This document shows, in pieces, positions 1 to 34,227 of a DNA stretch of 34,227 nucleotides. The notes beneath the pieces were generated by a model. The model saw only the letters and a program-made list of their open reading frames with translations. It was not told where the DNA came from and searched no databases. The DNA is from Syntrophorhabdus sp. PtaB.Bin047. GTDB taxonomy: Bacteria > Desulfobacterota > Syntrophorhabdia > Syntrophorhabdales > Syntrophorhabdaceae. Within the stretch, counting starts at the first letter, position 1; each line of letters starts with the position of its first letter. Both the position numbers and the translations under genes were made by a program. Where the stretch lies: NCBI GenBank assembly GCA_002067235.1, contig MVQP01000022.1, positions 1 through 34,227 on the forward strand. The letters are read 5' to 3'.

Positions 1-1
1 G

Positions 2-346
2 GACCGGTGCCGGGTCATCGAGGTCCCCCTCTACGGGGAGGAGGACAGACGGGTCATCATCAGGGACTACATGGCAGAGCAGGTGCGGGCCCAGAGGAAG
101 CTCCCCTTCATCATCGATGTGAGTGATGACGTGGCGGCGCGGATCGCCGGCGAGACGGACTCATTGAGGGTCGCGAAGGAGATGCTCACCGTTCTTCTGG
201 CACGGAAACTGGAAGGGATGACGGAAAAACCGGACAGGGTGGTCCTCAACAGGTGGGACCCGAAGGTGCCGAACAGGTTCCTGAGGAAGGGCAACAGGGC
301 AAGGACCATCGGGTTCGGGGTGCCCTCGCGACCGGTCGCTGTGTAA
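2..346 (+). CDS. C-terminal fragment of a possible AAA+ protein (5' end outside window)
   Basis: The frame is open from base 2 to a TAA at 344-346, so the gene starts left of the window; the ATG at 71 is internal. About 114 residues are visible. The stretch resembles the small helical lid that follows an AAA+ ATPase core as in Lon-type proteins: a VIEVPLYGEED turn, a helix with repeated arginines, then IDVSDDVAARI and a TDSLRVAK helix. No Walker motif, sensor or protease residue is in view, so the family is inferred from pattern only. The tail is basic and proline-containing. It could equally be another helical protein. Coding status is likely, function is weakly supported. Confidence 0.5.
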   Translation, partial: DRCRVIEVPLYGEEDRRVIIRDYMAEQVRAQRKLPFIIDVSDDVAARIAGETDSLRVAKEMLTVLLARKLEGMTEKPDRVVLNRWDPKVPNRFLRKGNRARTIGFGVPSRPVAV

Positions 347-725
347 AGGAAGGTGCTGCTGCAGGCAAAAGTGCCCGCGTATGTCTGGTGGTCCACGGTA
401 ACAGAAGGTTGATAGGGGGAAAAGGACTTAAGTAATACTTCCCGGAGGCGATAAACATGCTACATAGGAAACTTTTCACAATTGATTATCAGCAGTGACG
501 GTGACTGACTTACGCATTGTTTCTGCTTTGACGAAGGAACTCGCCATCGCGACGCGTATTCCGATGGACGTAAGCCAAAGCGCATTGGACGGAGAAGAGA
601 TCTTTTTCGGGTCATCCTGGACATGCCTGTGTCTGGACAGCAAGCGTTGACCTGGTGTCTGGTCGGTTAGACGACAGAAGCGCACCAGTCGTTGGTGAAC
701 AATGTAGATTAAGGGGAGATGGAGA
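347..725. other. Intergenic stretch, no convincing gene
   Basis: About 380 bases without a credible coding region. A 52-codon GTG-initiated frame at 495-653 lacks a ribosome binding site and a recognisable product. No clear terminator hairpin with a T-run or strong sigma70 promoter was seen; the promoter of the following lipoprotein gene must lie here or further upstream. Confidence 0.4.
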
Positions 726-1337
726 ATGAAAAGGAACCTCAGATCGCTATCGTTAGTACTGATGACGGGAATCTTCTTCTTGCTGCTGTCCGGGTGCTAT
801 GTGCCGGAGAACTTCGATATCAAGGTCAAGGTGAACAAGGACGGGAGTTATGTATTCTCCTATTATGGCACGCTTGTGAACGTGTTTGCCCTTTCGGAGG
901 CAAAGAAAGGCCCTCTCAGCAAACGGGATGAGGCCGGGCTTGAAAAGGAAGCGGAGGCGATGCGGCGGGAGCCCGGTTTCAAGGAGGTCAAGTATATGGG
1001 AAGCGGCCGTTACAAAGTGGTTGTGGAGAAGACCGGCAAACCAGGGGAGACGTACTATTTTTTGAGTCGCGAACTGCGGATACTTGCCATTGAACCCCAG
1101 AAAGACGGGTCCATGCAGATCTCTTCGATCAGGCCACAGAAGAAAGAAATAGACGAACTTGGCTCCATCGGTTTGAAGATTGCGGGTGTCCTGACTGTGA
1201 GTGTTGCGCGTGGCGTTAAGGTCTTGAGACACAACGCTCAGAAGGCGCCAAGATTCTTCGGCCTCTTCGGGGCATATGTATGGGAGATCAAATCTCCCGA
1301 CGCGAATCCGGTTATCGTTCTAAGGCCTGCGGTTTAG
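726..1337 (+). CDS. Putative lipoprotein
   Basis: A 203-residue exported protein. The N-terminus has MKRN, a hydrophobic segment (about 8-20) and a lipobox LLSGC with Cys24, so the mature protein is probably lipid-anchored. The remainder is rich in charged beta-like segments (FDIKVKVNKDGSYVFSY near 30-46) without a domain I can name. The ATG at 726 is preferred over the out-of-frame ATG at 719 because only this frame stays open and encodes a signal peptide; GGGGAG and GGAG lie just upstream. The next gene begins 31 nt after the stop, which suggests co-transcription with the DUF4282 protein. The function is unknown. Confidence 0.8.
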   Translation: MKRNLRSLSLVLMTGIFFLLLSGCYVPENFDIKVKVNKDGSYVFSYYGTLVNVFALSEAKKGPLSKRDEAGLEKEAEAMRREPGFKEVKYMGSGRYKVVVEKTGKPGETYYFLSRELRILAIEPQKDGSMQISSIRPQKKEIDELGSIGLKIAGVLTVSVARGVKVLRHNAQKAPRFFGLFGAYVWEIKSPDANPVIVLRPAV

Positions 1338-1368
1338 GCAGGGCAAGAATATTTGAAGGGAGGACCAT

Positions 1369-1629
1369 ATGAAAGACGTTTTGTTTCTTGACTCGATGCT
1401 GACCACGAAGATAATCACACTTGTATACTGGCTGTTCCTGCTTATTGCCGTCGTCTCGGGTCTTGGAAAGATGTTCGGTGGTTTTGGCGGAATGACGTTC
1501 GGTAGTTTCCTCTGGGGCCTTGTCTACATCGTCGGCGGTGCCATTGCTGCAAGGATCTTCTGTGAGATGCTGATCGTTCTGTTCAAGATCCACGAGAACA
1601 TCAAGAGGCTCGCCGACAGGGAAGGATAG
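1369..1629 (+). CDS. DUF4282-like small membrane protein
   Basis: An 86-residue protein with two predicted membrane spans (about 13-33 and 45-65) separated by a glycine-rich FGGFGGM loop. The second span runs into CEMLIVLFKIHENIKRL, the cytoplasmic-looking signature typical of DUF4282 proteins. The ATG at 1369 has a GGGAGG ribosome binding site ending about 6 nt upstream. It sits between a lipoprotein gene and a TPR gene on the same strand, so an envelope-associated role is plausible, but no activity is known for the family. Length is normal for this family. Confidence 0.75.
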   Translation: MKDVLFLDSMLTTKIITLVYWLFLLIAVVSGLGKMFGGFGGMTFGSFLWGLVYIVGGAIAARIFCEMLIVLFKIHENIKRLADREG

Positions 1630-1716
1630 AAGAAACGTCAACGGACGTATCAGAGAAAGGGGTCGCGCGAAACAGCCCGGAAGCCATCGGGACTTGTTTC
1701 ACTTGTTGAGGTGAAT

Positions 1717-2526
1717 ATGAGAACGAAGGTCGTAATAGGAATTGTTGCGGTTCTGGTGCTCCTCACCCCATTTTATGCAGAGGCTGTCACCGCTGCCGAG
1801 AAATGGTTCGAGAGGGGTCAGACGCTGAGGATGAACGGACATTACGATGGGGCAATAAGGGCCTACGGCAAAGCCATAGAACATGACCTCTTCTATGCAG
1901 CGGCATACAACAACAGGGGCGCTGCGTACAACCATCTCGGCAATCCCCAGCAAGCTTTAAAAGACCTCAACAAGGCTATAGACATCAATCCGCGTTATTC
2001 GGCCGCCTACAGCAATAGAGGACGATCCTATAACGACCTTGGAGATTACCAGAAGGCTCTGAAAGATTGCAGCATGGCTATTGAGCTCAATCCTCGCAAT
2101 GTGTCGGCTTATATCAACAGGGCGGTTTCGAACGGCGAAATGGGCTATCATCAGCAGGCGATAAAGGACTGCAACAGGGCAATAGAACTCGACCCCAGAG
2201 CCGTCCACGCGTACAACAATAGAGGTAACGTTTATGGTCTGCTCGGTGATCATCAGCAGGCGATAAAGGACTTCAACAGAGCGATAGAGCTTGACCCCAG
2301 GTACGCAAAGGCCTACAACAACAGAGGGAGGGCCTATGGCGAAATGGGCTATCATCAGCAGGCGATAAAGGACTGCAGCAAGGCCATTGAGCTCGACCCC
2401 CGTCACGCCGAAGCCTACTACAACAGAGGGTTTTCCTACGGCAGGCTCGGCAACCAGCAGCAGGAGACAAACGATTATTCAGAGAGGCGGCGAAACTGGG
2501 ATCCGGGGATGCACAGGAATTTCTGA
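1717..2526 (+). CDS. Exported TPR-repeat protein
   Basis: An N-terminal signal peptide (MRTK, hydrophobic 4-20, possible cleavage after AEA) is followed by about six tandem 34-residue tetratricopeptide repeats, each with AYNNRG and AIELDPR-type consensus positions, ending in a short charged tail. TPR arrays are protein-binding scaffolds; being exported, this one probably acts in the periplasm. The ATG at 1717 is preferred to the GTG at 1711 because the ribosome binding site GAGGTGA (1708-1714) would overlap the GTG but is correctly placed for the ATG. Adjacent repeats share long DNA identity (for example GGCTATCATCAGCAGGCG at two places), a sign of recent internal duplication. The partner is not evident. 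Confidence 0.85.
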   Translation: MRTKVVIGIVAVLVLLTPFYAEAVTAAEKWFERGQTLRMNGHYDGAIRAYGKAIEHDLFYAAAYNNRGAAYNHLGNPQQALKDLNKAIDINPRYSAAYSNRGRSYNDLGDYQKALKDCSMAIELNPRNVSAYINRAVSNGEMGYHQQAIKDCNRAIELDPRAVHAYNNRGNVYGLLGDHQQAIKDFNRAIELDPRYAKAYNNRGRAYGEMGYHQQAIKDCSKAIELDPRHAEAYYNRGFSYGRLGNQQQETNDYSERRRNWDPGMHRNF

Positions 2527-2860
2527 AAGGAAGAGGCATGACCTGGTGAATAACCCGGTGGATTCAACTCAGAGGAGAAATAGAAAGGTTGCAGAGCAAG
2601 GCAGTAGCTGCCATGCTCAGTAGCTGCCTTCGGGGTAACTCTCACTGAAACTGCAGGATCTGTACATGCCTTTGCCTTTCATCCACCGGGGTTGCTAAGA
2701 TATCAAGGCAGGTTCTGCAGTAGTTCCCGCGGTAATGGGCTCGGCAATACTGCAGCAATCATGATATCAAGCCTGAACGAGAGTGTGTAGAACGAATGTA
2801 GTTGTTTTTGGATACAAACGTTCTGCACGGATTGATCAGGGAGCCGCCCTCCTGAACATC
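2527..2860. other. Intergenic stretch with scattered small repeats, no gene
   Basis: More than 300 bases without a supported gene. GATATCAAG occurs twice (about 2698 and 2764) and CTGCAG several times, but there is no ordered array. A short open frame at 2387-2623 is out of frame over the TPR gene and is not supported. The stretch may be decayed intergenic or mobile-element sequence; I can say no more. Confidence 0.4.
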
Positions 2861-2884
2861 AAAAAAACAGTTCTTTCTCCTGTT
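2861..2884 (-). terminator. Candidate rho-independent terminator downstream of tRNA-His
   Basis: Read on the minus strand there is a 5-bp stem (AACAG/CTGTT) with a 9-nt loop followed by an unbroken run of T (A-run at 2861-2867 on the plus strand). It lies about 70 nt beyond the 3' end of tRNA-His in the right orientation. The stem is short, hence moderate confidence. Confidence 0.5.
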
Positions 2885-2904
2885 CTGGGGACAGTCTGGG
2901 GACA
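2885..2904. repeat. Tandem CTGGGGACA pair
   Basis: CTGGGGACA is present at 2885-2893 and again at 2896-2904, an 11-bp period, next to an AT-rich segment ending in a GTTAAC-type palindrome. No transposase is nearby. It may be a remnant of a REP-like or mobile sequence, or a protein-binding site; only the repetition is certain. Confidence 0.45.
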
Positions 2905-2955
2905 CATTATTATGTTAACTTCAATGGATAACCTATTGATATTACAAAGGTTACT

Positions 2956-3032
2956 TGGGGTGGGTGAAGGGTCTCGAACCCTCAACCCCCAGGACCACAG
3001 CCTGATGCTCTAACCGTTGAGCTACACCCACC
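2956..3032 (-). tRNA. tRNA-His (anticodon GTG)
   Basis: The minus strand folds as a full cloverleaf: acceptor GTGGGTG/CACCCAC, D-stem GCTC/GAGC, anticodon stem TCAGG/CCTGG with loop CTGTGGT (anticodon GTG), T-arm GAGGG-TTCGAGA-CCCTT. The extra 5' G (position -1, base 3032) opposite the C discriminator is the diagnostic feature of tRNA-His. The 3' CCA is encoded (2956-2958). Confidence 0.97.
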
Positions 3033-3090
3033 GTTGAGAATAATTAGTTAGCATAATTTGGAGGTCAAGTCAATGAGAGGGAAGGGAGAA

Positions 3091-3295
3091 GACAATAACC
3101 AATGACCAAATCTCAATGACCAATAAAACTGATCAAACAAATAACGACCGGTTTACCAATGAGCAATTGACCAGGCAGGAAATGAGTCTGAATTCTGTCA
3201 CGGCTTTCCCTTTGGTTGTTGAAATTTGGTGAATTGGTTATTTACTGGTTATTGAGATTTGGTTATTGGTCATTTTTCTGCCTGGTCATTTGCTT
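3091..3295. repeat. Inverted heptamer-repeat element A (ATAACCA type)
   Basis: The left arm (about 3094-3185) is a degenerate 7-nt tandem array (ATAACCA, ATGACCA, AATCTCA, ATGACCA and so on). The right arm (about 3210-3295) is the same vocabulary inverted (TTGGTTA, TTGGTCA). Positions 3094-3126 match the reverse complement of 3242-3274 with four differences in 33, all A/G transitions. Both arms contain a GACCAGGCAG segment. The right arm includes the last codons and the stop of the DUF4013-like gene. The element belongs to the same sequence family as the one at 24.7 kb. Confidence 0.85.
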
Positions 3296-3947
3296 CTTCA
3301 TTCGTTTCCGGCACCACCCTCTGCATGCACAGGCTTGTCCTGCGGTAGAGGCCGGTGAAGAAGAAGGCGGAGAGGAGGAGTACGTAGTAGGTGAGGACGG
3401 AAGAGATGAGAAAACCTATGAGGTAGGGGATGTGCATGAAAAGGAGGGCCACGTACACGGCGCCGATGGTTGCCGCGTAGCCTATTATGTATTCCACGAG
3501 GACCTCTTTTATGCCACGCAGGATGTCCTCGAACTCCAGGGCCTCCCTGAAATCGGTGCGCTCCGCGAAGATAGTGAAAGCGAAGGGCAGAAAGAAAGAG
3601 CATACGGGAAAGATGACGAATACCGCCGCCTTGATCATGAGGTGACCGAAGAAGGCGGTGAAGGTGTTGAGCGTTGTCAGGAAGAACCCGCTGGAGAACA
3701 TGAAGAAGGGTATGGCGTTGTAGAGGATGAAGACGAACAGGAGTTTGACCCCTTCCAGCCAGGCCTCATATTTTTCCTGCCATGTGGCGATTCCCATTCC
3801 CCCGACCAGGATGAGCCGCGAGGTGCGGGATAGAAATCCGATGGAAAAGAAATTGAGCACGGGAATGAAGAGGGCGAGGCCCCCCACTATCCACCGTGCC
3901 ATGTAGCGCGAATTTGCGGTGAAACGGACAAAGGGGATGATATCCAT
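3270..3947 (-). CDS. DUF4013-like integral membrane protein
   Basis: A 225-residue protein with roughly five hydrophobic spans. The N-terminal half (RWIVGGLALFIPVLNFFSIGFLSRTSR, then a W-E-WLEGVKLL segment) has the spacing seen in DUF4013 proteins, whose role is unknown. The ATG directly abuts the TAG of the upstream SDR gene, so the two are surely co-transcribed and probably translationally coupled. The last eight or so codons (around EANDQAEK) and the TGA stop lie inside the right arm of repeat element A, so the C-terminus may have been redefined by that element. It is the last gene of the five-gene minus-strand operon. Confidence 0.75.
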   Translation of the reverse strand: MDIIPFVRFTANSRYMARWIVGGLALFIPVLNFFSIGFLSRTSRLILVGGMGIATWQEKYEAWLEGVKLLFVFILYNAIPFFMFSSGFFLTTLNTFTAFFGHLMIKAAVFVIFPVCSFFLPFAFTIFAERTDFREALEFEDILRGIKEVLVEYIIGYAATIGAVYVALLFMHIPYLIGFLISSVLTYYVLLLSAFFFTGLYRRTSLCMQRVVPETNEEANDQAEK

Positions 3948-4736
3948 CTATTGCTTGCCCCTCGACATGAAATCAAGGAGGCCTTCCGGGGTGTAGCCTG
4001 TCATACCGCCATCCATCACGATGGTCTCGCCGTTGATGTACCGGGCGTCATCGGATGCCAGGAAGAGGATCGTGGAAACCAGCTCTTCCACGGTTCCCAT
4101 CCTTCCCATGGGTGTCCTGCCCGAGAGATAATTGACGAACACCTCTTTCCTGATAAGCCCCTCGTTCATCCCGCCCTTGATGAAACCGGGGGCGACGGCA
4201 CAGAGGGTCACGCCATGCCGCGACCACTCGAACGCCAGTTGCCGGGTCATCATCATGAGTCCCGATTTCGCGATGGCGTAAGGCAGAAAGCCCTTTTCTC
4301 CAAAAAGGGCGACCTGCGAGGCTATGCTGACGATTCGACCCGAACCCTGCTGTACCATTCTCTTTCCGAAGGCCTGTGTCGCGTAGAATGTCCCCTTGAG
4401 GTTGACGTCGATGACCTTGTCGAACTCGTCCTTCTTTATCTTTTCCGAAGGCACGAGAGGGTTGACTATGCCGGCGTTGTTGATGAGTATGTCCACCTTT
4501 CCCAACGTCTCGTAGACCTTCGATGCCATCGCCTCCATGGCGGCGTGGTCGGCAATGTCCGTATCGAAGGCGAGCACCTGCTGACCTTTGAACTCCTCGG
4601 CGAAGCGGTCCACCGCCTCCTTGCTGCGGCTGTTCACCGCGACCGACGCCCCCTCCGCCAGGAAAGCCTGAGCCATTGCCTTTCCGAGCCCTTTTGTTCC
4701 GCCTGTGATAAAGACGACCTTGCTTTCAAATCTCAT
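3948..4736 (-). CDS. SDR-family NAD(P)-dependent oxidoreductase
   Basis: A 262-residue classical short-chain dehydrogenase/reductase. Visible motifs: cofactor-binding TGGTKGLG (11-18), NNAG (86-89), and the catalytic tetrad Asn112, Ser140, Tyr153, Lys157 (YAIAK). Arg37 at the end of the second strand suggests NADP(H) preference. The C-terminal INGETIVMDGG is typical of the FabG-like branch. The substrate cannot be told from sequence: 3-oxoacyl-ACP reductase activity is possible, but there are no fatty-acid genes beside it. It overlaps the upstream radical SAM gene by 4 nt (ATGA) and abuts the downstream membrane protein, so it is an operon member. Confidence 0.92.
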   Translation of the reverse strand: MRFESKVVFITGGTKGLGKAMAQAFLAEGASVAVNSRSKEAVDRFAEEFKGQQVLAFDTDIADHAAMEAMASKVYETLGKVDILINNAGIVNPLVPSEKIKKDEFDKVIDVNLKGTFYATQAFGKRMVQQGSGRIVSIASQVALFGEKGFLPYAIAKSGLMMMTRQLAFEWSRHGVTLCAVAPGFIKGGMNEGLIRKEVFVNYLSGRTPMGRMGTVEELVSTILFLASDDARYINGETIVMDGGMTGYTPEGLLDFMSRGKQ

Positions 4737-5680
4737 AGTGTCCCTCCGTACATGTTCTTGATTCGTTCATCGAAAAGCCCGGTTAAGCCCTCGCTGTCTT
4801 TCACGTCGATGCCGAGGGCCTCTTTCCACACGTCGGCCCTCTCCATGCAGAGGTAGATGAAAAGGCTCGGGTCTATGTCCGTGAGAAGCCGGTAGAGCAT
4901 CCTGTATATCCTGATGCGCTCCGTCTTGATATAGCGGTACTTGCCGTCTTCTCCCCGGATGAATTCTCCCGCCAGGAGATACCTTCTCTTCCTCTCCAGG
5001 AGGAGGCCATACAGGGCCGGAGGAAAACGCAGAGTGCCGAGACTGATCCAGAGTATCCGCGCGGGGTCGAGGATCCGCCCGATGTCCGCGATGAGATACC
5101 GGTAGTCCCGTTCAAAGCCGTCATAGATGACGACGGGGTCGAAGTGAAGGCCCACGAATAAGCCGCCTTCCTGGGCCAGTCGTGCCGCCTTGAGGCGCTT
5201 GTAAACGGGGCTCGTCCTTGTCTCTTCGGCGTCGATGAACCTCTGGGGGGAAACGGAGAAGGAGATGACCGTGTAGGGGTTGAGATGGGGAATAAGATGC
5301 CTGAAGTCAGCCCATTTCGACTTCAACTCCAGGATGGCCTTCCTCTTTGCACCGAAATAGTCCACGAGGAAGCGGTTTACGTTGTAGCGCCGGTCGATGG
5401 CAAGGCTGTCGGATAGCTCCCCCGTTCCGAAGCGGAGGACGTGATCGCATGCCCCGTCTATCATACCGTCGAGTTCCGCTACTATGCTCTCGGGTTTGTA
5501 TGATATCCGTACGGTGTCGTCCCTGAGGTAGGCCTTGAGTATGCAATAGGAACAGGAGAGGACGCAGCCCTCCACGAGGTCGATGGTCTGGTAACCGCAG
5601 CAGATATGGTGTTTTGTGCCCGGGCACTTTCTGACGACGCTTCCGGGTCTTTCAACGAATTCTACCTTTTGTGAGCTCAA
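4733..5680 (-). CDS. SPL-like radical SAM protein (spore photoproduct lyase family)
   Basis: A 315-residue protein with the CxxxCxxC iron-sulfur motif at Cys39, Cys43 and Cys46 (GCVLSCSYC) and the overall pattern of the spore photoproduct lyase family, which uses a SAM-derived radical to reverse a thymine dimer in spore DNA. Additional cysteines occur at 19, 27 and 28. There is no sign that this organism sporulates, so the substrate here is open; DNA or another nucleic acid is the natural guess. The start is TTG at 5680, with AGGAG about 6 nt upstream, overlapping the ParB-like gene by 29 nt. The family assignment is firm; photoproduct repair is only inferred. Confidence 0.85.
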   Translation of the reverse strand: MSSQKVEFVERPGSVVRKCPGTKHHICCGYQTIDLVEGCVLSCSYCILKAYLRDDTVRISYKPESIVAELDGMIDGACDHVLRFGTGELSDSLAIDRRYNVNRFLVDYFGAKRKAILELKSKWADFRHLIPHLNPYTVISFSVSPQRFIDAEETRTSPVYKRLKAARLAQEGGLFVGLHFDPVVIYDGFERDYRYLIADIGRILDPARILWISLGTLRFPPALYGLLLERKRRYLLAGEFIRGEDGKYRYIKTERIRIYRMLYRLLTDIDPSLFIYLCMERADVWKEALGIDVKDSEGLTGLFDERIKNMYGGTL

Positions 5681-6560
5681 GAATTCTCCTGACGTGGCCT
5701 GCCGCTACCAGCTCCGAGATCCTGCCGAGCGCGGCGTCGACGTCGTCTTCACTGCCTATTTTCAATATGATATCAATATACTCCTTTTCGAAGAAAGGGT
5801 CTACTCTAATGTCCACGCCGGGCGGAAGGGCCATGGCGCCCCGTATGGCCCTCAGTTTCTTCGCAAGGGACGACAGGATGGGGTGGGTCTTCTGCTTGAG
5901 GTGGGACCTCAGCCTGTCCGAGTCCTCCATGAGGGGGATGTCTCTGCCCGTGAGTGTCCCCTTGCGTATCCTTATGAGCTCAAGCATCTCGAGGACCTCC
6001 CGGAGCGTGCTATCCGTCAGGTGAAGACCCGTGAGTGCCCCAAGGATCTTCTTGCGCTCCCTGTCATCGAACCTCAGGAGGGATTCGACATTTCTCAGCG
6101 AAAGTCTCTTCCTGAAGATGAAGTCCCTGGACGGGTCATCGAGGGATGCGACCTTCCGAAGAGAGGAGAGTACCTTCTCGTGGGGGTTGAGGTCAAGATG
6201 GCCCATGAGCTCGAAGACCTCGTCGCGGGAGAACCCGAAACGGTCCATCGCGTCGACAGCGGCTGCCTTTTCAATGATGTTGAAGCCCCGTGCCATATTG
6301 TCGTGGATGGCCCGCATCAGCGCGGTCTTCTCGTCGGTGTCGACGATGAGAGCGGGGACAGACCTCATGCGAAGCTCTCTGGCACACCGCAGGCGGCGCC
6401 ATCCTATGACCGGGACGTAAGGCGTCCGGTCGAGGAGGATGACGGGCTGAACGATCCCGACGGCGGTGATCGACCAGCGGAGATCCTCGTCACCCGGCGG
6501 ATAGGACAGGGAGAACCGCCGGTCCTTGAGGTTTATCCTGCTAAGAGGGACGTCCGTCAT
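5652..6560 (-). CDS. ParB/Spo0J-like N-terminal domain protein
   Basis: About 302 residues from the ATG at 6560. Residues roughly 1-90 follow the ParB/Srx fold: a predicted regulatory loop (ITAVGIVQPVIL), then GWRRLRCARELRMRSVPALIV and the DNMARGFNIIEKA helix. A helix-turn-helix-like segment follows (FGFSRDEVFELMGHLDLNPHEK). Canonical ParB has GERR here; the Glu, implicated in CTP hydrolysis in Bacillus ParB, is Trp. No parA lies beside it and the operon is not a partition locus, so it is unlikely to be the chromosomal segregation protein. The start was chosen because ATG overlaps the preceding stop as ATGA; a GTG at 6584 would add eight residues. Confidence 0.8.
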   Translation of the reverse strand: MTDVPLSRINLKDRRFSLSYPPGDEDLRWSITAVGIVQPVILLDRTPYVPVIGWRRLRCARELRMRSVPALIVDTDEKTALMRAIHDNMARGFNIIEKAAAVDAMDRFGFSRDEVFELMGHLDLNPHEKVLSSLRKVASLDDPSRDFIFRKRLSLRNVESLLRFDDRERKKILGALTGLHLTDSTLREVLEMLELIRIRKGTLTGRDIPLMEDSDRLRSHLKQKTHPILSSLAKKLRAIRGAMALPPGVDIRVDPFFEKEYIDIILKIGSEDDVDAALGRISELVAAGHVRRILELTKGRIR

Positions 6561-6907
6561 CGCGCGAAATAGATGAAGAGCCACTTGATGATCGTATAGA
6601 GGATGATGATCCCGATGAGGACCACCCCCGTCATGACGAACCAGTGAGGTATGAAGGTCGTCTTGTGCTTTTGACCCAGCGATATGTGTTCCTCATGTAT
6701 CCTGGCCAGAGTCGGGCTCCTGTCGGCGAAGAAGTGGAATACCGTGACAAAGAGCGGTGTTGCGAAGACGAAGGCGAAAGCGGCGAATATCCACACGCCT
6801 TTCATGTCACCGCCTCTTACGCTTGTCAAAAGGACGTAGAGGCAGAAGAGGGTGATCAATGTCGAAACGACGACCACGATCCATTGGGACGTTCTTCTGT
6901 AAGGCAT
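6557..6907 (-). CDS. Small membrane protein, hypothetical
   Basis: A 116-residue protein with three predicted membrane spans (about 8-28, 38-60, 90-112), a basic start (MPYRRTSQ) and a central hydrophilic segment with histidines ([14 protein letters not shown]). No family recognised. A GGAAGG ribosome binding site lies about 7 nt before the ATG. It is the first gene of the minus-strand operon, 28 nt downstream of a strong TTGACA/TACAAT promoter, and its stop overlaps the start of the ParB-like gene as ATGA. Its place at the head of an operon with DNA-related genes gives no clear functional hint. Confidence 0.75.
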
Positions 6908-6934
6908 GCCACCTTCCTTTTTCGGATGCCATTC

Positions 6935-6963
6935 ATTGTATAAAAGTATTTCAAGGCTGTCAA
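6935..6963 (-). promoter_or_regulatory. Sigma70-type promoter for the minus-strand five-gene operon
   Basis: On the minus strand: -35 TTGACA (6958-6963), 17-nt spacer, -10 TACAAT (6935-6940). This is a perfect -35 and a 5/6 match for -10. It reads into the small membrane protein gene at 6907 and so the ParB-like, SPL-like, SDR and DUF4013-like genes. Confidence 0.75.
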
Positions 6964-6977
6964 TGATGGGGTATACT
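6949..6977 (+). promoter_or_regulatory. Candidate promoter for the flavin reductase-like gene
   Basis: Plus strand: -10 TATACT (6972-6977), with TTTCAA (6949-6954) at 17-nt spacing as a weak -35. It overlaps the opposing promoter almost completely, so transcription in the two directions is expected to be mutually exclusive at any instant. Confidence 0.5.
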
Positions 6978-7028
6978 AGAACCCGTTCGCAAGCCCGTCT
7001 GTTTGCGGGTTATCAAGGAGGTCCAGGA

Positions 7029-7604
7029 ATGAAAAGATCCCTCGGCGCGCGGACCGTCCTCTTGCCGGCCCCGGTCCTCGTCGTCGGCACGTATGATAAG
7101 GAGGGCCGCCCCAACGTCATGACGGTGGCATGGGGGGGCATCTGCTGCTCCAATCCCCCCTGCGTCGATATCGCCCTGAGAAAGGCGACCTATACCTACC
7201 AGAGCATCCTAGACCGCAAGGCCTTCACCGTCCACGTGACCCCGGAGAAGTATCTTACGGAGGCGGATTACTTCGGGATCGTCTCGGGCAGGGACGTGGA
7301 CAAGTTCGCCGCCACGGGTCTTACGGCGGCGGGAAGCGAGACGGTGGACGCCCCGTACATCAAGGAATTCCCCTTTGTTCTGGAGTGCAGTCTTCGCGAG
7401 GTTGTCGAGCTCGGACTTCACACGCAGTTCATCGGCGAGATAATGGACGTGAAGGTGGATGAGGACGTGCTGGACGACAGGGGGCTTCCCGACGTGGGCA
7501 GGATCAAGCCCACGGTGATGGTGCCCGAGATACGCAAGTATTACGGGTTTGGCGAAAGACTGGGGAATGTCTTTGTCGTGGGGAGGAAGCTCCGGGACAA
7601 ATAG
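7029..7604 (+). CDS. Flavin reductase-like (FMN-binding split barrel) protein
   Basis: A 191-residue protein of the flavin reductase/flavoredoxin family. It shows the family start ([25 protein letters not shown]), the [14 protein letters not shown] strand, SGRDVDKF, and the barrel segments ending in VVGRKL. Such proteins bind FMN non-covalently and act as NAD(P)H:flavin reductases or, in anaerobes, as flavoredoxin-type electron carriers; which applies here cannot be decided. The ATG at 7029 was chosen because AAGGAGG ends about 8 nt upstream; the frame extends further 5' but that part would cover the promoter. It is convergent with the next gene, with only 14 nt between stops. Confidence 0.88.
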
Positions 7605-7618
7605 AACGACCGGAGGGG

Positions 7619-8452
7619 TCAGCTGACGGCTTCGAAAACGCCTGTTTCCAGGGAGTCCCTGATCCCCCTGATCCGCGTGTCCTTTGCCAGCGCCCCCAGG
7701 AGACGGTCCTTCTCAGCTTCGTTGCGGACGACCCCTGCCACGGAGAGTGTGCCTTCCGCTCCTGCCTGGAAGATCACCTTGCGGAAACAGTGCCCCATGC
7801 CCAGCTGAAACAGGAGGATCTCGGCCCGCCTCTCCAGGAGCCGGTCGCCGAGGACCTCTTCGGCCTCCCTGGCGCAGGCGTCAGTGAAATGTCTCCGCGC
7901 ATATTCCGCCAGTATCCCGACGGCCTCTTTAAGCGAGACATAGCTGGAGTTGACCACGGCGTGGTAATAGGAAGGATCTCCGGGATCGGCGTCGAAATAG
8001 CGGCCTATGAAATCCCTTTTGCCTTCGTCCATCCTCTCGACAAGGTCGAAGGCGTCGTCATAGGGGATGCTCTTGACCCGGGCGATGGCCCGCACCCTTT
8101 CCTCCATGAGGCGAACGACACGAATATTGATGGCGTTGCTGATACCGGCGAGGATGATACCGGCGCCCATACCCGCCATCACGACGTCGTCGCGAAGGGC
8201 GTGGTCCAGGATATTGGCTATGAAGGAGACCTTGTAGAAATTGGCGTCCGCCATGAGCTCCTGCGTCGTCACGTGGAGTCCCGGCGCCGTTCCTTCATCG
8301 ATGCCGAAGGAACACGTGTGTCTGTTGCTTTCGAGGCACTCGTCATTGATCAGGGCCCTGTCGATGTATGAATAGCCGAGCTGCTTTGCCAGTTCCCGGG
8401 CAAATGTCGTCCCGCCCGAGCCGTGAGTCCTTGATATCGTTATGATACCCAT
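7619..8452 (-). CDS. Cytidylate kinase-like protein fused to a BON-like domain
   Basis: 277 residues. The N-terminal part (1-190) has the P-loop pattern of cytidylate kinase-like proteins (ISRTHGSGGTT, 6-16), a LIDDE-like RALINDE segment and the R-V-R-LMEERVRAIARVK region, all typical of the Cytidylate_kin2 group, which is distinct from essential Cmk. The C-terminal 80 residues (about 195-277) look like a BON domain: an alternating strand-helix pattern with VIFQAGAEGTLSVAGVVRNEAEKDRLL. BON domains bind phospholipid or other ligands. Whether it phosphorylates CMP is unknown; it may sense or modify something else. Monocistronic, no neighbouring partner. Confidence 0.75.
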   Translation of the reverse strand: MGIITISRTHGSGGTTFARELAKQLGYSYIDRALINDECLESNRHTCSFGIDEGTAPGLHVTTQELMADANFYKVSFIANILDHALRDDVVMAGMGAGIILAGISNAINIRVVRLMEERVRAIARVKSIPYDDAFDLVERMDEGKRDFIGRYFDADPGDPSYYHAVVNSSYVSLKEAVGILAEYARRHFTDACAREAEEVLGDRLLERRAEILLFQLGMGHCFRKVIFQAGAEGTLSVAGVVRNEAEKDRLLGALAKDTRIRGIRDSLETGVFEAVS

Positions 8453-8567
8453 TGTCGTACGTAGGAATTCTAAAATATAAGGACGCTCTTATACAAGCAG
8501 AATCTCTTCCGGCGTGGCCGGCGCGGAAAGAATACGTGTAACCCATTAATTGATTTGCGAATACCGG

Positions 8568-8573
8568 TATAAT
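8568..8573 (+). promoter_or_regulatory. Candidate -10 element upstream of queA operon
   Basis: A consensus TATAAT lies in an AT-rich segment 130 nt before queA. The best -35 is poor (TTAATT with 16-nt spacing). Its position at the head of the nine-gene operon supports use as a promoter, but the -35 does not. Confidence 0.35.
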
Positions 8574-8703
8574 CTGTTATAAGATTAACCTGTTTGAAAA
8601 GGGCCGGGCGGCTTGGAGGGGGAATTTCGCTTTGACAGCCCGGGTGGCGGCAACGAAATGGCCTGACACGACCCATGTCACAACTGATGGTATTAACGGT
8701 ATT

Positions 8704-9723
8704 ATGAGAGTCGAGGAATTTGATTACGATCTGCCGAGAGAAATGATCGCCCAGCACCCGTCGGGCGAGAGGGAGGCGTCACGCCTGCTTGTCTGCGACA
8801 GGGAGAAAGGGACGATGGAACACCGGCGGTTCTCGGATATTGCCGGCTATCTGCGGGAAGGCGACGTCCTTGTCCTTAACGACAGCAAGGTGTTCCCGGC
8901 GCGGCTCAAGGTGCGCAAGGAGACGGGCGGCATGCTCGACGTCCTGCTCGTGAGGTCAACGGGCGGCGGCACCTGGGAGTGCCTTGTGAAGGGGATGCGC
9001 GGGACCAGGGAGGCCATCCCTGTCAGCGTGGGGGATCGCGGTGCCGTTCTCAGGCGCAGCAACGGTTCCTGGACGATATCATTCGCGTCCCGTGAGGAAG
9101 GTGATGAGATCATAGGGACCCTGGGGAGGATGCCCCTTCCGCCCTATATCAAGCGCAACGGCGAAGACGGCGCAGCCGATTTCGAACGTTACCAGACCGT
9201 GTATGCCGAAAAGACCGGGTCCATAGCGGCGCCGACGGCAGGCTTTCATTTCTCCGCGGGGCTTCTCGGGGGCATAGCGTCCAAAGGGGTCGAGATCGTA
9301 AGGATCACACTCCACATAGGCATCGGGACGTTTTCGCTCATTCACGCCGGTCCCCTTGAAGACCACCGGATGCACGGCGAGCGCTACGAGATCGACGAGA
9401 TGTCGAAGGGGCGCATCCGGGCGGCACGGCAGGAAGGGCGCCGGGTGGTTGCGTGCGGCACGAGCTCGGTGAGGACCCTCGAGACGCTGTTCGGGATGAA
9501 CGGCAACGGCACGTCTGCAGGCGAGACGGAGCTTTTCATCTATCCGGGCCACCGTTTTCGCTGTGTCGATGCGCTCATTACCAATTTTCACCTTCCCCGT
9601 TCGACGCCTCTCATGCTCGTCGCCGCCTTCATGGGTGCCGAACCGATGAAAAGGGCCTATGCCGAGGCGATACGCGGGGGTTACCGGTTCTACAGTTACG
9701 GGGACGCGATGTTTATATCATGA
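8704..9723 (+). CDS. queA: S-adenosylmethionine:tRNA ribosyltransferase-isomerase QueA
   Basis: A 339-residue protein that transfers and isomerises the ribosyl moiety of SAM onto 7-aminomethyl-7-deazaguanine in tRNA, giving epoxyqueuosine. Family blocks are clear: FDYDLPREMIAQHP at the start, VLNDSKVFPARL, PLPPYIKR, TVYAEKTGSIAAPTAGFHF, IGIGTFSLI, CGTSSVRTLE and the C-terminal ITNFHLPRSTPLMLVAAFMG. The frame extends to an ATG at 8632, but the ATG at 8704 matches the usual start and family length. The stop overlaps the tgt start as ATGA, fitting the sequential roles of the two enzymes in queuosine synthesis. Confidence 0.98.
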   Translation: MRVEEFDYDLPREMIAQHPSGEREASRLLVCDREKGTMEHRRFSDIAGYLREGDVLVLNDSKVFPARLKVRKETGGMLDVLLVRSTGGGTWECLVKGMRGTREAIPVSVGDRGAVLRRSNGSWTISFASREEGDEIIGTLGRMPLPPYIKRNGEDGAADFERYQTVYAEKTGSIAAPTAGFHFSAGLLGGIASKGVEIVRITLHIGIGTFSLIHAGPLEDHRMHGERYEIDEMSKGRIRAARQEGRRVVACGTSSVRTLETLFGMNGNGTSAGETELFIYPGHRFRCVDALITNFHLPRSTPLMLVAAFMGAEPMKRAYAEAIRGGYRFYSYGDAMFIS

Positions 9724-10859
9724 AGACGATAGAGATAGATCATACAGATGGGGCGGCGCGCTCGGGAAGGCTCATCACCGGTCACGGGACGATCGAAACG
9801 CCTGTTTTCATGCCCGTGGGCACCCAGGGTGTCGTCAAGGCCATGACCCACCGGCAGCTCAAGGAACTGGGCGTCACGATGATCCTCTCCAATGCCTACC
9901 ACCTCTACCTGCGTCCCGGCGACGAGCTCATCAAGAGGATGGGCGGCCTCCACAATTTCTCCGGATGGGACGGTGCCATTCTCACCGACAGCGGAGGATA
10001 CCAGATATTCAGCCTCGGGGTCCTGCGGGAGATCAAGGACGACGGTGTTCTCTTCCAGTCGCACATCGACGGCTCCCGTCATTTCCTGACGCCCGAGAAG
10101 ATGGTGCGCGTCCAGGAGAACATAGGTGCCGACATAGCGATGTGCCTCGACGAGTGCGTCTCCTATCCCTCCACGTTCGAATACACCAGCGAATCCGTGG
10201 AACTGACGACACGGTGGGCGCGGCGATGCCTGGAGGCCCGGTCAGGGGAGGGTTCGCAGAAGCTCTTCGGGATCATCCAGGGCGGCTTTTATCCGGACCT
10301 GAGGCTGCGCTCCGCCGGGGACATCCTGTCCCTCGATTTCGACGGCTTTGCCATCGGGGGCCTCAGCGTCGGCGAACCGAAGAGCCTGATGTGGGACATG
10401 GTGGACACGGTCATCGGCCTCATGCCTGCCGGAAAACCCCGCTACATGATGGGTATCGGCCTGCCGGAAGACCTCCTGGAAGGCGTGAGGCGGGGCATAG
10501 ACATGTTCGACTGCATCATTCCCACGCGCTTTGCCCGCAACGGCGGTCTCTTCACATGGGACGGCAGGATCAACATCAAGAACGCCCGCTTCACCGAGGA
10601 CGAAGGGCCCATCCAGGAAGGCTGCACCTGCTACACCTGCAGGATCTTTTCAAGGGCCTATCTCAGGCACCTCACGGTCTCGCACGAGCTGACCAGTTTC
10701 TACCTGAACACCATACACAATGTTCATTTCTACATGGAACTCATGAAGAAGATCCGCAGCGCCGTCAGAGGCGGCACGTTCGACGGTTTTTATCACGATT
10801 TCAAGAGACGTTACGAAGGAGGTGAATCAGATGACAGGTATAGCGTATGCAATGGGTAG
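9720..10859 (+). CDS. tgt: Queuine/preQ1 tRNA-guanine transglycosylase
   Basis: 379 residues. It exchanges guanine-34 in GUN-anticodon tRNAs for preQ1, the step before QueA. Visible: active-site Asp90 in TDSGGYQ, the second catalytic Asp264 in DMFDCIIPTR, and the zinc site Cys302, Cys304, Cys307 and His333. The longer open frame begins far upstream inside queA; the ATG at 9720 overlapping the queA stop (ATGA) fits the family start. The last 29 nt overlap the yajC start region, including yajC's ribosome binding site. Confidence 0.98.
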   Translation: MKTIEIDHTDGAARSGRLITGHGTIETPVFMPVGTQGVVKAMTHRQLKELGVTMILSNAYHLYLRPGDELIKRMGGLHNFSGWDGAILTDSGGYQIFSLGVLREIKDDGVLFQSHIDGSRHFLTPEKMVRVQENIGADIAMCLDECVSYPSTFEYTSESVELTTRWARRCLEARSGEGSQKLFGIIQGGFYPDLRLRSAGDILSLDFDGFAIGGLSVGEPKSLMWDMVDTVIGLMPAGKPRYMMGIGLPEDLLEGVRRGIDMFDCIIPTRFARNGGLFTWDGRINIKNARFTEDEGPIQEGCTCYTCRIFSRAYLRHLTVSHELTSFYLNTIHNVHFYMELMKKIRSAVRGGTFDGFYHDFKRRYEGGESDDRYSVCNG

Positions 10860-11151
10860 TAATCCTGCCGGCGGGGCCGGACAGGGGGGAAGTTCGTACA
10901 TGTCGCTCATCTTTATCGCGGCAGTCTTCGCCATCTTCTATTTCATTCTCATCCGTCCGCAGCAGAAAAGGGCGAAGCAGCACAAGGACTTCCTGGAGAA
11001 CCTGAAGAAGGGAGATAAAGTTATCACATCAGGTGGTTTATATGGTACAATAACGGGTATTTCCGACGACAGTGTCACCATTGAGATCGCCGAGAAAGTG
11101 CGTGTTAAAGTCGACAAGGGCACTGTGGTGCAGCATCAGAAGACACAATGA
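10831..11151 (+). CDS. yajC: Preprotein translocase subunit YajC
   Basis: A 106-residue single-span protein accessory to the SecDF part of the Sec translocon. It has a glycine-rich start, a membrane span (about 18-36) and the hallmark FILIRPQQKRAKQHKDFLENLKKGDKVITSGGLYG. The ATG at 10831 is preferred over GTG at 10822 because AAGGAGGTGA (10816-10825) covers that GTG and sits correctly for the ATG. queA-tgt-yajC is a widely conserved order; here secD/secF do not follow, and ribosomal protein genes do. Confidence 0.95.
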   Translation: MTGIAYAMGSNPAGGAGQGGSSYMSLIFIAAVFAIFYFILIRPQQKRAKQHKDFLENLKKGDKVITSGGLYGTITGISDDSVTIEIAEKVRVKVDKGTVVQHQKTQ

Positions 11152-11165
11152 AAGGAGATGTGAAC

Positions 11166-11516
11166 GTGGGAAGATATGAGAATATTGTTGTGCTCAGCCC
11201 TGACCTCGCGAAAGAGGAAGAAGACGATCTCATGAAGAGGATCCAGGGCAACCTTGAAAAGGCGGGCGCAACGATCGTCAAACTGGACGACTGGGCAGTG
11301 AGAAAGCTTGCCTATCCCATAAAGAAGAAGGACAAGGGCCATTACTTCTTTTTCCTGCTCGATATGGACGAAGGCAGCGTCGCCACGATGGCCAAGTTCT
11401 ACAGGACCCTCGACCCCGTGCTCAGGCACATGTTCGTCGTCGTCGACGACAAGAACGAAGGGCCGAAGAAGCCGCCCGACCCCGTTGTGTTTGACGAGCT
11501 CGAAGGCGAGTTCTGA
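11166..11516 (+). CDS. rpsF: 30S ribosomal protein S6
   Basis: About 116 residues with the S6 pattern: RYENIVVLSPDL at the start, then KLDDWAVRKLAYPIKKKDKGHYFFFLL and a RTLDPVLRHMFVV segment. A GTG start at 11166 is preferred: AAAGGAG (11151-11157) ends 8 nt before it, whereas the in-frame ATG at 11148 and GTG at 11160 lie on or too close to the ribosome binding site. The stop overlaps the next start as TGATG. S6 binds S18 in the small-subunit platform, and rpsR is two genes downstream. Confidence 0.97.
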   Translation: MGRYENIVVLSPDLAKEEEDDLMKRIQGNLEKAGATIVKLDDWAVRKLAYPIKKKDKGHYFFFLLDMDEGSVATMAKFYRTLDPVLRHMFVVVDDKNEGPKKPPDPVVFDELEGEF

Positions 11517-11785
11517 TGAACAGGGTTTTCATGACGGGCAAGGTCGAGGCCGTGCCGCGTGTAGTCTATACCCCCAAGGGGGACAGGTTCGTACTTTTCC
11601 CGCTGCGCGTGGGTGAGGGTGATTTCCTCATAGACGTGGAGTGTCCCGGAGACCCCGCGATGCCCCATCCCGACGCAGCACGGGGCCGCAGCGTTATGGT
11701 ATCGGGGATGCTCGTGCGCAAGAAGCTGCGGTCGCGGGAGATGGTACAGTTGAAAGCACATAAAATTTTCTGGATGGAGGAATAG
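11516..11785 (+). CDS. Short single-stranded DNA-binding (SSB/PriB-like) OB-fold protein
   Basis: An 89-residue protein. It opens like SSB (MNRVFMTGKVEAVPRVVYTPKGDRFVLFPLRV) and ends in a strand with VSGMLVRKKLR and VQLKAHKIFWMEE, but lacks the long C-terminal tail and acidic tip of ordinary SSB. Between rpsF and rpsR many bacteria carry ssb, while beta- and gammaproteobacteria carry the short paralogue priB; this protein has the size of PriB. DNA binding is a fair inference; a role in replication restart is speculative, though dnaB lies just downstream. It overlaps rpsF by 1 nt (TGATG) and its final codons include the rpsR ribosome binding site. Confidence 0.8.
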   Translation: MNRVFMTGKVEAVPRVVYTPKGDRFVLFPLRVGEGDFLIDVECPGDPAMPHPDAARGRSVMVSGMLVRKKLRSREMVQLKAHKIFWMEE

Positions 11786-12052
11786 ATGCCGAGACCAATG
11801 AGGACAACACGGTCCGATTCACCGAAGAAAAGGGTCTATGTGAGAAGAAGGGTATGCAGGTTCTGCCAGGATTCCAACATAGCCATCGATTACAAGGACC
11901 CGAAGCTTCTTAAATCGTTCATCACGGAGAGGGGCAAGATCATGCCCAGAAGGATGACGGGGACCTGCGCCAATCACCAGCGCAAACTGAAAGAGGCCAT
12001 CAAGATGGCCCGTCACATAGCCTTTCTGCCCTTTACGACATTATTGAAATAA
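11786..12052 (+). CDS. rpsR: 30S ribosomal protein S18
   Basis: 88 residues with the S18 hallmarks: CRFC near 24-27, [28 protein letters not shown] and [20 protein letters not shown]. The two N-terminal cysteines and the later Cys-x-x-His match the form of S18 that can bind zinc. GGAGGA precedes the ATG by about 5 nt and lies in the end of the SSB-like gene. It partners S6 in the ribosome. Confidence 0.98.
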
Positions 12053-12064
12053 CGGAGGCAACCG

Positions 12065-12517
12065 ATGAAGCTCATACTCATTGAAGATGTCCAGGGTACG
12101 GGGAAGAAAGGCGATACCGTGACCGTCAGGGACGGGTACGGGAGGAACTTTCTCGTTCCCAGGGGGCTGGCCGTGCCCGCCACCCAGGGCAACGTGGCCC
12201 GGTTCGAGAACATTGTGCGCAGTGTTTCGAACAAGAAGGCGCGGGACCTTGAGACCGCCTCGGAACTGAAGGCAAAACTCGAGGAGACAACGCTGACGAT
12301 AAGGAAGAAGGCCGGCGAAGACGGCAGGCTCTTCGGTTCCGTTACCCACAAGGACGTCGTCGAGGCCGTCAAGGCCTTCTCGGGTGTGGAGGTGGACAGG
12401 AAGCTGGTCCGCCTTGAAGAGCCGATCAAGATGACCGGTTCACATACAGTTGTGATCCACCTGCAGCCGGATGTCAACGCCGAGGTCAAGATCGAGGTGG
12501 AAAAAGAAGAGGCTTAA
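12065..12517 (+). CDS. rplI: 50S ribosomal protein L9
   Basis: 150 residues. The N-terminal domain shows MKLILIEDVQGTGKKGDTVTVRDGYGRNFLVPRGLA, the L9 signature, followed by the long connecting helix (about 41-75) and the C-terminal domain with GRLFGSVT. L9 sits at the base of the L1 stalk and spans outward to limit frameshifting. CGGAGGC lies upstream of the ATG. The stop TAA directly abuts the dnaB ATG. Confidence 0.98.
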   Translation: MKLILIEDVQGTGKKGDTVTVRDGYGRNFLVPRGLAVPATQGNVARFENIVRSVSNKKARDLETASELKAKLEETTLTIRKKAGEDGRLFGSVTHKDVVEAVKAFSGVEVDRKLVRLEEPIKMTGSHTVVIHLQPDVNAEVKIEVEKEEA

Positions 12518-13909
12518 ATGGCCCGGGTCCTAAAGAATGCCAGGGATGTGACGGGCCCTGCCGGAGTGCGGGTTCCTCCCCAGAACATCGAGGTCGAGCA
12601 GTCATTGCTCGGCGGGCTTCTCATCGACCCGGAATCCATGAACAAAGTGGTCGACGTCGTCGGTCCCTCTGATTTCTATCGCGATGCCCATGGGAAGATC
12701 TTCGATCTCATGGTCCGTCTCTACGAGAAGAACGATGCCATCGATATCATAACGGTAAGCAGTCTTGCGAAGGACAGGGGCCTCCTCGAAGCCGTAGGCG
12801 GCGTGACCTATCTCAACACCCTTGTGGACCTCATGCCGTCCGCGGCCAATGTCGCCTATTACGCGAAGATCGTGAAGGAGAAGTCCCTCGTCCGGACCAT
12901 TATCAACGTGGCCACGGAGATCATCGAGAAAGGTTTCAACACCGAGACCGACATCGACACGTATATCGACGAGGCCGAGAAGCTCATCTTCCAGGTCTCG
13001 GAGAACAAGCTCAAGCCCACCTACCTGCCCGTCAAAGATTTTGTGATGGAGAACATAAAGACCATCGAGCGTCTCTATGAGAAAAAGCAGACGGTCACGG
13101 GGGTCCCCACGGGTTTCATCGATCTCGACAGGCTGACGAGCGGCCTGCAGCCCTCGGACCTTATCATTGTCGCCGGGAGGCCGAGCATGGGGAAGACCTC
13201 CTTCTCCATGAACATCGCCCAGCATGTGTCCATGCTGAAAGAGAACCCAGTTCCCGTGGGCATCTTCTCCATGGAGATGTCCAAGGAACAGCTGGTCACG
13301 AGGCTCCTGAGCTCCGAGTCCGAGATAGAGCATTCAAAGCTCCGCACGGGCACGTTCTCCCGGGACGAATGGCCGAAACTGGTCAGGGCCGCGGGGAAAC
13401 TCAGCGAGGCCCACATGTTCATCGACGATTCGCCGGCGCTGTCCGTCCTTGAACTGCGTGCCCGGGCACGTCGTCTCAAGAAGGAGCACGACGTGGGCCT
13501 TATCGTCGTCGACTATCTCCAGCTCATGCGGGGGCGCTCCGGCGGAGGGGACCGCAGGGAGCAGGAGATATCGGAGATCTCCCGGTTCCTCAAGGCATTG
13601 GCGAAGGAGATTAACATCCCCGTCATCGCCATCTCACAGCTCAACAGGGCGCCGGAGACCCGGGAGAAGGAGAACAAGCGGCCGCGTCTTGCCGACCTCC
13701 GGGAATCGGGGGCCATCGAGCAGGATGCCGACGTCATCCTCTTCATTTACCGCGATGAAGTGTATAATAAGGACAGGGACGACAACAAGGGCGTCGCCGA
13801 GGTGATCATCGGAAAACAGCGCAACGGTCCCACCGATACCGTGAAGCTGAGTTTTATCGACAAATGCGCCACGTTCAGGAACGGTTACTATCAAGATGAC
13901 GAAGGGTGA
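12518..13909 (+). CDS. dnaB: Replicative DNA helicase DnaB
   Basis: 463 residues, the hexameric fork helicase. N-terminal helical domain (about 20-120, VPPQNIEVEQSLLGGLL), linker (about 160-185), and a RecA-like C-terminal domain with Walker A GRPSMGKTS (220-228), IFSMEMS, Walker B LIVVDYLQLM, ISQLNRAPE and the arginine-finger region RLADLRESGAIEQDAD. No intein interrupts the Walker A site. It follows rplI without a gap and overlaps or abuts pgsA. The rpsR-rplI-dnaB order is common in bacteria. Confidence 0.98.
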   Translation: MARVLKNARDVTGPAGVRVPPQNIEVEQSLLGGLLIDPESMNKVVDVVGPSDFYRDAHGKIFDLMVRLYEKNDAIDIITVSSLAKDRGLLEAVGGVTYLNTLVDLMPSAANVAYYAKIVKEKSLVRTIINVATEIIEKGFNTETDIDTYIDEAEKLIFQVSENKLKPTYLPVKDFVMENIKTIERLYEKKQTVTGVPTGFIDLDRLTSGLQPSDLIIVAGRPSMGKTSFSMNIAQHVSMLKENPVPVGIFSMEMSKEQLVTRLLSSESEIEHSKLRTGTFSRDEWPKLVRAAGKLSEAHMFIDDSPALSVLELRARARRLKKEHDVGLIVVDYLQLMRGRSGGGDRREQEISEISRFLKALAKEINIPVIAISQLNRAPETREKENKRPRLADLRESGAIEQDADVILFIYRDEVYNKDRDDNKGVAEVIIGKQRNGPTDTVKLSFIDKCATFRNGYYQDDEG

Positions 13910-14465
13910 CGCCACGCGGTCCATGAACCTTCCCAATATACTTTCCATATTCCGTTTCTTCGTCACATTCTATTTTGTCTATGCAGTCTACCAGGGGAGG
14001 ATGCGCCTTGCCCTCTATCTCTTTCTCATACAGGGCATATCGGACCTTCTTGACGGCTTCATCGCGCGGGTGACCGGGTCGAAGACCGAGCTCGGCGCGT
14101 ACCTCGACCCCATCGCGGACAAGACCATGCTCGTCGCGGCCTTCGTCATGCTCTATGTTGTCGGTATCATCCCGGGCTGGCTCACGGTCCTTGTCCTCGG
14201 AAGGGACGTTGTGATCGCTGCCGGCTATCTTGTCCTGTACCGCTATGCCAGCAACGTCAAGCCAAGGCCGACGATCTTCGGCAAGGTGACGACGGCATGC
14301 CAGATCGCAACCATACTATACGCGCTCTGGTCGGCGGACAGGGTCGACCTGAGGTCCTACGACATGGCACTCTTCGTCACCACGGCGGCTGCCACCATCG
14401 TATCGGGCATCCACTACATCATCGGCGGATGGGCGGTGTTCAGCAAGAGAGCGGCAACACAGTAA
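13896..14465 (+). CDS. pgsA: CDP-diacylglycerol-glycerol-3-phosphate 3-phosphatidyltransferase-like enzyme
   Basis: A 189-residue CDP-alcohol phosphatidyltransferase. The family motif D-x2-DG-x2-AR-x8-G-x3-D-x3-D is complete (Asp50 to Asp75 in this numbering), and there are about five membrane spans. PgsA makes phosphatidylglycerol phosphate in the inner membrane; the motif alone does not exclude another CDP-alcohol transferase, but MNLPNILSIFR is the usual PgsA start. That Met10 (ATG at 13923) may be the true start: neither candidate has a good ribosome binding site, and the ATG at 13896 overlaps dnaB by 14 nt. It is the last gene of the queA operon; repeat element B begins 8 nt after its stop. 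Confidence 0.88.
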   Translation: MTKGDATRSMNLPNILSIFRFFVTFYFVYAVYQGRMRLALYLFLIQGISDLLDGFIARVTGSKTELGAYLDPIADKTMLVAAFVMLYVVGIIPGWLTVLVLGRDVVIAAGYLVLYRYASNVKPRPTIFGKVTTACQIATILYALWSADRVDLRSYDMALFVTTAAATIVSGIHYIIGGWAVFSKRAATQ

Positions 14466-14472
14466 GACGGTT

Positions 14473-14556
14473 GCAGGTTTCAGGTCCCGTGTTTCAAGTT
14501 AAAGACCCAAACCATCCCTCTTTTTCCTTGAACCTGGAACTTGAAACCTGAAACCA
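14473..14556. repeat. Inverted heptamer-repeat element B (GGTTTCA type)
   Basis: The left arm (about 14473-14500) starts CAGGTTTCAGGT and contains TTTCAAGTT. The right arm (about 14526-14555) carries the inverted vocabulary TTGAAACC, TGAAACC, GAACCTGGAAC. The pairing is imperfect in the middle, with a pyrimidine-rich loop. This is a short member of the class also seen at 33.5 kb. It lies between the pgsA stop and the gap promoter and might end the queA operon transcript, although there is no classical T-run directly after the stem. Confidence 0.75.
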
Positions 14557-14597
14557 TCCTTCGCCCTTTGTTGTCGCGGCTCTGAGCCAATAAGAGG

Positions 14598-14626
14598 TTG
14601 ACATGACACGGTCTTTCTATTACTAT
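14598..14626 (+). promoter_or_regulatory. Sigma70-type promoter of the gap-pgk-tpiA operon
   Basis: -35 TTGACA (14598-14603), exact 17-nt spacer, -10 TACTAT (14621-14626, 4/6). Transcription would start near 14633, giving a leader of about 20 nt that contains the GGGGAGG ribosome binding site of gap. Confidence 0.7.
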
Positions 14627-14651
14627 TGTAAAAAAATAAGGGGAGGTCGAT

Positions 14652-15650
14652 ATGTCCGTGAAGGTCGCCATCAACGGTTTTGGAAGGATCGGAAGACTTG
14701 TCCTCAGGGCCGGTTTCAACAGGAAGGATGTCGAATTCGTCGCCGTCAATGATCTTACGGATCCCAGAACGCTTGCCCATCTCCTGAAATATGACTCCGT
14801 CCATGGCATCATGAACGTCGACGTGAAACACAAGGAAGATGCCATCATCATCGACGGCAAGGAAATCAAGGCATATGCCATGAAGGAACCTGAGTCCCTC
14901 CCCTGGAAGGACCTGGGGATCGATGTCGTCCTCGAGAGCACGGGAAAGTTCACCGACCGGGCGGGTGCTGAAAGGCACCTCAAGGCGGGGGCGAAAAAGG
15001 TCATCATATCGGCTCCCGCGAAGGGCCCCGACGTTACCTTTGTCCTCGGGGTCAACGAAGAAGTGTACGACAAGACGAAGCACCACGTCATTTCCATGGG
15101 GTCCTGCACGACCAATTGCCTGGCCCCGATCGTGAAGATTCTCCAGAAAGAGTTTGGCATCGAGTACGGACTGATGACGACGATCCACTCCTTCACGAAC
15201 GACCAGGTGGTTCTCGACGAGCCCCACAAGGACCTTCGCAGGGCCCGGGCGGCGGCCCTCTCCATGATCCCCACGACGACGGGGGCGGCCAAGGCAATAT
15301 CCGAGGTCATCCCGGAACTGAAGGGCAAGCTCGACGGCCTGGCCATACGGGTGCCCACGCCCAATGTGTCCCTCGTCGATTTTGTCGCCACGCTCTCTAC
15401 CAAAGCAACCAAGGAAGACATAAACAGGAAATTCAAGGAATATGCGGAAGGACCCATGAAAGGGATCCTGGCCTGCTCGGAAGAGCCTCTCGTTTCCCGC
15501 GATTTCAATGGCAATAGCCATTCCTCCATCGTAGACATGGAGAATACGACCGTTATAGGCGGGAACATGATAAAGGTGCTTTCCTGGTACGACAATGAAT
15601 GGGGTTTCTCCAACCGCATGTTCGATCTGTTGTCGTTCGTTATGAAATAA
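14652..15650 (+). CDS. gap: Glyceraldehyde-3-phosphate dehydrogenase, type I
   Basis: 332 residues. It oxidises glyceraldehyde-3-phosphate to 1,3-bisphosphoglycerate, or the reverse in gluconeogenesis. NAD-binding INGFGRIGR (7-15), Asp34 after the second strand (NAD preference), catalytic Cys152 in SCTTNCLAP and His179. The C-terminal [12 protein letters not shown] is typical. GGGGAGG sits about 7 nt before the ATG. It is the first gene of the gap-pgk-tpiA-secG operon, and the sole gap in view. Confidence 0.98.
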
Positions 15651-15674
15651 TAAGGAAACAGGAAGGGGTAACAT

Positions 15675-16862
15675 ATGAATTCTATTGACAAAGTTGACAT
15701 TGCTGGTAAGAAAGTGCTCATGCGCGTCGACTTCAACGTGCCTGTCGACGCAAACGGGAACATCACCGACACGACGAGGATCAAGGCCCACCTTCGCTCC
15801 ATCGGGTACTGCATGGAGAAGGGCGCAAAGCTGGTCCTCATATCCCATATGGGCAGACCGAAGGGCCAGAGGGTGGACAAACTGACACTGAGACCCTGCG
15901 CGGTTGCTCTTTCAGACCTCCTGAAGAAAGAGGTCCCTTTCGTGGACGACTGCGTGGGCGAGAAGGCGCAGGCCGCGGTGGCATCCATGAAGCCGGGCGA
16001 CGTCATACTCCTCGAGAACCTGCGCTTCCACATCGGCGACGAGAAGAACGATCCCGCCTTCGCCGCCGAGCTTGCGAAACTGTGTGATGTCTATATAGAC
16101 GATGCCTTTGCCGTCTCCCACAGGAAGGCGGCATCCAACTCGGCCATCACCCAGGCCGTGAAGACATGCGCGGCGGGGTTTCTCCTGAAGGATGAGATCG
16201 ACTATTTCAACAAGGCTATGAAAGACCCCGCCCGGCCGCTCGTTGCCATCATCGGCGGCGCGAAGGTCTCTGACAAGATCGGTGTCCTCGAAAACCTCGT
16301 GGACACGGTCAACATGCTCATAATCGGCGGCGGGATGGCCTTCACTTTTCTGAAGGCCAGGGGACTGGAGATCGGCAGGTCCATCTGTGAGAATGACATG
16401 CTCGACAAGGCGAAGAGCATTATGGAGAAGGCGGGTACGAAGAACGTGAAGATCCTCCTGCCCGTCGACTGTGTCGTTGCCGACAAGGCGGAAGCGGGCG
16501 CGGCGACAAATGTCGTCCCAGTCGAAAAGATACCGCAGGATGCCCTCGGCCTCGATATCGGGCCTGACACGGCGAAGCTTTTCGGGGATGCCGTGAAAGA
16601 GGCGAAGACGATAGTGTGGAATGGTCCCATGGGCATGTTCGAAATCGATGCATTCAGCAAGGGGACCTTTGGGCTGGCAAAGGACGTGGCCGGCTCGGGC
16701 GCCCTGTCGATCATCGGCGGCGGCGATACCGATTCGGCTGTCCATAAGGCCGGCGTCAGCGACAGGATATCCTACATATCCACCGGAGGCGGGGCGTTCC
16801 TGGAACTTCTCGAAGGCAAGACGATGCCGGCCGTAGAGGCCCTCGAATCCTGCGGAGGTTGA
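15675..16862 (+). CDS. pgk: Phosphoglycerate kinase
   Basis: 395 residues. It interconverts 1,3-bisphosphoglycerate and 3-phosphoglycerate with ADP/ATP. Family blocks: RVDFNVPVD near 17-25, SHMGRPKG, ENLRFHIGDEKND, DDAFAVSHR, AIIGGAKVSDKI in the hinge, GGGMAFTFLKARG, IVWNGPMGMFE, GGGDTDSAV and STGGGAFLELLEG for nucleotide binding. A GGAAGGGG ribosome binding site precedes the ATG. The tpiA start follows the stop by one base, so the genes are co-translated. Confidence 0.98.
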   Translation: MNSIDKVDIAGKKVLMRVDFNVPVDANGNITDTTRIKAHLRSIGYCMEKGAKLVLISHMGRPKGQRVDKLTLRPCAVALSDLLKKEVPFVDDCVGEKAQAAVASMKPGDVILLENLRFHIGDEKNDPAFAAELAKLCDVYIDDAFAVSHRKAASNSAITQAVKTCAAGFLLKDEIDYFNKAMKDPARPLVAIIGGAKVSDKIGVLENLVDTVNMLIIGGGMAFTFLKARGLEIGRSICENDMLDKAKSIMEKAGTKNVKILLPVDCVVADKAEAGAATNVVPVEKIPQDALGLDIGPDTAKLFGDAVKEAKTIVWNGPMGMFEIDAFSKGTFGLAKDVAGSGALSIIGGGDTDSAVHKAGVSDRISYISTGGGAFLELLEGKTMPAVEALESCGG

Positions 16863-16863
16863 G

Positions 16864-17622
16864 ATGGCAGCATGGATGGTGGCAGGGAACTGGAAGATGA
16901 ACAATACTACGGGGGAGGCGGTGGCGCTCGCGAAAGAGATCGTTGCCGGCCTGCCGGACATCGCGGGACACGGCGAGGTCGTTCTGGCGCCGTCCTTCAC
17001 GGTCCTCAAGAGCGTGCATGACGTCTTGAGCGGCAGCAAGGTCGCCCTCGCTTCCCAGAACATATTCTTTGAGGACAAGGGGGCCTATACCGGCGAGATA
17101 TCACCGGGGATGCTCAAGGACGCAGGTTGCACGTACGCCATTATCGGCCACTCGGAACGGAGAAAGTATTTCCACGAGACCGACGAGGGCGTGAACCTCA
17201 AGGCGAAGAAATGCCTCGCGGTGGGATTGAAGCCCATTATCTGTGTTGGTGAGACCGATGAAGAACGCGAGGCGGGCATTACGGAGTTCGTTGTGGGGAT
17301 CCAGGTGAAGAAGGCCCTGGCGGGTATTCCCGATATCGGGGAGGTCACCATCGCATATGAACCCGTGTGGGCGATTGGTACCGGAAAGAACGCTACACCG
17401 GGCCAGGCGGAAGAAGTCCATGGATTTATTCGAAATATCCTGCGAGACCTTTACGGGGACGCCTCCTCAGGCGTGCGGATCCTCTATGGCGGCTCCGTGA
17501 CGGCGGAGAATTTCGGCGAATTAATTGCCATGAAAAACATAAATGGTGCACTTGTTGGTGGTGCATCCTTGAAATCCGGAAGTTTTCTTGGTATAATAAG
17601 CCGCGCATTGGAGAACGGATAA
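16864..17622 (+). CDS. tpiA: Triosephosphate isomerase
   Basis: 252 residues. Substrate-binding Asn9 and Lys11 (GNWKMN), catalytic His96 (IGHSERR) and Glu166 (AYEPVWAIGTG), phosphate-binding YGGSVTAEN and GGASL. It equilibrates dihydroxyacetone phosphate and glyceraldehyde-3-phosphate, completing the triose block with gap and pgk. The ribosome binding site GGAGG is inside the end of pgk; the stop overlaps the secG start as TAATG. Confidence 0.98.
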   Translation: MAAWMVAGNWKMNNTTGEAVALAKEIVAGLPDIAGHGEVVLAPSFTVLKSVHDVLSGSKVALASQNIFFEDKGAYTGEISPGMLKDAGCTYAIIGHSERRKYFHETDEGVNLKAKKCLAVGLKPIICVGETDEEREAGITEFVVGIQVKKALAGIPDIGEVTIAYEPVWAIGTGKNATPGQAEEVHGFIRNILRDLYGDASSGVRILYGGSVTAENFGELIAMKNINGALVGGASLKSGSFLGIISRALENG

Positions 17623-17921
17623 TGACAATAGTAGTTGCCATCATACATGTGATAATAGCGATTGCCCTGATTCTCATAGTGCTTTTGCAGACGGGAAGAG
17701 GATCGGACATGGGGGCTGCCTTCGGCGGCGGTTCAAGCCAGACCCTTTTCGGCAGTTCCGGATCCTCGGGTTTCATGACGAAATTGACGACAATAGCAGC
17801 GGTTGTTTTTATGTTGACAAGCCTGGTGCTTGCGTATACTTATAGTCATAAGGGAAGCACTGTAAGGAATGTACCGGCGCAGAGCCAGCAGCAGAACGCT
17901 CCAGCGCAGGGGGCGAAATGA
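17622..17921 (+). CDS. secG: Preprotein translocase subunit SecG
   Basis: 99 residues. Two membrane spans (about 2-22 and 53-73) with the hallmark LLQTGRGSDMGAAFGGGSSQTLFGSSGSSGF between them, then a short glutamine-rich tail. SecG stimulates SecYE translocation. The ATG overlaps the tpiA stop (TAATG). tRNA-Leu(GAG) follows 8 nt after the stop, the same secG-leuU order known from Escherichia coli. Confidence 0.96.
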   Translation: MTIVVAIIHVIIAIALILIVLLQTGRGSDMGAAFGGGSSQTLFGSSGSSGFMTKLTTIAAVVFMLTSLVLAYTYSHKGSTVRNVPAQSQQQNAPAQGAK

Positions 17922-17929
17922 CAAAAAAT

Positions 17930-18011
17930 GCCGAAGTGGTGGAAGTGGCAGACACACCATCTTGAGGGGGTGGCGGGGAGACTCGTGCGGGTTCAAATCC
18001 CGCCTTCGGCA
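17930..18011 (+). tRNA. tRNA-Leu (anticodon GAG)
   Basis: Acceptor GCCGAAG/CTTCGGC with discriminator A, anticodon stem CCATC/GGTGG with loop TTGAGGG (anticodon GAG), a class II variable arm (GGGGAGACTCGT region) and T-arm GCGGG-TTCAAAT-CCCGC. The 3' CCA is not encoded (ATT follows), unlike the tRNA-His in this window. Likely processed from the secG transcript. Confidence 0.96.
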
Positions 18012-18121
18012 TTATATAACCTCGCATAGCTGTTGGTCGAGTGGCTGTCTGCAGGGATTTCTGGACTACCTCCACGTAACGTTCTGACCTTACTCAGAGA
18101 GTTGATCATAGTCGGGTTTTC

Positions 18122-18149
18122 CGCCGGGAGATTCGGCGTTTCACTTTTT
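18122..18149 (+). terminator. Candidate terminator after tRNA-Leu
   Basis: A CGCCG/CGGCG stem (18122-18126 and 18134-18138) with a 7-nt loop, followed by TTTCACTTTTTC. It is a short stem with an interrupted T-run, about 110 nt after the tRNA and correctly oriented. Confidence 0.45.
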
Positions 18150-18325
18150 CTTGAATAAACCTATTGACTTCTGAATCACTTCTGTGGTATTAGGACAATA
18201 TTGTGAAATATGTTGCTAAGGTGGTTCTGGATTCCGCCTTAGGCGTCGCATCAAGTTTCTCAATTGGCAGTTGGGCAATGCTTGAATACGTTTCGTGAGG
18301 GGAAGTACACGGGCGGGGGGTGTCG
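18150..18325. promoter_or_regulatory. Leader region of the zinc-ribbon protein gene with weak candidate promoter
   Basis: There is no gene in this AT-rich stretch. TTGACT followed after 18 nt by TATTAG (around 18164-18193) is a possible sigma70 promoter. GGGGGG just before 18320 can serve as ribosome binding site for the ATG at 18326. Confidence 0.3.
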
Positions 18326-18730
18326 ATGGAACAAAGCGCAGTGCGGAAACCGAAAGGTGATCTCCACGTTTCCGTGGAGGAACGTAACAGGGGACTTAAA
18401 GACCTCGATTTTTTCGCCGATCATACCCATCTTCAGAACCTCATTCAGTTCAATGCCCACAGGACAGTATCCGATATGGGGCCGCTATACCTGCGATGTG
18501 CCCTGACATCGCTGTCGTGCCCGGAGTGCGGCGCCGAGGTAAAACGCAGCTACCGGCTTCATCCCCGGGAGTGGCTCCTGAAATTCGCCGGCCGTAAGGT
18601 TTTCTACTGCACACACTGCAACTGGCGCGAGGTTGTGAAAATGGGCGAGTGGGAATGGCAGACGATACTCACCGTCCTCGTTGCCTTTCTCATCGTATGC
18701 GGTGCCTCGATCCACTGGATTTTGCGGTAG
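18326..18730 (+). CDS. Zinc-ribbon protein with C-terminal membrane anchor
   Basis: 134 residues, no family recognised. Residues 1-57 are hydrophilic with several histidines. Two CxxC knuckles, Cys65/Cys68 (CPEC) and Cys95/Cys98 (CTHC), form a likely zinc ribbon separated by 26 basic residues. A single membrane span (about 111-131) ends the protein, so the ribbon would face the cytoplasm or periplasm depending on topology. The ATG at 18326 with upstream G-rich ribosome binding site is preferred to the GTG at 18320. It stands alone upstream of the MEDS-PAS sensor; no functional link is apparent. Confidence 0.7.
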   Translation: MEQSAVRKPKGDLHVSVEERNRGLKDLDFFADHTHLQNLIQFNAHRTVSDMGPLYLRCALTSLSCPECGAEVKRSYRLHPREWLLKFAGRKVFYCTHCNWREVVKMGEWEWQTILTVLVAFLIVCGASIHWILR

Positions 18731-18866
18731 GTGCGCCGCCGGTACCCGCAACTTCCTTGAGACTCTCTCGCGGAATTGATCATTCCCACCAGATCGCTGA
18801 CCTCCGGTCATCCCCGATGCGGTTCCTTTTCCGAAGTCTTTCAATTTTTTAGAGAAAAAAGGGAAA

Positions 18867-18875
18867 TGATATGAT
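18867..18875 (+). promoter_or_regulatory. Candidate extended -10 promoter for the MEDS-PAS gene
   Basis: TGATATGAT (TG-N-TATGAT, 18867-18875) is an extended -10 element in an AT-rich stretch about 60 nt before the GTG start at 18933. No convincing -35 is visible, which is tolerated by extended -10 promoters. Confidence 0.35.
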
Positions 18876-18932
18876 AAAAAAGACCTGGGTACGGGTTCAT
18901 CAGCGTAGCAGGGGTCATAAGCGGGTAGGTAG

Positions 18933-20759
18933 GTGACGAGACTAAGATCACTGAGACCAGGGGATTATCATTGCTTTCTCTATGAGAGCGAATCGGAAGC
19001 GAACGCCTTCGGTCTGTCCTTTATCCGTCAGGGACTGGACAAGAGGGAAAAGGTCATCTACTTCGCGGCCGATCACAGCGCTGAGGCTCTCGTCGAGTCT
19101 CTGAGGCAGGACGGGGTCGATGTGGATTCCGTCATGAAGGCCGGTCAACTCCAGGTGGAGAAGAGCGAGCCCGACTCCTGCGAGAAGATAGCGCGGGATA
19201 TGGCCCTCATCGGGTCGGACCCTTTACCCTCCGGAGATACGGCGCATCCCGCATACACCTGCTTGCGCATAGCCGTTGACGACACGCTGCGGTTGAACCA
19301 TACGGGAGAGGAAGGCCTCTGGGTGCCCGCCGCCATCGACCGCCTCGAGGCCATGGTCAGCGTGAAATGTGTCGTGGTCTTCATGTACGGTCTCGACCAG
19401 CTCTCGCCGGACGCCCTGTTCCGTGTCCTGGCGACCTATCCCACTCTCATCATCGGCGATGACATCTACGAGAACTTTCTCTTCCGTGACCCCGTGATGT
19501 CCGGCCAGAAAGGGACGAAGAAGCTTAAAGCGGAGCATCTTCTGGACCTTTTGAAGGACCACAGGAAATTGAAGGACGCCATCAGGAAGGGCGGCCTCGC
19601 ACTCCGGGCGAGCGAGGACAACTACCGGTCCATCTTTGAATCCGCGGCGAACCTGATCGCCATAGTCGATAAGAAGGGCAGGATCGTCGACTGCAATGGA
19701 AAGATAAGGGAGGTGCTCGGTTACGAAAAAGAGGAGGTCATCGGTAGGTCGATAGCCGCCCTCTTTCACCCCGACCACCTGTACCGGGCCTTCGAGATAC
19801 TCAAGGAGGTCGTCAAGAAAGGCTCCTCGTATAACAAGCAGTACCAGATGGTCAAGAAGGACGGGTCGACGGCGTACGTGAGCGTCAACTCCACGCCGCT
19901 CAAGAACGAGAGGGGCAAGATAGCAAGGGTGGTGTCCGTCGTCGAGGATATCACGGAGCGCAAGAGGGTCGAGGAGGCCCTTTTTGAAAGCGAAAGGCGG
20001 TTTCGCCAGCTTGTCGAGATCCTTCCCGATGCTATCCTCACCCTTGCCGACGGACGGATCATATTTGCTAACAGCGCGGCATACAACCTCTTCGGGGTTG
20101 GACATCCGCGAGACCTCATCGGCCGGCGCATGGAGGATTTCCTGGATGCCCCGGGGGCCGAGGCCGTGCGCAAATGTTTCGAGGCCATACAGCAGAACGG
20201 GAAGACGGGCAGAGTCGCCAGGGTCGCCACCGGCCGGGCCGACGGCTCCGTCGTCATCATCGAGTGGAGCGGAATGGCCCTGAATCAAAAGGAGGGCGGC
20301 GGTATCCTCTTCATGGGCAGAGACGTGACGGAGAGTGAAGCGGCCGAGAAGCTCGTGCGCGAATCGGAGGAGCGGTACAGGATAGCTGTCGAGAATTCGA
20401 ACGATGGCGTGGCGATAGTCCGCGGAGAGAACTATGTCTACGTTAACAAAAAGCTGGCGGAGATGTTCGGATACAGGAGTGCCAATGATGTTGTGGGCAA
20501 GAACATATCCGTGACGATCCACCCTGATGACCGAAAGCGCGTCCTCACCATCAACCACATGCGCCAGAGGGGCGAAAAGGTCCCGGACCGGTACGAGTTC
20601 AAAGGGATGCACAGAGACGGGTCCATCATCTTCATAGAGGTCTCGGCGACCCCTGTTGTCTACAACGGCGAAGCGGGATCCCTGGTATACCTTCGGGATA
20701 TTACGGCACGCAAGGAAATGGAAGACACCCTGAGAATGATCGGCAGGATATTCCCCTGA
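18933..20759 (+). CDS. MEDS-PAS-PAS-PAS sensory protein without output domain
   Basis: 608 residues from a GTG start. Residues about 5-170 match the MEDS (DcmR-like) sensory domain: LRPGDYHCFLYESESEANAFGLSFIRQGL and EKVIYFAADHS. Three PAS domains follow (about 228-350, 357-470, 477-600), each closing with a D-I/V-T-E-R/A-K signature. The protein stops at RKEMEDTLRMIGRIFP, exactly where a HisKA, GGDEF or other output domain would normally begin, and no kinase residues are present. The next gene is convergent 15 nt on. It could be a stand-alone sensor that works by protein contact, or a truncated kinase. GGTAGGT upstream may be the ribosome binding site. Confidence 0.85.
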   Translation: MTRLRSLRPGDYHCFLYESESEANAFGLSFIRQGLDKREKVIYFAADHSAEALVESLRQDGVDVDSVMKAGQLQVEKSEPDSCEKIARDMALIGSDPLPSGDTAHPAYTCLRIAVDDTLRLNHTGEEGLWVPAAIDRLEAMVSVKCVVVFMYGLDQLSPDALFRVLATYPTLIIGDDIYENFLFRDPVMSGQKGTKKLKAEHLLDLLKDHRKLKDAIRKGGLALRASEDNYRSIFESAANLIAIVDKKGRIVDCNGKIREVLGYEKEEVIGRSIAALFHPDHLYRAFEILKEVVKKGSSYNKQYQMVKKDGSTAYVSVNSTPLKNERGKIARVVSVVEDITERKRVEEALFESERRFRQLVEILPDAILTLADGRIIFANSAAYNLFGVGHPRDLIGRRMEDFLDAPGAEAVRKCFEAIQQNGKTGRVARVATGRADGSVVIIEWSGMALNQKEGGGILFMGRDVTESEAAEKLVRESEERYRIAVENSNDGVAIVRGENYVYVNKKLAEMFGYRSANDVVGKNISVTIHPDDRKRVLTINHMRQRGEKVPDRYEFKGMHRDGSIIFIEVSATPVVYNGEAGSLVYLRDITARKEMEDTLRMIGRIFP

Positions 20760-20773
20760 ATCCTTGCTCCGGT

Positions 20774-21817
20774 TCACTCATCGAGAAACCTTGAAACAGC
20801 TGTCATTATCCTTGTTCCTTCACACTGCAGTATGTAATGGCCGCAGTCACTGTCGAGAACCAGCGACCGGCCTTTGAGAAGGCCCGCGAGTTCCTTTGCC
20901 GGTTGCGGGTTCACCATCAGGTCCCGAGCGGAGACCACGGTGAACGTTTCGGCGGTGATCCTCCGTAAGCCCCCCGCGGAATTGCCAAGGGTTGTGTACA
21001 CATCGTGCCCGATCATCGCTTTCAACTGACGCGCGATATCGATGGGATCGTGCTCCTTCATGTCTTTTTCCGCTTTCTCGAGATACAGGGGCAACCCCGA
21101 ACGATCCTGCCTGGCAATGAAATGTTCCGGGGTACCCGACGCCATCGCAAAAACACCGGCGGCCACTGCGAGTGCCCTCTCGTCCCAGACCTCTCCGGTT
21201 TGACCGCTGCCAAGGACCGCGAGACCGGTCCGGTAGAGAAGAAGGTCGTAAGATGTCGGTCTCGGTGTTCCGGTGATGGGCACGGCTTTGCCGATGCTGC
21301 CGGGATATGCGGCCAGCCATTGGAAGGTTTGCATCCCGCCCATGGAGATGCCGATAACAGCGTGCAGATGCTTTATGCCCAGCTTCTCCGTGACAAGCCG
21401 GTATTGGGCGTGGACCATGTCCCCTATGGTAATATCGGGGAACAACAGACCCCTCTGCGTGGCGCTATTCGAGGGAGACGATGATACCCCGTTCCCGAAG
21501 GCGTCAACGGCGATGACGAAATACCGGGAGGGGTCGACGAGCTTTCCCGGACCAATGAGGGCCTCGAGATCGGCCGATGTCCCCATAAACCACGTTGGAA
21601 AGACGACCGCGTTGGACCCCGATCCGTCGAGTTTTCCGAATGTGCGATAACCGAGGAGGCAATCACGGATCACACCGCCTCCCTCAAGCCTGAAATCTCC
21701 CATTCGGAAGAATTGCTGTTCCGCGCCTGTGTTCCCCGGTTGGAGGAGCAAGAGGAGCGCGGCCACGAGGACGCAGATCGCGAGAGATCCTGTTGCTGCT
21801 GTTCCTTTTCTTTTCAT
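20774..21817 (-). CDS. Exported alpha/beta hydrolase of the MetX (homoserine acetyltransferase-like) family
   Basis: 347 residues. An N-terminal signal peptide (about 1-32, MKRKG then a leucine-rich core) precedes an alpha/beta hydrolase with the MetX-family layout: VVFPTWFMGT, VIAVDAFGNGVSSSPSN, nucleophile elbow GISMGGMQ with Ser158, and predicted triad partners Asp299 (ARDLMVNP) and His327 (CGHYI). Cytoplasmic MetX acetylates homoserine; an exported member is unlikely to do so and is better called a secreted hydrolase or acyltransferase. AGGAG sits 8 nt upstream of the ATG. It is convergent with the MEDS-PAS gene. Confidence 0.87.
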   Translation of the reverse strand: MKRKGTAATGSLAICVLVAALLLLLQPGNTGAEQQFFRMGDFRLEGGGVIRDCLLGYRTFGKLDGSGSNAVVFPTWFMGTSADLEALIGPGKLVDPSRYFVIAVDAFGNGVSSSPSNSATQRGLLFPDITIGDMVHAQYRLVTEKLGIKHLHAVIGISMGGMQTFQWLAAYPGSIGKAVPITGTPRPTSYDLLLYRTGLAVLGSGQTGEVWDERALAVAAGVFAMASGTPEHFIARQDRSGLPLYLEKAEKDMKEHDPIDIARQLKAMIGHDVYTTLGNSAGGLRRITAETFTVVSARDLMVNPQPAKELAGLLKGRSLVLDSDCGHYILQCEGTRIMTAVSRFLDE

Positions 21818-21916
21818 GTCTCATTCTCCTTTGGAGGACCCGGCAATGGACGATCTTGTTCATTGTAAAGGTTCTGGCCATTGTTTACAATAGGAGCATG
21901 TGACCGTGGAGGTGTC

Positions 21917-22468
21917 ATGATGAAACGATATATGCTTGTGCTGGGCCTTCTCGTCATTCTTGGGGGATGGGGATGCTCGATGGTCACCTCGGGGCAGCCC
22001 ATCGGGGACACGCCTGTTGTTCTCGACCACGTGGACTGGGAAGGGACGTGGACCGCCGCAGATGGCGGTCCTGTCGTGGTGCGGGTGGAGGATGCCCGGA
22101 AGGGGCAGCTGAGACTTGCCTGGATGGAAGGTGACAGGGAGATGGCGCTGAAGACTGCCGACGTGACGCTCCTCAAGACCGGGACATGGCATTTCGCGAA
22201 CCTGAAGGATCAGACGAAGGCCGGGCCCCCCGTCTATCTCTTCGCACGGGTGAAGAAACAAAAGGGGTTGCTCATCATCTGGCCCCCCAGGCCTGAACGG
22301 TTCGCCCGGCTCATCAACGACAAGGTCCTGCCCGGCACTGTGTCCAAAGAGCAGGTCTTCCTCGGGGAACTCGGACCGGAACACATGAGGGTCATCACCT
22401 CGGAAGAAAGGGGCGTGCTCTTCGACTGGGAGAGCCCTATTGTCCTGATAAGAACAGGTGATAGGTGA
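21917..22468 (+). CDS. Putative lipoprotein
   Basis: About 183 residues. The start is MMKRYMLVLGLLVILGGWGC, a short signal sequence with Cys20 after GWG, an imperfect lipobox. The body carries mostly beta-like segments (WEGTWTAADGGPVVVRVED, AWMEGDREMALKTADV), reminiscent of small lipocalin-like lipoproteins, though no family is certain. GGAGG (21908-21912) is better placed for the second ATG (21920) than the first (21917). The last codons (RTGDR) and TGA stop lie inside the first heptamers of repeat element C. Confidence 0.7.
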   Translation: MMKRYMLVLGLLVILGGWGCSMVTSGQPIGDTPVVLDHVDWEGTWTAADGGPVVVRVEDARKGQLRLAWMEGDREMALKTADVTLLKTGTWHFANLKDQTKAGPPVYLFARVKKQKGLLIIWPPRPERFARLINDKVLPGTVSKEQVFLGELGPEHMRVITSEERGVLFDWESPIVLIRTGDR

Positions 22469-22567
22469 TGGGGAAGAAGTGAAAGAAGCAGGTGATGGGT
22501 AATGGGTTATGGGTGATAGGGAGCTACTTCCCGCCACCTGTTACCCATAACCTATTACCTATCTTCT
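22455..22567. repeat. Inverted heptamer-repeat element C (GGTTATG type)
   Basis: The left arm has GGTGATA-GGTGATG near 22457, then GGTGATG, GGTAATG, GGTTATG, GGTGATA (22491-22518), all on a 7-nt period. After a short AGCTAC turn the right arm reads the inverted set (CTGTTAC, CCATAAC, CTATTAC, CTATC, about 22537-22563). It lies between two convergent genes and supplies the stop codons of both: GATAGGTGA ends the lipoprotein and, on the other strand, GATAGGTAA ends the NYN protein. Confidence 0.88.
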
Positions 22568-23175
22568 TCGGCTGCATCGAAGGTGTACTTGAGGCGGTTG
22601 TTGATCTCGCTCAAGAGGCCCTTTATGAACATCTCTTCGAGTATGGCGTCTATCTCGCCGGCCCCCGCCTTGTCACGAAGGAGCGATTCGATGTGCTTCT
22701 TGAGGGTCCGCAGCGTCCGGGGCCGCTTCTGCCCGTCGATCTTGTTCAGGTTGTTGACGATGTAGTTGGTGAAGTTCGATGAAGGAAGCTGTTTCTTGCT
22801 GTCGGACAGCTCGGCGGGATTGGCTATCCTTCGCGTCTTTATGCCCATCTCGTTCACGTACCTGATGAGAGAATCATATCCGCTGTCCTTCGAGAGTATG
22901 ACGATCTCCACGTCCTTGTCCATTCTCTCGCTGAGCCTTCCCAGCTCGAAGGCGAGATGGAAATCGAGATTGTTCTTGCCGTCTCCGGCTATCTTCACCC
23001 ATATCAGGCGGTCCCCGAAAGACTGTGCCTTTTCGACAAGGGAGAAGGGGATCTTGTTCTGGGATTTGCCCACAAAAATGGCAATACTCGTATTGGTCGT
23101 GTCGATGTTGTCGAAATCGAACTTCTGGATGTTCTCGAAGTCGATGAGGATTATCCTTGTCGTTTTGGTTTCCAT
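22555..23175 (-). CDS. NYN/PIN-like domain protein
   Basis: 206 residues. The N-terminal half shows the acidic residues of the NYN branch of PIN-like nucleases: IILIDFENIQ (Asp12, Glu14), KNNLDFHLAFELGRL, and VILSKDSGYDSLIRYV with two aspartates expected to bind metal. Such proteins are predicted to cleave RNA. The C-terminal 70 residues are charged and helical (LRTLKKHIESLLRDKAG, FIKGLLSEINNRLKYTF) and look like a winged-helix or RNA-binding module. No antitoxin gene is adjacent. The final Asp-Arg and stop are encoded by repeat element C. No clear ribosome binding site precedes the ATG. Confidence 0.85.
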   Translation of the reverse strand: METKTTRIILIDFENIQKFDFDNIDTTNTSIAIFVGKSQNKIPFSLVEKAQSFGDRLIWVKIAGDGKNNLDFHLAFELGRLSERMDKDVEIVILSKDSGYDSLIRYVNEMGIKTRRIANPAELSDSKKQLPSSNFTNYIVNNLNKIDGQKRPRTLRTLKKHIESLLRDKAGAGEIDAILEEMFIKGLLSEINNRLKYTFDAAEEDR

Positions 23176-23219
23176 AATATAATGATAACTGTTTTCGGGG
23201 AATTACTCAAGAAGGAATA

Positions 23220-23261
23220 GGGGGAGGGGGCGGGGAGAGGGAAGTGGGAGAGGGGGCGGGG
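23220..23261 (+). other. G-rich tract (possible G-quadruplex), outer arm of element D
   Basis: At least seven runs of three or more G separated by 1-4 bases. The plus strand could form a quadruplex. A C-rich counterpart (about 23460-23475) closes the other side of element D, so the tract may instead pair with it. Confidence 0.55.
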
Positions 23262-23263
23262 TG

Positions 23264-23458
23264 TTTGATAGGACCAATAGGAGAAATGGGACCAATGGGA
23301 CAAATAGGACCTATAGGACGCTTAGGGCCTATAGGACGGATCGATTTTCTGCTGCGGGCGGGCAATCGCACTTCAACACGTCCTATTAGTCCTATCTGTC
23401 CTATGGGTCCGATATGTCCTATAGGTCTTATCCATCCTATAGGTCCTATCGCTTCTGT
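23264..23458. repeat. Inverted nonamer-repeat element D (ATAGGACCT type)
   Basis: Left arm: eight consecutive 9-nt units close to ATAGGACCA (about 23268-23339), for example ATGGGACCA and ATAGGACCT. Right arm: eight inverted units close to CCTATAGGT (about 23381-23452). A roughly 40-nt GC-rich loop with TTCTGCTGCGGGCGGG separates them, and G-rich and C-rich flanks extend the symmetry. Because the period is a multiple of three, reading the plus strand gives a collagen-like Gly-Pro-Ile string, which I regard as incidental. It is located between the divergent NYN and moaA genes. Confidence 0.9.
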
Positions 23459-23540
23459 CCCGCCTTCCCCCTCCCTTGTTGAAAAAAAGCCCGTTTACGG
23501 GTATTATAGTGCGTGTCTTTACCGATCGCGGTCGGGCCGC

Positions 23541-23640
23541 CGATGAGAATCCGGGATGGGGATCCCGGGACCGCAGCTTTCCCTGTGTGGCGAGAGAGCA
23601 AAGGCCGGAAACAGGGGAGGCCACAGAAGCCTTCCGGAGG
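23541..23640 (+). promoter_or_regulatory. Structured moaA leader, possible riboswitch
   Basis: The 5' region contains a perfect 7-bp hairpin (CCGGGAT-GGGG-ATCCCGG, 23551-23568) and then alternative pairings: CCCTGT (23581) with ACAGGG (23611), TGTGGC with GCCACA (23621 region), and CCGGAA (23605-23610) with TTCCGG (23632-23637), the last next to GGAGG. Competing helices before a molybdopterin gene recall Moco riboswitches, and the overall look also recalls cobalamin leaders. No consensus core could be confirmed by eye. Confidence 0.35.
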
Positions 23641-23658
23641 ACAAGGTTATTTGATGTT

Positions 23659-24636
23659 ATGAAGCTCATAGACGACTACAACAGGGTTATCGACTACGTG
23701 CGTATTTCCGTCACCGACCGGTGCAATCTGCGCTGCAGGTATTGTGTCGACGGCGATTTTCCGTTTATCCCCCATACCGAGGTCCTTTCCTACGAGGAGA
23801 TCATCCGTTTCGTCAGGATATGCGCCTTGCTGGGAGTCAAGAAGGTCCGCCTGACAGGGGGCGAGCCGCTCACGAGAAAGGGTTTGCCTCATCTTCTCAA
23901 GGAGATTGGTTCCATCGAAGGGATCACCGATATCAGTCTTACCACGAACGGCGTCCTTCTCGCGGACCATCTGGAAGAGCTCAAGGAAGCGGGGCTGAAA
24001 CGGATCAACATCAGCCTCGATACGTTGAGAAAGGACAGGTTTGCCTGGATCACATGCATCGACGCCTTCGACAGGGTGATCGACGGCATCAAGAAGGCCT
24101 CATATGCCGGACTGAACCCGATCAAGATAAACACGGTCATCATTAAGGACTTCAACGATGACGAAATACTCGATTTTGTCCGTATCGCTCGGAAGTGGGA
24201 CCACGAGATCAGGTTCATAGAGTTCATGCCTTTTGGCGATACGTCGCTTTGGAGATCCACCGAGATCATAACGTCCCGGCAGATAGAAGAGATCATCCGA
24301 CGGGATTTCGAGCTTCTTCCCTCGCTGAGACCGGGCAAGGGCCCGGCGAAGGTCTTTGACATAGCGGGAGGCTCGGGAAGGATCGGCTTCATCAGTCCCG
24401 TGTCCAGCCATATCTGTGCGGAATGCAACCGGATCCGGCTGACCTCGAGGGGTATGATACGCCCCTGCCTCTTTTCCGACGTGGAATACGACGTAAAGGC
24501 GCTCATGAGGTCGGGCAGGAGCGACGACGACGTGAAGGAATTCATCCGCGGCGTTGTGAAGGTAAAACCCGAAAGGAAGCTCGAAATGGGTGCGATACGC
24601 AAATGCCAGAGGAGCTTGAGAAATATCGGAGGATGA
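23659..24636 (+). CDS. moaA: GTP 3',8-cyclase MoaA
   Basis: 325 residues, radical SAM enzyme converting GTP to 3',8-cyclo-GTP, first step of molybdopterin synthesis with MoaC. N-terminal cluster Cys22, Cys26, Cys29 (DRCNLRCRYC), LTGGEPL, TTNG, SLDTL; C-terminal second cluster C-x2-C-x13-C (CAECNRIRLTSRGMIRPC) and the essential C-terminal Gly-Gly. The open frame extends far upstream, but ATG 23659 (MKLIDDYNRVIDYVRISVTDRC) fits the family. The ribosome binding site is weak (AAGG 12 nt away, GGAGG 18 nt away), which may matter for leader control. Repeat element E follows 6 nt after the stop. Confidence 0.97.
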   Translation: MKLIDDYNRVIDYVRISVTDRCNLRCRYCVDGDFPFIPHTEVLSYEEIIRFVRICALLGVKKVRLTGGEPLTRKGLPHLLKEIGSIEGITDISLTTNGVLLADHLEELKEAGLKRINISLDTLRKDRFAWITCIDAFDRVIDGIKKASYAGLNPIKINTVIIKDFNDDEILDFVRIARKWDHEIRFIEFMPFGDTSLWRSTEIITSRQIEEIIRRDFELLPSLRPGKGPAKVFDIAGGSGRIGFISPVSSHICAECNRIRLTSRGMIRPCLFSDVEYDVKALMRSGRSDDDVKEFIRGVVKVKPERKLEMGAIRKCQRSLRNIGG

Positions 24637-24640
24637 AAGA

Positions 24641-24775
24641 GAACAATAACCAATTCACCAATGATCAATAACCAAACAGGAAGGACCTTCTCGTCGGCAG
24701 CTATCGTCCGGCGGCTACTAGTGATTGCCTCTTCTTTGGTCATTGTCATTTGGTCATTGGTCATTATTTTCTAAA
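24641..24775. repeat. Inverted heptamer-repeat element E (ATAACCA type)
   Basis: Left arm (about 24643-24680): ATAACCA, ATTCACC, AATGATC, AATAACC, then AAACAGGAAGG. Right arm (about 24728-24774): the inverse, with TTGGTCATTG and TTGGTCATTGG repeated on a 7-nt step. A GC-rich loop with TCGTCGGCAG lies between. Same sequence family as element A, including the CAGGAAGG/CAGGCAGG segment at the inner end. It sits between moaA and moaC. Confidence 0.85.
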
Positions 24776-24787
24776 GGGGGATTTGGT

Positions 24788-25270
24788 TTGGCGAAATTGA
24801 GTCATGTTGACAGTGACGGGAAGGCCCGGATGGTGGATGTTTCCGGGAAGAAGGAGACTGAAAGGGAGGCGGTGGCGTCGGGCAGGGTGACCATGGCTGC
24901 CGGGACCTATGCGCTCATACGTGGCGGGCAAGGACCCAAGGGAGACATATTCACCGTTGCCAAGATCGCAGGGATCATGGCAGCCAAGAAGACCCACGAC
25001 CTGATACCCCTGTGCCACCCTCTCGCCATCACCCATGTCGACGTCGAGTTCCGCTTTGACGACGCGGGACACACCGTGGAGATCCTGTCGACCGTCAGGA
25101 CGAAGGGACAGACGGGTGTCGAGATGGAGGCCCTGACGTCAGCGGCCGTGGCGGGCCTTACGATCTACGACATGTGCAAGGCCGTGGACAAGGGCATAGA
25201 ACTGGGCCCCTTCTTTCTCCTTGAGAAGAGCGGGGGGAAGAGCGGCACATACAAGAGGAAGGCATCCTGA
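24788..25270 (+). CDS. moaC: Cyclic pyranopterin monophosphate synthase MoaC
   Basis: 160 residues. Converts the MoaA product to cyclic pyranopterin monophosphate. Signature [22 protein letters not shown] and [10 protein letters not shown], catalytic lysine in the latter. The start is a TTG codon at 24788 (LAKLSHVD, matching the usual MAKLTHID), with AGGGGG about 7 nt upstream; the ATG of the longer frame at 24725 would translate the right arm of repeat element E. The moaA to moaC gap of 151 nt is occupied by that element. MOSC and mogA genes follow at short distance. Confidence 0.95.
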
Positions 25271-25280
25271 GAAGGTGAAT

Positions 25281-25718
25281 ATGAAAGGAACGATCATCTC
25301 CGTCAATGTCAGCGAAGGGAAGGGAGAGAAGAAACACAATGTCGGGACCTGTCGTCTCCTGAAGGACAGGGGTCTCATGGGAGATGCCCACGCGGGTTTC
25401 ATGCACCGCCAGGTGAGCCTTCTCGCCAGGGAGAGCATCGACAAGATCCGGGCCAAGGGCCTTGACGTCAAGGCCGGCGATTTCGCCGAGAATCTCACGA
25501 CGGAAGGGATCATCCTTCATGAGCTGCCTGTGGGAACGAGCCTGAAGACAACGGGCGGCGTTCTTCTGCGCGTGACCCAGATAGGCAAGGAATGCCACGC
25601 CCGCTGCAACATCTTTCAGACCGTCGGTGACTGCGTCATGCCCCGGGAAGGGATCTTCGCCGAGGTGCTCACCGAAGGCGATGTCTCTGTGGGAGATGAG
25701 CTGGAGGTTATTGCATGA
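25281..25718 (+). CDS. MOSC domain protein
   Basis: 145 residues. MOSC proteins bind or transfer sulfur-bearing molybdenum cofactor. The domain is nearly the whole protein: GLMGDAHAG, QVSLLARESIDKIR, GDFAENLTTEGI, LRVTQIGKECHARCNIF with the conserved cysteine, and GIFAEVLTEGDVSVGDELEVI. ATG at 25281 (MKGTIISVNVSEG) is the family-like start, with an AGAAGGTG ribosome binding site. The stop overlaps the mogA/moaB start (ATGA). MOSC genes beside mog are common and often fused. Confidence 0.92.
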   Translation: MKGTIISVNVSEGKGEKKHNVGTCRLLKDRGLMGDAHAGFMHRQVSLLARESIDKIRAKGLDVKAGDFAENLTTEGIILHELPVGTSLKTTGGVLLRVTQIGKECHARCNIFQTVGDCVMPREGIFAEVLTEGDVSVGDELEVIA

Positions 25719-26203
25719 GCTACCGGGCGCAGGTGATCACGGTGAGCGACAAGGGTTCACGGGGAGAGCGTGTCGACACGAGCGGCCCGGCCGTCAAGAA
25801 CATGCTGGAGAAGGACTTCATCGTGGGTGATGTCATCATTGTGCCCGATGAGGCCGATATCATAGCCGACGCGATAAAAAGGGCCATCGATGAGGAAGGC
25901 GTGGACATGGTCGTCACGACGGGAGGGACGGGCCTGTCCGCGCGCGACGTTACGCCCGAGGCGACCCGTTCGGTCATCGAACGGGATCTTCCCGGTTTCG
26001 CGGAGGTCATGCGGTTGGAAAGCTACAGGATCACCCCCCGCGCCGTCATCTCCCGCGCCGTTTGTGGGATCCGCCGCAAGAGCATCATCATCAATCTTCC
26101 CGGCAGCGAAAAGGCGGCCGTGGAATGTCTCGGCTTCGTTATCGGCGCCATCCCCCATGCCCTGGCCAAGCTTAAGGGTGACGCGGCCGACTGCGGGGTC
26201 TAG
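25715..26203 (+). CDS. Molybdopterin adenylyltransferase-type protein (MogA/MoaB family)
   Basis: 162 residues. Carries the family pattern AQVITVSDKGSRGERVDTSGP at the start, VTTGGTGLSARDVTPEATRSV (about 67-87) and INLPGSEKA near the end. MogA adenylates molybdopterin before metal insertion; MoaB is its close relative, and sequence alone does not separate them. It starts within the MOSC stop (ATGA). No MoeA, MoaD or MoaE is in the window, so the pathway is completed elsewhere. Confidence 0.93.
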   Translation: MSYRAQVITVSDKGSRGERVDTSGPAVKNMLEKDFIVGDVIIVPDEADIIADAIKRAIDEEGVDMVVTTGGTGLSARDVTPEATRSVIERDLPGFAEVMRLESYRITPRAVISRAVCGIRRKSIIINLPGSEKAAVECLGFVIGAIPHALAKLKGDAADCGV

Positions 26204-26269
26204 ATACGTTCCGGGCCCTGACATGCCTGAACCTTGAATTTTTTTCAATATGTAGGTAATCTGTGGGTG

Positions 26270-26390
26270 AAAGTGTGTTACAATTTCATTCGCGGGGCAT
26301 AATAGTGTGATATAAAGAAGTACTGTATTATGTCCGGATGATTTTGTTGGACATTATGATCATACGATATGGCGAGTTTGATCATTTAAT
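26270..26390 (+). promoter_or_regulatory. AT-rich upstream region with paired symmetrical sites
   Basis: Two repeat pairs: ATTATGTCC (26327-26335) faces GGACATTAT (26349-26357), 22 bp centre to centre, and ATGATCAT (26356-26363) recurs as TTGATCAT (26378-26385), also 22 bp apart. GTTACA followed after 17 nt by TAATAG is a weak promoter candidate just before them. This spacing of two helical turns suits a dimeric or tetrameric DNA-binding protein; the recombinase-like gene downstream is one candidate. Confidence 0.4.
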
Positions 26391-26471
26391 GACTGCTACA
26401 AGAAGGCGTGACCTGCGGTTCGGCGCTCGTTGCAGGGGAGTCGACGGAGGTCTTTCGACAAGGGATGGATA

Positions 26472-27515
26472 ATGGCGAACATAGCGTATCTGCTTGTATC
26501 CGTTGAGGGTGAGGCCCCGGAATCTCAGAGGAGCCTTATAGGGGAATATGCCTCTGCGAAGAACCTCCGGATAGACAACTATATCACCGTAGAGCTCCCT
26601 TCCCAGAGAAAGGAGCGCGGTCGCCGGGTGAAGGAACTTCTTGCCGGCGTTAACCGGTGGGATGTCATTGTCGTATCGGACCTTGCGGCACTGGGGGATG
26701 ACATTGCCGATGTCATTGCCGTAGTGGGTGATCTTCTGGAGAGAGGGGTGCGGTTCATCGCGGCGAAGCAGGAGATGGACCTCAATGGTGTCGGGGACAG
26801 CTCCTCGAAGAGCGCCACCGCCCTGTTCGCCATGCTCACCTCGGTGGAGAAGGAGGTTGCTTCCCGGCGTGTCAGAGAAGCCCTCGCGCAAAAGAGGAAA
26901 GAAGGCGTGGTCCTCGGCAGGCCCAGGGGGAGCCTCTCCGCGTCGAAACTGGACGGCAAGAAAGAGCTTATCATCGAATACCTGTCGAAGGGTGTGAGCA
27001 AGGCCTCTCTGGCGCGCATCCTCGAGACGTCACCTACCAACCTCGCGAGCTATCTCAGGACGCGAAACATAGCGGTATCAAAGAAGGACCCGGCGATGAG
27101 GAAGGATGCCTCTCCGAAGAAGGTCGTGGAAAGAGAGGTTCCCCCGGAAACACCGCCGCCCGTCGCGGCACCGGTGCAAGAGGTGCCGGTGGCCCAGTTT
27201 CACGAGGCCACGGAGGTTCTCCTGTGCAGGCAATGCGGCAAGAACATCCACGATCCCAGAACGATCACCTGCGCCGGGGGATATGTCGACTATCCCAACG
27301 GGGAATCTCATCCCCGCGTTCCCTATCCCAGGCACGAAACGGAACGCTGTCCCAAATGCGGTGTCATGCCGGGAGGGTTCCATCACGAGGGATGCTACAT
27401 GGAACGCTGCCCCAGGTGTGGGGAAAGGCTTGTTTCGTGCGGGTGCAGGACCCGGGGCGAGGCGGACGAGAAATCCTCAGGCGAACAGTCCCGGTCCGTG
27501 CGGTACCTGCCCTGA
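26472..27515 (+). CDS. Degenerate serine recombinase-fold protein with C-terminal zinc ribbons
   Basis: 347 residues. Residues 1-150 follow the serine resolvase/invertase catalytic fold (IAYLLVSVEG, VVSDLAALGDDIADV, SVEKEVASRRVREALAQKRKEGVVLGRPRG), then a helix-turn-helix (about 163-200, KASLARILETSPTNLASYLRTR), a proline-rich linker and zinc-ribbon knuckles (CRQC, CPKC, HHEGC, CPRC, CGC). Ser10 is kept, but Arg8 is Leu8, and the D-R-L-G-R motif reads LAALGD, replacing both catalytic arginines; E-R is E-K. It is probably not a recombinase but a DNA-binding protein. The ATG at 26472 with AAGGGATGG upstream is the family-like start; the esterase gene follows by 33 nt. Confidence 0.75.
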   Translation: MANIAYLLVSVEGEAPESQRSLIGEYASAKNLRIDNYITVELPSQRKERGRRVKELLAGVNRWDVIVVSDLAALGDDIADVIAVVGDLLERGVRFIAAKQEMDLNGVGDSSSKSATALFAMLTSVEKEVASRRVREALAQKRKEGVVLGRPRGSLSASKLDGKKELIIEYLSKGVSKASLARILETSPTNLASYLRTRNIAVSKKDPAMRKDASPKKVVEREVPPETPPPVAAPVQEVPVAQFHEATEVLLCRQCGKNIHDPRTITCAGGYVDYPNGESHPRVPYPRHETERCPKCGVMPGGFHHEGCYMERCPRCGERLVSCGCRTRGEADEKSSGEQSRSVRYLP

Positions 27516-27548
27516 GATCTGCCTGAGGTTTCATCAAGGAATACTCAC

Positions 27549-29126
27549 ATGAGAACGATCGGATACATTGTATGTGCGTTGCTGTTATTTGCCCTTCCCG
27601 CGTGGGTCATGGCGGGCGAGGGGGAGACCGGCGTCGTTCGCCTCCACAGCGGTCCCGTGAGCGGGAAGACGGAGGGAGCGGTACGCGTGTTCCTGGGAAT
27701 CCCCTACGCGGCACCGCCCGTCGCGGGACTTCGGTGGAAGCCCCCGCAGGAGGTGGCCGCCTGGACGCAGGTCAGGAAGAGCACGCAGTTCGGTCCCTCC
27801 TGTCCCCAGCCGGGCCAGCAGGGCGACGGCAAGTACAGCGAGGACTGCCTCTATCTCAATGTCTGGACCCCGGCGAAAGGGCCCGGTGAAAGACTGCCCG
27901 TGATGGTCTGGATACACGGCGGCGGCTTCAACTTCGGCTCGTCGTCTCTGCCGGAGTACGACGGCCGGAACCTCGCCGGAAAAGGTGTCGTCGTGGTGAC
28001 CCTCAACTACCGCCTGGGTCCCTTGGGTTTCCTCGTCCACCCGCTGCTTTCCCGGGAGTCTCCCGAGGGCACGTCGGGCAACTACGCCCTTCTCGACCAG
28101 ATCGCGGCGCTGAAATGGGTGCAAAGGAACATCGCGGCCTTCGGAGGGAATCCCGACCGTGTGACCATCTTCGGTCAGTCGGCGGGGTCGAAGTCGGTGT
28201 CCCTGCTCATGATCAGCCCTTTGTCGGCAGGCCTCTTCCACGGGGCGATAGCCCAGAGCGGGGGTCCGATCATTGGCTCGGAGTACCTGAACCCCGTCTT
28301 TAACGGCAACATGGCGAATGTGTCGGAGATGGGCCAAAAACTGGCCTCGAAGCTCGGGTGCGATGGAGCCTCGGACGTTCTGGCCGCCATGCGGTCCCGG
28401 TCGGCTGAGGAGGTCATAAGGGCGGCCGACTGCAAGACGGGCCTTTTCGACGAAGGCCTCTTCTTTGCGCCCGTTTTTGACGGCACGGTGCTTCCCGGGA
28501 ACCCCTTTGAGGCTTACTCCCGGGGTGCGCAGCACGATGTACCGATCATCACGGGCAGCACCCTGAACGAGGGCAACGCCTACCTCAAGGATGAGAAGGA
28601 CCTGTCCCTTGAAAGATACAGGTCATTTCTAAAGTCGAGGTTCAGTGAGAATATGGGCAAGGCCTTTAGGGTGTTTCCTGCCTCAAGTGATAAAGACGTT
28701 CCCGCGGCCATCGACAGAGTCATCGCCGTGGCGGCGAACGCCGAGCCTGCCCGGTTCGTGGCGGGGTCGATGGAGCGGAAGAAGTCGCGGGGATACCTGT
28801 ACCAGTTTACCCGGCTTCCCGGGACGGAGCGAGCCCGAAAGCTGGGAGTGTATCACGGGGTGGACCTGGCCTATGTCTTCGGGAACATAAAAACCTCGGA
28901 CGGATACGACGACACCGACGTGAGGCTCTCCGCCGAGATGATGGACTACTGGGTGAATTTCGCGCGAACGGGCGACCCCAACGGGCAGGGCAGGCCTTAC
29001 TGGCCCGCGTATGAGCGCGCGTCGGACCTCAACCTGGAATTCTCCGGTACCCCCCGGACGGTCAGACACCTATTCAAAGAGGAATGCGATTTCATCAACA
29101 GCCAGTCAATATATCGTTCCCGGTGA
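27549..29126 (+). CDS. Secreted type B carboxylesterase
   Basis: 525 residues. Signal peptide 1-22 (MRTIGYIVCALLLFALPAWVMAG). Carboxylesterase/cholinesterase fold with oxyanion HGGGF (123-127), nucleophile Ser211 in FGQSAGS (Gln instead of the usual Glu), Glu341 (STLNEGN) and His436 (YHGVDLAYVFGN). Also SEDCLYLNVWTP and RNIAAFGGNPDRVTIFG typical of the family. It hydrolyses ester bonds of unspecified substrates, in the periplasm or outside. AAGGAA precedes the ATG. Why it follows a recombinase-like gene in the same direction is not apparent. Confidence 0.93.
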   Translation: MRTIGYIVCALLLFALPAWVMAGEGETGVVRLHSGPVSGKTEGAVRVFLGIPYAAPPVAGLRWKPPQEVAAWTQVRKSTQFGPSCPQPGQQGDGKYSEDCLYLNVWTPAKGPGERLPVMVWIHGGGFNFGSSSLPEYDGRNLAGKGVVVVTLNYRLGPLGFLVHPLLSRESPEGTSGNYALLDQIAALKWVQRNIAAFGGNPDRVTIFGQSAGSKSVSLLMISPLSAGLFHGAIAQSGGPIIGSEYLNPVFNGNMANVSEMGQKLASKLGCDGASDVLAAMRSRSAEEVIRAADCKTGLFDEGLFFAPVFDGTVLPGNPFEAYSRGAQHDVPIITGSTLNEGNAYLKDEKDLSLERYRSFLKSRFSENMGKAFRVFPASSDKDVPAAIDRVIAVAANAEPARFVAGSMERKKSRGYLYQFTRLPGTERARKLGVYHGVDLAYVFGNIKTSDGYDDTDVRLSAEMMDYWVNFARTGDPNGQGRPYWPAYERASDLNLEFSGTPRTVRHLFKEECDFINSQSIYRSR

Positions 29127-29329
29127 ACGGAGTCGACGGGCCGGATGGGGCCTTCGCAGGGAGTACGGGAGGCCTGCGCCGTTCCCGGTCAGGCCGTGGC
29201 AGCCGGTGAGGGGATATAGCCCCTATCGGTTCCGTATGACGGTGCTGCTTCCGGAGAGGGCGTGCAAAACGTGGCGGATTGTGGTATCGTGTACTCTGTC
29301 GTGATATCCGGAGGAGAAGGAAAGAGGAA

Positions 29330-29809
29330 ATGACGGAAACGGAAAATGTCCCCCGCAAGGCTGAGCCTGTTCTTTACAGGACAACGGTCCACTGGGCCGC
29401 GCTCCTCGGGCCGGGAATGCTTTTCGTTCTGGGCGGGCTGTCCCTCAGGGCGAAGCCCGTCGCTGCGCTCGTGATGATGGGCCTTGCCATCATCTGGGGC
29501 ATGTTCTCCATCCACAATCTGCGCGCCTCCGAATTTGCCGTTCATGCGTCCAAGCTTACGATCAGGATCGGTTTTCCCTTCAAGCGTTTCTACGAGTTCC
29601 CTTACTCTCAACTGGCGGGGGCGGATTTTCACCAGCCGGCCCTGGGGGTTATCCTCAACTTCGGCAAGATAATGCTTGTCCTGCCGAACCGCAAGGTCGT
29701 CGTCTTCAGGCTGGTGGCAAGGCCCAACGAATTCATTGAACGCCTTAAGGCAGAGATCATCCGTTTCAGTCAGGAGAATGAACCCGGCAGGGCGGACGGC
29801 GGAGCATGA
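29330..29809 (+). CDS. Membrane protein with bacterial PH-like domain
   Basis: 159 residues from the ATG at 29330, with an AGAGGAA ribosome binding site. Two membrane spans (about 24-44 and 51-69) precede a beta-rich domain (about 73-140) with the pattern of bacterial PH proteins (SEFAVHASKLTIRIGFPFKRFYEFPYSQL, VVFRLVARPNEFIERLKAEI). These anchor to membranes and have no known enzyme activity. It is followed 38 nt later by an exported protein on the same strand. The frame extends upstream to 29279 but that part lacks a ribosome binding site and a family match. Confidence 0.75.
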   Translation: MTETENVPRKAEPVLYRTTVHWAALLGPGMLFVLGGLSLRAKPVAALVMMGLAIIWGMFSIHNLRASEFAVHASKLTIRIGFPFKRFYEFPYSQLAGADFHQPALGVILNFGKIMLVLPNRKVVVFRLVARPNEFIERLKAEIIRFSQENEPGRADGGA

Positions 29810-29847
29810 GTTCCCCGTCGCTGTAGTTCCGGAGGGAGGATAGCACG

Positions 29848-30450
29848 GTGGTAGCGAAGAAAGTGCCTGTACGGGCGCTCATCGTGATGGCCCTTGCGAT
29901 GGTCATCATCATCTCCGCCGGTAACGCTCATGCAGAGTCGTACCGGCATCAGAGAACGGGCCTCGTGTTTCCCGATCCCGTCAATGCGCTGAAGCTCGTC
30001 AGGGCCACCGACTACGAACCCCTCTATGCAGGCCTTGGTACCGGCATCTCCTATCGCACCGATACGATGCGGGCGGACATCTTTCTCTACGACCTGACGC
30101 AGGGCCCCATACCCGATGGGGTCTCGTCGCAGGTCGTGAGCAAGGAGTTCGATCAGGCCCTGCAGGACATATACTCTCTTGAGACACAGGGCACATACAG
30201 GAATGTCTCTGTCGTCGTCAAGAAACAGGTAACCCCCGTCGGCGACCGCCTCAAGTTCTTTCACGGTGTTCTCACCTACGAGCAGAACAACATCAAGCTC
30301 ATATCCCACCTGTACCTGACAGGTTGCCGGGGCCTCTTCATGAAACTGAGGATCACCTATTTCAAGGACGCGAAGGTCCGTGAGGAGCCCAATCTGGCCG
30401 CCTTCCTCGCCATGATCGCGGACATCACGAAGACCTCTTCGCAGCCGTAG
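29848..30450 (+). CDS. Exported protein, hypothetical
   Basis: 200 residues from a GTG start with GGAGGGAGG upstream. The signal peptide is clear (MVAKKVPVRALIVMALAMVIIISAGNAHA, likely cleaved after AHA). The mature part has beta strands (RADIFLYDLTQ, NVSVVVKKQV, KLISHLYLTGCRGLFMKLRITYF) and ends with a helix. No family recognised. It is same-strand with the PH-domain gene and probably co-transcribed. It contains a single cysteine, so it cannot form an intramolecular disulfide. Confidence 0.7.
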   Translation: MVAKKVPVRALIVMALAMVIIISAGNAHAESYRHQRTGLVFPDPVNALKLVRATDYEPLYAGLGTGISYRTDTMRADIFLYDLTQGPIPDGVSSQVVSKEFDQALQDIYSLETQGTYRNVSVVVKKQVTPVGDRLKFFHGVLTYEQNNIKLISHLYLTGCRGLFMKLRITYFKDAKVREEPNLAAFLAMIADITKTSSQP

Positions 30451-30473
30451 CCGGGGGACAGGCATACCCCCGG
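30451..30473 (+). other. GC-rich hairpin after the exported protein gene
   Basis: Perfect 7-bp stem CCGGGGG/CCCCCGG with a 9-nt loop (30451-30473), directly abutting the preceding stop. No T-run follows, so it is not a canonical terminator; it could stabilise the 3' end of the transcript. Confidence 0.5.
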
Positions 30474-30655
30474 GACCGCTGGCTAAACCTGTACCGCAAT
30501 TGTGCGATAACCTGATGGAGAGAGGCATAGACCCATCGTGGGAACCGGCGGAGAGAGGGTATGTCTGCCAGGGGCCGTCCAACCTGGATGTTGACTTCTC
30601 CGTGTGTTTGGTCTAAGGTTTGACGAAATCGCCGCCTGTCCCGCGGGACGCAACT

Positions 30656-33457
30656 ATGAACGACACCACGAGAACCCGCCAGGAATTGATCGAAGAGATA
30701 ACTGCACTGAAAAAGAGGATCGCGGACCTGGAACTGTCGGAGGCTGAAGACCGACATACCCGGAAAGTGCTGCAAGGGAGCATGGAGGGGTATCGGGACA
30801 TCTTCGAGAATGCCATGATGGGCATCTTCCAGAGTACGCCCGACGGAAAGTACCTGCGCGCCAATGAGGCCCTGGCTAAGATGTACGGTTACTCCTCCCC
30901 CGATGAACTGATGAGCACCATCACGGACATCGCCGGGCAGCTCTACGTTGACCCCGAGGACCGCAGGCGGTGCACGGAGTATCTCGCGAAAAGGGATATG
31001 ATACACGATCGCGAGATCGAGGTGTACCGCAGGGACGGAAGCAGGATCTGGATCTCCATGAACGCGAGGGTCGTCCGCGGTCCCGACGGTTCCCCCGCCT
31101 ATTTCGAAGGCATTGTCGAGGATATCACGGACCGGCGACGAGCCGATGATGCACTGCGATGGAAGACGGCCCTCCTTGAAGCGCTGGTGAACACGTCCAG
31201 CGACGGGATACTTGTTGTTGACGATGACCAGAGACGACTCGTCACCAATCAGCGGGTCATCGATCTCTGGGACGTTCCGATAAACGTCCTCGATGACGAC
31301 GATGACGCCGCGCTGCTCAACTATGTTGTCGGCCTTGTCGGCGATCCCCACAAGTTCCTTGAGAAGGTCATATATCTTTACGAGCACCCCGACGAAAGGA
31401 GTTGGGATGAGATCGAGTTCAGGAACGGAATGGTCCTCGACCGCTATTCGGCTCCCGTTCTCGGCGAGGACGGGCATCACTATGGGAGGATATGGACATT
31501 CCGGGACATCACGAAGCGCAAGCGGGCCGAGGAGCAGCTGCGGGAGTCTCAAAGGAGGCTGGCGGACATCATCGAGTTCCTCCCCGACGCGACCCTGGCG
31601 ATCGACCGGGCAGGAAAGGTCATAGCCTGGAACAGGGCCATAGAGACCATGACGGGCGTCAGCAAGGAGGATATGCTGGGAAAGGGCGACTATGAGTACG
31701 CGCTGCCCTTTTACGGAACCCGCCGGCCCATCCTTATCAACTTCGTGACCATCTGGGACGACGAGATGGAAAAACAGTATTCCTTCATAAAGAAGGACGG
31801 CGACACCCTCTACACGGAGACAGATGTGCCCTTCGTGCGCGGACAGAAGAGGAACCTTTGGGGGAAGGCGGGACCTCTCTATGACACAAACGGGAAGGTC
31901 GTGGGGGCCATTGAGTCCATCCGCGATATCACGGAGCGGAAGGAAGCGGTGCGGGAACTCTTTGCTGAAAAAGAGAAGATGCGCAGTCTGTCGGAGAACG
32001 CCCCCATCGGCATGGCGCTCATCGACAGCACGGGCAACTTCGTCTATATCAACCCAAGATTCAGGACGATGTTTGGCTACGACCTCGCTGATATCCCGAA
32101 TGGGAGGACGTGGTTCAGAAAGGCATATCCCGACCGGGCGTACAGGCACCGGGTCATACAGGCGTGGCTTGACGACCTCAGGACGGGAAACCTGAGGAAT
32201 CAGGGCATCTACAACGTGGTGTGCAAGGACGGATCGACGAAGGTGATCAGTTTTATCCCGGTGCAGCTCGGCAACGGCGACGTGATCATGGTATGTGAGG
32301 ACATTACCGAACGCAAGAGACTGGAGGCGCAGCTCATCAACGCGCAGAAAATGGAGGCGATCGGCACGCTCTCGGGTGGCATTGCTCATGATTTCAATAA
32401 CATACTCATGGGTGTCCAGGGCTATATATCGCTCATGACGATGGACACAGGCGTGGGCCATCCCCATCACGAGTGGCTCAGGAACATCGAGGAGCTCGTA
32501 AGGAACGCGGCGGACCTGACGGGACAGCTCCTCGGGTTCGCGCGCGGCGGCAAGTACGACGTCAAGCCGTTCAGCATGAACGAGCTTGTCGAGAAGACAT
32601 CCACGATGTTCGGAAGGACAAAGAAGGAGATCGTCATCCGCCACGCGAACCAGAACGATGTCTGGCCCGTCGAGGGAGACCAGGGACAGATAGAGCAGGT
32701 CCTTCTCAACCTCTACCTCAACGCGTGGCAGGCCATGCCCGCCGGCGGGGTCCTCTCCCTGGGGACGAGAAACACCGTTCTCACGGCCGCTCAGGCGGAT
32801 ATCCATTCAGTGGCCCCGGGGAGATACGTGTGTACCTCCATCACGGACAGCGGTGTCGGCATGGACGAGAAGACGAAAGAGAGGATCTTCGAGCCCTTCT
32901 TCACAACGAAGGAACTCGGCAGGGGAACTGGATTGGGGCTCGCCATGGTGTACGGCATCGTAAAGAACCACAACGGATATATCGATGTGGAGAGCGAGCC
33001 CGGCAATGGGTCCACCTTCCGGTTCTGTCTTCCTGCGTCAGGGAAAGACGTTGCCCGTGTCAGGCTCGAGACGGCCGAAACGGTAAGGGGCGCGGGGACG
33101 ATCCTTCTTGTGGATGATGAGCGCGCGGTCCTCACTGTCAGCAAGGCCATGATCGAGTCTCTGGGATACACGGTGTACGCTGTCGGGAAGGGGGAGGAGG
33201 CGATCTCTCTCTACGAAAGGAAGAAGGCTTCCATCGACCTCATCGTCCTCGACATGATCATGCCCGGCCTGTCGGGAGGAGAGACCTTCGACCGCATACG
33301 GGAGGTGGACCCGGAGGCGAGGGTGATCCTCTCCAGCGGCTACAGCCTCAACGAACAGGCGCGCCGCATCATGGAAAAGGGATGCAGGGGCTTCGTCCAG
33401 AAACCCTTCACCATAGCCGACATCTCCCGCAAGCTCCGGGAAGTCCTCCAAACATAA
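30656..33457 (+). CDS. Hybrid sensor histidine kinase with four PAS domains and a receiver domain
   Basis: 933 residues. A short coiled coil (about 4-32) precedes four PAS domains (about 45-160, 168-300, 302-435, 443-558), each closing with an EDIT/RDIT-type signature. The kinase has H-box His578 (GGIAHDFNNIL), an ATPase region with N (LNLYLNAWQAMP), G1 (DSGVGMDE) and G2 (GRGTGLGLAMVYG), and a C-terminal receiver with Asp866 (LIVLDMIMPG) and the conserved Lys (VQKPFT). No transmembrane span, so cytoplasmic. The ATG at 30656 is preferred to the TTG at 30620, which lacks proper ribosome-binding spacing; neither is strong. The PAS ligands and the target are unknown; no response regulator gene is near. 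Confidence 0.93.
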   Translation: MNDTTRTRQELIEEITALKKRIADLELSEAEDRHTRKVLQGSMEGYRDIFENAMMGIFQSTPDGKYLRANEALAKMYGYSSPDELMSTITDIAGQLYVDPEDRRRCTEYLAKRDMIHDREIEVYRRDGSRIWISMNARVVRGPDGSPAYFEGIVEDITDRRRADDALRWKTALLEALVNTSSDGILVVDDDQRRLVTNQRVIDLWDVPINVLDDDDDAALLNYVVGLVGDPHKFLEKVIYLYEHPDERSWDEIEFRNGMVLDRYSAPVLGEDGHHYGRIWTFRDITKRKRAEEQLRESQRRLADIIEFLPDATLAIDRAGKVIAWNRAIETMTGVSKEDMLGKGDYEYALPFYGTRRPILINFVTIWDDEMEKQYSFIKKDGDTLYTETDVPFVRGQKRNLWGKAGPLYDTNGKVVGAIESIRDITERKEAVRELFAEKEKMRSLSENAPIGMALIDSTGNFVYINPRFRTMFGYDLADIPNGRTWFRKAYPDRAYRHRVIQAWLDDLRTGNLRNQGIYNVVCKDGSTKVISFIPVQLGNGDVIMVCEDITERKRLEAQLINAQKMEAIGTLSGGIAHDFNNILMGVQGYISLMTMDTGVGHPHHEWLRNIEELVRNAADLTGQLLGFARGGKYDVKPFSMNELVEKTSTMFGRTKKEIVIRHANQNDVWPVEGDQGQIEQVLLNLYLNAWQAMPAGGVLSLGTRNTVLTAAQADIHSVAPGRYVCTSITDSGVGMDEKTKERIFEPFFTTKELGRGTGLGLAMVYGIVKNHNGYIDVESEPGNGSTFRFCLPASGKDVARVRLETAETVRGAGTILLVDDERAVLTVSKAMIESLGYTVYAVGKGEEAISLYERKKASIDLIVLDMIMPGLSGGETFDRIREVDPEARVILSSGYSLNEQARRIMEKGCRGFVQKPFTIADISRKLREVLQT

Positions 33458-33462
33458 AAGAC

Positions 33463-33637
33463 AGTCTCAGGTTTCAGGTTCCAGGTTTCAGGCAAAAAGA
33501 CTGTTCCAGGTTTCAGGTTTCAGGGAAAAGGCAAGAGCAAAGACATACAGCGGACCGCCGGGTTTCAGGGAACAAACCCTTGAACGGGCACTTGCCCGTA
33601 TCTTCTTGAAACCTGGAACCTGAAACCTTGAACGGTT
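33463..33637. repeat. Inverted heptamer-repeat element F (GGTTTCA type)
   Basis: Left arm (about 33467-33525): GGTTTCA, GGTTCCA, GGTTTCA, then after a spacer GGTTTCA again and GGTTTCA, on a 7-nt step. Right arm (about 33605-33637): the inverse, TTGAAACC, TGGAACC, TGAAACC, TTGAACGG. An inner pair (GAACAAACCC/CTTGAACGGG) adds symmetry. It fills the gap between the kinase and nadB, starting 5 nt after one stop and ending next to the other. Same vocabulary as element B. Confidence 0.88.
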
Positions 33638-33638
33638 T

Positions 33639-34227
33639 CTACCGTATGAAGTGTGCGCCGCGGCTTACGTTGTTCTTGAGGGCTGCTTCGGCGACGATCC
33701 GGGCGGTGCGGACGCCGTTGCGAAGGTCGATGACCATGGGGACGAGCTGGGCCCTGCGGTAGAAATCGTCTATGCGGTTCTTCAGGTAACCGATGTCGGC
33801 CCAGGCGCGCTCGAGCCTTCTCACGGTGCGGATGATGCCGACATAGTTCCACATCGTGGATTTGATGCTTACCCAGTCCTGATGTATGAGGGCGGGGTCG
33901 ACCTCCTCGATGCGTTCGGGGAACTGCCAGGGTGGTATGTCCGATTCCTTGTAGGGTTTGTTGCCGTTGAAATTTGCCGCGATGTCCTTCGCCGCGCGTA
34001 TGCCCCAGACAAGTCCTTCCAGGAGCGATGTGGAAGCGAGCCGGTTGGCGCCGTGGAGGCCCGTCGCGGCCACTTCGCCCGCCGCGTAGAGACATTTGAG
34101 AGAAGTCTTCCCCCAGGTGTCCACCTGCACGCCGCCACAGCTGTAATGGGCCGCGGGAACGACGGGGATGGGGACCTTCTGGATGTCGATATCGAAGTCG
34201 AGGCATCGCTGGTATATCATGGGGAAC
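33639..34227 (-). CDS. nadB: L-aspartate oxidase, C-terminal part (5' end outside window)
   Basis: The minus-strand frame stays open through the window edge (FPMIYQRCL precedes the first ATG), so only about 196 C-terminal residues are present. They include IPVVPAAHYSCGGVQVDTWGKTSLKCLYAAGEVAATGLHGANRLASTSLLEGLVWG, the substrate and FAD-contacting block of L-aspartate oxidase, and the helical end with RTVRRLERAW. NadB makes iminoaspartate for NAD synthesis with NadA. The SCGG motif and LHGANRLASTSLLE favour NadB over fumarate or succinate dehydrogenase flavoproteins. The stop abuts repeat element F. Confidence 0.95.
   Translation of the reverse strand, partial: FPMIYQRCLDFDIDIQKVPIPVVPAAHYSCGGVQVDTWGKTSLKCLYAAGEVAATGLHGANRLASTSLLEGLVWGIRAAKDIAANFNGNKPYKESDIPPWQFPERIEEVDPALIHQDWVSIKSTMWNYVGIIRTVRRLERAWADIGYLKNRIDDFYRRAQLVPMVIDLRNGVRTARIVAEAALKNNVSRGAHFIR

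Follow-up and report, generated by a model that had tools for sequence, protein, structure and literature searches.

The window analysed here, 34,227 nucleotides of contig MVQP01000022.1 from Syntrophorhabdus sp. PtaB.Bin047, carries moaA, moaC, a gene for a MOSC protein and mogA, in that order, followed by a gene that fuses a serine recombinase lacking most of its catalytic arginines to a cysteine- and histidine-rich tail, and then by a carboxylesterase gene. mogA ends at 26203, and 268 bases separate it from the ATG of the fused gene. Although an alternative, longer frame opens at TTG 26430, the residues it would add are poorly conserved among homologues, and the ATG at 26472 is therefore the likely start codon. 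The features discussed below are:

26250..26290, plus strand: conserved block GTAATCTGTGGGTGA..TACAAT, a probable promoter with a -10-like element at 26279-26284, giving a leader of some 180 nt
26356..26385, no strand assigned: inverted repeat ATGATCA-N16-TGATCAT, a candidate operator
26472..27515, plus strand: whole gene, 347 residues from the ATG; an invertase, in all probability catalytically dead, fused to a Cys/His tail
26472..26891, plus strand: recombinase core and long E helix, residues 1-140; Arg8 is Leu8, Arg68 is Ala73, Arg71 is Asp76 and Arg125 is Lys127, with Ser10 and Arg49 kept
26892..26939, plus strand: arm between E helix and helix-turn-helix, LGRPRGS, nearly invariant in the alignment
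26940..27074, plus strand: helix-turn-helix (HTH), residues 157-201, seen as helices in the model and under the strongest constraint
27075..27206, plus strand: variable Pro/Ala-rich linker, residues 202-245, of low pLDDT
27207..27452, plus strand: Cys/His tail, residues 246-327, with 12 invariant Cys/His and stand-alone relatives in other genera

On either side of the region lie two large PAS proteins (18933-20759 and 30620-33457), one with a MEDS and several PAS domains and one a hybrid histidine kinase with a receiver domain.

Both sequence and structure place the N-terminal half in the serine recombinase superfamily, with the Resolvase N-terminal fold. Pfam Resolvase (PF00239) matches residues 4-146 (9.9e-15; 55.3 bits against a cut-off of 23.3). 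Structure prediction and superposition, proposed as a check by an earlier, sequence-only reading of this DNA, gave an AlphaFold2 model that superposes on gamma-delta resolvase and matches Tn3 resolvase and other serine recombinases (Foldseek, VIA-align; Z 10-12). Block-mean pLDDT in this full-length model is 81-94 over residues 1-140 and 82-86 over 161-200; the linker and almost the whole tail fall below 50. A hinge between core and HTH probably explains why rmsd is large when full-length structures are paired. The fold is thus that of the Tn3/gamma-delta resolvase, TnpR (Z about 10-12). TnpR, however, is an active recombinase, whereas the window protein has lost Arg8, Arg68, Arg71 and Arg125 and gained the Cys/His tail; no res-like array was seen at its gene.

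The residue assignments come from two alignments. In the HMMER alignment, DLAALGD lies opposite KLDRLGR of gamma-delta, which sets Ala73 on Arg68 and Asp76 on Arg71. Alignment with three intact relatives (YLRVS, SRLGR, ER) sets Leu8 on Arg8, Ser10 on Ser10 and Lys127 on Arg125. In the window protein, the catalytic Arg8, Arg68 and Arg71 of an active small serine recombinase are therefore Leu8, Ala73 and Asp76, while Ser10, Tyr6, Gln19 and Arg49 are all kept. The sequence-only reading had named the same substitutions (Leu8, LAALGD in place of the arginine motif, and E-K for E-R), and the alignments confirm each of them. Its broader statement, that the catalytic arginines are lost, holds for Arg8, Arg68, Arg71 and Arg125 but not for Arg49, which is probably the counterpart of gamma-delta Arg45 and is invariant in all nine homologues from the genus; L031 has it too. 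This last assignment is less sure, as this loop exceeds that of gamma-delta by one residue and the intact relative L014 has Asn there.

Searches recovered full-length fused homologues from the genus of the window alone, as nine copies in eight genomes, all of them intact reading frames. One genome (G015) holds a second, diverged copy (L039), 55% identical to the window protein and in a different context. Across the nine, position 8 reads LLLFLLLLF, position 10 SSSSYSTTL, position 73 (the Arg68 counterpart) AAAVCRRRL, position 76 (the Arg71 counterpart) DDDNNHQHS and position 127 (the Arg125 counterpart) KRKKKKSSK. Arg8 and Arg71 are thus lost in every copy, which is what the search for homologues with the same losses, also proposed earlier, had been after; position 73 retains Arg in three. 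Because the losses are common to nine homologues, they are not sequencing errors. Ser10, which the sequence-only reading had described as kept, is so in the window protein but not in the family, where it persists in five copies and is Tyr, Thr or Leu in the other four. Ser10 consequently has no weight as a retained catalytic residue, and its presence here but not across the family makes it more likely that the nucleophile chemistry has been lost.

The same reading had derived the protein from a resolvase. The best NCBIfam match is the master DNA invertase Mpi model NF009949, over residues 4-201 at 115.7 bits, short of its curated cut-off of 272 bits; the intact relatives reach 188-190 bits on this model, likewise under the cut-off. 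The ancestor looks like an Mpi-type invertase rather than a Tn3 resolvase. With the Mpi family the window protein has in common its domain order, and the HTH with a GRPKGS arm is common to the intact relatives matching the same model; it differs in lacking the active-site arginines, in scoring far below 272 bits and in carrying an extra tail of about 140 residues. Two of the intact relatives (L014 and L022; YLRVS...SRLGR...LERD) belong to another genus of the same family and are 40% identical; inspection of inverted repeats near them revealed no clear invertible segment. A tree built from the recombinase part separates the nine dead copies from four intact ones (support 92/98), and 90% of bootstrap trees recover the group. 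Because its outer branches are long, the nearest intact relative is unsure.

Constraint is distributed unevenly along the protein. Pairwise dN/dS (Nei-Gojobori, own script), rough in distant pairs where dS is saturated, was 0.00-0.09 for the HTH, 0.05-0.21 for the tail, 0.11-0.25 for the core and 0.21-1.16 for the linker. Invariant positions among the nine homologues number 28 of 45 in the HTH, 47 of 82 in the tail and 22 of 120 in the core. The HTH with its GRP(R/K)GS arm, which we take to be the counterpart of the minor-groove arm known from resolvase structures, is the most constrained stretch of the recombinase half. The HTH is therefore kept, as had been claimed from the sequence, both as helices in the model and under selection, and this is what a regulator would be expected to retain. 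By these values the core, too, is under purifying selection, yet not for an active site; the fold has accordingly been maintained without one. Core constraint could also reflect some other activity.

The tail contains 10 Cys and 2 His (C252, C255, C267, C293, C296, H304, H305, C308, C313, C316, C323, C325), all invariant in the nine homologues, and this invariance suggests that it binds zinc. It might accommodate as many as three metal ions, and would be suited to sensing or contacts. The several added zinc knuckles of the sequence-only reading were not recovered: no CCHC knuckle (CX2CX4HX4C) occurs in the tail, which is a single 10-Cys/2-His module. Searches of Pfam, PHROGs and NCBIfam gave nothing above cut-off or convincing, the Pfam zinc-ribbon matches being sub-cut-off, and the tail modelled alone has a mean pLDDT of 58.5, too low for a fold search. 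Relatives of the tail do, however, occur in other genera of the same family as stand-alone proteins of about 80-90 residues. The gene is therefore a fusion, and its putative zinc part, judged by these relatives, is a captured stand-alone module.

We propose, at a probability of about 0.62, that the product is a domesticated, catalytically dead Mpi-type invertase acting as a DNA-bound dimeric regulator, with the tail as a sensor or contact module. An Mpi-type small serine invertase would have lost Arg8 and Arg71, and hence strand exchange, before the genus diversified, and a flexible linker would have joined the dead invertase to a small stand-alone Cys/His protein. The resulting sequence-specific DNA-binding protein would dimerise via the retained E helix and contact DNA via the HTH and the GRP(R/K)GS arm, while the metal-bound tail would sense metal or redox state or recruit a partner. 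A regulatory or scaffolding role is our best inference. A more specific version, in which these proteins form a genus-specific transcription factor family built from a killed DNA invertase and a metal- or redox-sensing Cys/His module, the dimer/synapsis interface being reused to switch DNA-bound states, is tentative and somewhat doubtful.

An emphasis on the tail alone, as the working part behaving like the stand-alone small protein while the recombinase half provides only a DNA anchor, overlaps with this proposal. Conservation of the tail comes close to that of the HTH, and the module is found by itself, in several copies in some genomes. The constraint on the HTH nevertheless indicates a specific DNA site, and the stand-alone protein itself matches no family over cut-off in Pfam, PHROGs or NCBIfam; we consider this emphasis unlikely to be the right one.

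Instead of regulating transcription, the protein might assist an active serine recombinase as a dead accessory subunit, for example bound to the accessory sites of another site-specific system. Resolvase domains carrying S10A remain useful at accessory sites II and III (PMC9943657), and the genome does have one intact serine recombinase, on contig C169. That protein is just 24% identical to the window protein and is encoded on a different contig. Moreover, six of the nine dead copies occupy one common chromosomal position, defined by the moa linkage, and no recombinase gene was recognised adjoining the dead gene in the neighbourhoods of the copies. Such a subunit therefore appears quite improbable.

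Neighbourhoods also bear on the regulator proposal. An operon with the moa genes was considered as a fixed link and rejected, the copies in G017 and G018 lying elsewhere, near glutamine synthetase and ammonium-transporter-like genes (names from sequence reading), with mogA on another contig. No neighbour of the fused gene is constant across the genus. In G011, mogA precedes the homologue of the reading frame found at 29279 in the window, and nothing remains of the fused gene, which is thus dispensable there; in G014, mogA lies at a contig end, making the absence of the fused gene uninformative.

Loss of recombinase activity is well supported: nine homologues lack the same residues, position 10 varies freely, and within the N-terminal half conservation peaks at the DNA-binding end. 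DNA cleavage might still persist through a rearranged active site built from Ser10, Arg49 and other basic residues, and the window copy does keep these two along with Tyr6 and Gln19. We regard this as highly improbable, given a family in which Ser10 is replaced in four of nine copies and Arg8 and Arg71 are absent from all, and an alignment with intact relatives that offers no substitute arginine for either. That the gene is a decaying, functionless remnant of a mobile element is scarcely credible: it is missing from at least one genus member (G011, with another gene after mogA), but the nine frames are intact, dN/dS is well below 1, the twelve ligands are invariant and the continued purifying selection on the core argues against decay.

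If the protein is indeed a DNA-bound regulator, the region upstream of its own gene offers a possible target. The GTAATCTGTGGGTGA..TACAAT block is common to six homologues, and a pattern search of the genome placed its core at a single site, upstream of the fused gene. In comparison with L035 and L036, positions 26256-26284 (GTAATCTGTGGGTGA...TACAAT) belong to the most conserved segments: identity in windows of 30 bases reaches up to 77-87%, whereas most of the remainder stays at about 50-60%. A scan of the upstream region found no sigma-70 consensus pair, standard -35 box or terminator, and Rfam had no match to the leader that this probable promoter would imply. Some 65-75 bases downstream of the likely transcription start lies the inverted repeat ATGATCA-N16-TGATCAT, a single site in the genome by pattern search. 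L033 has the repeat unchanged and L034 has it nearly so (N15), at the point where the comparison with L034 shows its highest conservation (80-83%); in L032 both arms differ at some bases, and L036 has TTATGATCG-N30-CGATCATAA in the same place. As 91 of 500 shuffles yield a comparable repeat, it is not significant alone, and the evidence for it is its conservation. The 28-base span of the TGATCA arms is presumably close to resolvase site I in size, a likeness spotted after the fact. The repeat might conceivably be an operator for autoregulation, a weak suggestion.

Known systems make the proposed conversion plausible. In Tn3, TnpR acts as a repressor of tnpA and tnpR by binding res (PMC7157771). 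With recombination and repression already joined in resolvases, and S10A subunits still useful, losing catalysis while keeping DNA binding would be a short step. Serine recombinases that have lost activity are known, but few have been described. One predicted to be catalytically inactive, vaccinia F16 (named in PMC11980589), is likewise a dead member of the superfamily, though viral, in unrelated use and compared here by description only. In the literature searched, in which few subscription journals were covered, we found neither bacterial dead serine recombinases acting as regulators nor one joined to a metal-binding-type module. Large serine integrases with a zinc ribbon also combine a serine recombinase core with a zinc-binding C-terminal part. 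Their core is active, however, and the ribbon belongs to the DNA-binding region, whereas the tail described here forms a module of its own, to which no Pfam family scores over cut-off. The nine homologues further suggest the sequence in which residues were lost: Arg8 and Arg71 are missing from every copy, Arg68 and Ser10 only from some, in different lineages. This makes the conversion of a recombinase into a DNA-binding protein testable.

The profile of the tail module matched in eight of 395 genomes drawn from the phylum, four from the same family (including that of the window) and four more distant, the latter with small proteins or with half-modules joined to other sequence. A scan of IMG/VR found no relative of the tail, a plasmid search returned one remote match to the stand-alone protein, in Salinibaculum, and a phage search matched the recombinase half only (26-28% identical). 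In two of the distant phylum genomes (L065, L066), the second half-module, CPVCHAA-G--H--GC--EICPWCGGQL--C-C, sits on a different N-terminal sequence. In G028, an 86-residue stand-alone relative overlaps an AAA_28 ATPase gene by one base (L075, 3954-5338), and G029 carries six dispersed copies of the stand-alone protein (L016, L023, L027, L028, L029 and L030).
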